A stretch of DNA of 51,749 nt, from contig CANHCT010000001.1 in the NCBI GenBank assembly GCA_947459175.1, positions 1-51,749 on the forward strand, in the 5' to 3' direction. Shown piece after piece: positions 1 to 51,749 of this stretch. The stretch is from Hymenobacteraceae bacterium. GTDB taxonomy: Bacteria > Bacteroidota > Bacteroidia > Cytophagales > Flexibacteraceae. The position numbers and the translations under genes are program-made. Each line of letters starts with the position of its first letter. Position 1 is the stretch's first letter. The notes beneath the pieces are model-generated. The model was not told the DNA's origin, made no database searches, and worked only from the letters and a program-made list of their open reading frames with translations.

Positions 1-1122
1 CAATGGTATGCCGGTCCTTCCGGCGGTCCGGTTTTGGGAACCGGTTCCGGCTTTGCCACGCCTTTTATTAGTACGCTTACTCCATTTTATGCCTCGGTGC
101 TGTCCGGTGGCTGCGAAAGTTCCAGAATCCGCATAGATGCCATTCCGGAGAGCATTCCTTCTTCACCATTGGTTCAGGATGCGGGCATTTGTGGCCCCGG
201 ACCCATAAGCCTTACCGCTTCAGGCGCCGGAAATCAGTTGGTATGGTATGCCGATTCCAATGCCGTTGTGCCCTTGTTTACAGGCAATCCATTTGTAACC
301 AATTTGATTCAAAATACCGATTTCTATGTTAGCACAGCCACCGCCGGCGGATGTGAAAGTCCCCGGGTGCGGGCAAGAGCCAGCATTTATCCTGCTCCTG
401 AAATTCCGCAGGTTCAGTCCGGCTTTCGCTGCGGACCCGGCAGCGTGATTCTGAAAGCAGCTGCACCCGGTACTTCCCTTATTCGTTGGTATGATTTGCC
501 TTCGGGCGGCAGTCCTGTGTTTACAGGCAAAGAATTCAATACGACGATCACCGGCGATTCGCTGATTTTTTATGCAGTCCGGGTTTCAGACAAAGGATGC
601 GAAAGTCCAAGGGTACGGGCCATTGCCAAGGCCGTTCCGGTACCGCAGCCCAAAGCCATTGCCAATCCTGCTCTTATTCTTGCGGGGCAGTCCACGCAGC
701 TTTCTGCCGGAGGTGCTCAGGGGAGCTATTTGTGGACACCCTCTGCCGGTTTATCGGCCACCGACATCGCCAATCCTACGGCCACGCCTTCTCAAACCAT
801 CATTTACAAAGTAGGGGTAATCCTGAATGGATGTGCAGGATATGATTCTGTAGAAGTTCAGGTAGAAAACCCTGAGAATGATAATATTCCAAATGTTTTT
901 ACGCCCAATGGCGATGGCATTTACGACACCTGGGAAATTCCCGGAGCCCTCAGCAAGCGAAAAAATTCACTGAAGATTTTCAATCGCTGGGGAATAATGG
1001 TAGAAGAATTTTCACCCTACAACAACGATTGGGATGGTGGAAATTTGCCAGACGGCACCTACTTCTATCAATATAGCGACGGAACGAAAACAAAAACAGG
1101 TACCATTACAATAATTCATTAA
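1..1122 (+). CDS. T9SS type B cargo: Ig-like repeat surface protein with CHU_C-type C-terminal domain (5' partial)
   Basis: The reading frame is open from the first base, so the N-terminus lies outside the window. The visible 373 residues hold about three Ig-like repeats of roughly 85-90 residues. Each carries a CGPG motif, a WY motif (VWYAD, IRWYD) and an ending GCESPRVRA or GCESSRIR, like the Ig-like domains often found in gliding-associated proteins. A PKD-like module follows (SAGLSATDIANPTATP). The last 80 or so residues, from NIPNVFTPNGDGIYDTW through FNRWG to LPDGTYFYQY, match the gliding motility-associated C-terminal domain (TIGR04131), the type B sorting signal of the type IX secretion system. 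The protein is therefore probably exported to or beyond the cell surface. The PorP/SprF-like gene starts 18 bp downstream, as is usual for this pairing. The ligand or adhesive role cannot be told from sequence. Confidence 0.9.
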   Translation, partial: QWYAGPSGGPVLGTGSGFATPFISTLTPFYASVLSGGCESSRIRIDAIPESIPSSPLVQDAGICGPGPISLTASGAGNQLVWYADSNAVVPLFTGNPFVTNLIQNTDFYVSTATAGGCESPRVRARASIYPAPEIPQVQSGFRCGPGSVILKAAAPGTSLIRWYDLPSGGSPVFTGKEFNTTITGDSLIFYAVRVSDKGCESPRVRAIAKAVPVPQPKAIANPALILAGQSTQLSAGGAQGSYLWTPSAGLSATDIANPTATPSQTIIYKVGVILNGCAGYDSVEVQVENPENDNIPNVFTPNGDGIYDTWEIPGALSKRKNSLKIFNRWGIMVEEFSPYNNDWDGGNLPDGTYFYQYSDGTKTKTGTITIIH

Positions 1123-1140
1123 AAACAGCTTTCTTTTCAC

Positions 1141-2142
1141 ATGAAAAAAATTCTGATCAATTGCATGTTGTGGATTCCGGCCATCGGATGTTATGCCCAA
1201 CAGGCACCTCAGTTTACCCAGTTTATGCAGATGGGTAATGTATTGAATCCGGCCATGACCGGAATCAACCGTTATATCGATTTTAAGATGGGCTACCGCC
1301 GGCAGTGGGTAGGTATTCCGGGTTCTCCCACCACTTTTTTTACATCCGTCAGCGGACAGTTCGGGCATCAGGAACCTACCATTACATTGCCGGTAAGGGG
1401 AAGACTGGCATCTCAGTTTGTGACTGAAAAGCCGGAAGAAAAGCCGATGCCCAAACATGCTATCGGGGGCTTTATTTCAACCGATCAGGTAACACCCACT
1501 TCGCTCAATATGGGAAATTTCTCTTATGCCTACCACATTCCCATCAAGGAAAAATGGAGTCTGGCATTCGGAGCAGGTATTTCTCTTGCCCAGTCTGTCA
1601 TCAATCGGGATAAATTGGATGAAGGCATACGCAAGGATCCCAAAATCGGAACCGGCCTGAGCAGCAAACTCAATCCGGATGCCAATGCCGGGGTATTTTT
1701 GAGCAGTGGTAATTTTTTTGCCGGGTATTCGGCCAATCACTTGTTTCAGAATGACATATATTCCGTCAGTGATGACAACACCCTGGTGGGTAAGCAACGG
1801 GTTCATCATTTTGCCCACTTAGGCGGTCGGTTTAACCTGAATGAAAGCTGGTATCTGGCCCCTGCTGTTCTTACAAAAATGGTTCGTGGTGCAGATGTTT
1901 CTTTTGATGTCAACTGCAGGATTGGATACAAAGATTTGCTGTGGTTCGGACCCGGCTATCGCAATCAGGATTCCTTTTCTGCCCTGGCAGGCTTCCACCT
2001 GTCCAACTTCCTTTCGCTGTCTTATGCCTACGATTATGCACACACCGGTGCGGGTTCTACGGGCAATGGTTCGCATGAGGTGATGCTGGGCTTGCGTCTT
2101 GTAGAAAGCGGAACCAAAATTTTAAGGCCTTCGATGTGGTAA
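1141..2142 (+). CDS. PorP/SprF family type IX secretion system membrane protein
   Basis: A 333-residue protein with an N-terminal signal peptide ending near CYAQ. Family features are visible at once: QQAPQFTQFMQMGNVLNPA, then GYRRQWVGIPGSPTTFF, and an alternating beta-strand pattern through to the end. In known systems PorP/SprF proteins sit in the outer membrane and are needed for secretion or surface attachment of type B CTD cargo. The preceding gene is such a cargo, which supports a dedicated pairing. An internal stretch near residues 80-105 (TLPVRGRLASQF through MPKHAIGG) looks like an extended loop. Start at ATG 1141, 18 bp after the cargo stop. The next gene overlaps or abuts its end, so the three genes probably form one operon. 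Confidence 0.9.
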   Translation: MKKILINCMLWIPAIGCYAQQAPQFTQFMQMGNVLNPAMTGINRYIDFKMGYRRQWVGIPGSPTTFFTSVSGQFGHQEPTITLPVRGRLASQFVTEKPEEKPMPKHAIGGFISTDQVTPTSLNMGNFSYAYHIPIKEKWSLAFGAGISLAQSVINRDKLDEGIRKDPKIGTGLSSKLNPDANAGVFLSSGNFFAGYSANHLFQNDIYSVSDDNTLVGKQRVHHFAHLGGRFNLNESWYLAPAVLTKMVRGADVSFDVNCRIGYKDLLWFGPGYRNQDSFSALAGFHLSNFLSLSYAYDYAHTGAGSTGNGSHEVMLGLRLVESGTKILRPSMW

Positions 2143-2153
2143 AACGAAAATCT

Positions 2154-3479
2154 ATGAACAACAACAACATGAAAAATATACTGATCCTCGGAATGATTCT
2201 TTCTTCGGGCTGCCTGCTTGGGCAGATTCCGGAATACAAAAGCAGGACTGCGCTTGATTCTGTTAATGCAAAGGAAGATGAGTCGGCTGCCATACTTTCG
2301 CCCGACGGCAATACCCTCTACTTCGTTCGCTCATTTTACCCAGGCAATGTAGGTGGAGTAACCGGCAATCAGGACATCTACTTTTCCACCAAATTGGCCA
2401 ACGGCAAGTGGTCTGCAGCCCAAAACATAGGGGCTCCGCTGAACGATGAGTTCCATAACGCAGTCTGCGGTGTAAGCCGCGATGGAAAACGCTTGTATCT
2501 CAACAACATCAAGGTGAGGCAGGACAAAGTGGTTCCCGGCATTTCTGTGTCTGTGCTGGGGCCTAATGGATGGGAGATGCCAACTGCCATTTCAGCATAT
2601 GAATTCCCTGAAAACGGATTTTTTCAGCCCTATGTGTCTCCGGATGAGGACTTTGCAATTGTATCCTTTGCCGGGCCAAAATCAGAAGGCCTGGAGGATT
2701 TGTATATTCTCAGAAAAAATGCAACAGGGAAGTTCGATAATCCTGTGCATTTGGGCGAAAAGGTCAATTCCTCCGGGTTTGAAACTTCTCCGGTTGTTTC
2801 GGATGATGGTAAAACCTTGTATTTCAGCTCTAATGGATTTGGCGGGCAGGGCGATGGCGATTTGTACAGGTCCATTCGTTTGGACGATACATGGACCAAC
2901 TGGTCGATGCCCGAAAATCTGGGTAACCGAATCAATACCGTGGGATTTGACGGCTCGTTCAACATCAATGAGCAAAACCACGGCTACTATGTGAGCGGAC
3001 AGGGTGCTTCCGGTCCCGGGGATATTTTTGTAATCAGCATGACGCCACCACCACCACCTCCGCCTGTACCTGCACCCGCCCCGGCACCCGCACCCGCAGA
3101 GCCGGTCGCTGCAGAATCTTCGGAGACTAAGCCCGACAGGGTAGATACTTTGGGTACGGCATATTTTGAGTTCAATTCCGTAACCATCAAGCCTGACTCT
3201 GAGAAAACCCTCAGAAAGGTGGCTAAAAATCTGAAGAGGAACAGCAAATACTTTATCGAAGTTGACGGACACACCGACAGCAAGGGTTCTGAAGAATACA
3301 ACCAAAAGTTATCAGAGCGCAGGGCCAGATCGGTGATGCGCTTCCTGATTCGGAACGGGGTGAACGGACAACGCATCCGGGCCAAGGGATTTGGCGAACT
3401 CAATCCGCTAGCCGACAACGAGACCGAGGATGGAAGGGCCATGAACCGAAGGGTGGAGATCAAGTACTTCCTCAAATAA
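2154..3479 (+). CDS. OmpA family protein with PD40-like beta-propeller repeats
   Basis: From ATG 2154 the product has 441 residues; ATG 2169 is also possible, and a GTG at 2136 would overlap the previous gene. An N-terminal hydrophobic stretch with SSGC could be a weak lipobox or a normal signal peptide ending at LGQ. Residues about 30-295 carry PD40/WD40-like repeats (SPDGNTLYFVR, SRDGKRLYLNN, SDDGKTLYFSSNGFGG). A Pro/Ala linker (seven prolines, then PAPAPAPAPA) lies near residues 297-325. The C-terminal 110 residues are an OmpA peptidoglycan-binding domain (AYFEFNSVTIKPDS, DGHTDSKGSEEYNQKLSERR, NRRVEIKY). Known relatives are periplasmic or outer-membrane anchored and are often encoded next to PorP and CHU_C proteins. 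It likely ties the secretion complex to the cell wall. Confidence 0.9.
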   Translation: MNNNNMKNILILGMILSSGCLLGQIPEYKSRTALDSVNAKEDESAAILSPDGNTLYFVRSFYPGNVGGVTGNQDIYFSTKLANGKWSAAQNIGAPLNDEFHNAVCGVSRDGKRLYLNNIKVRQDKVVPGISVSVLGPNGWEMPTAISAYEFPENGFFQPYVSPDEDFAIVSFAGPKSEGLEDLYILRKNATGKFDNPVHLGEKVNSSGFETSPVVSDDGKTLYFSSNGFGGQGDGDLYRSIRLDDTWTNWSMPENLGNRINTVGFDGSFNINEQNHGYYVSGQGASGPGDIFVISMTPPPPPPPVPAPAPAPAPAEPVAAESSETKPDRVDTLGTAYFEFNSVTIKPDSEKTLRKVAKNLKRNSKYFIEVDGHTDSKGSEEYNQKLSERRARSVMRFLIRNGVNGQRIRAKGFGELNPLADNETEDGRAMNRRVEIKYFLK

Positions 3480-3483
3480 TCCG

Positions 3484-3508
3484 AAAAAGGGCCGAAAGGC
3501 CCTTTTTT
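3484..3508 (+). terminator. Rho-independent terminator after the T9SS cassette
   Basis: A perfect stem AAAAAGGGCC / GGCCCTTTTT with a GAAA tetraloop starts five bases after the OmpA stop and continues into a T run. This is the cleanest intrinsic terminator in the window and marks the end of the three-gene operon. Confidence 0.9.
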
Positions 3509-3657
3509 AATAGTATTTTGGTGGGAGAAAAATCAAAAGGAATTTCAAGTATTCAGTTATTAGAAATTAGTTTTAGGTTGTAATGCATTGAAAAACAGAA
3601 AATTAAACAACTTTGAACCTTGAACTGAAAAATCAGGAATCAGCAACCCGAATCCCC

Positions 3658-6570
3658 CTACTGCGGTACAACCATTCCGGGAGGGCCCACGCCCGGCCGC
3701 ATCATTCCCGGTGTAAAGGGCGGCATGCCGTCTTTGTTTTCCGGCATCTTAAAGGCCCTCAGTGTGTAGGTAAAAGTGAGTAAAAAATACCGCTGCAGGT
3801 TGTTCGCCCGTACATCCTCCAGATAGGTCTCGGTGATGGTCCGGGAAATATTGGTGTTTTGATTCAATACATCGAATCCGCTCAGCCGCAACTCGGCCTG
3901 TTTGTTTTTCAGGAACTTATATCCAAGCCCGAGATGGAGAAGACTGAAATTGGTGTTGAAGCCCTGCGACAATCCGGTAAAAATATTCTGGCTGTAATCG
4001 GCGTTCAGCACCAGACTTTCCCATAAAACCAGATTCATCTTACCTCCGGCAATGTGGTTGATGTAGCTGTCGTTCTGATTTGATATCAGCGAGTTCTCTA
4101 CGGAGGTGTAGCTAACATTGTAGCTCAGATTGAAATCTACTGCCTTGCTGATGTTGCTGCTGAGTCCAAGCCCGGCTCCAAGGGTGGGGGAGTTGGCATA
4201 ATTCAGTGTGCCGTTTACCAGTCCCGGTGTCCGCACAAAGTTGGCATTGGCATTGGCGTTGAGGTTGGTTTTCAGTGCATTCAGGGGCTTGCTGTACATC
4301 ACAAAAGACCTGAGGCTGAAGTAGCCGTCCAGGTTCACAGGCCGGATGAGTTGCGCCCCCCGGTTCAGGAGGATGCCTTCTGCCAGGGTATCGCGGCGGG
4401 CAATGAGGGTGCTGTTGCCTATGTAATGCCTTGTGGCCGAGGCGGCTATGAGTCCGAAGAAGCTGGAGTTGTCTTTCTCACGGGTAGAGGAGTAGCGGAA
4501 AAACAGGCTGTGCTGATAATCCTGCCGCAGGTTTTTGTTGCCGGTGCTGAGCTGTATGGGATTGCTGTTGTTCACTACATCCTGCAGCTGATCTATCCCC
4601 GGCGCATTGGCCGAACTGCGGTATATGAGCCGGAAATTCTTTTTATCGGTGATTGAATACCGCCAAACCAGGCCCGGCAGGATGTTTTGAAAAGTTCGGT
4701 TCAGGTCGAAATCCACCGGATAGGTGCGGTCGTTCTGCAACTGCGATTGCTGCACATTCAGAGACAGATTGAGCATCGATTTTTCAGTATTCAGGCCGTA
4801 TGACAGTCCGGCAATGTGTTGGGGAATGCGGCTGACAAACTGATTGGAAAGCTGCACATCGGGGCCGCTGCCGGGCTGTGTTTTATTGCTGAATATCAGT
4901 CGTTTGCTGTCATTGTTTGAGTAGTTAAATCCATAGTTCAGCGAGAGCTGGCTTTTGCTTCCCAGTGGCTCGGTGTAGGTGAGGGTGTTTTGAATGCTCC
5001 AGCCCTTTTTATCTATTTCTCCATCTTGCCGAAGAGTATCCCGCCTGGATGTTCCCTTTACAAAAAACGCATTTTCAGAATTCTGAATCAGGTCTCCCCG
5101 GGTTCCGGTATGGCCCAGATTGGTATTCAGAGAAATGGTCCTGCCTTTTTTGTCAAATTTATGGCGAAACAGGATTTCATTGTTCAGTGAATACAGGAAC
5201 TGGTTTTGTTCAAAAGCATTGAGGGTTGAATTGAGGGGTAATTCCCGCAGGGCATTTTCTCCCTCAACATCCGATTTGGCCCTGATTTGCTGTAAAGTAA
5301 ACCGCGGGGTGTACAATATGGAGTTGGCCGAATCCAGCCGAATGTCCAGCCGCAGATTGAAGCGGTGGTTCATGTTTTCGGTTGCGGCGGTGTTGGTTTC
5401 CAGATAGCTCTGCGCCGAGTCGCCGTTCAGTACGTAGTTGCGACGGGTATTTTGGATGACATCGTTTACACTGCGGTTGAAAAAATAGTTGCCCGACAAC
5501 TCTGTGTTTTTGCCGGGATTATCCGAAAAGTTGAGTCCGATGGCCTGGGTATTGACAATGCCCCGCTTGTTGCCAACCAAAAAATCCTGAATCTGGGAAT
5601 TGAAAGGACCACCCCGGCCACCGCCGCCCATTCCACCCATTCCCATTCCCATGCGGCCCATTCCGCCGCCGCCGCCACCTCGTCCGCCGCCGCCACCCAT
5701 GACACCGGCGAGGTCGGCCATGGAAAAATTTTGCTCGTTGATGTTGTTGGCCTGTCCGATCAGGGTAAGCCGCTGCTGCCCCGAAAAGCGGTTGAAAGTC
5801 AGTCCGGCTTTGTAGCGGTCTTCGGTTCCGTAGCCGCCATAGGCCCGGCCAAATTTGCCGTTTCGCATACCAGCCTTGGTGACAATATTGATGGTTTTTT
5901 GGGTATTGCCATCATTGAAGCCGGTAAACCGGGCCTGGTCGCTCATCTGATCGAATACCTGGATTTTATCAACCACTTCCGCAGGCAGGTTTTTGAGGGC
6001 GGTGTTCGGGTCTTCGCCGAAAAAGGGTTTGTTGTCTACCAGCACTTTGCGCACCTGTTCGCCCTGGGCAGAAACCTGCCCGTTTTGTACCTGTATTCCG
6101 GGCATTTTGGAAATGAGGTCTTCTGCCGTTGCATCGGTATTGGTTTTGAAAGATGAGGCATTGTACTGGGTGGTATCGCCCAGTTGCCGCACAGGTGGAG
6201 TCCGGCCCTCCACTTGTACTTCATTCAGATTTTGGGCACTTTCTTCCAGCGAAATGGTGCCCAAATCGGTGACTGACTCTCTGGTAAAAAAGCGCAGTAT
6301 TTTTTTTTCATACCCCAGAAACTGGATTTTCACCACATAAAAGCCCCGCGGCAAGTCACGGAATTCAAAGTTCCCGGCCTCATCCGAAAGTTGACCTCCG
6401 GCCAGACTGGAGTCGTTGGGGTTTTGTCCCGATTTTTTGAAAATGCCGATGCCGGCGCCTTTGAGGGCCTTTCCGGATTTAGTTTCGGTGATTTTTCCTT
6501 TCAGGCCAAATTGCCCCATGGCATACAGGCAGGGCAAAAGCCAAAGGGCGATGGTGTAAAAATGTTTCAA
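3658..6570 (-). CDS. TonB-receptor-like outer-membrane beta-barrel protein with Gly/Met-rich insert
   Basis: 970 residues, starting at TTG 6570 with a signal peptide ending near AMGQ. Residues about 21-105 form a carboxypeptidase-regulatory-like (CarboxypepD_reg) domain. A plug-like region follows around 125-235 (DATAEDLISKMPGIQV, VRKVLVDNKPFFGEDP). The rest is a long strand-rich barrel of the outer membrane beta-barrel family 3 type, related to TonB-dependent receptors. No TonB box is obvious. Residues about 288-321 are almost pure Gly, Met and Arg (GMGRMGMGMGGMGGGG). The extreme C-terminus is a Pro/Met/Gly tail (PFTPGMMRPGVGPPGMVVPQ) lying beyond what looks like the final strands, which contain FLLTFTYTLRAF. 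Such tails and loops are unusual for a barrel and might bind metal or stay flexible; this is inference. The substrate is unknown. Confidence 0.85.
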   Translation of the reverse strand: MKHFYTIALWLLPCLYAMGQFGLKGKITETKSGKALKGAGIGIFKKSGQNPNDSSLAGGQLSDEAGNFEFRDLPRGFYVVKIQFLGYEKKILRFFTRESVTDLGTISLEESAQNLNEVQVEGRTPPVRQLGDTTQYNASSFKTNTDATAEDLISKMPGIQVQNGQVSAQGEQVRKVLVDNKPFFGEDPNTALKNLPAEVVDKIQVFDQMSDQARFTGFNDGNTQKTINIVTKAGMRNGKFGRAYGGYGTEDRYKAGLTFNRFSGQQRLTLIGQANNINEQNFSMADLAGVMGGGGGRGGGGGGMGRMGMGMGGMGGGGRGGPFNSQIQDFLVGNKRGIVNTQAIGLNFSDNPGKNTELSGNYFFNRSVNDVIQNTRRNYVLNGDSAQSYLETNTAATENMNHRFNLRLDIRLDSANSILYTPRFTLQQIRAKSDVEGENALRELPLNSTLNAFEQNQFLYSLNNEILFRHKFDKKGRTISLNTNLGHTGTRGDLIQNSENAFFVKGTSRRDTLRQDGEIDKKGWSIQNTLTYTEPLGSKSQLSLNYGFNYSNNDSKRLIFSNKTQPGSGPDVQLSNQFVSRIPQHIAGLSYGLNTEKSMLNLSLNVQQSQLQNDRTYPVDFDLNRTFQNILPGLVWRYSITDKKNFRLIYRSSANAPGIDQLQDVVNNSNPIQLSTGNKNLRQDYQHSLFFRYSSTREKDNSSFFGLIAASATRHYIGNSTLIARRDTLAEGILLNRGAQLIRPVNLDGYFSLRSFVMYSKPLNALKTNLNANANANFVRTPGLVNGTLNYANSPTLGAGLGLSSNISKAVDFNLSYNVSYTSVENSLISNQNDSYINHIAGGKMNLVLWESLVLNADYSQNIFTGLSQGFNTNFSLLHLGLGYKFLKNKQAELRLSGFDVLNQNTNISRTITETYLEDVRANNLQRYFLLTFTYTLRAFKMPENKDGMPPFTPGMMRPGVGPPGMVVPQ

Positions 6571-6653
6571 GTCAGGCAGAGAATTTGGTGGTTCGGATTT
6601 CGTCTTTTTTTGGGAAGTCCGGATTTACAAGGACTGCTTTCAAGCCGAAAGGT

Positions 6654-7418
6654 TTAAAAAAACGGCAAATCTTTTAAACGGCCAATTTTGTACATCACCT
6701 TCAGGCTGAAATGGTTGTTCAGTTCTCTGCGGGTCAGAAAATTCTCCTTGCTGATGGACACCCCAGCCAATTTATATGCCCCCAGCAGCAGCACTGAAAC
6801 CCGGGGATGCAATTGGTATATAATCCCGGCAACTCCATGAAAATCAACATAATCCATGGCATCGTTGCGAAATTTACTGTAGCAGGAATCAAATTGAAAA
6901 CCGATTTCTGGTACCCTGTATTCTGCACAATAATTGTCTTTGTACAAAAAGCGGATAGAGGTATTGATGCCCAAAAGGAAGCGCAGTTTTCGGGAAGAAT
7001 TTTCATAGGGCAAGCGAAAAAGAAAGGGAATGCTGAGGTAGTGTAAATCTACTTTTCCATTGGACTTTTGAGTGAATTTCATGCCGCTTTGGTTGGTTCC
7101 GCGCTTTTCGCTGTCGATGATGTATCCCCGCCATTGCCATTCCAGGCCACTGTAAAACGGATATTTCTGAAACAGAGAATATTCAATCCAAAAGCCCAGT
7201 TCGGTTCCCGGTCTGTATGGAAATCGGGTCCTGAATTCCGGTCCGTAATAACTCCCGTATTGCGCCCCTGCAGTTATGTACAGGGGTGCGTCTTCAAAAT
7301 GGTTGAATTGCGAAAATCCTCCTTCCGTCTGCCCCATGACTGTGCCCGGAGAGAGAAGAATGGTAGAGAACCAAACTGCCCGAAATGTGCTTTGGATTAA
7401 AATTAACAGATTTTTCAA
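6654..7418 (-). CDS. Predicted outer-membrane beta-barrel protein (PorT-like fold), hypothetical
   Basis: About 254 residues from TTG 7418. This start gives a good signal peptide: MKNLLILIQ, a hydrophobic stretch, and cleavage near VMGQ. A TTG at 7457 would extend it by 13 residues but would run through the divergent promoter of the carboxyltransferase gene. The mature part shows alternating aromatic strands ([61 protein letters not shown]) as in small 8-strand barrels such as the PorT/outer membrane protein beta-barrel domain. It ends in a strand with [10 protein letters not shown]. No function can be assigned. It is co-oriented with the barrel gene after it, 83 bp away. Confidence 0.75.
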
Positions 7419-7437
7419 CCGGATGAAAGGAAATGTC

Positions 7438-7467
7438 TTTGCGCCACAAAAATTCAAATTACTTTCG
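7438..7467 (+). promoter_or_regulatory. Bacteroidota-type promoter for the carboxyltransferase gene
   Basis: TTTG at 7438-7441 and TACTTTCG at 7460-7467 lie 18 bp apart, close to the Bacteroidota consensus TTTG...TAnnTTTG, with one mismatch in the -7 box. It sits 27 bp upstream of TTG 7495 and supports that start over longer reading-frame extensions. Confidence 0.55.
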
Positions 7468-7494
7468 CCCCTTCCTATAAAAACTCTGATTGCC

Positions 7495-9045
7495 TTGAAA
7501 AAACACCTGGAAAAATTCGAAATACTGGAAAAGAAAAATGCAGAAGCCCTTTTGGGCGGAGGACAGCAAAGGATTGACGCTCAGCACAAAAAAGGAAAAC
7601 TTACCGCAAGAGAGCGGATAGAACTCCTGCTGGACAAAGGCAGTTTTCAGGAGACAGGAAAGTTTGTGATGCACCGCTGTAAAGACTTCGGTCTGGAGAA
7701 AGAATACTATCTGGGCGACGGAGTGGTAACCGGCTATGGCAAGGTAAACGGACGGTTGGTATATGTTTTTTCTCAGGATTTTACCGTTTTCGGCGGGGCA
7801 CTTTCGGAGACCCATGCTGAGAAAATTGTCAAAATCATGGAACTGGCCATGAAAAACGGCGCTCCAGTCATTGGCCTGAACGACAGCGGAGGCGCACGCA
7901 TCCAGGAAGGGGTGGTGTCTCTGGCCGGATATGCCGATATTTTCTACCGCAATACTCTGGCTTCGGGTGTGGTGCCCCAAATTTCGGCCATCATGGGACC
8001 CTGTGCCGGCGGTGCAGTGTATTCTCCTGCCATTACCGATTTTATTCTGATGGTAGAAAACACCAGTTATATGTTTGTAACCGGTCCTAAAGTGGTGGAA
8101 ACGGTCACCAATGAAGTGGTGAGTTCCGAAGAATTGGGAGGTGCCTCAACCCACAGTTCGAAGAGTGGCGTGGCACACCTTACAGCTGCCAATGAGATTG
8201 TTTGTATACAGCAAATCAAGCAGTTGCTGAGCTACATGCCTCAAAACTGCGAAGACGAACCGCAGCGCCTGGATTACTCAGCCAAGGACGAAGAAAGGCT
8301 GGCGCTCAACGACATCATCCCCGAAAATCCCAATCAGCCCTATGATATGAAAGAGGTCATCCACCACCTGGTAGATGAAAACAGCTTTTTTGAAATCCAC
8401 GGGCAGTACGCTGAAAATATTGTGGTAGGCTTTGCCCGACTGGCCGGCAGGAGCATCGGCATCATCGGCAATCAGCCTCTGGTACTGGCGGGAGTACTTG
8501 ACATCAACGCCAGTAAAAAAGCGGCCCGCTTTGTTCGTTTCTGCGATTGCTTCAACATTCCCCTTCTGGTTTTGGAAGATGTTCCCGGTTTTCTGCCCGG
8601 CACCGATCAGGAGTGGAATGCCATCATCACCAATGGAGCAAAATTGCTCTATGCCTTTTCGGAGGCCACTGTGCCGAGGGTAACCCTCATCACCCGCAAA
8701 GCCTACGGTGGCGCCTACGATGTGATGAACTCCAAGCACATCGGAGCCGATATGAATTTTGCCTGGCCCATGGCAGAAATTGCGGTCATGGGTGCAAAAG
8801 GGGCAGCCGAAATCATCTTTAAAAAGGAAATCAGCCAGTCGGAAGACCAGGAGAAAACCTTGCAGGAGAAGATAGATGAATACAACAAGAAATTTGCCAC
8901 CCCTTACCGGGCTGCACACCGGGGATATGTAGATGAGGTTATTCTGCCATCGGAATCGCGGGGCAAGCTGATGGCTGCCTTCGAAATGCTGGAAAACAAG
9001 TCTGCTTCCCTGCCACGCAAAAAGCACGGGAATATTCCTTTGTAG
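7495..9045 (+). CDS. Acyl-CoA carboxylase carboxyltransferase (beta) subunit, propionyl-CoA carboxylase-like
   Basis: 516 residues from TTG 7495 ([14 protein letters not shown]), the usual length of propionyl/methylmalonyl-CoA carboxyltransferase. Seen in order: [35 protein letters not shown], the N-terminal crotonase-like half ([42 protein letters not shown]) and the C-terminal half ([53 protein letters not shown]). It transfers the carboxyl group from carboxybiotin to an acyl-CoA in the cytoplasm. No biotin carboxylase or biotin carrier gene lies next to it, so the partner subunits must be elsewhere. The substrate (propionyl-, acetyl- or longer acyl-CoA) cannot be fixed by reading alone. 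Confidence 0.92.
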
Positions 9046-9108
9046 GCACAGACTTTTTTGAAGGCTTATGTTCTGCGGTGAAATGATTTGAGGGCATTCG
9101 GATCCACT

Positions 9109-9297
9109 CTATTTTCCCTCTTTGTTTTGTTGCTCTTCCCAAAGTTTTTTATACTTCCTGTATTTCCAAAACAAAAAGACTGTAAGGGCGGGGTGCAGGA
9201 CCACAAACAACAACACATTCAGTTGCTGGTAGGAAATGCCCAGCAAATGGCTCAATGCCACCATCAATCTTACACAAATCCAAAATAGGGTTTCCAA
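9109..9297 (-). CDS. Small two-helix membrane protein, hypothetical
   Basis: 62 residues from TTG 9297. Two hydrophobic segments (about residues 3-20 and 27-44) are followed by a strongly charged tail, KYRKYKKLWEEQQNKEGK. The pattern ISYQQLNVLLFVVLHPALT followed by WKYRKYK recalls short membrane proteins commonly seen in Bacteroidota, but I cannot name the family. It lies convergent to the carboxyltransferase gene. No other gene explains this stretch, and the helix-plus-basic-tail layout argues for a real product. Confidence 0.55.
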   Translation of the reverse strand: METLFWICVRLMVALSHLLGISYQQLNVLLFVVLHPALTVFLFWKYRKYKKLWEEQQNKEGK

Positions 9298-9599
9298 TGG
9301 TTCTTTCCTTGTTTAAAGGTTTGAATTGTACTTGAAATTGCCATCAGGAAATCTATTCCGAGTCTAAGCTGCTTCAAATCAGAGATTACCCTGCTTCTTC
9401 TGTCTTCGTGGCGCTGCATTCAATTTTGAATTACATGTGCTGATTTTTCGCCTTCAAATCTCTCATAACCAAGTCTGATTGACAAGTCCCGGTTGATTTT
9501 TTTTAACCAAAAAATTAAACAACAACCGTATGGGCAAGCTAGCGTTTCCCTGATTCAATATTCGGAATTTTTGCTTTTGACATCTGCCGGATGCCCCGG
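9298..9599. other. Gene-free stretch of about 300 bp
   Basis: I see no convincing coding frame, RNA gene or strong repeat here. It is AT-rich near 9490-9530 and lies between the start of the small membrane protein and the 3' end of mfd. It probably holds the promoter of the small gene. Confidence 0.4.
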
Positions 9600-12500
9600 T
9601 TATACTTCCGCTCCCTTCACCCGATTGAGAAGTTCTATTGCTTTTTCAATCGATTTCACCTCTTCAAACTTCAGCATCAGCTTTTTACCTACCTCCTTCA
9701 GCACGCAGAGCCGGGGATTGTCTTTCACAAATTCCAGAATATGCCCGAAGGTATCGCCCTGATAAAAGGCGGCATCGGGTTTGGAGATGAAATATCCCCG
9801 CATGGTTCCGTCTTTGAGGATAAGCTTTTCCATGCCCAGCGATACCCCAATCCAGCGGAGTTCTACCGATTTCATCAGGCGTTTTACCTGAACAGGCAGG
9901 GGTCCGAAGCGATCGGCCAGACTGGTCCCGAATTTTTCCAGTTCTTCTCTTGTTTTGAATTCATCGAGTTGGGTGTAGAGCCCGAGTCGTTCGGTGATGT
10001 TGCCCACATATTGTTCCGGAATGAGCAACTCCAAATCGGTTTCAATCACACATTCTTCAATTTCGGGTCTAAGTTGCAACTCGCTTTCAAACAAGGCTTT
10101 AAACTCCGTTTCCTTCAATTCCTGAATGGCTTCGTCCAGGATTTTATGGTAGGCTTCAAAGCCAATATCGGTGATAAATCCGCTTTGTTCTGCACCCAGC
10201 AAATCTCCTGCGCCCCGTATGTCCAGGTCCCGCATGGCAACCTTAAACCCGTCGCCCAGGTCCGAAAATTCTTCCAAAGTCTGAAGTCTTTTCCGGGCAT
10301 CGCTGGTGAGCACGGAAGCGGGCGGGGTAAAGAGGTAGCAGTAGGCCTTTTTATTGCTTCGGCCCACCCGTCCACGCATCTGATGCACATCCGAAAGACC
10401 AAACATATGGGCCTGATTGATGATGATGGTGTTGGCATTGGGAATATCCAGTCCGCTTTCCACAATATTGGTGCTCACGAGTACATCGTATTCACCATCA
10501 ATGAATTTCACCATTACATCTTCCAGTTTGCTGCCTTCCATCTGCCCGTGGGCCACCGCCACCTTGGCATCGGGCACCAGTTTCAGCACCACATTGGCAA
10601 TCTGGTCCAGGTCGTTAATTCGGTTGTGAATAAAAAAAACCTGCCCGCCCCGGCTTAGTTCATACCGAACTGCATCCCGAAGTATGGTTTCTGAAAAGGT
10701 GTGTACCTCCGTGGTGACAGGCTGGCGGTTGGGTGGGGGAGTGGCAATGATGCTCAGGTCGCGGCTGCCCATCAGAGAATGCTGCAGGGTACGGGGAATG
10801 GGTGTGGCGGTGAGAGTGAGGTTGTCCACATTTACCTTGATTTCCTTCAGTTTCTCTTTGGCTTTTACGCCAAATTTCTGCTCCTCATCCACAATCATCA
10901 GTCCGAGGTCCTTGAATTTCACTTTCTTACCCAACAACATGTGGGTACCGATGAGGATGTCGATTTCCCCCTTTTCTACTTTTTCCAGGGTCCGGCTGAT
11001 GTCGGCCTGCGACTTAAACCGGTTGATGTATTCCACATTGCATGGAAATTTCACCAAACGCTCGCGGAAGGTTTTGTAGTGCTGCATGGCCAGGATGGTA
11101 GTGGGCACGAGAACGGCCACCTGCTTGCTGTCGGCAACAGCCTTGAAGGCAGCCCGGATGGCTACTTCGGTTTTTCCAAACCCCACATCTCCGCAAACCA
11201 GCCTGTCCATGGGGCAGGTTTTTTCCATATCGTTTTTTACATCCTGGGTGGCTTTTGCCTGATCGGGGGTGTCTTCATAGATAAAGGAACTCTCCAATTC
11301 TGCCTGAAGATAAGAATCTTTTGAAAAAGCAAAGCCCTTTGATTCTCTGCGTTTTGCATACAGATTGATCAAGTCCTTGGCAATGTCTTTGACCTTCCTT
11401 TTTACCTTTTTCTTTTTATTTTCCCATTCTTCTGATCCGAGTTTTGAGATGGCCGGTGGTTCGCCTTCTTTTCCGGAGTATTTCGAAATTTTGTGCAGCG
11501 AATGGATGCTCACAAAAAGATAATCATTGTCGCGGTACACCAGCCTGACGGCCTCCTGCTGCCTTCCGGCAGATTCAATTTTTTCCAGGCCGGCAAATCG
11601 TCCGATTCCGTAGTCGATGTGGGTAACAAAATCTCCCGGCTGAAGGGTTTTCAATTCCTTCAGGGTCATGGCCCTCGAGCGTGAAAATCGCTCCCGGCCT
11701 TTCACCCGGTGGAAGCGCTCAAAAATCTGGTGGTCGGTAAAGCAAATCAGTTTTTGATTCCGGTCTTCAAATCCCTGACGCAGATTGAGATACAGAGCAG
11801 AAAATTCTACCCCCTGGTTGATTTCATCAAAAATGGTATGCAGCCTTTCCAGTTGTTTGGGCGAATCTGAACAAAGGAAATTGCGGTAGCCCATGAGTTC
11901 AAACTCGCTCAGGGTATTGCCCAGCAGATTGAAATCTTTGTTGAAGGAGGGCTGGGGTTTGGATGAAAATTCAACCAAAGCCGCATTTTTAGGGGCTTTG
12001 CTGCCGAAATAGATTTTCCTGAACTGCTCGGTTTGTTTCTGAAATTCAGCCCCTTGCACATACAATTGAGCCGGGTCTGTGAGCAGCCCTTTACCCCCGA
12101 TTTTCTCCACAATGCCGGACCACTCCACCTGCACCTGATTGAATACCTTCTGGATGGCCGCCTTGCTGCTTTCTTCATCCCGGAGCCAGAGCCTTGTTCC
12201 GGCCGGCACAAAGGTGAGCAGGGATTCCCGCTGATCTACAAGCATTTGCGAGCGGATGTTGGGCAGTATGTGGGCAGTATCGGCCCGCTGAACCGAAAGC
12301 TGGGTTTCGGGATGGAAATACCGTATGGATTCCACTTCATCGTCCATCAATTCGATGCGGATGGGATACTCGGAAGCATAAGAAAAAATATCGATGATGA
12401 AGCCCCGAACCGCAAATTGTCCCGGCTCGAAAACGAAGTCCGTCTTGTCGAAATGGAATTCGTGCATCAGTTCGTGGAGGGCATCAAAGTTGATTTTTTC

Positions 12501-12956
12501 CCCAACTGTTACCGCCCAGGAGTTGGAAACCAATGACTTTTTGTTGAGGACTTTTTCGGCCAAAGCCTCGCCATAGGTGACCACAATAAAGGGCTTTTCC
12601 TGACGGGCTGCTCCGGTAATCCACGACAAAACTTCGGCCCTCTGCAGCACATTGGCATTGTCGGTTTCTTCGTAATGATAGGCTTTTTTGAAGCTGGAGG
12701 GAAAAAGAAAAACCTTGTTGTCCTTCTCCAGCAATTGCTGCAGGTCGTCGGCAAAATAGGCAGCCTCTTCTTTATCGTTTAGAATAAAAACATGAGAATC
12801 AGAACTTTGGTAGCACCATGCAGCTGCTGCCACAGCATCCATCGACCCCGAAAGTCCCTTGAGGTGGATGCTGTTTTCTGCCTGCCCGGCCAGACTGATG
12901 GCCGTTTGCAGCAAGGGCTCGTTTTCGTACAGCCGGACAAATTCTCTTATTTTCAT
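9600..12956 (-). CDS. mfd: Transcription-repair coupling factor Mfd
   Basis: 1118 residues from ATG 12956; a longer frame to 13043 would include the promoter and lacks conservation. Visible in order: an N-terminal UvrB-like region; a CarD/RNA-polymerase-interaction domain near residue 440 (LQPGDFVTHIDYGIGRF); the helicase Walker A near 587 (GDVGFGKTEVAIRA); a DEEQ box near 687 (IVDEEQKFGVK); TATPIPRTLQ; the second RecA-like domain (NIVESGLDIPNANTIII, QMRGRVGRS); and the TRCF C-terminal domain. Mfd releases RNA polymerase stalled at DNA lesions and recruits UvrA. The gene stands alone on the minus strand, divergent from the ElyC-like gene. Confidence 0.97.
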   Translation of the reverse strand: MKIREFVRLYENEPLLQTAISLAGQAENSIHLKGLSGSMDAVAAAAWCYQSSDSHVFILNDKEEAAYFADDLQQLLEKDNKVFLFPSSFKKAYHYEETDNANVLQRAEVLSWITGAARQEKPFIVVTYGEALAEKVLNKKSLVSNSWAVTVGEKINFDALHELMHEFHFDKTDFVFEPGQFAVRGFIIDIFSYASEYPIRIELMDDEVESIRYFHPETQLSVQRADTAHILPNIRSQMLVDQRESLLTFVPAGTRLWLRDEESSKAAIQKVFNQVQVEWSGIVEKIGGKGLLTDPAQLYVQGAEFQKQTEQFRKIYFGSKAPKNAALVEFSSKPQPSFNKDFNLLGNTLSEFELMGYRNFLCSDSPKQLERLHTIFDEINQGVEFSALYLNLRQGFEDRNQKLICFTDHQIFERFHRVKGRERFSRSRAMTLKELKTLQPGDFVTHIDYGIGRFAGLEKIESAGRQQEAVRLVYRDNDYLFVSIHSLHKISKYSGKEGEPPAISKLGSEEWENKKKKVKRKVKDIAKDLINLYAKRRESKGFAFSKDSYLQAELESSFIYEDTPDQAKATQDVKNDMEKTCPMDRLVCGDVGFGKTEVAIRAAFKAVADSKQVAVLVPTTILAMQHYKTFRERLVKFPCNVEYINRFKSQADISRTLEKVEKGEIDILIGTHMLLGKKVKFKDLGLMIVDEEQKFGVKAKEKLKEIKVNVDNLTLTATPIPRTLQHSLMGSRDLSIIATPPPNRQPVTTEVHTFSETILRDAVRYELSRGGQVFFIHNRINDLDQIANVVLKLVPDAKVAVAHGQMEGSKLEDVMVKFIDGEYDVLVSTNIVESGLDIPNANTIIINQAHMFGLSDVHQMRGRVGRSNKKAYCYLFTPPASVLTSDARKRLQTLEEFSDLGDGFKVAMRDLDIRGAGDLLGAEQSGFITDIGFEAYHKILDEAIQELKETEFKALFESELQLRPEIEECVIETDLELLIPEQYVGNITERLGLYTQLDEFKTREELEKFGTSLADRFGPLPVQVKRLMKSVELRWIGVSLGMEKLILKDGTMRGYFISKPDAAFYQGDTFGHILEFVKDNPRLCVLKEVGKKLMLKFEEVKSIEKAIELLNRVKGAEV

Positions 12957-12965
12957 AAAGCGGGG

Positions 12966-12973
12966 CAAAAGTA
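12966..12973 (-). promoter_or_regulatory. -7 promoter box of mfd
   Basis: On the minus strand this reads TACTTTTG, a perfect TAnnTTTG. It ends only 9 bp before the ATG at 12956, so the mRNA leader must be very short. A matching -33 element is not clear. Confidence 0.55.
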
Positions 12974-13108
12974 AGGTTAAGTACCGAGTCACTGATTTGG
13001 GGGAGGCTTTTATTTTTCGCAGCTGCTTTTTCCGCTCCGGCACAGTATGGGTTGAGTTGGGTCCCGTTCTGAAAAAAAGACCTTAATTTGCCATTCTTTT
13101 TTCTTGTC

Positions 13109-13879
13109 ATGTTCTTCTATCTGTCCAAAACCTTGCACCATTTGCTCTTGCCGGTGCTATGGGTTTTGGGACTTTTGGTTTGGGCCGGACTTTCCCGCAA
13201 TCCGCGCAGGACAAAAATCCTGCTTTGGGTTTCGGTTTTTCTGATTGTTCTATTTTCGAACGACCACATCATCACCAGGCTGTATCAGAAATGGGAATAC
13301 CCCGTCATCCCGATTGCTGAACTCAGCGGCAAATATGATGTAGCGGTTGTTTTAGGAGGATTTACCGACCTCTCCAAGCATCCCCGCGACCGTGTGTATC
13401 TATCGCAGGGAGCAGATCGGGTAATGCATGCTGTTTTGCTGTACAAGTCGGGAAGGGTAAAAGAAATTTTGGCATCCGGAGGTTCCGGAATAATTAATTT
13501 TTCTGATGCTTCAGAAGCCGAGGGAATCCAGCAGGTTTTGTTGCTCTGCGGCGTGGATTCTGCAGATATTCTACTCGACACTAAAAGTCGGAATACCCAT
13601 GAAAATGCTTTGAATTCCAGACATATAATTCAGAAAAATTATTCTCATAATCCCCGGATTCTGGTATTTACTTCTGCCTTTCACTGCCGAAGGGCGGAGG
13701 CTTGTTTCGAAAAAGCAGGCCTCAGGGTAGATATGTTTCCGGTTGATTTTCGATTTACAGATCCGGGATTTAACGAGGAAAAAGCATTTATTCCTTCCGA
13801 CAATGCATGGGGAAAATGGAGTTTGCTTATCCATGAAGTTGCCGGATATTTTGTGTACAAATGGCTGGGCTATGCCTGA
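13109..13879 (+). CDS. YdcF/ElyC family (DUF218) membrane protein
   Basis: 256 residues from ATG 13109. A TAATTTG element at 13084-13090 argues against the upstream in-frame start at 13088. Two N-terminal hydrophobic helices (VLWVLGLLVWAGL and ILLWVSVFLIVLFS) anchor a DUF218 domain: DVAVVLGGF, GADRVMHAVLLYKSGRVKEI, SGGSG, EAEGIQQVLLLCGV, DTKSRNTHENALNS, LVFTSAFHCRRAEACF. ElyC of E. coli acts in envelope biogenesis, linked to the undecaprenyl carrier, and YdcF binds S-adenosylmethionine; which applies here is unknown. An MFS gene follows after 13 bp, so they are probably co-transcribed. Confidence 0.85.
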   Translation: MFFYLSKTLHHLLLPVLWVLGLLVWAGLSRNPRRTKILLWVSVFLIVLFSNDHIITRLYQKWEYPVIPIAELSGKYDVAVVLGGFTDLSKHPRDRVYLSQGADRVMHAVLLYKSGRVKEILASGGSGIINFSDASEAEGIQQVLLLCGVDSADILLDTKSRNTHENALNSRHIIQKNYSHNPRILVFTSAFHCRRAEACFEKAGLRVDMFPVDFRFTDPGFNEEKAFIPSDNAWGKWSLLIHEVAGYFVYKWLGYA

Positions 13880-13892
13880 AAAAATTTAAGTA

Positions 13893-15101
13893 TTGAAATC
13901 TAATTCATTAACCAAAAAACAGCTGGGATACCTTTTGCTGCTGGCTTCGGTCAACTTTACCCACATCATGGATTTTATGATCATGATGCCCATGGCACCT
14001 CAGCTGATGCGGGTATTGCAAATCAATCCGGCTCAGTTCAGTTTGCTGGTGGCTTCCTACACCATTGCAGCGGGCACGGCCAGCTTTCTGGGTACATTCT
14101 TTGTAGATCAGTTTGACCGAAAAAAGGTGCTGCTGTTCTGTTATGCGGGTTTTTGCATTGGCACTTTGCTTTGCGGAATGGCAGGTGAATACCATTTGCT
14201 TTTTTCTGCCCGTGTATTTACAGGCTTGATGGGCGGCATCATAGGTTCTCAGGTACTGAGTATTGTGGGTGATTTGGTGCCGGTGCACCACAGGGGCAAG
14301 GCCACGGGTATGGTTATGACGGGCTTCTCGGCCGCTTCGGTGCTGGGTGTTCCTGTGGGTTTGCTTTGCGCCACCAAATGGGGTTGGGAGATGCCTTTTT
14401 TCGGAATTGCCGTTTTGGGATTTATGGTTTGGTTTCTCGTTTTCAGCGTGTTGCCTCCCATCCGGGAGCACATCGCAAGCCAGTCCCGCCAAAGCCCTTT
14501 TCAGCTGATCCGGGAAATATGGAATGTCCGCAGCCATCGGATTGCCCTGGGCTTTACCATTCTGGTGGCTTTTTCACATTTCACTATGATTCCCTTCTTA
14601 TCGCCCTTTATGGTGGCCAATGTGGGCTTTGAAGAACTGGAGCTCAGCTACATATACATTATTGGCGGCGGGCTTACCCTTTTCACAGGTCCTTTTATTG
14701 GCCGGCTTGCCGATCAGTACGGCACGGTTCGGATTTTTGCCATCATGATTTTCATGGCCTTTATTCCGCAATATGCCATTACCACCATGCCGCCTTCACC
14801 CCTTTGGTTTGCGCTTCTGTTTACTTCCCTGTTTTTCATTTTTTCGGGCGGAAGGTTTGTTCCCTCTCAAGCCCTCACCATCGGAGCGGTACAGCCCAGG
14901 ATGCGGGGTGGATTTATGAGTCTCAACTCCTCTGTGATGCAAATGGGCAGCGGATTGGCTGCATTTATGGCCGGCTTGGTGGTGAGCAAAACACCGGAAG
15001 GGCGGCTGGTCCATTACGAAATTCTTGGTTATTCTACCATGGCTTTCAGCTTGTTGAGTGTATTTGTGGCAAGGAAATTAAAGAAAGCTTACGGCAGCTG
15101 A
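13893..15101 (+). CDS. MFS transporter (drug or sugar efflux type)
   Basis: 402 residues from TTG 13893, with 12 predicted membrane segments. The MFS signature after helix 2 reads DQFDRKKVLLFCYAGFCIG. The second half carries the related loop GRLADQYGTVRIF. Short loops and the start LGYLLLLASVNFTHIMDFMI suggest the AraJ/arabinose-efflux-like DHA1 group. It sits 13 bp after the ElyC-like gene. The substrate is unknown. Its start is close behind the upstream stop, so translational coupling is plausible. Confidence 0.88.
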   Translation: MKSNSLTKKQLGYLLLLASVNFTHIMDFMIMMPMAPQLMRVLQINPAQFSLLVASYTIAAGTASFLGTFFVDQFDRKKVLLFCYAGFCIGTLLCGMAGEYHLLFSARVFTGLMGGIIGSQVLSIVGDLVPVHHRGKATGMVMTGFSAASVLGVPVGLLCATKWGWEMPFFGIAVLGFMVWFLVFSVLPPIREHIASQSRQSPFQLIREIWNVRSHRIALGFTILVAFSHFTMIPFLSPFMVANVGFEELELSYIYIIGGGLTLFTGPFIGRLADQYGTVRIFAIMIFMAFIPQYAITTMPPSPLWFALLFTSLFFIFSGGRFVPSQALTIGAVQPRMRGGFMSLNSSVMQMGSGLAAFMAGLVVSKTPEGRLVHYEILGYSTMAFSLLSVFVARKLKKAYGS

Positions 15102-15142
15102 GGGTCGCCTGTAATCCGATAATACAGCAGGGTTTCATTCGT

Positions 15143-15171
15143 TTTGTACATTTATTTTTGTTGTATCATTG
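15143..15171 (+). promoter_or_regulatory. Candidate promoter boxes for the EamA transporter gene
   Basis: TATTTTTG at 15153-15160 is a perfect -7 box. An alternative is TTTG at 15143-15146 followed 17 bp later by TATCATTG at 15164-15171. Either would drive the gene starting at 15206. Confidence 0.4.
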
Positions 15172-15205
15172 CCCCCTTTGATACCCGAATCCCGCACCAA
15201 GATTG

Positions 15206-16171
15206 ATGTCCATTTTTCAGGATAATTTTTTCGGAATTCTCGGAGCTCTGATTTCCATGCTCTGTTTTGGCTTGGCCGACAGCCTTTGGAAAATCCCGGT
15301 CCAGGCTTTTGGTGCCCTGCGATCCGTTCTTTTTCGGAATGTATTTGTGGTCCTTTTTGTTTTGCCGTATTTCCTCTGGGGCTACCAAGAAGCTTTTGTA
15401 CCTCTTCAGGCTGTTTTGGCCACTTTTCTGATTTCACTTTTTTCCTATCTGGGCCTGTATTTTTTTGCAAAATCGATAAAAAATGGCCTGACCTCTGTCA
15501 TGGTTCCTGTTACCGGCCTCAATACCCTTGTGACCCTCCTGATTTCCATCTTCAGTCACGACCCCGGGGTAAACTGGATTGTAGGGGGCGGTGTATTATT
15601 TGCCCTTTCGGGGCTTTTTCTCCTGAATATCAACCTGAAAGACGGCCGGTTCAGGCTGGTTTTTCAACATGATAAGGGCCTGAAATATGCCCTGGCTTGC
15701 GCACTGTGCTGGGGCATCAGTTTTGCCTACAGTTATTTTGCTGTTGCCTTTACCGGACCCGTTTTGTTTACCATTCTTCAGGAAGTCACAATACTTTGCC
15801 TTGCGCTGATCCATTTCCTGATTGCTCAATTGTTTCTGTTAAGGACCGAGAATCCCTATGCAAAAGGCCTCAATGTTTTTGATATTAGTCTCCAGGCACC
15901 CCAACGATTTGGTTTTTCTCCGGCATGGCGGCAAAATTGGTTAATTTATGTCCTCATTGGCATTCTGGGTGGAGTTGGGGCCATTTTCAATGTCAGCGCA
16001 CTGGATAAAGCCAGCATCAATACTGTCACAGGACTTGTCTGTATGGCGCCTGTAATATCCGTCCTCTTCGGGCAACTGTATTACGGCGAAAAACTGACCG
16101 GCCAGCAGAAGTCGGCGGTTTTTCTCATTATTTGCGGGGTTTTTCTGATATCCTATTTTCGCTATTATTAA
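15206..16171 (+). CDS. DMT superfamily (EamA-type) transporter
   Basis: 321 residues from ATG 15206; a TTG one codon earlier is possible. About ten hydrophobic segments arranged as two EamA halves (FGILGALISMLCFGLADSLW and, in the second half, GLKYALACALCWGISFAYSY). The last helices (LVCMAPVISVLFGQLYYGEK, then a short helix) match the conserved P-V-x-x-x-L-x-G-x-x-x-x-G-E pattern of the family. Members export or import amino acids, nucleotides or small metabolites across the inner membrane; the substrate here is unknown. It is a single gene with its own promoter. Confidence 0.88.
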   Translation: MSIFQDNFFGILGALISMLCFGLADSLWKIPVQAFGALRSVLFRNVFVVLFVLPYFLWGYQEAFVPLQAVLATFLISLFSYLGLYFFAKSIKNGLTSVMVPVTGLNTLVTLLISIFSHDPGVNWIVGGGVLFALSGLFLLNINLKDGRFRLVFQHDKGLKYALACALCWGISFAYSYFAVAFTGPVLFTILQEVTILCLALIHFLIAQLFLLRTENPYAKGLNVFDISLQAPQRFGFSPAWRQNWLIYVLIGILGGVGAIFNVSALDKASINTVTGLVCMAPVISVLFGQLYYGEKLTGQQKSAVFLIICGVFLISYFRYY

Positions 16172-16273
16172 GTTGAAATACAGAAGATTGTCGCATGAAT
16201 CCAAGGTCAGAATCCCCATTTCTAAACAATTACATCTGCCCCTTGGTTCTCATTCCTGAGTTTTATTAACTGA

Positions 16274-17338
16274 ATGAATCATCATTTTTATAAAGTAAAA
16301 GTCCAAAACCGGATTTCAGAAACGCCCGACGCGTACACCCTCATTTTCGATCAGCACCCGGCTTTCCCGAAAAATTATTTGCCGGGCCAATTCCTCACCA
16401 TCAAAGCCGATATCGGAGGCGAGAATCTTCGCCGGGCTTACAGTTTGTCCAGCTCCCCGGCCTGCGACGATTGCATGGCGGTAACCATCAAAAAAATTCC
16501 GGATGGCAAAATGAGCAACTGGCTGGAAACCCATGGCCTGGCGGGCGATGAACTTGAAATCATGCCGCCGACAGGAAATTTTGTTTTTCAGCCTCATGGC
16601 AGCCGAAAGCGCTGGTTTATGCTTTATGCGGCCGGAAGCGGAATTACCCCGATATTTTCTATTTTGAAAAGTATCCTTTGCCTTGAGCAACAGAGTTTTG
16701 TTTCGCTCATGTACGGCAATCGTACCGAATCGGACATCATCTTTAAAAAGGAACTCGATGAATGGCTGGTGCGCTATCCTTCGCGACTGAAGGTTTTGCA
16801 CACGCTCTCTCAGCCCGGCGAAAACTGGTTTGGCGAGACCGGCCGTATCGGTGAAGAACTGATTATGCACACCCTGGAAAGCCTGAAACCGGTAAGCCCT
16901 TTCGAAGAAACCCATGTGTTCATGTGCGGCCCGCAGGCCATGATGGATACCATCGGACAGATAGTTCATAGTCAAGGAGTTAAAAAGGAAAATATTCATC
17001 GCGAAAGCTTTTTTGCCTCACCTGCCGAAGCCTCTGCCATACCTGAGGGCAGCTTGCCGCTTTCAGAGCGAAAAGTCACCATCCACCTGGACGGAGATGT
17101 ATTTGAGGTAACGGTCAGTCCGAAAACTACTATACTGGAAGCCGCCCTCGATCAGGATATCGACATGCCCTACAGTTGCCAAAGCGGATTGTGTACCGCC
17201 TGCCGTGGAAAATGCACTTCGGGCAGTGTGCACATGGATGAAAGGGAAGGCCTCTCAGACGATGAATTGGCCGAGGGCTATGTACTGACCTGCGTAGGCC
17301 ATCCCCTTACCGACAATGTGGTGATAGAAATGGGTTAA
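16274..17338 (+). CDS. Ferredoxin reductase-type flavoprotein with C-terminal 2Fe-2S domain (PaaE-like)
   Basis: 354 residues from ATG 16274. Residues 1-100 form the FAD-binding barrel with RRAYS at 53-57. Residues about 110-235 form the NAD(P)H domain, with AAGSGITPIFS near 119 and FMCGPQAMMDT. The C-terminus is a plant-type [2Fe-2S] ferredoxin with Cys302, Cys307, Cys310 and Cys340. This domain order fits PaaE (phenylacetyl-CoA epoxidase reductase) and related class I oxygenase reductases or HCP/NADH reductases. No paaABCD genes are nearby, so a role in phenylacetate breakdown is unproven; it may feed electrons to a desaturase or other oxygenase. It appears to be a single-gene unit. Confidence 0.88.
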   Translation: MNHHFYKVKVQNRISETPDAYTLIFDQHPAFPKNYLPGQFLTIKADIGGENLRRAYSLSSSPACDDCMAVTIKKIPDGKMSNWLETHGLAGDELEIMPPTGNFVFQPHGSRKRWFMLYAAGSGITPIFSILKSILCLEQQSFVSLMYGNRTESDIIFKKELDEWLVRYPSRLKVLHTLSQPGENWFGETGRIGEELIMHTLESLKPVSPFEETHVFMCGPQAMMDTIGQIVHSQGVKKENIHRESFFASPAEASAIPEGSLPLSERKVTIHLDGDVFEVTVSPKTTILEAALDQDIDMPYSCQSGLCTACRGKCTSGSVHMDEREGLSDDELAEGYVLTCVGHPLTDNVVIEMG

Positions 17339-17372
17339 ACGGCCCCCGGCTATTTGGTTTTCCATCCCTTAT

Positions 17373-17392
17373 CAGGAAAAAGCATTTTCCTG
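17373..17392 (+). terminator. Hairpin after the reductase gene, weak terminator
   Basis: CAGGAAAA / TTTTCCTG pair perfectly around an AGCA loop, 35 bp after the reductase stop. The T run comes only after a short gap (TCCTCATTTTTA), so termination strength is uncertain. Confidence 0.4.
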
Positions 17393-17463
17393 TCCTCATT
17401 TTTAAAATTTCCCTTCCGTCCTTTGGATTAGTCTCCATATTTGCACCGCAATACCAATTACAA

Positions 17464-19134
17464 ATGGCAAACGAAACCATTATATTCTCCATGGCCGGGG
17501 TGAGCAAATACTGGCCACCCAGAAAGCAAGTCCTCAAGAACATCTATTTGTCTTTTTTCTACGGTGCCAAAATCGGTGTGCTGGGTCTGAACGGCTCGGG
17601 AAAATCGACTTTGCTGAAGCTGATTGCAGGTAAGGACAAGGAGTTTGAAGGAGAGATTGTCTTTTCTCCCGGCTACACCGTGGGCATGCTGGAGCAGGAA
17701 CCCGATTTGGACCCCAATAAAACGGTAAAAGAAGTGGTGCAGGAAGCGGTTCAGAATGTAGTGGATTTGCTTCGGGAATTTGATGAGATCAACGAGAAAT
17801 TTGCCGAAGAAATGACCGACGATGAGATGACAAAACTCATTGAGCGTCAGGGAGAAGTGCAGGAGAAGCTGGACCATCTTGATGCCTGGAGCCTCGACCA
17901 GAAACTGGAGCGTGCCATGGATGCCCTGCGCTGCCCGCCTGATGATGCCATGGTCAGTGTGCTATCGGGTGGAGAAAAAAGGCGGGTGGCTTTGTGCCGT
18001 TTGCTGCTGCAATCGCCTGATGTTTTGCTCCTCGATGAGCCTACCAACCACCTCGATGCCGAATCGGTTTTGTGGCTGGAGCAATTTTTGAAAGATTATA
18101 AAGGCACGGTCATTGCCGTTACCCACGACCGTTATTTTCTCGACAATGTGGCTGGTTGGATTCTGGAACTCGACAGGGGAGAAGGTATTCCCTGGAAGGG
18201 CAACTACAGCAGTTGGTTAGAGCAAAAACAGGAAAGACTGGCCAAAGAGGAAAAAGCAGAAACCAAGCGCATGAAGACTTTGGCCCGTGAATTGGAGTGG
18301 GTTCGAATGGCGCCCAAAGCACGGCAAGCCAAGAGCAAAGCCCGTCTCGGTGCTTATGAAAAGCTGATAGGGGAAGAAGCCCGTCAGGCAGAAGAAAAAC
18401 TCGAACTCTACATTCCTCCGGGACCCCGCCTGGGAACTAAAGTAATTGAAGCCCACGGCGTAAGCAAAGCATTTGGAGATAAACTACTGTTCGAAAATCT
18501 GGATTTCAGTCTGCCGCAGGCAGGAATAGTAGGCGTAATCGGGCCCAATGGCGCCGGTAAAACCACACTTTTCAGACTTATTACCGGACAAATAAAACCC
18601 GATACCGGCACATTCGAAGTGGGACCAACTGTAAAGTGGGCCTATGTAGACCAGAGCCACGACGGTATGGACCCGAATAAAACCATTTTTCAGGCCATCA
18701 CAGGAGGGACCGATCTGATGAACCTGGGCGGCCGGCAGGTAAACAGCCGGGCCTATGTGGGCAAATTCAACTTTTCGGGAAGCGATCAGGAGAAAAAACT
18801 GGGTGTGCTTTCCGGAGGGGAGCGCAATCGGGTGCATCTTGCCATGGCTTTGAAAGAAGAAGCCAATCTGTTGCTGCTCGACGAACCTACCAACGATTTG
18901 GATGTGAATACCTTACGGGCACTGGAGGAGGCTTTGGAGAACTTCGGGGGCTGCGCTGTTATCATCAGCCACGACCGCTGGTTTCTCGATCGGGTAGCCA
19001 CCCACATTCTGGCATTCGAAGGCAACAGTCAGGTGGTGTTTTTTGAGGGCAATTTTTCGGATTACGAGGAGGCCCGCAAGAAAAGAGCAGGCAACGAAGC
19101 ACCGAAAAGGGTGAAATTCAAAAAGCTGGGCTGA
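17464..19134 (+). CDS. ettA: Energy-dependent translational throttle protein EttA (ABC-F ATPase)
   Basis: 556 residues from ATG 17464, the normal EttA length. Two ABC cassettes without membrane segments: Walker A GLNGSGKST near residue 42 and GPNGAGKTT near 358; signatures LSGGEKRR and LSGGERNR; Walker B VLLLDEPTNHLD and LLLLDEPTNDLD. The start MANETIIFSMAGVSKYWPP is typical of EttA, and the linker between the cassettes is rich in Arg, Lys and Glu (residues about 250-305, including KARQAKSKARLGAYEKL). EttA binds the ribosomal E site and couples early elongation to the ATP/ADP ratio. It is one of the most confidently named genes here. Confidence 0.95.
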   Translation: MANETIIFSMAGVSKYWPPRKQVLKNIYLSFFYGAKIGVLGLNGSGKSTLLKLIAGKDKEFEGEIVFSPGYTVGMLEQEPDLDPNKTVKEVVQEAVQNVVDLLREFDEINEKFAEEMTDDEMTKLIERQGEVQEKLDHLDAWSLDQKLERAMDALRCPPDDAMVSVLSGGEKRRVALCRLLLQSPDVLLLDEPTNHLDAESVLWLEQFLKDYKGTVIAVTHDRYFLDNVAGWILELDRGEGIPWKGNYSSWLEQKQERLAKEEKAETKRMKTLARELEWVRMAPKARQAKSKARLGAYEKLIGEEARQAEEKLELYIPPGPRLGTKVIEAHGVSKAFGDKLLFENLDFSLPQAGIVGVIGPNGAGKTTLFRLITGQIKPDTGTFEVGPTVKWAYVDQSHDGMDPNKTIFQAITGGTDLMNLGGRQVNSRAYVGKFNFSGSDQEKKLGVLSGGERNRVHLAMALKEEANLLLLDEPTNDLDVNTLRALEEALENFGGCAVIISHDRWFLDRVATHILAFEGNSQVVFFEGNFSDYEEARKKRAGNEAPKRVKFKKLG

Positions 19135-19266
19135 GGGTAAAGCGGCAGGCAGTTTTTTCCTCCATCGGCCTGATTCTCTTTGGGGTAATTTTTTTCCGAA
19201 TTCCGGTAAGATACGAATTTAGTCTGGCCGTACTTCAGGGATAAATGCTCGTAAGTACCCTGAAAA

Positions 19267-19794
19267 TCAATCGCTTTCAAACCAATCCTTGGCATCCTCT
19301 TTCCATTTTTTCCACTTTTCCTTCCATGCTTTGCGTTCCGATTTTTTCACCAGGCGGATGGCAAATCCGGATTGAAAGCCGAAGAGGTCGGGATGACCAT
19401 CGAAGAATACGATGGGCCTGAAGTCATAGGAAATGTGGATGGGCAGGATGTTGAATTTGTATTCAAGCCCTAACATTCCGCTCACTGCCCAATAAGGCTG
19501 TACAGAGGTATCGGAGGTTTTTACCCAGCCGGCTTGTGGTCCGAGCCCTACAAAGGCATTCAGCCTTCTCCCCAGAATTTTGCTGTGCACCCTCGGAATC
19601 AGCACTGCGCTGAAATCCCTTTGCCTGAACTCCAGAATGCCCTCCACCGTTACCGGCTTCCAAATCCGCTGCACCAAACTCAGACCCACTGAGGTTTCAT
19701 CGAGCCGTACGCCGGCCGTACGCAAGTAAACCTGTGCTTCGGCCATGCCGAGGGCCGAAAGCCAGAAAATCGGAATTAATATTTTCTTTATCAT
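19267..19794 (-). CDS. Exported hypothetical protein, probable outer-membrane barrel
   Basis: 175 residues with a signal peptide ending near MAEAQ. The mature part has alternating strands (VGLSLVQRIWKPVTVEGILE, LNAFVGLGPQAGWV, YWAVSGMLGLEYKF, IHISYDFRPIVFF). A conserved-looking DLFGFQSGFAIRLVKK segment precedes a basic and tryptophan-rich tail (WKEKWKKWKEDAKDWFESD). That tail is unusual after a barrel-like end and may be periplasmic. It starts 13 bp after the MaoC-like gene on the same strand, so they probably form an operon. The function is unknown. Confidence 0.75.
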   Translation of the reverse strand: MIKKILIPIFWLSALGMAEAQVYLRTAGVRLDETSVGLSLVQRIWKPVTVEGILEFRQRDFSAVLIPRVHSKILGRRLNAFVGLGPQAGWVKTSDTSVQPYWAVSGMLGLEYKFNILPIHISYDFRPIVFFDGHPDLFGFQSGFAIRLVKKSERKAWKEKWKKWKEDAKDWFESD

Positions 19795-19807
19795 GATAAT
19801 ATTCCCC

Positions 19808-20212
19808 TTACCGAACCCTCAGCCAAGCCTCTCCATCTGTAAAAATTTCCCCGCTGAGAGGCAGCACAATGCAGGTGCGAACCCTGAACCTTTTCCTTTC
19901 GGGCAGCGCCTCAATTACTTCAAATTCAGCACGATACTCCGTGCCGGGCAGCATGGCCTTTTTGAAATCCAGGCTTTGACTCAGATAGATGCTTTTGGGG
20001 CCGGGGAAAATGGTTCCAAAGACCTTGCTGAACACACATGCCCCCAGCATGCCATGCAGGATGGGTTGCTTAAAGGCAGTTTGGGCAGCATATTCTGCAT
20101 CCAGGTGCAGGGGATTGGTATCTCCGGTTACCTTTGCAAATTCATTTACCTGTTCCTGTGAAAATGAGAAATCATGGTGCCAGGTTTGTCCCAATTCCAT
20201 TTTGGTTTCCAT
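19808..20212 (-). CDS. MaoC-like hydratase / hot-dog fold dehydratase
   Basis: 134 residues from ATG 20212 (METKMELGQTW); ATG 20200 would give 130. The MaoC signature is clear: FAKVTGDTNPLHLDAEYA with the catalytic Asp/His pair, then FKQPILHGML. The second half is FPGPKSIYLSQSLDFKKAM. R-specific enoyl-CoA hydratases of this type hydrate crotonyl- or longer trans-2-enoyl-CoA in fatty acid or polyester metabolism. Other family members act differently, so the substrate is open. Its start codon lies only 5 bp from that of pth on the other strand, so its promoter must lie inside pth. Confidence 0.85.
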   Translation of the reverse strand: METKMELGQTWHHDFSFSQEQVNEFAKVTGDTNPLHLDAEYAAQTAFKQPILHGMLGACVFSKVFGTIFPGPKSIYLSQSLDFKKAMLPGTEYRAEFEVIEALPERKRFRVRTCIVLPLSGEIFTDGEAWLRVR

Positions 20213-20217
20213 AGAAA

Positions 20218-20799
20218 ATGTCGTTTTTAATAGTTGGCCTCGGAAATATCGGTGAAAAATACGAAGGAACACGCCACAACATCGGATTTGATGTGGCAGA
20301 TGCTCTTGCGGAGAAAAAAAATGTGCAGTTTAAGCCCGACCGGCTGGGCCAGATAGCCCGGTTTCAGCTTGGCGGACAAACTGTTTACCTCCTCAAGCCC
20401 AACACTTTTATGAACCTTTCGGGCGATGCTGTAAAACTGTGGATGGAAAAAACCGGCACCGGTTTGGCCGGACTGATGGTGGTTACCGATGACCTGGCAC
20501 TTCCTTTTGGCAGCATCCGGATCCGGGGAAAGGGTTCGGCCGGGGGGCACAATGGGCTTACCGATGTGGAAATTAAATTAAAAACCCAGGACTATGCCCG
20601 AATGCGGATGGGCATTGGTTCCGATTTTCCCAAAGGCCGGCAGGCGGAGTATGTGCTCGAAAAATTCCCCTCTGAACTTGCTGTCCAAAAGCATGCCTGG
20701 GTGACCAAAGCCGCAGATGCTGTATTGTGCTTTTGCTCAAGGGGTTTGGCCATTACCATGAACCAGTACAACGGGACAATCGAAGCCCCTCAGGTCTGA
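20218..20799 (+). CDS. pth: Peptidyl-tRNA hydrolase
   Basis: 193 residues from ATG 20218. Family motifs: FLIVGLGNIGEKYEGTRHNI with catalytic His20, LKPNTFMNLSG, VTDDLALPFGSIRIR, GSAGGHNGL and RMRMGIG. It recycles peptidyl-tRNA released from stalled ribosomes. The usual neighbour 50S ribosomal protein L25 (ctc) is not seen beside it. Its 5' end nearly touches the divergent MaoC-like gene and its 3' end overlaps the convergent oxidase gene by 10 bp. All of its upstream control therefore lies within coding DNA. Confidence 0.95.
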   Translation: MSFLIVGLGNIGEKYEGTRHNIGFDVADALAEKKNVQFKPDRLGQIARFQLGGQTVYLLKPNTFMNLSGDAVKLWMEKTGTGLAGLMVVTDDLALPFGSIRIRGKGSAGGHNGLTDVEIKLKTQDYARMRMGIGSDFPKGRQAEYVLEKFPSELAVQKHAWVTKAADAVLCFCSRGLAITMNQYNGTIEAPQV

Positions 20800-21377
20800 A
20801 AGACCAAGACAAAAAACAGCAGCAGCCAGAGAATCCCGAGGAAATGCCAAAATATGCTCAGCACCCGTATGATGGCAATTTTAGAAGGATTGAGGCTGAC
20901 CAAATAGCCGTCTACATAATTGCGGTTTTGGTAGGCATCGAAAATGGCCCAGCCCAACCCGGCAAGGCCCAGTATGATGTGCAAAAAATGAAGGCCTGAA
21001 AGGATGTAAACAAATGCACCTGCTATCACTTCCGGACCCACACCACTGCGCATAAGCGAGCGCCAGCCGGCAAATTGCAGAATACAAAAAGCCATTGCCA
21101 ATAAGCCCGTAACCAGCAGCCACTGAAAATAGCCGGAGTACATTTCGAGTTTGAATGCCCTTCTGGAATATTGAAGTGAAACCGAACTGAGCAGGATGGT
21201 CCCGGTACTGAAGAAATAGGCTGCCGGCAGTTTTACCGATTGCCAGTCAGGACCTTGCATCCGGGCAAAAAAGATACTCAGCAAAAACAGGAAGACCAAA
21301 CAGGAGCCCAGAATCCCCAGCCAGATCATGGTGATGTAGGGATTACTCCGGGCCGTTACCAGGCTTTTTAGTTCCAT
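20790..21377 (-). CDS. Cytochrome c oxidase subunit III-like (heme-copper oxidase subunit III)
   Basis: 195 residues with five hydrophobic helices, the usual number for short bacterial subunit III/CyoC proteins. Family-like segments: MIWLGILGSCLVFLFLLSIF, LPAAYFFSTGTILLSSVSL, ITGLLAMAFCILQF-like helix with GWRSLMRSGV, GAFVYILSGLHFLHIILGL with the conserved His pair, and YVDGYLVSLNPSKIAIIRVL followed by WHFLGILWLLLFFVL. Subunit III supports subunits I and II of aerobic oxidases in the inner membrane. No subunit I or II gene is near, so it may serve a complex encoded elsewhere. Its stop overlaps the end of pth. Confidence 0.82.
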   Translation of the reverse strand: MELKSLVTARSNPYITMIWLGILGSCLVFLFLLSIFFARMQGPDWQSVKLPAAYFFSTGTILLSSVSLQYSRRAFKLEMYSGYFQWLLVTGLLAMAFCILQFAGWRSLMRSGVGPEVIAGAFVYILSGLHFLHIILGLAGLGWAIFDAYQNRNYVDGYLVSLNPSKIAIIRVLSIFWHFLGILWLLLFFVLVFQT

Positions 21378-21460
21378 GAAATTTAAAACCGAAAAAAACG
21401 GGCTTTGGTTGGAAATTCTCCAAAAAAATCAGGAGACCGAAGGACAAAAGCCGATTCCTG

Positions 21461-21772
21461 TCACAAAATAAAACATTCCACCACCAGTTGCCGGCCGGCT
21501 TTCTCATTCACCAATTTTACCAGCGTGGTTTTGGAGTAGGCGAGCTGTTGCCTCAGCGGTGCGTTGTCTACTATGATTTTCAATACTTTATTTTCAATGC
21601 GGATGCTTTTGGTGTGCCGGGCAATCAGCTTTCCCACCATATTTTCCCAGTCTGCCACAATGCCCGAAACCAGCAGTTTTTCTTCCAGATGGTTGTGCCT
21701 CAGCCATTCTTGTATGGCATCGGCAATCGGTGTCATGTTGCTTTTGCGGATGTTTCTGGGTTTGATGAGCAT
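21461..21772 (-). CDS. DUF721 / DciA-like protein
   Basis: 103 residues. The pattern TPIADAIQEWLRHNHLEEKL, then VADWENMVGKLIARHTKSIR, then LKIIVDNAPLRQQLAYSK matches DUF721, the domain of DciA. In several bacteria DciA helps load the replicative helicase DnaB; whether this short Bacteroidota version does so is inference. It lies 20 bp after the amidase gene on the same strand, with the oxidase gene a further 83 bp on, so the three may be one transcript. Confidence 0.82.
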   Translation of the reverse strand: MLIKPRNIRKSNMTPIADAIQEWLRHNHLEEKLLVSGIVADWENMVGKLIARHTKSIRIENKVLKIIVDNAPLRQQLAYSKTTLVKLVNEKAGRQLVVECFIL

Positions 21773-21792
21773 GGCAGTAAAAGAAGGATAGA

Positions 21793-22659
21793 TTACAGTT
21801 CGGTTATTCGGCCATAAGTTTCCGGCCGGCGGTCTCTGAAAAACTGCCAGGTAGAGCGGACCTCTTCTATCATATCCAGGTCAAACTCGGACACCAGCAA
21901 CTCGTCTTTGTCTTCTGAGGCACGGGCAAAGATCTGCCCTCTGGGATCCACAAAATAAGAGCTGCCGTAAAACCGGCCCAGATTCCAGGGCTTTTCTTCT
22001 CCCACGCGGTTGATGCATCCCATAAAATATCCGTTGGCTGCTGCATGTGCGGGTTGTTCCAGGTTCCACAGATACTGCGAAAGTCCGGCAACCGTAGCCG
22101 AGGGATTGTACACAATCTCAGCCCCGTTCAGACCAAAAATTCGGGCTCCTTCCGGAAAATGCCGGTCGTAGCATATGTACACCCCGACTTTTGCATAGGC
22201 AGTTTCGAAAACGGGATATCCCAGATTGCCGGGCTTGAAAAAGAATTTTTCCCAGAATCCCGAGGTGTGGGGGATGTGGTTTTTGCGGTATTTGCCGAGA
22301 TATTTTCCGTCGGCATCGATCACGGCTGCGGTGTTGTATAAAAAGCCGGCTTGCTCTTTTTCATACAGCGGCACAATGATGACCATACTGTATTTTTTGG
22401 CATATTCCTGCATGAGCGAAATGGTTGGCCCCGGTACGGCTTCGGCCGAGGCATACCAGGCTTTATCCTGCCCCGGACAGAAGTATGGCGTATTGAAAAT
22501 TTCCTGCAGACAAAGGATTTGCACACCTTGTTTCCCGGCATTTTCGATATATGGAATGTGCTTTTGCAGCATGGCATCCACAATCTGCCCTATGGTTCCC
22601 TCGCCCTCTGTCATGGGCAGACTCATTTGGATCAGACCTGATTTGATTATTCGCGGCAT
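21793..22659 (-). CDS. Carbon-nitrogen hydrolase (nitrilase superfamily), beta-ureidopropionase-like
   Basis: 288 residues from ATG 22659. The Glu-Lys-Cys triad is visible as Glu53 (LCLQEIF), Lys126 (GKYRKNHIPH) and Cys163 (GVYICYDRHFPEG). Length and the segments NLGRFYGSSYFVDPRGQ and STWQFFRDRRPETYG resemble beta-ureidopropionase (beta-alanine synthase) and N-carbamoylputrescine amidase. It would cleave a carbamoyl or amide C-N bond in the cytoplasm, in pyrimidine breakdown or polyamine synthesis. No dihydropyrimidinase or agmatine deiminase gene is adjacent to settle which. The strand and spacing put it first in a possible operon with DUF721. Confidence 0.85.
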   Translation of the reverse strand: MPRIIKSGLIQMSLPMTEGEGTIGQIVDAMLQKHIPYIENAGKQGVQILCLQEIFNTPYFCPGQDKAWYASAEAVPGPTISLMQEYAKKYSMVIIVPLYEKEQAGFLYNTAAVIDADGKYLGKYRKNHIPHTSGFWEKFFFKPGNLGYPVFETAYAKVGVYICYDRHFPEGARIFGLNGAEIVYNPSATVAGLSQYLWNLEQPAHAAANGYFMGCINRVGEEKPWNLGRFYGSSYFVDPRGQIFARASEDKDELLVSEFDLDMIEEVRSTWQFFRDRRPETYGRITEL

Positions 22660-22866
22660 TTTTTTTCGGTTCGGTGCAACCCGGGCCAAGGCAACCAGGG
22701 CTGTAAATTTGCCCTATTTCACCATGCTGCTGCTGCACTTTCTGATTTTGAAACAGAAGGCAATGAAAGTAAAAATCGGCATTTTTGAAAACAAAAATCG
22801 AATTTGAATGGGGTTGCCGGCTTTCGATACACAAAGTGAGAGACTCAGGATAACCCGAAGTACTTC

Positions 22867-23292
22867 TTAACCTTTTTCTCTTTCGGCAAAAAAATACCGC
22901 ACCATTTCCAGCAATTGGTTGTCGGTAATGTGGTCGCTGTTTTCCACATACAGGTTTTTGTTTCGGAATGCGCTTTGGTTCTGCAGATAGTTGTGCAATT
23001 CTTTTTTGGTTTGTCCGCCACCAAAGAGCAGAATGTCGTCATATGGGAGGAGTTTATCTCTCAGAAGGTTGTAATACGATTTTTTATCCTGCTGCTCCTG
23101 CATGTTTTTTCCATACTCGTTGTTTGATCCATGATAGGGGTCGGTACCAAAGCGGGCCTGATTACTCCCTTCTCCCCGGTATCGGGGGTGCGATTCCAAA
23201 TCGCTTTCCAGGGTTTCTGTAAATTCGGCTTTGCCATCCTTCCAGGAGATTAGCCTTGCTTTGGCACTGTCGATAAAAACGGCTGTTTTCAT
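22867..23292 (-). CDS. Hypothetical protein, possible baeRF / host-attachment-like family
   Basis: 141 residues from ATG 23292 (MKTAVFIDSAKARLIS); an in-frame extension to 23340 looks non-coding. The beginning (short strand with a FIDSAKARL motif), a His/Gly-rich middle (PRYRGEGSNQARFGTDPYHG) and the segment YDDILLFGGGQTKKELHNYL recall bacterial relatives of archaeal release factor 1 (baeRF) and the host-attachment family. I hold this only as a fold guess. No signal peptide is present. It stands alone between the amidase and DUF4384 genes, with about 200 bp of DNA on its 3' side and 285 bp on its 5' side. Confidence 0.65.
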   Translation of the reverse strand: MKTAVFIDSAKARLISWKDGKAEFTETLESDLESHPRYRGEGSNQARFGTDPYHGSNNEYGKNMQEQQDKKSYYNLLRDKLLPYDDILLFGGGQTKKELHNYLQNQSAFRNKNLYVENSDHITDNQLLEMVRYFFAEREKG

Positions 23293-23577
23293 ATTGGTTT
23301 GTTTTTTGATGAATCTATGAACAAATCTATCCCCCCGCAAAACCGGATTTGCTGATTTTGACCATGAAAAAAACTGAATTTTGTCTGCTGCCCCAAAGAA
23401 TTGGAGCTTTGAATTGTACTGCCGAATTCCCGGCCTGAAACCAATTTCCGGAAGTGCTGCTTGTTCTGAGGGTTTGATTTTCAGGGGTTTTCTAATTATT
23501 TTCCTTTCTGTTTTTCTGCTTTCGAAAACATGTGAATAATTGCATTCTGAAATGTCCGGGTTTTAAATGTTTCGTTC

Positions 23578-24708
23578 ATGACAATAAGATTGTTGCCTCT
23601 GCTCTTCCTGCTTTTTTTTGCTTTCCCTGCTTTTTCTCAGGTTGAGCCCGATTCCCTTCCACCGGTAAAGGTGTTGGAGTACATCCCCTGGAGAATAGGC
23701 AAATCCTTTGAAAAAGAAATCCGAAATTCCAAAATACCCCAGGGCGCCCGCATTTATGCGCTTCCCTTCCGATGCGAAAGGGCAGGAGTGGACACTTTCA
23801 AAACCCCGCTCGGGATGAAAATCTCGACCGAGATTTCCTTTCGCTTCAAACGGCTGGCGCAAAAGCGAAGGTTGAAAAAGTTAAATCTCACCATTGTGAG
23901 CCCGGACAATGAGAACAAACAGTTATTTGAGTTGATGGCCAAAAATCTGATGCCCCCTTCTACCATGGCTGAAGAATCTGAGTTCTGGAAGAATGCAGCC
24001 CAAAACCAAAAGGCGGATTATTTTATGGTTGGAAAATATGAGGTCATCGGAGATTATCAATCTGTTAGGGTGAGTCAGGTGGAATTGATTCGGGATATGC
24101 TCAATCCGAAATTGAAGGACTTTGCCGAAAAGATAACCCTGGTGGATTCCGACTTTGAATTTCAGGACCAAACTGAGCGTGCGGCTTTTCGGAAAATGGA
24201 TAAAAGCGTGGGTGAAATAGACGACGATTATGCCAAACTGGTTCGCCTCTCGGCCAAAGGCCGCTTTGCCTCAATCTCCCTTACAGAAGAGAAAAAAGAC
24301 AGCCCCGTACCCAACGAAGAAAAACTGAAGGTCAATCAAGGTTATCAACTGAAGGTCAATCTGTTGCAGGATGCCTATGTGTATGCATTTTATTATGAAA
24401 GTCATGACATGACCGGCAATAAAATGTATATGATATACCCCTTTGAAAACGGACAGAAGAATTTTCGGAAGGCGGGTAACTTTGTTTTGCCTGACGATGA
24501 AAATGTGTTTTCGCCCTCGGCCCCGGCCTCCAATCAGGCATTCATCAAGCTGATTGCTTCCCGAAAAATGCTGCCTCTCAATATTTCAGTTTCACCGGAA
24601 GGTTATCGCTACATCTCCCCTGAAGATTGCGCCAGGCTGGTTTCTGCCATCGAAAGAATGCCTTCGGGAGAAATCGACAGCAACAATCTTATTCGCGGTG
24701 TTGAGTAA
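23578..24708 (+). CDS. Exported protein with DUF4384 domain
   Basis: 376 residues with a clear signal peptide ending at AFSQ. The middle (ARIYALPFRCERAGVDTF through FELMAKNLMPPS and DYFMVGKYEVIGDYQSVRV) resembles the periplasmic FlgO/CsgG-like fold that often precedes DUF4384. Residues about 240-345 match DUF4384: LKVNQGYQLKVNLLQDAYVY, MYMIYPFENGQKNFRKAGNF, IKLIASRKMLPLN. Proteins with this pair of parts are common in the periplasm of Gram-negatives, with unknown roles; some sit beside caspase-like proteases or serine/threonine kinases, none of which appears here. An upstream region of about 285 bp probably holds its promoter. Confidence 0.8.
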   Translation: MTIRLLPLLFLLFFAFPAFSQVEPDSLPPVKVLEYIPWRIGKSFEKEIRNSKIPQGARIYALPFRCERAGVDTFKTPLGMKISTEISFRFKRLAQKRRLKKLNLTIVSPDNENKQLFELMAKNLMPPSTMAEESEFWKNAAQNQKADYFMVGKYEVIGDYQSVRVSQVELIRDMLNPKLKDFAEKITLVDSDFEFQDQTERAAFRKMDKSVGEIDDDYAKLVRLSAKGRFASISLTEEKKDSPVPNEEKLKVNQGYQLKVNLLQDAYVYAFYYESHDMTGNKMYMIYPFENGQKNFRKAGNFVLPDDENVFSPSAPASNQAFIKLIASRKMLPLNISVSPEGYRYISPEDCARLVSAIERMPSGEIDSNNLIRGVE

Positions 24709-24827
24709 AATCCGTTAAATGGCGGCAATAGGTCTGTGGTTCCGGACTTTATTCAGAATATTCTAAAAAGCGGAACAGGGCATCAGGCAGCCTTTGGACG
24801 CTGCCCGGATTGGAATTTTCAGGGTTG

Positions 24828-25655
24828 TTAATTGTTGATAATCAACCGCTTCACCTGAGTTGCCTTGCCTTCGGTTACTTTGATGAGGTAAACACCCTTT
24901 TTCAAGTCTCCCAGATCCAGATTCATTTTGTTTCCCGAGAGGGGGAAAGTCAACATCTTGTTGCCCAATATGTTAAATACTTCAACCTGTGCCTGGGCAG
25001 AAAACCCCGGTGCTGAAAGCAACACCCTGCCCGAACTGGGATTGGGGGCAATCTGAAGTTCGGCTTGTGTTTGCAATCCTTTTCCGGAAGTAAGATTGTT
25101 GGCTGCAAAATCATCAAAAGAAGCAAACCAGGAACCCGCAGTCCGCTTGGTCACCAGTTTTACTTTTACATTGTTGCCCTCGAAACCATTGATAGGCAGT
25201 GAAAAATTTACCATAGCCGTGCCGCTGGAAGGGTAGCTCGTCAACAGATTCTGAAGAAATTGGTAGGTGCTTCCATTGTCTGTTGAGACCCAGGCGGTCA
25301 CCACATCTCCCGCTGCCGGACTGTGGTTGAATCCGGCATTTATGCCAATATAAGAGTCCAGGAGTCTGCTCTTAAAGTTCAGCACAGCATTGGCAGCCAA
25401 TGGCCCGAAAGCCGGCGTGATGAGCGAATCACCTGATTTGCTGGGTGCAAGGGATATTTCAGCTACTTTGTTATTCGTGTCGGGCAAAAACCCCCTGAGA
25501 TATACCTTAAAACCGCCGGCTCCGCTGGTTTGCCAGCCACCGCTAAGGGTTCCTCCATTGCCTGAATAGCTTTGAAAATTTTCGGTCCAGATGGTTTGGG
25601 CGTTGGCGCTTAGGCCTGCCAAAAGGAGTAAAATGATGAAGCCTAATTTATTCAT
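24828..25655 (-). CDS. T9SS type A sorting domain protein with choice-of-anchor J-like domain
   Basis: 275 residues, signal peptide ending at SANAQ. Residues about 20-190 form a jelly-roll-like domain of the choice-of-anchor J kind (IWTENFQSYSGNGG, AVLNFKSRLLDSYIG, VVTAWVSTDNGSTYQFLQN, SWFASFDDFAANNL). The C-terminal 80 residues are the type A sorting domain: IAPNPSSGRVLLSAPG, VEVFNILGNKML, LDLGDLKKGVYLIKV, KATQVKRLIINN. The protein is thus exported by the type IX system and probably held on the surface or released. No catalytic domain is seen; it may bind carbohydrate or another surface ligand. Confidence 0.88.
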   Translation of the reverse strand: MNKLGFIILLLLAGLSANAQTIWTENFQSYSGNGGTLSGGWQTSGAGGFKVYLRGFLPDTNNKVAEISLAPSKSGDSLITPAFGPLAANAVLNFKSRLLDSYIGINAGFNHSPAAGDVVTAWVSTDNGSTYQFLQNLLTSYPSSGTAMVNFSLPINGFEGNNVKVKLVTKRTAGSWFASFDDFAANNLTSGKGLQTQAELQIAPNPSSGRVLLSAPGFSAQAQVEVFNILGNKMLTFPLSGNKMNLDLGDLKKGVYLIKVTEGKATQVKRLIINN

Positions 25656-25739
25656 TATTCCTGATTTTTAATGCAATATAATTTTGTAAGGTCCGAAAGC
25701 CCAAAAAAGTTGTGACAGACGGAAAAAAAATGAGGAAGA

Positions 25740-26996
25740 TTATCTTTCTCCGATAGGCCCTGCGGCGGGCTTTTTAAATTTCCTCGGGCGGTGTTTCTGC
25801 TTTTTTCCAAAGCCTTTTCCCTGCTGCTGTCCCCTGGGTTTTCTTTCACCATACACCGGAAACGGGCCGAACTGCGGTGGGGCCGGAAGCTGGGTAATCT
25901 GACTTCCGATGAGTTTTTCAACACTCATCAACCTGCCCATATCCTGTTCATTCACAAAGCTGATTCCAACTCCCGAGTTGGAGGTGCCCCTGGCAGTACG
26001 GCCAATGCGGTGCACATAGTCTTCCGGGTCGGGCGGCATATCAAAATTGATAACATGGCTGATGTCGTCGATGTCGATTCCACGGCTCATGACATCGGTG
26101 GCCACCAGGATGTTGAATTGGTTGTTTTTGAAATTGAGCACCATTTCTTCCCGCTTGCTTTGCTCCAGATCGCTGCTGATGCCTTCGGCTTTCAGGCCGG
26201 CTCTTTTCAGGTTTCTGACAATTTCACCCACAGTAGATTTGGTGGAAGTAAATACGACCAAAGACTTGAAATCCAGTTTTTTAAGAATGGATGTCAACAA
26301 CGGAATTTTGTTTCTGTCGTTGATGAGAAAAATCCTTTGTGTGATTTTTTCGGATGGCTTGGATACCTGAATTTTGATGTGTTCCGGCTCGTGAAGCAAT
26401 CCTCTGGCGAGGCTTTCAATTTTTGGCGGCATGGTGGCCGAAAACATCAGATTTTGTCTTTTGGGAGGCAGGGCACGGATGATCTCTTCAATATCAGGAA
26501 GGAAGCCCATGTCCAGCATCTTGTCGGCTTCGTCCAAAACCAAAATACCGATGGTAGAAAAATCTACATACCCCATTCTTAGGTGCGCAATTAACCGGCC
26601 TGGTGTGGCCACCACGATGTGCGCTCCCTCCAGAAGCCCGGTTTTTTGTTTTTCCCATATTTCACCTCCGATACCACCACCATAAATGGTGCAGGACGAA
26701 ACCCCGGTAAAATAACCCAGCCCGTCTATCTGTTCATCAATTTGTTTTACCAACTCCCGGGTGGGTGCCAGAATCAGGCATCTTACCCCCGGGGCCGGGT
26801 TTTGGGTGATGTGGTGCAAAATGGGCAACAGGAAAGCCGCTGTTTTTCCGGTACCTGTCTGTGCATTTCCAATCAGGTCTTTTCCCGCCATAACGATGGG
26901 AATGGCCATTTCCTGTATCGGGGTAGGATTTTTAAATCCAAGTGAAAGAACCCCGTCCTGAACTTCCTGACAAAGGTTGAATTCGGTAAATTCCAA
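25740..26996 (-). CDS. DEAD-box RNA helicase (RhlE-like)
   Basis: 418 residues from TTG 26996 (MEFTEFNLCQEV). All core motifs are present: Q motif NPTPIQEMAIP, Walker A AQTGTGKTAAF, PTRELV, VLDEADKMLDMGF, SATMPP, VATDVMSRGIDID, HRIGRTAR. The C-terminus is a basic tail (RKPRGQQQGKGFGKKQKHRP) that probably binds RNA. RhlE-type helicases remodel RNA in ribosome assembly and RNA decay, often with a cold-shock role. The start lies 32 bp after the pyruvate kinase stop, so read-through from pyk is likely. Confidence 0.92.
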   Translation of the reverse strand: MEFTEFNLCQEVQDGVLSLGFKNPTPIQEMAIPIVMAGKDLIGNAQTGTGKTAAFLLPILHHITQNPAPGVRCLILAPTRELVKQIDEQIDGLGYFTGVSSCTIYGGGIGGEIWEKQKTGLLEGAHIVVATPGRLIAHLRMGYVDFSTIGILVLDEADKMLDMGFLPDIEEIIRALPPKRQNLMFSATMPPKIESLARGLLHEPEHIKIQVSKPSEKITQRIFLINDRNKIPLLTSILKKLDFKSLVVFTSTKSTVGEIVRNLKRAGLKAEGISSDLEQSKREEMVLNFKNNQFNILVATDVMSRGIDIDDISHVINFDMPPDPEDYVHRIGRTARGTSNSGVGISFVNEQDMGRLMSVEKLIGSQITQLPAPPQFGPFPVYGERKPRGQQQGKGFGKKQKHRPRKFKKPAAGPIGER

Positions 26997-27028
26997 TTTC
27001 TTATTAAATGGTTTCTGTTTTAGTTTTT

Positions 27029-28459
27029 TTAGCTGGCTACACTGATTTTCATCATGTTAACACGCTGTCGGTCTTCGATGGGTATGGACGCCAGGGTGAT
27101 GAACAATTCTCCGGGGCTCAGATATTTTTTCTCTTTCAGCAGCATCTCAATATCGGTGATGGTCTCGTCTGTGGATTTATGTCGCTCATAATACAGACCT
27201 CTTACCCCCCAGAGCAAACTCAGTTTGTTCAGCAATTCTCGTTTTCGGCTGAATATGTAGATATTGGCCTTGGGTCTCTGCCGTGAAATCGCAAATGCAC
27301 TGTAGCCGGTACCTGTCAGAGTACAAATGGCAGAGGCATTGGTGCTTTGCCCCAGTACACAGGCCGAATGGATAACGGAATCGCTGATAAAAAGGTTGGA
27401 TTTAGGGTCCGGTTCAAATTTGCGGTGGTAGATGGATTCTACATTTTCTTCTACTGAGCGGATGATGCTGGCCATGCTGGAAACCGCCAGTTCGGGGTAT
27501 TTGCCCGAAGCCGACTCTGCTGAAAGCATTACAGCATCGGCGCCATCCATTACGGCATTGGCCACATCGTTGGCCTCGGCCCGGGTAGGCCGCGGATTTT
27601 CTATCATGCTTTCCAGCATTTGCGTGGCCACGATCACCGGCTTGCCTACCATGTTGCATTTTTTAACCAGTCTTTTCTGAATCACCGGCACATCCTCCAT
27701 TTGAACCTCCACACCCAGGTCGCCCCGGGCTACCATCACTGCATCGGTAACTTCGATGATGGAGTCGATGTTCGATACGGCCTGAGGCTTTTCTATTTTG
27801 GCTACAATCCGTGCCGAGGCACCTTTTTCCCGAATGATATTTTTCAGATGGGTGATGTCCTCGGCTGTTCTCACAAAGGAAAGGGCTACCCAATCCACCT
27901 CATTTTCAAGACCGAAAAGCAGGTCCTGATAATCTTTTTCTGTGAGCGAAGGGGCCGATACATGGGTATTGGGCAAATTGATGCCTTTTCTGGACTTCAG
28001 AGTACCGCCGTACACTACGGTTGCGGTTACTTCTTTGCTTCCTTTTGAGGTGACTTTCAGCTCCAGCTTTCCGTCGTCAATCAGGATGCGGTCGCCGATG
28101 GACACATCCTGAGGCAGCGCCTGGTAACTGGTACTCACGAGGGCGGAGGTTCCCAGTACTTTTTCTGTGGTGATGGTGATGCTGTCACCTTCTTTTATCT
28201 CTACCCCGTTGTTCTCCACTTCCTCGATTCTGATTTTGGGTCCCTGCAAATCCTGAAGGATGCTCACATAGACCCCAATTTCATCTCTGATTTCTTTAAT
28301 TGACTGAATTACAGTCTTGTGCGTTTCGTGCGTGCCGTGTGAAAAGTTTAACCGAAATACATCCACTCCCCCTGCAATGAGTTTTCTCAGCATGTCTTTG
28401 GAATTGGAAGAAGGGCCTACGGTTGCAACAATTTTGGTTTTGTTGTAGGATATGTTCAT
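27029..28459 (-). CDS. pyk: Pyruvate kinase
   Basis: 476 residues from ATG 28459 (MNISYNKTKIVATVGPSS), the normal length. Visible: KTKIVATVGPSSNSKDML, VFRLNFSHGTHE, LQDLQGPKIRI, IAKIEKPQAVSNIDSI, the catalytic GDLGVEV stretch (VMVARGDLGVEVQMEDVPVI), VATQMLESMIENPRPTRAEA and VMLSAESASGKYPELAV. The C-terminal domain contains STNASAICTLTGTGYSAF. The enzyme makes pyruvate and ATP from phosphoenolpyruvate at the end of glycolysis. A TATATTGC element at 28498-28505 on the minus strand may be its -7 box. The divergent gene starts 60 bp away. Confidence 0.96.
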   Translation of the reverse strand: MNISYNKTKIVATVGPSSNSKDMLRKLIAGGVDVFRLNFSHGTHETHKTVIQSIKEIRDEIGVYVSILQDLQGPKIRIEEVENNGVEIKEGDSITITTEKVLGTSALVSTSYQALPQDVSIGDRILIDDGKLELKVTSKGSKEVTATVVYGGTLKSRKGINLPNTHVSAPSLTEKDYQDLLFGLENEVDWVALSFVRTAEDITHLKNIIREKGASARIVAKIEKPQAVSNIDSIIEVTDAVMVARGDLGVEVQMEDVPVIQKRLVKKCNMVGKPVIVATQMLESMIENPRPTRAEANDVANAVMDGADAVMLSAESASGKYPELAVSSMASIIRSVEENVESIYHRKFEPDPKSNLFISDSVIHSACVLGQSTNASAICTLTGTGYSAFAISRQRPKANIYIFSRKRELLNKLSLLWGVRGLYYERHKSTDETITDIEMLLKEKKYLSPGELFITLASIPIEDRQRVNMMKISVAS

Positions 28460-28519
28460 GAATGACGTTCTTGCGGAATTATTTTCCCGAAAAGGCTGCA
28501 ATATAGAACCAGAATTTCA

Positions 28520-29782
28520 ATGGACATGTCCATTTCGAATCATGCCCCCGGTAAATCAAGAGAAAGGCCGTTATCAGGGCTTGTTCTCACCGGATTTTTG
28601 CTTTGCCTGTGGCTGGCCTTGCTTTGGTTGAAAGTATGTCTGGAACCGGTTCATTATCAAACCGTTGATGGTGAAAATTATTTGCAACTGGCCAACAAAA
28701 TCATTGCAGGGAAACCTCTGGTGATTGATGGTTTGAAAAATCAAAACGGCAGGGTATTTTCTCCGTTTCCTCCCGGCTATCCGGCATTGCTCTGCCTCGG
28801 TATTCAAACGGGTGCTTTTTTGCCGCCTCAGCTGGTGGTACATGGATTTTTATTTCTGATAATCAGTATATTATGGTGGTATAAGCGTTTGCCTTTATTG
28901 CCTTTGGCTTGCTGGTTTTTTACCGATACAGCGTTGGAGCTCGCTTGCTATCCCTGGTCAGAGTGGTCGTTTACAGCGGTAACCATTTTGCTGCTGATGG
29001 TCTGGCATAGGTGGGAATCTGCTCAGCAGCCGGCCATGATGCTGGTTTGCCTCGGCCTCTGGCTGTTCCTTTTCTCCATCCGCTATGCCGGTGTTTTCTT
29101 TTTCCTGTTTCTGGCCATTCGTGTCCTTACCCGGCCGCCGGCAATTTCTATATGGATAACTTTCTTTTTTCCCGGTCTGATTTTTGGGCTGATGACCGCC
29201 ATTTGGTTTTGGGTGGAATTGCAGGTTTTCGGCCAAATCACCGGCGGCGATCGTTATGCCAACCAAGACTCCGCAGCCGGGCTTTGGCATTCGCTTTGGA
29301 CCGCTTCTTTGGACCAGTTGTTGTGGTTTAAAGATGCCTCAGGCAGTTCCCGTATTTCATTTTTTTGCGGAATAACGGCGCAGGCCGTCATGGTTTTTTG
29401 GTTTTTGGTCATTTCCAAAAGGAAGCCGACAGGGGAAAGCAATCGGGTTTACGATGACCCACCATTTTCATTGTTGCTCATGCAGGCCGGGTTGGCTTAT
29501 CTGCTCTTTATGGTTCCGGTTCGCTGGTATTTCTATTTCGCTGAGTGGTATGATTTCCGCCTTCTGGGGCCGGGTTTTTTGATGTTGCTGCTGGGTGTTT
29601 TTCTTCGTGCAGACCGGATTTTCAAACCGGCAGGACGAGGGATCCTTTTTATTGTTTTTCTGATGGCAGCAGCTTTTTTTACCCTTCCGAAGGCATCATT
29701 GATAATGCATATGCAGGAGAAAATATGGCTGCAGACCAAACCCGTTTTCGGGCTTATCCCTTCAAAATCATTACACAAGTAA
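28520..29782 (+). CDS. Polytopic membrane protein, possible GT-C glycosyltransferase
   Basis: 420 residues with about ten hydrophobic segments. After the first helix comes VDGENYLQLANKI (Asp50, Glu52, Tyr54), which resembles the Asp-containing first periplasmic loop of GT-C glycosyltransferases (GT39/ArnT types). It is followed by GRVFSPFPPGYPALLCLGI, also like the P-x-G-Y-P segment of those enzymes. The remaining helices are rich in Trp, Phe and Leu (FLFLIISILWWYKRLPLLPL, MVCLGLWLFLFSIRYAGVFF). If correct it would move a sugar from a lipid carrier to an acceptor in the periplasm. No partner glycosylation genes are adjacent. It may instead be an unclassified membrane protein. Confidence 0.7.
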   Translation: MDMSISNHAPGKSRERPLSGLVLTGFLLCLWLALLWLKVCLEPVHYQTVDGENYLQLANKIIAGKPLVIDGLKNQNGRVFSPFPPGYPALLCLGIQTGAFLPPQLVVHGFLFLIISILWWYKRLPLLPLACWFFTDTALELACYPWSEWSFTAVTILLLMVWHRWESAQQPAMMLVCLGLWLFLFSIRYAGVFFFLFLAIRVLTRPPAISIWITFFFPGLIFGLMTAIWFWVELQVFGQITGGDRYANQDSAAGLWHSLWTASLDQLLWFKDASGSSRISFFCGITAQAVMVFWFLVISKRKPTGESNRVYDDPPFSLLLMQAGLAYLLFMVPVRWYFYFAEWYDFRLLGPGFLMLLLGVFLRADRIFKPAGRGILFIVFLMAAAFFTLPKASLIMHMQEKIWLQTKPVFGLIPSKSLHK

Positions 29783-29847
29783 AATCTTACTGTCGGCGGA
29801 ATCTTTTTGAAAGGCAATAAGGTTACCTTTGAAGCGTTAAACCGGGT

Positions 29848-31596
29848 ATGTTTTTCAGGTGTTGTATTTGGCTTTTATTGCTTGGAATGGGATTTTTATG
29901 CCCAGTTGGTACTGCACAGGGTCAATTGATTGTAAAAAAAACCAAAGGCTCGAACCTGAACCAAAAAACCCCGAGACCACCCAAAAAGGAGAGAAAAAGA
30001 AGAAAAAAAAGGCAAAACCGGATTGCCTCCGACAAATCGGGCAATACGGTAGCCAAAGTGGACAAAGTCTACTTACTCAAGCGAAAAAATGCTCAAACAT
30101 CTGAGTTTGAGCCACCTGAAGTAGCAGTGGCTCCGGCTCAGAAAGAATTGGTACAAAACAACAACAAGGTCATTACCCGGGATAAAAAGGGGAATACTGT
30201 TGCCCATGTGGACAAGCAATATCTTTTAAGACGAAAGAGTTTTCAAAATTCAGATTTTGAGCCCGGTGTTTCCGAAAGGCCTGAGGTCAGAAAGGAAAGA
30301 GCAAAAAATGTAAACAAGATTATCACCCGCGACAAAGCCGGCAACACTGTGGCGCATGTGGATAAGCAATATTTGTTGCGGCGGAAGAGTTTTCAAAATT
30401 CAGATTATGAGCCTCAGATTACAGAAAGGCCTGAGGTCAGAAAGGAAAGAGCAAAAAATGTAAACAAGATTATCACCCGCGACAAAGCCGGCAACACTGT
30501 GGCACATGTGGACAAGCAATATCTGTTGCGGAGAAAAAGTTTTGAGAATTCAGACTTTGAACCCGGCATCGTGCAGCATCCCTATGAAAAGAAACTACGG
30601 GCCAGAGTTACCAACTCAAAAATAAGCGAAGATGCAGCGGGAAATACCCTTCCAAAGGAATCTCAGAAAGAGATAATGAGGAAAAAAAGTGCACAGGCAT
30701 CTGCTTTTGTTCCTTCAACATCAAAGACTTCTGAGGAGAGGAAGAAGATTATGAGGAATAACTCCGAGAAAATATCCAACTCTGCTATGGGCAATACCAT
30801 TTCAAGAGAAGCCCAAAAAGAAATGATGCGAAAAAAAAGTAAATCGGCTTCTGAATTTGAGCCCGGAACCACCCTCGGTCGTGAAGATCACCTTAAATTG
30901 CTGAAAAAGCGATCTAAGGAAATGTCTGAATTCGAGCAGGGTACTACCCTGGGTCGTGAGGACCAAAGGGAAATAATGCGAAAAAAGAATAGGGAAACCA
31001 CACAATCCACAAGAGGAAATACCATTGCAAGAGCGGATTACAAGAAAATGCTTCAAAAGCAAAATGTAAAAATAAGCGGTTCAGTTAAAGGAAATACCAT
31101 GAACCGCGAAGCTTACCGCAATATGCTCAAATCCAAATCAGAGAAGTTTTCCGGATTCGAGCAGGAACTTGTCATTACCCGGGAGGAAAAAATCAAGCGA
31201 ATGCGACAAAAAAGTCTCTCTATTGAAAATTACAATGCCGGCTACCTCAATTCTGCGGCAGAGCGCAAGGCAAGAATTCGCTCTTTCTTTTTTCCGGGTC
31301 AGTATCAGGCCAATACTCCTGCTGAAAAGCTTAAAAAAATGCGGTCCGTTTCGGGCGAAATTGCCAGCTTCGAAGGACGCATCAAAAGGAGAGAATATGA
31401 AAGAAAAATGCATCCCTCCGCCCGGCATCTGGGCCGATTTTCCCTCCAAAATATGGAAGACCGGGAGGCATTCCGCGAAAAGCAAACCAGGCGAATGGCC
31501 AAAACCAGGAAAGGCGACTTGCCGGCATATCTCAGAGAAACCGTAAGAAAGCCCCGATACGACAAAAAAACAGAAAAGGGGCTTTGGGCTGAATAA
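29848..31596 (+). CDS. Secreted basic protein built of 25-residue tandem repeats, unknown function
   Basis: 582 residues. A signal peptide (MFFRCCIWLLLLGMGF, ending near AQGQ) is followed by a Lys/Arg-rich stretch (PKKERKRRKKRQ). Residues 65-489 are seventeen consecutive 25-residue units with no insertion or deletion. The first units alternate between GNTVAHVDKQYLLRRKSFQN-SDFEP and a partner such as GVSERPEVRKERAKNVNKII-TRDKA. The later ones converge on GNT-[x5]-KxMxRKKSxxxSxFEP. A C-terminal stretch of about 93 residues follows (KMHPSARHLGRFSL, then KPRYDKKTEKGLWAE). The protein is very rich in Lys and Arg and has no Cys outside the signal peptide. I recognise no family. It could be an extended fibre or a polyanion-binding surface protein; both are guesses. 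Upstream is the GT-C-like gene and downstream PiT, all on the plus strand. Confidence 0.85.
   Translation: MFFRCCIWLLLLGMGFLCPVGTAQGQLIVKKTKGSNLNQKTPRPPKKERKRRKKRQNRIASDKSGNTVAKVDKVYLLKRKNAQTSEFEPPEVAVAPAQKELVQNNNKVITRDKKGNTVAHVDKQYLLRRKSFQNSDFEPGVSERPEVRKERAKNVNKIITRDKAGNTVAHVDKQYLLRRKSFQNSDYEPQITERPEVRKERAKNVNKIITRDKAGNTVAHVDKQYLLRRKSFENSDFEPGIVQHPYEKKLRARVTNSKISEDAAGNTLPKESQKEIMRKKSAQASAFVPSTSKTSEERKKIMRNNSEKISNSAMGNTISREAQKEMMRKKSKSASEFEPGTTLGREDHLKLLKKRSKEMSEFEQGTTLGREDQREIMRKKNRETTQSTRGNTIARADYKKMLQKQNVKISGSVKGNTMNREAYRNMLKSKSEKFSGFEQELVITREEKIKRMRQKSLSIENYNAGYLNSAAERKARIRSFFFPGQYQANTPAEKLKKMRSVSGEIASFEGRIKRREYERKMHPSARHLGRFSLQNMEDREAFREKQTRRMAKTRKGDLPAYLRETVRKPRYDKKTEKGLWAE
30040..31314 (+). 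repeat. 75-bp in-frame repeat array, 17 units
   Basis: The coding DNA of residues 65-489 of the basic secreted protein. Every unit is 25 codons long, beginning with GNT, GTT or a variant and ending near FEP. The period does not drift across 1275 bp, showing strong structural selection on unit length even where sequence has diverged. Confidence 0.85.
30274..30503 (+). repeat. Near-recent 150-bp tandem duplication with 80-bp identical core
   Basis: Bases 30274-30353 and 30424-30503 are identical by eye over 80 bp, exactly 150 bp apart, equal to two 25-residue units. This marks a recent duplication or gene-conversion event inside the array. Confidence 0.8.
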
Positions 31597-31856
31597 TGGG
31601 CAAAGTCAGGGTTTCCATCGGGATGGGTTTAATCGGGATTGCCGGCACCTTCATTTCAATCCTATTGAGGTTTTTATCTTAAAATTTTCTATTGGCCAAA
31701 GGGGGTCCTGAATGATTCTAAAACTCAGACAATCAATTTATTATATAAGATTAAGCAGCACCTGTGTCCGGAGGTGTCTTTTGGGCTTAACAATCCGGTA
31801 ACAAACCATGAACAAGCTTTCCTGTATCTTGCAGCGCCTTAACAGGCAATTTCTCT

Positions 31857-33257
31857 ATGTTCGGGCTTGAAGCTGGAGTTTTTATATTGTTGATTTTGTG
31901 CCTGTTGGCCGCTTGTGCATTTGAGTTTGTAAATGGATTCCATGATACAGCCAATGCTGTAGCAACCGTCATTTATACCAATTCCCTGAAGCCCTGGCAT
32001 GCCGTGATCTGGTCGGGAATCTGCAATTTTTTAGGAGTTTTTATGGGAGGTATCGGCGTGGCCATGGGCATAGTCAAACTGCTGCCTACCGAGTCGCTGG
32101 TAGATCCGAATGTATACCACAATGTGGCATTGATTTTGGCCTTGTTAATCTCGGCCATCATCTGGAATCTGGGAACCTGGTATTTGGGGCTGCCGGCCTC
32201 CAGCTCGCATACCCTAATCGGAAGTATTTTGGGCGTGGGTCTTGCTTTTCCCTTTGTGGAGGAGGGCAATAAAACGGCGGTTGATTTTACAAAAGCCTAT
32301 GAGATAGCTGCTTCACTGATAGTTTCTCCGCTATTCGGATTCAGTTTCACCGTGTTCCTCATGTTTATCCTGAAAAAATTTGTCGACAGGGAAGAACTTT
32401 TTAAAGAACCCAAAAAAGGCAAACATCCGCCCTTCTGGATTCGCTCGGTACTTGTGCTAACCTGCACCGGAGTAAGTCTGTCGCATGGGGCAAACGACGG
32501 CCAGAAAGGAGTGGGCCTGATGATGCTTATCCTGATTGGTATTTTGCCTGCTTATTTTGCACTCAATACAGGCAAGCCCATCAATATCGCTGCTCCTCAT
32601 TTAACCAACATTGAATATGTAGTTTCTTCTATCGATACCACCGACCTCGGCCAAAAAGAAAAAGCAGACCGGAAGGCAACGTTTGCCTACCTTACTGATC
32701 TGAAAAGGTTTACAGATAATTCAAGACTAACCAAGGAATTGAATTCTGAAGAAAAACTTCAAATCCGGGCAGACCTCATTCGTCTGGGCCGTTCGCTTTC
32801 CAATCTCAGCAAAAGCCCCAATGTTGCCATCAGTGGAGGAAAGCGGAAATTGCTCAATACCAGCATGGATGGCCTGAAGGTTCATACTGATTATTCCCCT
32901 TTTTGGGTTACTTTGCTTATTTCCCTTTCACTGGGACTTGGTACCATGATTGGATGGAAGAGAATTGTGAAAACTCTGGGCGAAAAGATTGGAAAAGAGC
33001 ATCTTACCTATGCTCAGGGTGCCTCTTCAGAATTGGTGGCTGCCTCCACGATAGCGGTTTCCACTTATCTGTCCCTTCCCGTCAGCACCACCCATGTGCT
33101 GAGTTCAGGCATTGCCGGCAGCATGGTGGCCAGCAAAGGCGTGAAGAACTTGCGGAAAGACACGGTAAAAAACATTCTGCTGGCCTGGCTGCTGACCTTG
33201 CCTGCCTCCATGATCATTTCAGGAAGTCTTTTTGTTTTGTTCAGGGCTTTTATCTGA
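31857..33257 (+). CDS. Inorganic phosphate transporter, PiT family
   Basis: 466 residues from ATG 31857. The two inverted PiT signatures are present: EFVNGFHDTANAVATVIYT near the N-terminus and LSHGANDGQKGVGLMMLILI in the middle. The helix pair LPASSSHTLIGSILGVGLAF and LPVSTTHVLSSGIAGSMVAS are the paired conserved S-x-T-H segments. A hydrophilic loop at about residues 250-345 separates the halves. PiT transporters import metal-phosphate in symport with protons or sodium. No PhoU-like (DUF47) gene is beside it. A TATCTTGC element at 31825-31832 may be a -7 box. Confidence 0.93.
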   Translation: MFGLEAGVFILLILCLLAACAFEFVNGFHDTANAVATVIYTNSLKPWHAVIWSGICNFLGVFMGGIGVAMGIVKLLPTESLVDPNVYHNVALILALLISAIIWNLGTWYLGLPASSSHTLIGSILGVGLAFPFVEEGNKTAVDFTKAYEIAASLIVSPLFGFSFTVFLMFILKKFVDREELFKEPKKGKHPPFWIRSVLVLTCTGVSLSHGANDGQKGVGLMMLILIGILPAYFALNTGKPINIAAPHLTNIEYVVSSIDTTDLGQKEKADRKATFAYLTDLKRFTDNSRLTKELNSEEKLQIRADLIRLGRSLSNLSKSPNVAISGGKRKLLNTSMDGLKVHTDYSPFWVTLLISLSLGLGTMIGWKRIVKTLGEKIGKEHLTYAQGASSELVAASTIAVSTYLSLPVSTTHVLSSGIAGSMVASKGVKNLRKDTVKNILLAWLLTLPASMIISGSLFVLFRAFI

Positions 33258-33320
33258 TAGGCTTCTGACGTTCCTTGGGCGTGGCCCCGCCTGTGTGTGA
33301 TGAGGTGATTTACAATAAGA

Positions 33321-33359
33321 TATTGCACCTCGGTTTTGAAAAAACCGCGAAAAGCAATA
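33321..33359. terminator. Composite hairpin between convergent genes, candidate two-way terminator
   Basis: Outer arms TATTGC / GCAATA and inner arms CGGTTTT / AAAACCG (loop GAA) form a two-part stem between the 3' ends of the PiT gene and the small exported gene. There is no long T run on either side, so the role as terminator is tentative. Confidence 0.4.
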
Positions 33360-33428
33360 CAAACTGATAATTAAAGTTAATTTTATTGAATTTCCGGGGG
33401 AACCAGAAAATTCCCGGGAAAATTTGTG

Positions 33429-33647
33429 TTATACTGCCTTCTTCAGGTACACCTTCCGGATGATGGAAATGGTGCCAGCAAAAACAAAGGGAAAGCAGGA
33501 ATTGGTTTTTTCTTTCTTAACCTGTGCCTGTTTTTCTGTGTCGGAATCCTGATTGGATTCGATTACCGGTGAGTTGAGATAGGGGTGAGCCAGAATCATT
33601 GCTGCTGCCAAAACCAATAATGATATTCTGATTCTCAAAGATTTCAT
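33429..33647 (-). CDS. Small exported hypothetical protein
   Basis: 72 residues from ATG 33647. MKSLRIRISLLVLAAAMILA is a good signal peptide or single membrane anchor. A polar middle (SPVIESNQDSDTEKQAQVKK) and a second hydrophobic stretch (CFPFVFAGTISIIRKVYL) follow. No family is recognised. It sits 50 bp after the start of the next upstream unit's 5' side, in the same direction as nothing obvious; it is probably its own transcript, with the region 33648-33697 as leader. Confidence 0.5.
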   Translation of the reverse strand: MKSLRIRISLLVLAAAMILAHPYLNSPVIESNQDSDTEKQAQVKKEKTNSCFPFVFAGTISIIRKVYLKKAV

Positions 33648-33697
33648 AGTCTGTTTAAAAATGTTGGCTTAATAACGGAACAAAGAAAACAAAAGCT

Positions 33698-35287
33698 TTA
33701 CTCTTTTACAAGAGTGACAGAATATCTGGTTTCACCGGTCAGTATCTGGAGTTTATACAAGCCGACAGGCTGGTCTTGCAAGGATATTTTCAGGCTTTCT
33801 TCCAGGGATTCAAAAGATTGAAGCAGCCTTCCCTGCATCGAAAAAATCCGGATGGTTTTCTTTTTTCCACCCGGGATAGGGATAAGGAAGTCTTCTTTTG
33901 AGGGATTTGGCTGAACCCGAATTGGCTCCTCTTTCACTTTTTCACCGGCCGAAACAAATGAACAGATGATTTGCATTACCAAATCATTGGTTTCTGCAGA
34001 AAAGCCAGCTTCATCCGAAATCAGGGGCGGGTCTGCGTTCTGGCCTCCTGTAGAGTCGGTGGTGGCGAGGTTGGCCGAAGTCATTGTCAAAGTGTTGCCC
34101 TGGCAGTTGTTCAGCAGCGAAAAGGTGGACAGCCGTGCCACGAGTCCGGCTCCTGAGGGATTGCCAAATGCGTAGGTCAATGCATTGGCCATCAGGTAAT
34201 TTCCGCTCAGGCTGAGGCCAGTGAAGGTAGTGGAATTGGTGTCGCTTGCCCCGAATGCAACAGACTCCAGTATAGTTCCGGCATTGTCAATCCGGGAAAT
34301 AAATCCATTGCGCCTTGTGTTTGCCGTATTGTTTTTATCCGTAAATCCGGCTGCGATAATGTCTCCGGCTCCGGTAATGGCCAAATCCCAAATGCGGTCA
34401 CCGTTGGGTGTGCCAAAGGTTTTTGCCCAAATGTGATCTCCTGAGGACGAGATTTTTCCTATCACATTCTGGTTAGATCCGGTGGTTGATGTCACCCCGC
34501 CGTAAATTATCCCACCATCAATGTCCTTTTCAAAGTCATACAAAACCTGAGAGCCGCTTTGCTTTTTTCTTTTTGCCCAAATGATGTTCCCCAAAGAATC
34601 CACCCTTACGAAAAAAGGATCGAAGAGTGTGGAATTGGATCCGGTCTTCCAAGAATAGCCGCAAAGCAAGGCACCAGCCTCCGGCATTGGAATGACGGAC
34701 CGAAAGGCGTTGAAGTTGCCTTGTTTGTAGGCATTGGACCAAATTTCGTTGCCTTCAGAATCCAACCTGCAGGCAAAACCATTGCGGCTTCCCAGTCCTG
34801 CGAATGAGGCACCTGCAACCAAAATGTCGCCATTGTCCAATGCGGCCACCCCAAACGCCTCGTCATCATCGGGTGAAGAAATTCTTTTCGCCCATTCCAC
34901 ATCGCCGATGCTGTTGGTTTTTACCACAATGGCGTCGATGTACAGTCCATCCTGCCCGTCTGTCCAGCCGACTATGGCAAAGCCACCATCGCTGGTCAGG
35001 CAAAAGTTGTTCACGGCATCAATGCCCTGATGAAGCAGGACTTTCTGCCATATGATATTTCCTTCGGTATCGATTTTAGTAAGGGAAAAATTCGCCTCAG
35101 GCCCTTCATCCGCCTGTCCAACGAAAACGGTGCTTGCGTCCGGAAGGCTGATGTTTTTGGTAAATTCCCGAATGGCAGTATCGGAGGCAAGGGGGCTTTT
35201 TTTATACAATTTCAATCCTTGGGCAGCCGCAGAAAAACTGAATGCCAGGCAGAAAATAAACAGGTTGGTTTTTGATGCATGCTTCAT
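33698..35287 (-). CDS. T9SS type A sorting domain protein with beta-propeller-like repeats
   Basis: 529 residues, signal peptide ending at SAAAQ. Residues about 35-370 consist of repeated segments of 45-55 residues with the pattern D-x-x-G-x-x-x-W-x-K (IDTEGNIIWQKVLL, VDSLGNIIWAKRKKQ, ISSSGDHIWAKTFG) paired with DGGFAIVGWTDGQ, NGDILVAGASF and AGDIIAAGFTDK. This is typical of exported beta-propellers of the delta-60/SBBP kind. The C-terminal region VQPNPSKEDFLIPIP, IRIFSMQGRLLQSF and DQPVGLYKLQILTGETRYSV is a type A T9SS sorting domain. It is likely a surface or secreted protein of unknown ligand. Confidence 0.87.
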   Translation of the reverse strand: MKHASKTNLFIFCLAFSFSAAAQGLKLYKKSPLASDTAIREFTKNISLPDASTVFVGQADEGPEANFSLTKIDTEGNIIWQKVLLHQGIDAVNNFCLTSDGGFAIVGWTDGQDGLYIDAIVVKTNSIGDVEWAKRISSPDDDEAFGVAALDNGDILVAGASFAGLGSRNGFACRLDSEGNEIWSNAYKQGNFNAFRSVIPMPEAGALLCGYSWKTGSNSTLFDPFFVRVDSLGNIIWAKRKKQSGSQVLYDFEKDIDGGIIYGGVTSTTGSNQNVIGKISSSGDHIWAKTFGTPNGDRIWDLAITGAGDIIAAGFTDKNNTANTRRNGFISRIDNAGTILESVAFGASDTNSTTFTGLSLSGNYLMANALTYAFGNPSGAGLVARLSTFSLLNNCQGNTLTMTSANLATTDSTGGQNADPPLISDEAGFSAETNDLVMQIICSFVSAGEKVKEEPIRVQPNPSKEDFLIPIPGGKKKTIRIFSMQGRLLQSFESLEESLKISLQDQPVGLYKLQILTGETRYSVTLVKE

Positions 35288-35306
35288 AAGTGAAATTCAT
35301 GTTCAA

Positions 35307-35855
35307 CTATATTAACTCAATCATAAAGTTGTGGTTGGTGTAAATGCAAGTATCGGCGGCAATGGTCAGGCTTTCCCTCACCATTTCTTCGGCACTCATG
35401 TGCGGGGCATGTCTTTTCAATGCATAGGCGGCCGATTGGGCATAAAGACTCCCAGAACCTATGGAGGCTATTCCGAAGTCGGGCTCCAGCACATCGCCGG
35501 TTCCCGAAATGATGAGCATCTCGGAGGCGTCTGCGCAAATAAGCATAGCTTCCAGTCGCCTTAGGTAACGGTCTGTACGCCAATCTTTAGCCAGTTCGAT
35601 GGCTGATCTTTTCAGTTGCCCCCTGAACTGGTCCAGCTTCTGGTCAAATCTTTCGATCAGTGCAAATGCATCGGCCGTACTGCCTGCAAAACCGGCCAGG
35701 ACCTGGTTGTTGTGCAGGCGCCTGATTTTCTTTACATTGCTTTTAGCTATGGTGTTATTCAGGGTTGCTTGTCCGTCGGCCCCGATACAGATTTGTCCGT
35801 TGTGCTGAATTCCGATAACTGTAGTGGCATGAACCACAGGAAATTGACTTTTCAT
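35307..35855 (-). CDS. hslV: ATP-dependent protease proteolytic subunit HslV
   Basis: 182 residues from ATG 35855 (MKSQFPVVHATTVIGIQ). Removal of a 10-residue propeptide would expose Thr11 as the catalytic N-terminal residue, as in HslV. Then GADGQATLNNTIAK, VKKIRRLHNNQVLAGFAGST and GSGSLYAQSAAYAL are HslV hallmarks. HslV forms a double hexamer that degrades proteins unfolded by the ATPase HslU. No hslU is adjacent in this window. The gene lies 54 bp downstream of the CBS-domain gene on the same strand, so they may be co-transcribed. Confidence 0.95.
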   Translation of the reverse strand: MKSQFPVVHATTVIGIQHNGQICIGADGQATLNNTIAKSNVKKIRRLHNNQVLAGFAGSTADAFALIERFDQKLDQFRGQLKRSAIELAKDWRTDRYLRRLEAMLICADASEMLIISGTGDVLEPDFGIASIGSGSLYAQSAAYALKRHAPHMSAEEMVRESLTIAADTCIYTNHNFMIELI

Positions 35856-35909
35856 TAAATCAGAAATATTTTTTATTAAAAATTTGGTTGGGATGAAAGC
35901 GCATGCCAA

Positions 35910-37217
35910 TCAAGGATTTAATTCCGTCTGCTGAATGGTCATCATGATTTTATCTATCCTGTTTCCATCCATATCCACCACCTCAAACAGAAAATTCTTC
36001 CACTCGAAGCGCTCGCCGGTTTTGGGAATTTGTTTGGTGAGATGCAAAATAAATCCACCCATGGTATGAAATCCTGACCTGTCTTCCGGGGCTACATCTT
36101 CAATTTCAAAATATTGGAGAAACTCCTCAAAAGGTAGCAAGGCATCAATCAAATAGCTGTTTTCATCCCGCTGGATTATGGAAATTTCGTTTTCATCATC
36201 GGGCATATCGTGCTCAGCTACAATAGACTCAAAGAGATCGAGCTGGGTGACCACACCCTGAACCGCTCCGAATTCATCTACCACAATGGCCATTTTGATC
36301 TTGTTGGCCTTAAATTCTTCCACGGCCGTCAGTGCCTTCATGTTTTCAGGGATAACCTTCACAGGGTCAAGCAGATACCTGATTTCGGGCTTCAGTCCGG
36401 CCTGAAGGGCGAGCAAAAACTTTTTGGCGTTCAGGATGCCGCTTACTTTATCCAGTTCGTGGTCGCATACGGGAAACATCGAGTGGTTGGATTTGGCTAT
36501 GGCTTCCAGAATGTTATCCTGAGAAGCATGCATATCCAGCCATTCTATTTCAATACGGTTGGTCATAAGGGAGGCAACGGAGCGGTCTCCCAACAGCAAT
36601 ACTCTTTCCATCATATCCTGTTCCAACTCTTCAATGGTTCCGGATGATGTTCCCTGGGCGATAATTTCAATGACTTCTTCCTCAGTAACCTGCGTGTCTT
36701 CTTTGTGGCCGTGTATCCCGAATAATCGGAGAATGCCGTCGGTGGTAACAGATAAAAGCCAAATCAAAGGGGATGCCACAAGGGCAACCAATTTCATAAA
36801 CGGAGCAATGAAGGCTGCAATTTTCTCAGGCTTATTAAGGCCGATTCGTTTGGGAATAAGCTCCCCGATAATCAGGGAACCGAAGGTAACAATGGTGACT
36901 ACAACAAAAACCGAAAGCAATTCGGCCGGTTCTTTTCCAAGGCCGAATGCCTGTAGTTTCAGAATGAAAAACTCGATGAGGCCCTGCCCCGAAAAAATAC
37001 CGGTCAAAATTCCGATAACGGTAATTCCGATTTGAACGGAGGACAAAAATCGGGTGGGGCGAGAGGAAAGTTCAAGGGCTTTTTTGGCTCCGGTTGAACC
37101 TTTTTTTGCCATGTTCTCCAGCCTGCTTTTCTTGCTTGAAATGATGGCTATCTCTGCCATCGAGAGCAATCCGTTGAAAACAATCAGGCCCATTATGACC
37201 AATAACTCATTGATCAT
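35910..37217 (-). CDS. CNNM/CorC-HlyC family transporter (DUF21, CBS pair, CorC_HlyC)
   Basis: 435 residues from ATG 37217. Residues 1-190 form the DUF21 membrane domain with four hydrophobic segments (MINELLVIMGLIVFNGLLSM, FGSLIIGELIPKRIGLNKPE). Residues about 205-325 form a CBS-domain pair (LMTNRIEIEWLDMHASQDNI, HSMFPVCDHELDKVSGILNA). The C-terminal part is a CorC_HlyC transporter-associated domain (FHTMGGFILHLTKQIPKTGERFEWKNFLFEVVD in part). Such proteins handle magnesium or sodium and are often called hemolysin-like without haemolytic activity. Its start ATG overlaps the stop of a 29-residue upstream ORF as ATGA, suggesting coupled translation. Confidence 0.9.
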   Translation of the reverse strand: MINELLVIMGLIVFNGLLSMAEIAIISSKKSRLENMAKKGSTGAKKALELSSRPTRFLSSVQIGITVIGILTGIFSGQGLIEFFILKLQAFGLGKEPAELLSVFVVVTIVTFGSLIIGELIPKRIGLNKPEKIAAFIAPFMKLVALVASPLIWLLSVTTDGILRLFGIHGHKEDTQVTEEEVIEIIAQGTSSGTIEELEQDMMERVLLLGDRSVASLMTNRIEIEWLDMHASQDNILEAIAKSNHSMFPVCDHELDKVSGILNAKKFLLALQAGLKPEIRYLLDPVKVIPENMKALTAVEEFKANKIKMAIVVDEFGAVQGVVTQLDLFESIVAEHDMPDDENEISIIQRDENSYLIDALLPFEEFLQYFEIEDVAPEDRSGFHTMGGFILHLTKQIPKTGERFEWKNFLFEVVDMDGNRIDKIMMTIQQTELNP

Positions 37218-37303
37218 AATGTACTTACGGGCTTAGGTGAGGAGGGTTCGGAAGTGGGTTCGGGGCTCGGTTGGGGAGGTTCGCTTGTAGAACTGCTGTC
37301 CAT
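37214..37303 (-). CDS. 29-residue Ser/Pro/Glu-rich upstream ORF overlapping the CNNM gene
   Basis: From ATG 37303 the frame reads MDSSSTSEPPQPSPEP, continues with more Ser/Pro/Glu, and stops at a TGA that shares ATGA with the next start. It could be a leader that couples translation, a small real peptide, or a lost N-terminal part of the transporter shifted by one base. Its low-complexity content leaves all three open. Confidence 0.4.
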   Translation of the reverse strand: MDSSSTSEPPQPSPEPTSEPSSPKPVSTL

Positions 37304-37343
37304 ATTTTATCTGAATTCGATACAAATAAATAAGACTTTGGCG

Positions 37344-37379
37344 AAATAAAAAAAGCCATGTGTTTTCGACATGGCTTTT
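37344..37379 (-). terminator. Terminator of hsp20
   Basis: AAAAGCCATGT / ACATGGCTTTT pair over 11 bp around GTTTTCG. Read on the minus strand the stem is followed by a run of T (TTTTTTTATTT), 20 bp after the Hsp20 stop. Confidence 0.85.
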
Positions 37380-37399
37380 ATGCTTCAAAAATTTTGGGT

Positions 37400-37828
37400 T
37401 TACCGAATTTCAATTGTGCGTTCCTGAGCGACTTTGTTGTCTTCTTTAGATGGCAAATTTACCTTCAGGATTCCGTCTTCGTAGGTGGCAGAAATTCCCT
37501 CTTTGTCAATGGTTTCGGATAGTTGAAAGCTGCGATGGAATGCAGAATTCCGAAATTCCCGGCGGAGGTATTTGCCATGGGTTTCCTCCCGGCTTTCTTC
37601 CTGCTGATACGAAATGCTCAGACTTTTGGGCTTGAGTTGGATGCGAAACTGCTCTTTTTTCAGCCCGGGTGCATATAAGTGGATTTCCTTTCCACTGTCT
37701 TTTTCAAGAATGTTGACCGGAGGTAAATAGTTGCCCTGCGAAGGGTCGAATGCATTCAGGCCTTCCTGATTGAAAAAATTTTGAATCAGGGATGGCAGAG
37801 CAGAATTTCTGAATCTCATGGGTGTCAT
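37400..37828 (-). CDS. Hsp20/alpha-crystallin family small heat-shock protein
   Basis: 142 residues from ATG 37828. A short N-terminal arm (RFRNSALPSLIQNFFNQ) precedes the alpha-crystallin domain: YLPPVNILEKDSGKEIHLYA, PGLKKEQFRIQLKPKSLSIS, EFRNSAFHRSFQLSETIDKE and the last strand GISATYEDGILKVNLPSKED. A C-terminal ERTIEIR takes the place of the usual I-x-I motif. It is a cytoplasmic ATP-independent holdase. A perfect terminator follows the gene, and paired operator-like repeats lie 75-130 bp upstream of the start. Confidence 0.93.
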   Translation of the reverse strand: MTPMRFRNSALPSLIQNFFNQEGLNAFDPSQGNYLPPVNILEKDSGKEIHLYAPGLKKEQFRIQLKPKSLSISYQQEESREETHGKYLRREFRNSAFHRSFQLSETIDKEGISATYEDGILKVNLPSKEDNKVAQERTIEIR

Positions 37829-37902
37829 AAATATTTTGGTTTTTCTTCAGCATCTGCAATCCGGATACCAAGCCCGCGAAACCATTGTTTTTCTTAAAAA
37901 AG

Positions 37903-37956
37903 ATGTCAATATGGCATATTTTCTCCTGAATTTGAGGATATTTATGTCAATATGGC
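37903..37956. repeat. Operator-like direct repeats with internal palindromes, upstream of hsp20
   Basis: ATGTCAATATGGC occurs at 37903-37915 and again at 37944-37956, 41 bp apart, about four helical turns. The first copy lies in the perfect palindrome AATATG-G-CATATT (37908-37920); the second in AATAT-GGCTT-ATATT. Only hsp20 and the end of the preceding gene lie beside it, so a stress-regulator binding site is plausible. Confidence 0.5.
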
Positions 37957-38429
37957 TTATATTGAACTGCCGATTCCACTTTTTGCCTCGAATGCCGCAT
38001 GCAGATGTACAGATCGTCCAACAGTTTTGTCTGTTTTTTCAGCGCAATTCTCAGAAAGCCGTGGTCGGGTATTTCACGGATCACATACAAACGGACATCC
38101 CCGGTTTCGGTCCATTTCGGGAACGGGAAAAAGTTCCTTTTTTCGATCAGAACCGGCTTTGAAATGATGGAATCTGCGAATACCAAAATGCCGCCATCGG
38201 TCCGGATCCACACAAAAACCGGTGGGTCCTTGGCGAAAGAAACTTTATAAACCAGCCCGAAAGGCGATTTCAGAATTTCGGCAGGCGAAACGGGCAATAC
38301 AAAGCAGAGCGCTGAATCGGCGGCAGGGGGAATAATCCTGTTAATCAGGCTTTGGCAATACCCTGCTTTCTCAAAACATAGGTTTAAAGTAATGAACCAG
38401 CAAAGTCGCTTTAAATATTTTATTTTCAA
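37947..38429 (-). CDS. Exported hypothetical protein
   Basis: 160 residues from TTG 38429 (MKIKYLKRLCWFITLNLCF), which gives a basic start, a hydrophobic core and possible cleavage near GYCQ. An upstream frame start at 38483 is less likely. The rest has a strand-like pattern (SPFGLVYKVSFAKDPPVFVW, GGILVFADSIISKPVLIEKR, TGDVRLYVIREIPDHGFLRI) ending in a polar helix (KKQTKLLDDLYICMRHSRQK). No family is recognised. Its direction is toward hsp20; the neighbour upstream is divergent. Confidence 0.55.
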   Translation of the reverse strand: MKIKYLKRLCWFITLNLCFEKAGYCQSLINRIIPPAADSALCFVLPVSPAEILKSPFGLVYKVSFAKDPPVFVWIRTDGGILVFADSIISKPVLIEKRNFFPFPKWTETGDVRLYVIREIPDHGFLRIALKKQTKLLDDLYICMRHSRQKVESAVQYKPY

Positions 38430-38512
38430 CTGATTAGGCAGAGATTTGAATTGATTGTTTATATTGCGCCCAAAATTGTCCAAAAAAATGGATATATGGT
38501 TGATTGTCTGAT

Positions 38513-38995
38513 ATGAAGCATGTAATTTTTATCCGCCATGCCTCCGCCATGCCCGGTCAGTTTCCTGCCAGGGACTTTGAAAGAGAACTGGATGCTTCCG
38601 GTTTACAGGAGGCTGCTGCGCTGGGTGTTTTCATGGCAGGCAAGTTGGAAAAACCGGAAATTTTACTGTTCAGCCCTGCCGCACGAACCGCAAAAACGGC
38701 AATGATTCTAAACAACCATTTGAATATTCCTAAAGAACACCTTCGTCCGGAATTGAAATTGTATAACTGCCATTTCCAAACTTTAATCCATGCGATTCAA
38801 TCGGTTGATAATCAGTTTGCATCGCTTGCAATAGTGGCACACAATCCCGGTATCTCGCAATCGGCTGCCCTGCTGTCGTCCGGTGCTGCTTTTCAACTTG
38901 CCCCTGCTGCTGCGGTATGCCTTGCATTCTCTTCGGACAATTGGTCCGGAATCCGGCCCGGAAGCGGAAAAGAAATTTGGTATTTTAATCCCTGA
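38513..38995 (+). CDS. Histidine phosphatase family protein, SixA-like
   Basis: 160 residues from ATG 38513 (MKHVIFIRHASAMPGQFPAR). The catalytic RHA motif near the N-terminus, LLFSPAARTAKTAMIL with the second Arg, and the distal IVAHNPGISQSAALL with catalytic His place it in the short SixA/phosphohistidine phosphatase branch. SixA removes phosphate from histidine-containing phosphotransfer proteins. No such partner is adjacent. A MerR regulator begins 5 bp after its stop, so the two are likely co-transcribed. Confidence 0.87.
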   Translation: MKHVIFIRHASAMPGQFPARDFERELDASGLQEAAALGVFMAGKLEKPEILLFSPAARTAKTAMILNNHLNIPKEHLRPELKLYNCHFQTLIHAIQSVDNQFASLAIVAHNPGISQSAALLSSGAAFQLAPAAAVCLAFSSDNWSGIRPGSGKEIWYFNP

Positions 38996-39000
38996 TTCCA

Positions 39001-39348
39001 ATGAATTCACAACATCCACTGCCAGACAAAATGTATTTTTCTATCGGTGAGGTCGCCCGGTACTTTGGTGTTTCTACTTCGCTGATTCGATATTGGGAGG
39101 ATGAATTTCCTCAAATCACACCCCGGAAAAATGGTAAGGGAGATCGTCGGTACAACAAGCAGGATATTGAAAAAGTGGCCCTCATATACGGGCTTATCAA
39201 GGAGAAAGGATTTACCATCAAAGGAGCACAGGCCTTTCTCGCAGAAAAGAAAGAGAGAAAAGAGGAAAAGGCAGTAAGTGTCAAGGATAAACTTCTGGAA
39301 ATCAGAGGGTATTTGTTGCAGTTGAAAGAAGAACTTCAAAACATGTAA
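39001..39348 (+). CDS. MerR family transcriptional regulator
   Basis: 115 residues from ATG 39001. The winged-helix DNA-binding domain is at residues 11-75: YFSIGEVARYFGVSTSLIRY, then WEDEFPQITPRKNGKGDRRY and NKQDIEKVALIYGLIKEKGF. A basic coiled-coil tail (FLAEKKERKEEKAVSVKDKL) follows, with no effector-binding domain and no metal-binding cysteines. It may regulate as a dimer in response to a partner rather than a metal. It lies between SixA-like and FTCD genes with tight spacing (5 and 42 bp), so it may control folate or histidine metabolism, but this is inference. Confidence 0.92.
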   Translation: MNSQHPLPDKMYFSIGEVARYFGVSTSLIRYWEDEFPQITPRKNGKGDRRYNKQDIEKVALIYGLIKEKGFTIKGAQAFLAEKKERKEEKAVSVKDKLLEIRGYLLQLKEELQNM

Positions 39349-39390
39349 TAAATCGGGTATACTGATCAGCAGTTTTTTAAGATAGATTTT

Positions 39391-41061
39391 ATGAATAAAC
39401 AAATCATTGAATGTGTTCCCAATTTTTCGGAGGGACGAAATTCGGAAGTCATCGATAAAATAGCCCGGGCAATTTCTGCCTGTGCCGGCGTGGAATTGCT
39501 GGATATAGATCCGGGTAAAGCCACCAACAGAACCGTGATGACCTTTATCGGTGAACCTGCCGATGTGGTAGAGGCTGCATTTCAAGCCATTAAAACAGCG
39601 CAGGAGTATATCGACATGCGGGTTCATACCGGTGAGCATCCCCGTTTCGGAGCTACCGATGTTTGTCCCTTGGTTCCTGTTTCCGGCATCAGCATGGAAG
39701 AGACCGCTGAGTGGGCCCGCAAACTGGCAAAACGGGTAGGAGAGGAGTTGAAATTTCCCGTATTTCTTTATGAATCAGCGGCTTCAGCTCCGCATCGGAA
39801 GAACCTGGCTCATGTCCGGGCAGGGGAATACGAGGGCCTCGAGGCCAAACTCCGGATGCCTGAGTGGCAACCCGATTATGGTCCTGCTTTGTTTGTTCCC
39901 AAAACAGGCACCATCGCCATCGGGGCCCGCGATTTTTTGATTGCAGTAAATTTTAACCTCAACACCACCTCTGTCCGCCGTGCCAATTCTGTCAGTTTTG
40001 ATGTGCGGGAGGCCGGTCGGATCATCAAAGAAACCGACCCGGCAACCGGGCAGGTTACCGAGACCCGGCAACCCGGAAAACTGAAGGCTGCCAAGGCAAT
40101 TGGCTGGTTTATAGAGGAATATGGTATTGCACAGGTTTCCATGAATCTCACGGATATCCGCGAAACTCCATTGCATGTGGCCTTCGATGCTGTGAATGAA
40201 TCTGCCTTTTCCAGGGGCATGCGGGTGAGCGGCACCGAAATCGTAGGTATGGTGCCATTGCGGGTGCTGACCGATGCCGGCCGGCATTTTCTGAAAAAGC
40301 AAGGCCGTTCAAGCGGTTTGCCAGATGCCGAACTGATTAAAATTGCGATTAAATCCATGGGGCTGGACGACCTCTGTCCCTTCGATCCCTCCCAAAAGGT
40401 AATTGAATACAAGATGAGCATGAAGGCATCCAACCGGCTCATTTCTTTTAATTTATCACGATTTACTGAAGAGGTGGCCTCAGAATCTCCTGCTCCCGGT
40501 GGTGGCTCGGTTGCAGCATATATTGCCTCCTGTGGTGCTGCTCTGTCCACCATGGTCGCCAACCTCAGTTCGCACAAACGCGGATGGGATGACAAAGTAG
40601 AGTTATTTTCCGGTTGGGCCGAAAAAGGCGAAGCCATCCGAAAGGAACTTTTGGCTGCTGTGGATGCCGACACCGAAGCATTCAATCAGGTGATGAATGC
40701 TTTTGGAATGCCCAAAAACACAGCAGAGGAAAAGAATCTTCGTTCAGAGGCCATACAGTCAGCACAGGCCGGTGCCGTGCGGGTTCCGCTATCGGTGATG
40801 AAAACTGCGTTTGCAGGTCTCCCGGTTGCAGGTGCGATGGTAGAAATCGGAAATCCTAATTCCATTACCGATGCCGGTGTGGGTGCTGCTGCGCTGCTTT
40901 GCGGCATTTACGGGGCTTATCTCAATGTGCTCATCAACATCAAAGATTTGAAAGACAGAGCATTGGCCGATGCATTCAGGGCCGAAGCCGATACCATACT
41001 GGCCGAATCCAAAAAACTGGAAAATGCCATACAGGAAGCGGTTCTCAAAGCCATAATCTGA
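39391..41061 (+). CDS. ftcD: Bifunctional glutamate formimidoyltransferase-formimidoyl-THF cyclodeaminase
   Basis: 556 residues from ATG 39391. Residues 1-180 form the N-terminal formiminotransferase domain (ECVPNFSEGRNSEVIDKIAR, GEHPRFGATDVCPLVPVSGI), about 181-325 its C-terminal domain (GARDFLIAVNFNLNTTSVRR), and about 350-556 the cyclodeaminase (FTEEVASESPAPGGGSVAAY, GNPNSITDAGVGAAALLCGI). The full length equals mammalian FTCD. It moves the formimino group from formiminoglutamate, made in histidine breakdown, to tetrahydrofolate and then deaminates it. The other hut genes are not adjacent. Transcription probably starts upstream of the SixA-like gene. Confidence 0.94.
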   Translation: MNKQIIECVPNFSEGRNSEVIDKIARAISACAGVELLDIDPGKATNRTVMTFIGEPADVVEAAFQAIKTAQEYIDMRVHTGEHPRFGATDVCPLVPVSGISMEETAEWARKLAKRVGEELKFPVFLYESAASAPHRKNLAHVRAGEYEGLEAKLRMPEWQPDYGPALFVPKTGTIAIGARDFLIAVNFNLNTTSVRRANSVSFDVREAGRIIKETDPATGQVTETRQPGKLKAAKAIGWFIEEYGIAQVSMNLTDIRETPLHVAFDAVNESAFSRGMRVSGTEIVGMVPLRVLTDAGRHFLKKQGRSSGLPDAELIKIAIKSMGLDDLCPFDPSQKVIEYKMSMKASNRLISFNLSRFTEEVASESPAPGGGSVAAYIASCGAALSTMVANLSSHKRGWDDKVELFSGWAEKGEAIRKELLAAVDADTEAFNQVMNAFGMPKNTAEEKNLRSEAIQSAQAGAVRVPLSVMKTAFAGLPVAGAMVEIGNPNSITDAGVGAAALLCGIYGAYLNVLINIKDLKDRALADAFRAEADTILAESKKLENAIQEAVLKAII

Positions 41062-41169
41062 TAAAACAAGTCAATTTGAGTGCTAATTTAGGCTCATTAT
41101 TTTCTGATAGTTTGGTTTTTAGAAAAAAGAATAACTTTCATTATTTAAGGATTTCTATATAAATAATTT

Positions 41170-41177
41170 TATTTTTG
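41170..41177 (+). promoter_or_regulatory. -7 promoter box of the FlaA1/CapD-like gene
   Basis: TATTTTTG, a perfect TAnnTTTG, ending 14 bp before ATG 41192. Confidence 0.5.
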
Positions 41178-41191
41178 TCCGCTTTTTTCCA

Positions 41192-43141
41192 ATGCAGATT
41201 CAACGCTTTATCACGCATGCCCTGCTTTCCCGGTTCATGATCCTTTGTCTGGATTTGGCGCTTTGCGTTATCTCGGTTTATTCTGCTACCCTGCTTCGCT
41301 TTAATTTCCATATACCGCCGCATGCCAATGAGGCCATGCCGATTACCTGTCTTTATGTGTTGGTTATCAGGTCTTTGCCTTTTTACCTTCTAAAAACCTA
41401 TGCCGGATTAATCAAATTTACGGGTGACCAGGATGTGCGGCTTGTTCTTCGGGCCATCACCATTTCTACCGGGTTTTTTCTATTGGTTTATTTAGTCCTG
41501 AGGAGCTACCAATTGGGGGACAAATTTCAGTTTTTTTATCCCATCTCCGTCATCCTTATAGATTATGTAATTCTTAGTTTTATGCTGGTCTCCTACCGAA
41601 TCGCTATAAAAATGATTATGGAGGAGGTTCGTTCCACCAGGAAAGGCAGCAAGGGCCCGTTAAAGAATGCAGCCATTTTCGGTGCCGGCAAAACAGGAAT
41701 TCTCATCAAAAAGGCTTTCGACAACAACCTCAAGAGTGATTTGGAAATTGTGGCCTGGTTTGATGACAATCCATTGGTTGTTAATAAGGTATTGGAGGGT
41801 ATCCGCATATACGACGCCAAAAAAGACCTGAAGGAAGTGGTGCTGAAGAAGAATCTGGATACCATTATCCTTTCGATGCAAAAGCTGCCGGCATGGCGTA
41901 AGCAGGAGTTCATTGATATGTGCCTGGAGCTCAATGTCAATATGATGCATGCTCCGAATGTGGAACATTGGCTGGAAGGCGAGTTTAATGTCAAGGAGCT
42001 GAAGAAGTTTCGGATTGAAGATGTTTTGGAACGGGAGCCCATTATTTTGGATACCCGATATCTTGAGATTCAACTGGAAGAAAAAACGATTCTGATTACT
42101 GGTGCTGCAGGTTCCATAGGTTCCGAAATCGTTCGGCAGCTCAGCAAATTCAAGCCGGCCAGACTCATCCTGGTCGATTTGGCGGAGTCGCCTTTGGTAG
42201 ACCTGGGTCTTGAAATGGAGGAAAGTTTCCAATTTAGAAATATTCATACCATTCTCGCCGATGTCAGCAATGCCGAGCGGATGGAGAAAATTTTTGATTC
42301 GTTCAGGCCAGATATGGTTTTCCATGCCGCTGCTCTCAAGCATGTGCCCATGATGGAAATTACCCCTTATGAAGCGGTCAGGGTCAATGTACTGGGAACC
42401 AAGACTATTGCAGATCTTGCTGTACGCTACAAAGCGGAGAGGTTTGTGATGATCAGCACCGACAAAGCTGTAAATCCGACCAACGTGATGGGTTGCTCCA
42501 AGCGACTTGCCGAAATCTACATTCAGGCACTGAACAACCACCTGAAAGAAAACGAAGTACATACCCGCTTTATCACCACCCGCTTTGGTAATGTTTTGGG
42601 TTCCAACGGCTCAGTTATTCCGCGTTTTCAAAAACAAATTGAAGCCGGCGGACCCATCACCGTGACCGACCCCGGCATAACCCGGTTTTTTATGACCATA
42701 CCCGAGGCTTGCCAACTGGTACTGGAGGCAGGAGCCATGGGCAAGGGGGGCGAAATATTTATTTTTGATATGGGTAAGCCTGTGAAAATCATCGACATGG
42801 CCGAAAAAATGATTCGGCTGTCAGGCCTTGTACCTTATCAGGATATCGACATAGTTTTTACCGGTTTGCGCCCTGGTGAGAAGCTGGAAGAAGAACTTTT
42901 GGCTAAGAAGGAAGACATTCTGCCCACCCACCACCAGAAAATCATGAAAGCCAAAGTACGGGAATACAATTTCGGAGAAATCAGGGTTGAAATAGATGAA
43001 CTGATTGGCATTCTGAGCAGACAGGACGATTTGCAACTGGTTGCCAAAATGAAAAAGCTTGTTCCTGAATATGTGAGCAACAACTCCGTATTTGAGCAAC
43101 TTGATCAGGCAGAAGGAATTACTGCTTCCCGCTCAGTCTAA
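41192..43141 (+). CDS. FlaA1/CapD/WbpM-like nucleotide-sugar 4,6-dehydratase, membrane-bound
   Basis: 649 residues from ATG 41192. Four N-terminal membrane helices (residues about 10-130) precede a CoA-binding-like Rossmann fold (AAIFGAGKTGILIKKAF). The C-terminal catalytic SDR domain starts at about 302 (ITGAAGSIGSEIVRQL), with STDKA near 422 and Met433-xxx-Lys437 in VNPTNVMGCSKRLAEIYIQ. The Met replacing the usual Tyr is normal for the FlaA1/WbpM group. These enzymes make UDP-4-keto-6-deoxy sugars for surface polysaccharide or protein glycans. No adjacent glycosyltransferase cluster is seen, so it acts with genes elsewhere. Confidence 0.9.
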   Translation: MQIQRFITHALLSRFMILCLDLALCVISVYSATLLRFNFHIPPHANEAMPITCLYVLVIRSLPFYLLKTYAGLIKFTGDQDVRLVLRAITISTGFFLLVYLVLRSYQLGDKFQFFYPISVILIDYVILSFMLVSYRIAIKMIMEEVRSTRKGSKGPLKNAAIFGAGKTGILIKKAFDNNLKSDLEIVAWFDDNPLVVNKVLEGIRIYDAKKDLKEVVLKKNLDTIILSMQKLPAWRKQEFIDMCLELNVNMMHAPNVEHWLEGEFNVKELKKFRIEDVLEREPIILDTRYLEIQLEEKTILITGAAGSIGSEIVRQLSKFKPARLILVDLAESPLVDLGLEMEESFQFRNIHTILADVSNAERMEKIFDSFRPDMVFHAAALKHVPMMEITPYEAVRVNVLGTKTIADLAVRYKAERFVMISTDKAVNPTNVMGCSKRLAEIYIQALNNHLKENEVHTRFITTRFGNVLGSNGSVIPRFQKQIEAGGPITVTDPGITRFFMTIPEACQLVLEAGAMGKGGEIFIFDMGKPVKIIDMAEKMIRLSGLVPYQDIDIVFTGLRPGEKLEEELLAKKEDILPTHHQKIMKAKVREYNFGEIRVEIDELIGILSRQDDLQLVAKMKKLVPEYVSNNSVFEQLDQAEGITASRSV

Positions 43142-43159
43142 TCCCGGGTCAGGTCAGAA

Positions 43160-43179
43160 AAAGGATTGCAAAATCCTTT
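43160..43179. terminator. Hairpin between convergent dehydratase and aroK genes
   Basis: AAAGGATT / AATCCTTT with GCAA loop. Read on the minus strand it is followed by TTC, giving a run of five T; it likely ends aroK transcription and may act both ways. Confidence 0.5.
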
Positions 43180-43184
43180 CCCTT

Positions 43185-43697
43185 TCAGGAACCCAAACCC
43201 CTGAAATTCATGAATTCGGGATGAAACCGAATATCCGGGTTGTGCAGGGTAATGTGGCTCATGGAATAATAGGGCAGGCGAACCGAGCGCAAATGCTCCA
43301 AAGTAGCCGCAATTTCCTCCCTTGTTTTTCCATTCAGTACGGGCCTTTTTTCGATTCCAAATTGAGAAAGCCTTTGGGCGATGGTGTCTGGCGGAACATC
43401 CAGAAAAATGCTGATTCCCAGTGAATTGATCAGGTTCATGTTGTCATGGAAGCAGGGTGTCCCGCCTCCGGTGGCCACGATGGCCTTTTCCATTTCCTTT
43501 ACCTTTTGGAGATACTGGCTTTCAACCGACCGAAATTTCTTTTCGCCCAAAGCAGAAAACAATTCACTGATTTTGGCCCCTTCTCCGTTTTCAATCAATT
43601 GGTCCAGGTCGCAGAACGGAAATCGGGTGATGCGGGCCAGTTTTTTTCCCAAGGAACTTTTGCCGCAGCCCGGAAGACCTACCAAAAAAATCAGCAT
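43185..43697 (-). CDS. aroK: Shikimate kinase
   Basis: 170 residues from ATG 43697 (MLIFLVGLPGCGKSSLGKKL), the usual length. The Walker A loop GLPGCGKSS, the shikimate-binding FCDLDQLIENGEGAKISELF and the second substrate motif VATGGGTPCF are clear. The lid region holds KRPVLNGKTREEIAATLEH. It phosphorylates shikimate in the aromatic amino acid pathway. It stands alone, without aroB. Confidence 0.93.
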   Translation of the reverse strand: MLIFLVGLPGCGKSSLGKKLARITRFPFCDLDQLIENGEGAKISELFSALGEKKFRSVESQYLQKVKEMEKAIVATGGGTPCFHDNMNLINSLGISIFLDVPPDTIAQRLSQFGIEKRPVLNGKTREEIAATLEHLRSVRLPYYSMSHITLHNPDIRFHPEFMNFRGLGS

Positions 43698-43716
43698 GAA
43701 ACCAAAGATGAAAGGT

Positions 43717-43724
43717 CAAATATA
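43717..43724 (-). promoter_or_regulatory. -7 promoter box of aroK
   Basis: On the minus strand it reads TATATTTG, a perfect TAnnTTTG, 19 bp before ATG 43697. Confidence 0.5.
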
Positions 43725-43807
43725 ATTTTTTTGCTTCGTTCGTGCTATTTTTACAAAGTTTTTAATCGCTTCGGCAGGCATTTCCATTTTGTTCTTTACT
43801 TTTCATC

Positions 43808-45094
43808 ATGAGTCATTCAATTCTTTGTAAAACAGCGATTTGTAAATTTGCTGCCCTTGTAATTCTCCTCTCGTCAGGCTTGGTAAGGGCCAATACTCTG
43901 CTTATCCCTATGGACGAAGAACAGAAGAATCATTTAAAAGCCTACGGCATTGCATATTGGGTACTTACCAAGGACATTGAGGCCGATTGGTTGCTCAATT
44001 ACCGGGGCGGATCTTTTGCTTGTCAGGCTCTCCCCTTTATAGAAAATGAATGTGTGATTCGCGGGGTATCATACCAGATTATTTCAGACCCTGCCTATGC
44101 CGGCATAAAGGCGGAAATTCAAAACCCCGATGTGAATATGGAGATCATGCGGTTGCAGAAGCCGCCGAAGATTGCTGTGTATTCACCTAAAAGTAAAAAA
44201 CCATGGGACGATGCCGTTACCCTGGTGCTGACCTATGCCGAAATTCCATACGAGGTGGTGTTCGATACCGAGATTCTGGACGGGCTGTTGGCCAAATACG
44301 ATTGGCTGCACCTTCACCACGAAGATTTTACCGGCCAGTACGGAAAGTTTTATGCCAGTTTTGGTCATGAGGCCTGGTACCGGCAGCAAGTGGCAGAATA
44401 TGAGGCCGTTGCCCGAAAATACGGGTTTAATAAAGTCAGCCGGATGAAACTTGAGGTTGTGAAGAAAATTCGGGAATATGTCATTGGCGGAGGCTTTTTG
44501 TTTGCCATGTGCTCGGGTACCGACACCTACGATATAGCCCTGGCAGCCGAGGGGGCAGACATTTGTGGCGATATTTACGATGGCGACCCCATGGATCCGA
44601 ATGCTCAAAACAAACTTCATTACGAAAACTGTGTGGCATTCAAAGATTTCCGCATTTCTATGAATCCCTTCGAGTACGAATTTTCCAACATCGACAATCA
44701 GCCATTCGAAAGGGGACTCACCGAGCAGAACGACTATTTCAAATTGTTTCAGTTTTCAGCCAAGTGGGATCCGGTGCCCTGCATGCTTACTCAAAACCAC
44801 ACTCAAACCATCAAAGGTTTTATGGGACAGACCACGGGTTTCAAGAGCAAACTGATCAAAGCAGAAGTGCTGGTGATGGGTGAAAACAAATCCATTTCGG
44901 AGGCCAAATACATCCACGGAACCCAGGGCAAAGGCACTTGGACATTTTTTGGCGGACATGACCCCGAAGACTACGAACACCGCGTGCACGAAGAACCCAC
45001 AGACCTTAACCTGCATCCCAATTCTCCCGGTTACCGGCTCATTCTGAACAACATACTTTTTCCTGCTGCCAAGAAGAAAAAGATGAAAACCTGA
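43808..45094 (+). CDS. Exported conserved protein with amidotransferase-like features, unknown function
   Basis: 428 residues from ATG 43808; a signal peptide ends near LVRAN. The segment LLIPMDEEQKNHLKAYGIAY and then DWLLNYRGGSFACQALPFIE belong to a conserved Bacteroidota group that I recall being labelled asparagine synthetase B in databases. No asparagine synthase domain is visible. The middle, REYVIGGGFLFAMCSGTDTY, puts Cys235 in a position like the nucleophile elbow of class I glutamine amidotransferase-fold proteins. TFFGGHDPED supplies His384 and Glu387. A periplasmic Cys-His-Glu hydrolase is therefore possible but not shown. The gene is single, divergent from aroK and convergent to comA. 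Confidence 0.75.
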   Translation: MSHSILCKTAICKFAALVILLSSGLVRANTLLIPMDEEQKNHLKAYGIAYWVLTKDIEADWLLNYRGGSFACQALPFIENECVIRGVSYQIISDPAYAGIKAEIQNPDVNMEIMRLQKPPKIAVYSPKSKKPWDDAVTLVLTYAEIPYEVVFDTEILDGLLAKYDWLHLHHEDFTGQYGKFYASFGHEAWYRQQVAEYEAVARKYGFNKVSRMKLEVVKKIREYVIGGGFLFAMCSGTDTYDIALAAEGADICGDIYDGDPMDPNAQNKLHYENCVAFKDFRISMNPFEYEFSNIDNQPFERGLTEQNDYFKLFQFSAKWDPVPCMLTQNHTQTIKGFMGQTTGFKSKLIKAEVLVMGENKSISEAKYIHGTQGKGTWTFFGGHDPEDYEHRVHEEPTDLNLHPNSPGYRLILNNILFPAAKKKKMKT

Positions 45095-45122
45095 GGGCTG
45101 GCCGGGCCATTCGCCCGATGCC

Positions 45123-45896
45123 TCAGTTTTTTAACAGGTCTTTGATAAAAGTATTGAAAGTATCGCCCCGGAGCCCCAACCGTATGGTTTCCAGCGGAAT
45201 GATTTCGTTCGGTGCAATGTTGCCGAGGTTTACATTGGGACCCAGCAACTTGATAAACCACACCTGTTGCGATTTTTGCGGTGCCTCCCAAATGATTTTT
45301 TCAAAAGGAATCTGAGTAAGAATCTCATCTACAAGGCCTTCCCTTACTTCGCCGGTAGGACGAAAGAGACCCACATTTCCTCCTTCGCGTGCCTCGCCGA
45401 TTACCTTATAAGAACCGGCTTCCAGCTCCTTGTTCATCAGTTGAATCCATTTGTAGGGCGGGATAATTTTTTCGGCATCCTTCGATCCGACCTCAGAAAG
45501 GACGGTAGCTCTGTTGGCCAGTTTGCGGATGTATTCGCATTTTTCATCGTGAGGCAACTCAATAGAACCGTCGCTCACCTCTGCATAGTCCAGTCCGAAT
45601 TCATCCAGCATCCGAAGGTAATCTTCAAACTGATTGCGGATGATGAAAGCTTCGAGCAGGGTACCGCCAAAGTAAACGGGAATGCCGGCTGATTTATAAA
45701 CGGCAATTTTTTCCTTCAGATTCGGTGTGATGTAGGATGTGGCCCAACCCAGTTTTACCACATCTACATATTGCGACGAAACCGACATAAAGTCCTCTGC
45801 CTCCCTCACACTCAGTCCTTTGTCCATGGCCATAGTGAGACCAACATTTCTTGGTTTCGGGCTGCGGTCCGGCAAGTGGTTGATAATATAGTTCAT
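45123..45896 (-). CDS. comA: Phosphosulfolactate synthase (ComA family)
   Basis: 257 residues. Family features: KPRNVGLTMAMDKGLSVREA, VDVVKLGWATSYITP, GIPVYFGGTLLEAFIIRNQF, VSDGSIELPHDEKCEYIRKL, and the later EAREGGNVGLFRPTGEVREG. ComA condenses phosphoenolpyruvate with sulfite to phosphosulfolactate, the first step to coenzyme M in methanogens. In a non-methanogen the product could lead to sulfolactate, sulfopyruvate or cysteate, the last a sulfonolipid precursor in some Bacteroidota. Its start is 4 bp from the stop of the TPR gene, so they are translated from one mRNA. Confidence 0.87.
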   Translation of the reverse strand: MNYIINHLPDRSPKPRNVGLTMAMDKGLSVREAEDFMSVSSQYVDVVKLGWATSYITPNLKEKIAVYKSAGIPVYFGGTLLEAFIIRNQFEDYLRMLDEFGLDYAEVSDGSIELPHDEKCEYIRKLANRATVLSEVGSKDAEKIIPPYKWIQLMNKELEAGSYKVIGEAREGGNVGLFRPTGEVREGLVDEILTQIPFEKIIWEAPQKSQQVWFIKLLGPNVNLGNIAPNEIIPLETIRLGLRGDTFNTFIKDLLKN

Positions 45897-45900
45897 GCGC

Positions 45901-47310
45901 TTATGATTTTCCTTTGTTCGTTATTTCCTGAATGATTTTATACAATGTTTTCTGAGATTTGAGATCCTTGAAGAACTCGAACATCACGGTGTGTCCCTCG
46001 TAGTCCAGCAGCAAGGCGTTTTCCAAAAAGAGGGTGGCCTCATTGAACTGCCCTTCTGAAAAATGATAGGCCGCCGCACGGTAGTACAGCAGGGCCTCAT
46101 CGGGCATTATTGAAATGGCCTCATTCATCATCGAGATCGCTTTTTCGATAAAACCGCCTTCAAAAAACAGCAGCGACCAGTCCATCCAGAGATGGGGATT
46201 TTCAGGGTCCAGTTCATGGGCTTTTTCGAAGGCCTCGTTGGCAGAAAGCAGATTGCCGAGACCATATTCTGCCACCGCTTTGCTGAGCCAGGAAGCAGGG
46301 TTCCCGGGTTCGTAATGGATGGCTTTATTGAAGAAATGAATGGACTCACTGTATTTTTGCATGGCCAGCAGACAGGTACCGATTCCGTAATAGGCATCAT
46401 CCTGCTTTGGATTGATTTTCAGTGCTTTCCTGAAATTGTGAATGGCCTGATCCAGTTTTTCCTGAAGTTCCAGCGCTGCTCCGTATGCCACATAGTAATC
46501 CGGATTTTTTTCATTCAGCCGTAGTGCCTCCTGATAAGCTTCTTCAGCCTCCGGGAATCGGCTCAAATTCATCCATATGTTGCCTTTATGGAAATGAGCA
46601 ATGTGCATTTTATCGTCCAAAGCAAGGCAGTATTCTATGGCTGAAAGGGCATCTTCAAATTCACCGATTTTGTTTAATACGTGGGAATAACTGAGCCAAA
46701 CGGTGGCATTAAACGGATCGGCATCCAGAAATTTCTGAAAAAATGGGAGGGCCTCTTCCTGTTCTTCCTCTTCCTCAAGAAACATGAGAAATTCCTCCAG
46801 GCATTCCAGATTGAGGGGGTCCAGGTTCAGTGATTTTTTAAACCAGTAGCGGGCTTCCATCCCGTTGCCCATTTGGGCAAATGTGCTTCCCAGAATATAA
46901 AATAAATTTGCTTTTTGCTCTACAAAAGGCTCTGTTTGAGTAATGTAATGGATTACTTCCTTGTGCCGGCCCTGATGGTTAAGCAGGGTGCACTTCAGCA
47001 TGATGAGGTAAACATCATACGGAAAAAACGGCTCTGCCTTTTTCACCGCATCCATCGCCTTATCGTTTGCACCGCATGAAAACAGCACATGCGCATAATC
47101 CAGCAGCAATTCGGAATGGTAGGGGTGCAACTCCATGGCTTTTTCGCAGGCCACTCTGGCTTTTTCAGGCTGGTCGGAGTTTACATAATGGTAGATTACA
47201 AGTTCAAAAGCATCCGGATCCAGAAATTCTGAACTCTGCCCGTTCATCATGGATTCATATTTCTGAACCCACTCTTTTCCGTCTTCTTTTGGATGAAGGT
47301 CTTTTGGCAT
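45901..47310 (-). CDS. Tetratricopeptide repeat protein
   Basis: 469 residues from ATG 47310 without a signal peptide. Ten or more TPR-type helix pairs run from about residue 30 to 440 (EKALELHPYHSELLLDYAHV in similar form, FHKGNIWMNLSRFPEAEEAY, YVAYGAALELQEKLDQAIHN, AYYGIGTCLLAMQKYSESIH, WLSKAVAEYGLGNLLSANEA). It is probably a cytoplasmic scaffold or adaptor. It is coupled to comA with only 4 bp between, an unexplained pairing. No catalytic domain is seen. Confidence 0.88.
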   Translation of the reverse strand: MPKDLHPKEDGKEWVQKYESMMNGQSSEFLDPDAFELVIYHYVNSDQPEKARVACEKAMELHPYHSELLLDYAHVLFSCGANDKAMDAVKKAEPFFPYDVYLIMLKCTLLNHQGRHKEVIHYITQTEPFVEQKANLFYILGSTFAQMGNGMEARYWFKKSLNLDPLNLECLEEFLMFLEEEEEQEEALPFFQKFLDADPFNATVWLSYSHVLNKIGEFEDALSAIEYCLALDDKMHIAHFHKGNIWMNLSRFPEAEEAYQEALRLNEKNPDYYVAYGAALELQEKLDQAIHNFRKALKINPKQDDAYYGIGTCLLAMQKYSESIHFFNKAIHYEPGNPASWLSKAVAEYGLGNLLSANEAFEKAHELDPENPHLWMDWSLLFFEGGFIEKAISMMNEAISIMPDEALLYYRAAAYHFSEGQFNEATLFLENALLLDYEGHTVMFEFFKDLKSQKTLYKIIQEITNKGKS

Positions 47311-47361
47311 AAATTTCTTTCTCTCGGTTCCGGTACCTGACGGAACTTTCCATTCCTGCTT

Positions 47362-48366
47362 CTATTCTTTCGCAGATGGATGGAAGGTCTGCTTTCCGGC
47401 TATCCAACGCAGCGAATCCGTAACGGGTGTAAATCTAAAATCGGGCCAGATATTTTCAAGAAAAATACTCGAATATTTTAATCTCCTGCTGGCTGCCCGG
47501 GCTGTAAAACGCGTCAACACAGGCTTTTTGGTTGTGAAAACGGAAACCAAAGCCATAAACCTCCAGGCCAGTTCCGAAAGGAATTTTCCTGTTTTGATGC
47601 GGGGGGGGCGGCATCCCAGTTCTTTGGCTGCCATTGCGAGAAAGGTCTTGTAGGGTATACATTCGGCATTCAGAATCAGTCTGCTACCATCCTGCGGGCC
47701 ATTTTGCAAAAGCCAAACCACCACTCTGGCCACATCGCGGACATCCACCACATTGATCCAGCCCGTGGGGAAAAAGGGATTTTCCTTTTTCACATAATGA
47801 ATCAGACTTGCACTGCTTTCGCTGTCTTCTCCCGGTGCCAGCACGATTGAAGGATTGACCATGGCAGCTTTCAGGCCCTCTTCCACACCCCGGAAGATTT
47901 CGAGTTCGGCCAGATACTTGGAATGGGCATAATCGGAGGTGTCATCATCGGGATTAAAGCCCTGTTTTTCATTTACTTCTGCCGGCAGGGACCTTCCCGG
48001 GCTGAGGCTGGCCACCGAGGAAATGTGAACCAGCTTTTTCAGTTTCGGGGCTGCAAGGGCGCAATTGACGAGGTTGGCAGTTCCTTCATAATTGACCTGC
48101 ATAAGTTTTTTTCTGTCGGAGGGCCGGAAAGAAACCAATGCTGCTGCATGTATCACATAATCAGCATCCTCCATGCCTTTTTGTATGCTGAGCAAATCGC
48201 CCAAATGGCCATCTATCCATTCAATCTGCTCGTGAAAGGGGGTGTTTTTTCGTCTTTTCGGATCTGACCCCCGCTCCAAAGCCACTACCCGGTAGCCGCT
48301 TTCCACCAGCAGGTTTACCAATTGCCTTCCTAAAATTCCTGTTGCCCCTGTGAGAAAAACCTTCAA
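47362..48366 (-). CDS. NAD-dependent epimerase/dehydratase (extended SDR)
   Basis: 334 residues from TTG 48366 (MKVFLTGATGILGRQL). Motifs: nucleotide-binding TGATGILGRQLVNLL, DADYVIHAAALVSF, HISSVASLSPG and the catalytic YAHSK pair (DYAHSKYLAELEIF). After the core, a helical C-terminal part (AWRFMALVSVFTTKKPVLTR) resembles dihydroflavonol-4-reductase-like and 3-beta-hydroxysteroid-dehydrogenase-like members. The substrate is unknown. The coding strand has a run of eight C at 47601-47608 within CRPPRIK, a possible slippage site. It starts 51 bp before the TPR gene in the opposite sense of dependence: the two are co-directional but spaced by 51 bp. Confidence 0.85.
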   Translation of the reverse strand: MKVFLTGATGILGRQLVNLLVESGYRVVALERGSDPKRRKNTPFHEQIEWIDGHLGDLLSIQKGMEDADYVIHAAALVSFRPSDRKKLMQVNYEGTANLVNCALAAPKLKKLVHISSVASLSPGRSLPAEVNEKQGFNPDDDTSDYAHSKYLAELEIFRGVEEGLKAAMVNPSIVLAPGEDSESSASLIHYVKKENPFFPTGWINVVDVRDVARVVVWLLQNGPQDGSRLILNAECIPYKTFLAMAAKELGCRPPRIKTGKFLSELAWRFMALVSVFTTKKPVLTRFTARAASRRLKYSSIFLENIWPDFRFTPVTDSLRWIAGKQTFHPSAKE

Positions 48367-48752
48367 TATTTTAATAGTAAAAAATGGAAATAGTGACAGG
48401 TTTTTGGAATTATGTGCTGATAAAAAGTAAATTTAAAAACGTGAGGCGGCCCGACAAAACGGCAAGGGTGGGCAGGAAAGCAGGCAAACCTGTACCGAAC
48501 TTGCATCGGGAAGCCTTTGGTCCCGAATTTACTTCGGGGATTGTTTTGTCTTGATTTGCAAACCCCCATTCTAGATCAAAAACTCTCGTTTTTGCCCTTC
48601 TTTTTATAAAGTTGAAAATCCCGCCTTGTCGGTAAAAAAAGAACATATGGTTTGTGGAGGAGATTATCAATTTTCAAAGCGTGGTTGAAACCTGAACCAT
48701 TTCAAGGGTCTTACAGTATCCTATTTTATCCTGCAGCAAAATTAGGCATTAT
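48367..48752. other. Gene-free 386-bp intergenic region with short repeats
   Basis: No convincing reading frame is seen. It lies between the SDR gene and the GNAT gene, both on the minus strand, so it holds the SDR promoter. It also contains the pair of small palindromic repeats listed at 48495-48540. Confidence 0.5.
48495..48540. repeat. Pair of REP-like palindromic repeats
   Basis: CCGAACTTGCATCGGGAA (48495-48512) and CCGAATTTACTTCGGGGA (48523-48540) are alike and 28 bp apart. Each can fold with CCGAA-type arms; the second forms CCCGAA / TTCGGG with a five-base loop. They look like short interspersed repeats. Confidence 0.5.
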
Positions 48753-49262
48753 TCACCGATGTGGATACAATTTCATTTCCACAACATAATCATTCAACCA
48801 AAAACAGGCCAGCGGAATATCTACCACCTGCCGCACACGAAAACCCAAACCAAAATAAAAATTTCGGGATTCATTGAACCGGTTAACATTCAGAATCAGG
48901 TATTTGGCCTTTTGCTTTCGGGCAAAATCCATGGCAAATCCCATCATCTTTTTGCCGTAGCCCCTGCCTCTGGTTTCGGACAGAAGATACAATTTTTCTA
49001 CCTTCCATTCCTGGCCCGGCAGGGGAGACAGGCTCATAAATCCGACGGCCTTTTGATTTTCTATGGCCATGAAAAAGCGATGCCCGGACTCAGCCTGTTC
49101 TGTCAAAGCATGGGGGCTGTAAAAATTTCTCAGCATGTACTCAATCTGATCCATAGAAATGATGGAAGCATACCATGTAGGCCATATTTCATAGGCAAGT
49201 TGCTGAATGACAGCAAAATCTCCGGTTTGAGCCGGCCTGAGGCTGAATGTTTTCTTTTTCAT
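48753..49262 (-). CDS. GNAT family N-acetyltransferase
   Basis: 169 residues from ATG 49262. The acetyl-CoA loop ETRGRGYGKKMMGFAMDFAR follows the strand VEKLYLLS, and LNVNRFNESRNFYFGLGFRV completes the fold. The first strand region is FSLRPAQTGDFAVIQQLAYE. The acceptor is unknown. It follows the Ppx gene after only 4 bp, so the two are co-transcribed. Confidence 0.9.
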   Translation of the reverse strand: MKKKTFSLRPAQTGDFAVIQQLAYEIWPTWYASIISMDQIEYMLRNFYSPHALTEQAESGHRFFMAIENQKAVGFMSLSPLPGQEWKVEKLYLLSETRGRGYGKKMMGFAMDFARKQKAKYLILNVNRFNESRNFYFGLGFRVRQVVDIPLACFWLNDYVVEMKLYPHR

Positions 49263-49266
49263 AGTT

Positions 49267-50256
49267 TCATCGCAGTTTTTGAATCAGGGCGCCCTCCTTC
49301 AGGGAATAGGCCGACATTCGGATTTGGCGTGCGGCTGTTTTTTCCAGCATCACCTCAATGAGGAGGATGGCAGCCACCATCATTTCGGCTCTCAGCGGAA
49401 GCATGCCCGGAATTTTCAGCCTCTCCTCCAAAGGCAGGTCCTTCAGTTCCCCGGCCAAACTGCAAAAGGCATCGGCAGAAAGGGGCAACCAGGACATTTC
49501 TTCTGCAGCGGCCACATTTCTGCCGGTCCTGGCCAAATCCATGATGGCCAGTGTTTCAAAAGAGCCCGAACATCCTACCAGGGCATCTATTCGGATGTCT
49601 TTTAATTCGTTCCAGAGGAGCTGCAGGGCACCGGAGGCAAATTGCTTCAGTTCCTGTTGCCGGTATCCGGGCATCGGGTCAATGGTGTGGAATTTTTCCA
49701 TCAGGCGAAGGCCTCCGATTTCGAAACTGTATTTCTTCAATGCTTTTTTTCCCCGGCAGAGGATAAACTCCACGCTGCCGCCGCCGATATCGGCAATCAA
49801 TTGATTTTCATTCTCATGCAGGGCCCCCGAACCGGCAACGCCTTCAAATATCAATTCAGCTTCTCTCTCACCGCTGATGACTTCCACCGAAAAACCGGTG
49901 GCTTTATTCACAGCATCCATAACCTCTGTGCAGTTTTCGGCATTCCGGAATGCGCTTGTGCCATACAAGATCACCTGACCATCAGGAATTTCCAATCTTC
50001 GGAAATCCTCCCTGAATTCCAGCAGGGTATCGATGGCTCTGCTTTGGGCTTCGGGCAAAATTTTCTTTAGGCCCATGCCGTCTTTGCCCAGTTTTACCCC
50101 GGTTTTTTTTCGGTAGGGAATCAGGATTTCATCACCCTCCTTTATGCCTGCCGCATATTGAAAGGTATTGGAGCCCAGATCGGCAATTGCCCAACCTTTG
50201 TTGCCCAAAGGAGCGGCGTCTTCCTGTTGCGCAAAAGATTCTTTTTCAGGCTTCAT
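49267..50256 (-). CDS. Exopolyphosphatase / Ppx-GppA family protein
   Basis: 329 residues from ATG 50256. An upstream frame to 50349 runs into the promoter and start of lepB and is rejected. Visible: AIADLGSNTFQYAAGI (phosphate-1 loop), GTSAFRNAENCTEVMDAVNK, and IADIGGGSVEFILCRGKKAL (phosphate-2 loop). The C-terminal HD domain of long Ppx proteins is absent, as usual in this group. It cleaves polyphosphate or (p)ppGpp-type substrates. It pairs with GNAT and is divergent from lepB. Confidence 0.88.
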   Translation of the reverse strand: MKPEKESFAQQEDAAPLGNKGWAIADLGSNTFQYAAGIKEGDEILIPYRKKTGVKLGKDGMGLKKILPEAQSRAIDTLLEFREDFRRLEIPDGQVILYGTSAFRNAENCTEVMDAVNKATGFSVEVISGEREAELIFEGVAGSGALHENENQLIADIGGGSVEFILCRGKKALKKYSFEIGGLRLMEKFHTIDPMPGYRQQELKQFASGALQLLWNELKDIRIDALVGCSGSFETLAIMDLARTGRNVAAAEEMSWLPLSADAFCSLAGELKDLPLEERLKIPGMLPLRAEMMVAAILLIEVMLEKTAARQIRMSAYSLKEGALIQKLR

Positions 50257-50338
50257 GGCTTTGGCTATTTTTGCCCCGCAAAACAAAACAAGTAATATCG
50301 TAAAGTGGGCATAGTCGCACCATTTTATTCCCGAATAC

Positions 50339-51499
50339 ATGGAAAACAAATCAGAAAACTGGACCGTACCTTCACCGAATCAGGAGCCAAAGAAAAAAGG
50401 AGTGGTCAGGGAGTGGCTGGATGCCTTGGTGTTTGCCCTCGTGGTGGCCACTCTGGTCCGATGGTTCTTTTTTGAACCCTTTACCATTCCCACTCCTTCC
50501 ATGGAAAAATCGCTGTTGGTCGGCGATTTTCTCTTTGTCAGCAAACTGCATTACGGAGCCCGGACTCCCAAAACCATTTTGCAGATTCCCCTGACCCACC
50601 AAAAAATATGGGGCACCGAAATTCCCTCTTACCTCACCTGGATTCAGTTGCCGCAGTTTCGCCTGCCGGGTTTCTCTGAGGTAAAGGCGGGTGATTGTGT
50701 GGTATTCAACTGGCCGGCCGACACCACATATCCTACCGATCTGAAAACCAACTACATCAAGCGTTGCGTCGGGGTGGCAGGTGAAATGATTGAGATCCGC
50801 GAAAGGCAGGTTTATATCAACGGAAAGCCTGTAAAAAATCCTGAATTTCTGCAGCACCGCTACTTTGTGAGGTCTGCTACCGAGTTGTCGCAAGGCTTTT
50901 TTGAGAAAACCGGCATTGCCACCTATGATGACGGTTTTCCCAAACCCGATCCCAATGCTCCCATTGTAGGAGGCCGCGACCATACCACGGGTGAGTATGT
51001 CTACATGCTGCACCTCACCGATCAAACTGCAGAAAAACTGAAGCAGATGGATTTTATCAAAAAGGTGGAGCTGCAATCGCTGGCGCCCGGTGTGCCCAAC
51101 GACAGGGTATATGCCTTTGATTCTGCAACCTCCTGGAATGAAGACAATTACGGGCCTATTATGATTCCAAAGGAAGGCATGAAAATAAAGATGGATGCGG
51201 ACAACATCCGCAAATATTTTACCACCATCCTTCGCTACGAAGGCCATGATAAAGTAGAAACCCGAAACGGTAAACTGGTGATTGACGGAAAGGAATGTGA
51301 GGAATATTCCTTCAATCAAAATTATTACTGGATGATGGGCGACAACCGCCATAACTCGGAAGACAGCCGTTTTTGGGGCTTTGTACCGGCCGACCACATC
51401 GTAGGCAAAGCCTGGATGATCTGGCTTTCTATAGATCCGCTCAATAATTTCGGTCTGGATGGTATGCGCTGGAAGCGCCTTTTTAACATCATTGACTGA
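50339..51499 (+). CDS. lepB: Signal peptidase I
   Basis: 386 residues from ATG 50339. A single N-terminal helix (ALVFALVVATLVRWFFFEPF) precedes the catalytic Ser54 (PTPSMEKSLLVGDFLFVSK). Lys141 is in YIKRCVGVAGEMIEI. The GDN motif (MMGDNRHNSEDSRFWGFV) is near residue 334. The distance of about 190 residues between Lys141 and GDN is longer than in E. coli LepB, giving an extra region of unknown role. It removes signal peptides of exported proteins on the periplasmic side of the inner membrane. Confidence 0.94.
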   Translation: MENKSENWTVPSPNQEPKKKGVVREWLDALVFALVVATLVRWFFFEPFTIPTPSMEKSLLVGDFLFVSKLHYGARTPKTILQIPLTHQKIWGTEIPSYLTWIQLPQFRLPGFSEVKAGDCVVFNWPADTTYPTDLKTNYIKRCVGVAGEMIEIRERQVYINGKPVKNPEFLQHRYFVRSATELSQGFFEKTGIATYDDGFPKPDPNAPIVGGRDHTTGEYVYMLHLTDQTAEKLKQMDFIKKVELQSLAPGVPNDRVYAFDSATSWNEDNYGPIMIPKEGMKIKMDADNIRKYFTTILRYEGHDKVETRNGKLVIDGKECEEYSFNQNYYWMMGDNRHNSEDSRFWGFVPADHIVGKAWMIWLSIDPLNNFGLDGMRWKRLFNIID

Positions 51500-51621
51500 G
51501 ACGCGCCTTTCCTTTCGTACCCGAAGATTTGCCACTAAACAGAGCATTTGCTGCCAACCGTGCCGAATGGTTTGCATTCCTTTTTTTGTCAGGCTTTATT
51601 TCGCTGCCAATTCATTGAAAT

Positions 51622-51749
51622 ATGAAAGATAAAATCCTGATTGAAGCCATTGGCCTTTCCAAGAGTTACAAAATGGGGCAGGAAGTTATCCGTGCCCTGG
51701 AGTCGGTGGATATCAAGGTAAAAAAAGGTGAATATGTGGCATTTATGGG
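51622..51749 (+). CDS. ABC transporter ATP-binding protein, LolD/MacB-like (3' partial)
   Basis: From ATG 51622 the frame (MKDKILIEAIGLSKSYKMGQ) runs to the window edge after 42 codons. The segment LSKSYKMGQEVIRALESVDI followed by KVKKGEYVAFMG is typical of the LolD/MacB/FtsE ATPase group just before Walker A, which lies outside the window. It is 122 bp after lepB on the same strand. The transport partner cannot be seen. Confidence 0.75.
   Translation, partial: MKDKILIEAIGLSKSYKMGQEVIRALESVDIKVKKGEYVAFM

Follow-up and report, generated by a model that had tools for sequence, protein, structure and literature searches.

The repeat gene and its array

The window, i.e., the whole stretch of 51,749 nt analysed here (Hymenobacteraceae bacterium, contig CANHCT010000001.1), carries a genuine open reading frame of 582 codons (582 aa) on the plus strand at 29848-31596. 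It encodes a polybasic tandem-repeat protein, and the gene call is supported by the reading frame itself, by purifying selection on the C-terminal block of its homologues and by its single genomic copy. The features of the locus are:

28520..29782, plus strand: gene for a multi-pass membrane protein, upstream (cluster 11, a neighbour of the repeat gene shared by the window and L048, L049, L052 and L053)
29848..31596, plus strand: polybasic repeat protein gene, 582 aa
29848..29925, plus strand: signal peptide, residues about 1-26 (MFFRCCIWLLLLGMGFLCPVGTAQGQ), assigned by sequence inspection
29926..30039, plus strand: Lys/Arg-rich lead-in, residues 27-64, from the sequence
30040..30639, plus strand: units 1-8, i.e., four 50-residue double units with types A and B alternating, residues 65-264, from the unit identity matrix
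30640..31239, plus strand: units 9-16, diverged 25-residue units, residues 265-464, from the repeat analysis
31240..31593, plus strand: conserved C-terminal block, residues 465-582, from a gap-free 118-residue alignment within the genus and order-wide profile matches

The signal peptide and the Lys/Arg-rich lead-in proposed in the initial annotation are both visible in the sequence, and homologues have similar hydrophobic leaders ending in ..AQ. The leader of the window protein ends VGTAQGQ; there is no lipobox cysteine at its end and no cysteine after residue 30. The computed pI of the mature chain is 10.4 and its net charge +67, in agreement with the earlier description of a basic protein. 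A genome search found one copy in the organism's own genome.

The array consists of 16 consecutive 25-residue units (residues 65-464) without insertion or deletion. Self-identity was 0.46 at a shift of 50 residues, 0.38 at 100, and 0.18 at both 75 and 25, against a maximum of 0.13 at any shift in 500 shuffles. Pairs of 25-residue units match on average at 6.2 of 25 positions, compared with 1.7 in shuffled sequences (shuffle maximum 2.0). Units 1-8 alternate between two types, as had been claimed for the first units, and in effect form four 50-residue double units. The double units that begin at residues 115 and 165 share 92% of their amino acids and 87% of their nucleotides, and most of the DNA differences fall at third codon positions. 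Units 9-16 are more diverged and keep the 25-residue step; the GNT...RKKS pattern described for the later units was recovered there as GNT...(R/K)KK(S/N)...S.F.

Seventeen strict units (residues 65-489), followed by an unrelated C-terminal part of about 93 residues, had been reported initially. Sixteen of the units, up to residue 464, are gap-free and stand far above the shuffles, but the seventeenth (465-489) is marginal: it matches the other units at just 1-6 of 25 positions and lies within the block that is conserved to the C-terminus in related genomes. Nor is the C-terminal part wholly unrelated to the array, since a degenerate unit, 'NTPAEKLKKMRSVSGEIASFEG' (489-510), about two residues short, is found inside the C-terminal block.

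A family with a constant C-terminus

Matches to the window protein were found in 11 of 59 genomes, the window genome included. With a profile of the C-terminus (A1), the family was detected in 75 of 291 genomes of Cytophagales, in 47 of 115 genera; matches fell at one place per genome, or at two within the same protein or site, and the family is single-copy per genome. In the class and phylum samples, profile matches occurred only in the order Cytophagales and none outside it. Named contigs carrying the family include Cytophaga, Sporocytophaga and Rhodocytophaga, together with many uncultured Cytophagales (Rhodocytophaga and Cytophaga are placed in Cytophagales by the NCBI taxonomy). The homologues with different unit counts that were expected in other Bacteroidota have been found, within Cytophagales. 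A contig titled Bifidobacterium breve (L110) also carries a family member, and is probably mislabelled or from a contaminated bin.

The window copy matches A1 with E 1.8e-38, a profile that contains it, and a separate profile, A4, with E 1.2e-10; A4 was built without the window copy. The family-defining C-terminal domain of ~95 residues, with its conserved G, P, Y, E and W, is present in the window protein, as are the other two family features, an export signal (by inspection) and Lys/Arg-rich tandem repeats. A pattern search based on the whole protein yielded no relatives among the genome contigs; alignment A2 offered no stretch conserved enough for such a search, and alignment A4 worked. The homologue of Cytophaga aurantiaca (L099, 333 aa) resembles the window protein in its signal peptide, Lys/Arg-rich repeats, single copy per genome and C-terminal motif (HPS, PrYD, E..IW), and differs from it in the sequence and length of its repeats (YxGDI type).

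The window protein gave no match reaching the curated cut-off in Pfam, NCBIfam or PADLOC (the last including anti-phage defence models), and no credible match to a described repeat family in Pfam, NCBIfam or PHROGs. A match to PHROG 6670 (E 2.6e-7) was rejected, as no stretch passes alone and the score seems to add up over the repeats. Pfam had no match for any of 31 homologous C-termini, the C-terminal profile matched no PDB chain by sequence, and Foldseek with the C-terminal model returned only one fold match, at E 3.7 and from a weak model. Among open papers, none was found that describes the family. The earlier statement that no family could be recognised is thus borne out by the Pfam, NCBIfam, PHROGs, PADLOC and PDB searches; the family has no database entry or published description that we found, while secreted basic tandem-repeat proteins are already known as a kind.

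The order-wide domain of ~95 residues (about 488-582 in the window protein, ending EKGLWAE) is part of the C-terminal block and keeps the pattern YxGxI...HPS...P.Y...KPrYDkrE..(I/L)W. The C-terminal E and W are invariant in 31 sequences, and G, P, P, P, E and W are invariant or nearly so. Within the genus, the block aligns over 118 residues without gaps in all copies reaching the C-terminus, and these are 66-69% identical to the window copy. Leaving out saturated dS values, comparison of L050 with L051 over this block gave dN 0.022 and dS 0.36 (dN/dS about 0.06), and the window with L050 gave dN 0.28 and dS 2.2 (dN/dS 0.13); the C-terminal block is under purifying selection. The genes of G003 and G004 are each broken within the array, with their parts on separate contigs (L052:13478-15088 plus L051:1-666, and L053 plus L050); the repeats probably disrupted the assembly there.

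The repeats in front of this C-terminus vary. Across the family, the period ranges from 16 to 70 residues and total length from 220 to 1006. The period is 25/50 in the window, L048 and L049, and 51 in G003, with a 51-residue repeat also seen in G004. It is 26 in G006, G005 and G048, 20 in G012, 17 in G131, 38 in the G142 type, 43 in G025, 49 in G018 and 60 in G028; units of 16, 17, 18, 20, 26, 38, 43, 49, 52 or 60 residues occur in relatives that share the C-terminal domain. Among the closest relatives, two genomes of the window's genus have a 51-residue period, and a sister genus has 26. A step of exactly 25 residues characterises the window's genus at most. Units of type A show similarities of 0.95, 0.81, 0.68 and 0.81 within genomes and 0.37-0.69 between genomes. 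Units of one type are thus mostly more alike within than between genomes, i.e., they evolve in concert by tandem duplication or conversion, and unit length is constant because the units are homogenised within a genome by tandem duplication.

Gene neighbourhood

Thirty-nine loci were examined. The repeat gene lies downstream of a dehydrogenase E1 gene in 24 of these and upstream of a BrxC-like gene in 22, often followed by genes for an OsmC-like protein and an outer-membrane-like protein of ~240 residues, and by lipA. The E1-BrxC placement holds in most lineages outside the window's family and is a common, not a defining, family feature. In C. aurantiaca, the gene is found between E1 dehydrogenase and lipoprotein genes on one side and the BrxC gene on the other, unlike the arrangement in the window's genus. 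There, the repeat gene is beside genes for pyruvate kinase and a membrane protein, and the BrxC-OsmC-OMP block stands alone on another contig; the repeat gene has moved in this genus. The membrane protein gene (28520..29782) ends 66 bases before the repeat gene and is its neighbour in the window's genus only. Its multi-pass product of 420 residues has no Pfam match above cut-off, and the genus retains the gene in its place alongside pyruvate kinase and the repeat gene.

A small lipoprotein gene (C..K..CPxY...TGLVKKK; alignment A3) is directly upstream of the repeat gene in 22 of the 39 loci. No such neighbour was detected in the f19 lineage, in the window's genus or in two further genera of the window's family (L054, L055), and the best candidate homologue in the window genome (E 0.009) was rejected. 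These CPxY lipoproteins, with their basic TGLVKKK tail, are themselves an undescribed family (L099:6034-6294, L060:8360-8635, L063:10520-10780 and others). The outer-membrane-like proteins of ~240 residues encoded between OsmC and lipA form a family conserved across Cytophagales (L099:8254-9003; cluster 4, L058-L087) and without a credible match in Pfam, NCBIfam or PDB. In the window, proteins with a type IX sorting domain (Por_Secre_tail) flank the region at 24831-25655 and 33701-35287, both on the minus strand.

Genome G121 has cleanly lost the repeat gene, and BrxC comes straight after E1. In G021, the site is occupied by a gene (L167:4387-4860) for a K-rich protein of 157 residues with a signal peptide and no repeats, possibly a shortened relative. 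The repeat gene is therefore conserved but dispensable. Both cases, along with the fast turnover of the repeats, would suit a selfish or neutral tandem-repeat gene that has no envelope function. The purifying selection on the C-terminus and the retention of the gene across the order as a single, often syntenic copy argue the other way, making this explanation very unlikely.

Possible structure and role of the protein

The constant unit length with drifting sequence had been taken initially to mean a fixed structural rise per 25-residue unit, i.e., a regular solenoid or surface fibre. Solenoid repeat families include LRR, TPR, HEAT and similar, and the window's genus also has constant tandem units near 25 residues: sixteen drifted units in the window without insertion or deletion, and the 25/50 step again in L048 and L049. 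An AlphaFold2 model of the whole protein (9 sequences) places one helix of ~16 residues per unit in the later array, which would also suit a solenoid. However, its linkers are of low confidence and it contains no packed solenoid, with pLDDT 52.8 and pTM 0.17 from an alignment too shallow for disorder to be proved by it. The mean hydropathy and net charge of the array and C-terminus fall on the disordered side of the Uversky (charge-hydropathy) line, and the hydrophobic content is low (about 0.2). Unlike the solenoid families, the window protein has no Pfam repeat match, and unit length is not conserved in its family: the closest relatives have 26 or 51 residues, and other members with an unchanged C-terminus 16-70. 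Because unit length varies between relatives, the model lacks packing and the composition is on the disordered side, a fixed-rise solenoid is not supported. It was set aside as the leading interpretation because of the varying unit length and the quality of the model, and is quite unlikely. The window protein is probably mostly flexible.

The C-terminal 100 residues, modelled separately by AlphaFold2 (31 sequences; pLDDT 72, pTM 0.36), form short helices and two tiny strands. A rival reading would make the product a type IX-secreted protein of the surface or matrix whose C-terminal sorting domain escaped recognition. Cargo proteins with the sorting domain PF18962 have the same architecture of signal peptide, variable body and conserved C-terminus, and cargo domains occur nearby in the same organism. 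However, no type IX sorting domain was matched in the window protein or in the 31 C-termini, and sorting domains sit on many proteins per genome, whereas the C-terminus of this family is on a single one. It is also basic and predicted to form short helices, not a beta sandwich. A type IX sorting domain was rejected on the missing match and the single occurrence, and export by this route is unlikely.

The reading that best accounts for these observations, tentative and less likely than not, is that the gene product is a periplasmic or outer-membrane-associated polybasic tether or scaffold, docking by its C-terminal motif and binding anionic envelope polymers. The protein would be exported by Sec to the periplasm or to the periplasmic side of the outer membrane; a periplasmic place is suggested because a leader is present but no lipobox, sorting domain or barrel. 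The C-terminal segment of ~95 residues would dock onto a single fixed partner; the small CPxY outer-membrane lipoprotein encoded just upstream in many relatives is a possible candidate through its gene position, seen in only about half of the loci. The repeats would serve as a flexible arm of many interchangeable units, each a short basic helix plus a GNT or YxGDI linker. Each unit may contact anionic envelope material weakly, e.g., peptidoglycan or outer-membrane lipids, as the charge of the chain suggests. The number of units would set contact strength and reach, and because these depend on unit number, the repeats could drift in length and sequence and be replaced through tandem duplication without any change at the docking end.

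Consistent with such a tether are the export signal (seen by inspection), the basic composition, the variable repeats ahead of a constant C-terminus under purifying selection, the order-restricted single-copy distribution, the conserved neighbourhood and the lack of a T9SS sorting-domain match in 31 C-termini. Against it, the window's genus lacks the lipoprotein gene beside the repeat gene and has given up the common neighbourhood. The periplasmic tethers TolA and TonB offer a likeness, in a basic extended envelope chain with a conserved C-terminal docking end. The window protein differs in having a leader that looks cleavable and no sequence match to them, and in that no inner-membrane motor genes were recognised beside the repeat gene.

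Cytophagales is an order with many gliding members, and a family of envelope proteins that is restricted to it and has no known function might belong to the gliding machinery, e.g., as a flexible element along a track in the periplasm. A GldJ profile gave matches in 284 of 291 genomes, all of them below the curated cut-off and too evenly spread to show a correlation. The repeat protein was not found in the listed f10 and f12 genomes, and no gld or spr gene was recognised beside the repeat gene; a role in gliding is distinctly unlikely. A wider form of the tether reading is improbable as it stands: an undescribed envelope system of Cytophagales, in which a small outer-membrane lipoprotein and a length-variable polybasic arm, docked by its constant C-terminal motif, would organise the periplasm, possibly as a link between outer membrane and cell wall or as a gliding track.

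This is a single-copy family conserved in a large bacterial order, without a Pfam or NCBIfam entry, and it puts right the idea that repeats of constant length have to form a rigid solenoid. The lipoprotein encoded next to the repeat gene is a direct first candidate for its partner. Should the protein prove to be a flexible polybasic arm of the envelope, it would illustrate clearly how a docking motif can be conserved with a repeat arm free to vary in length and sequence.
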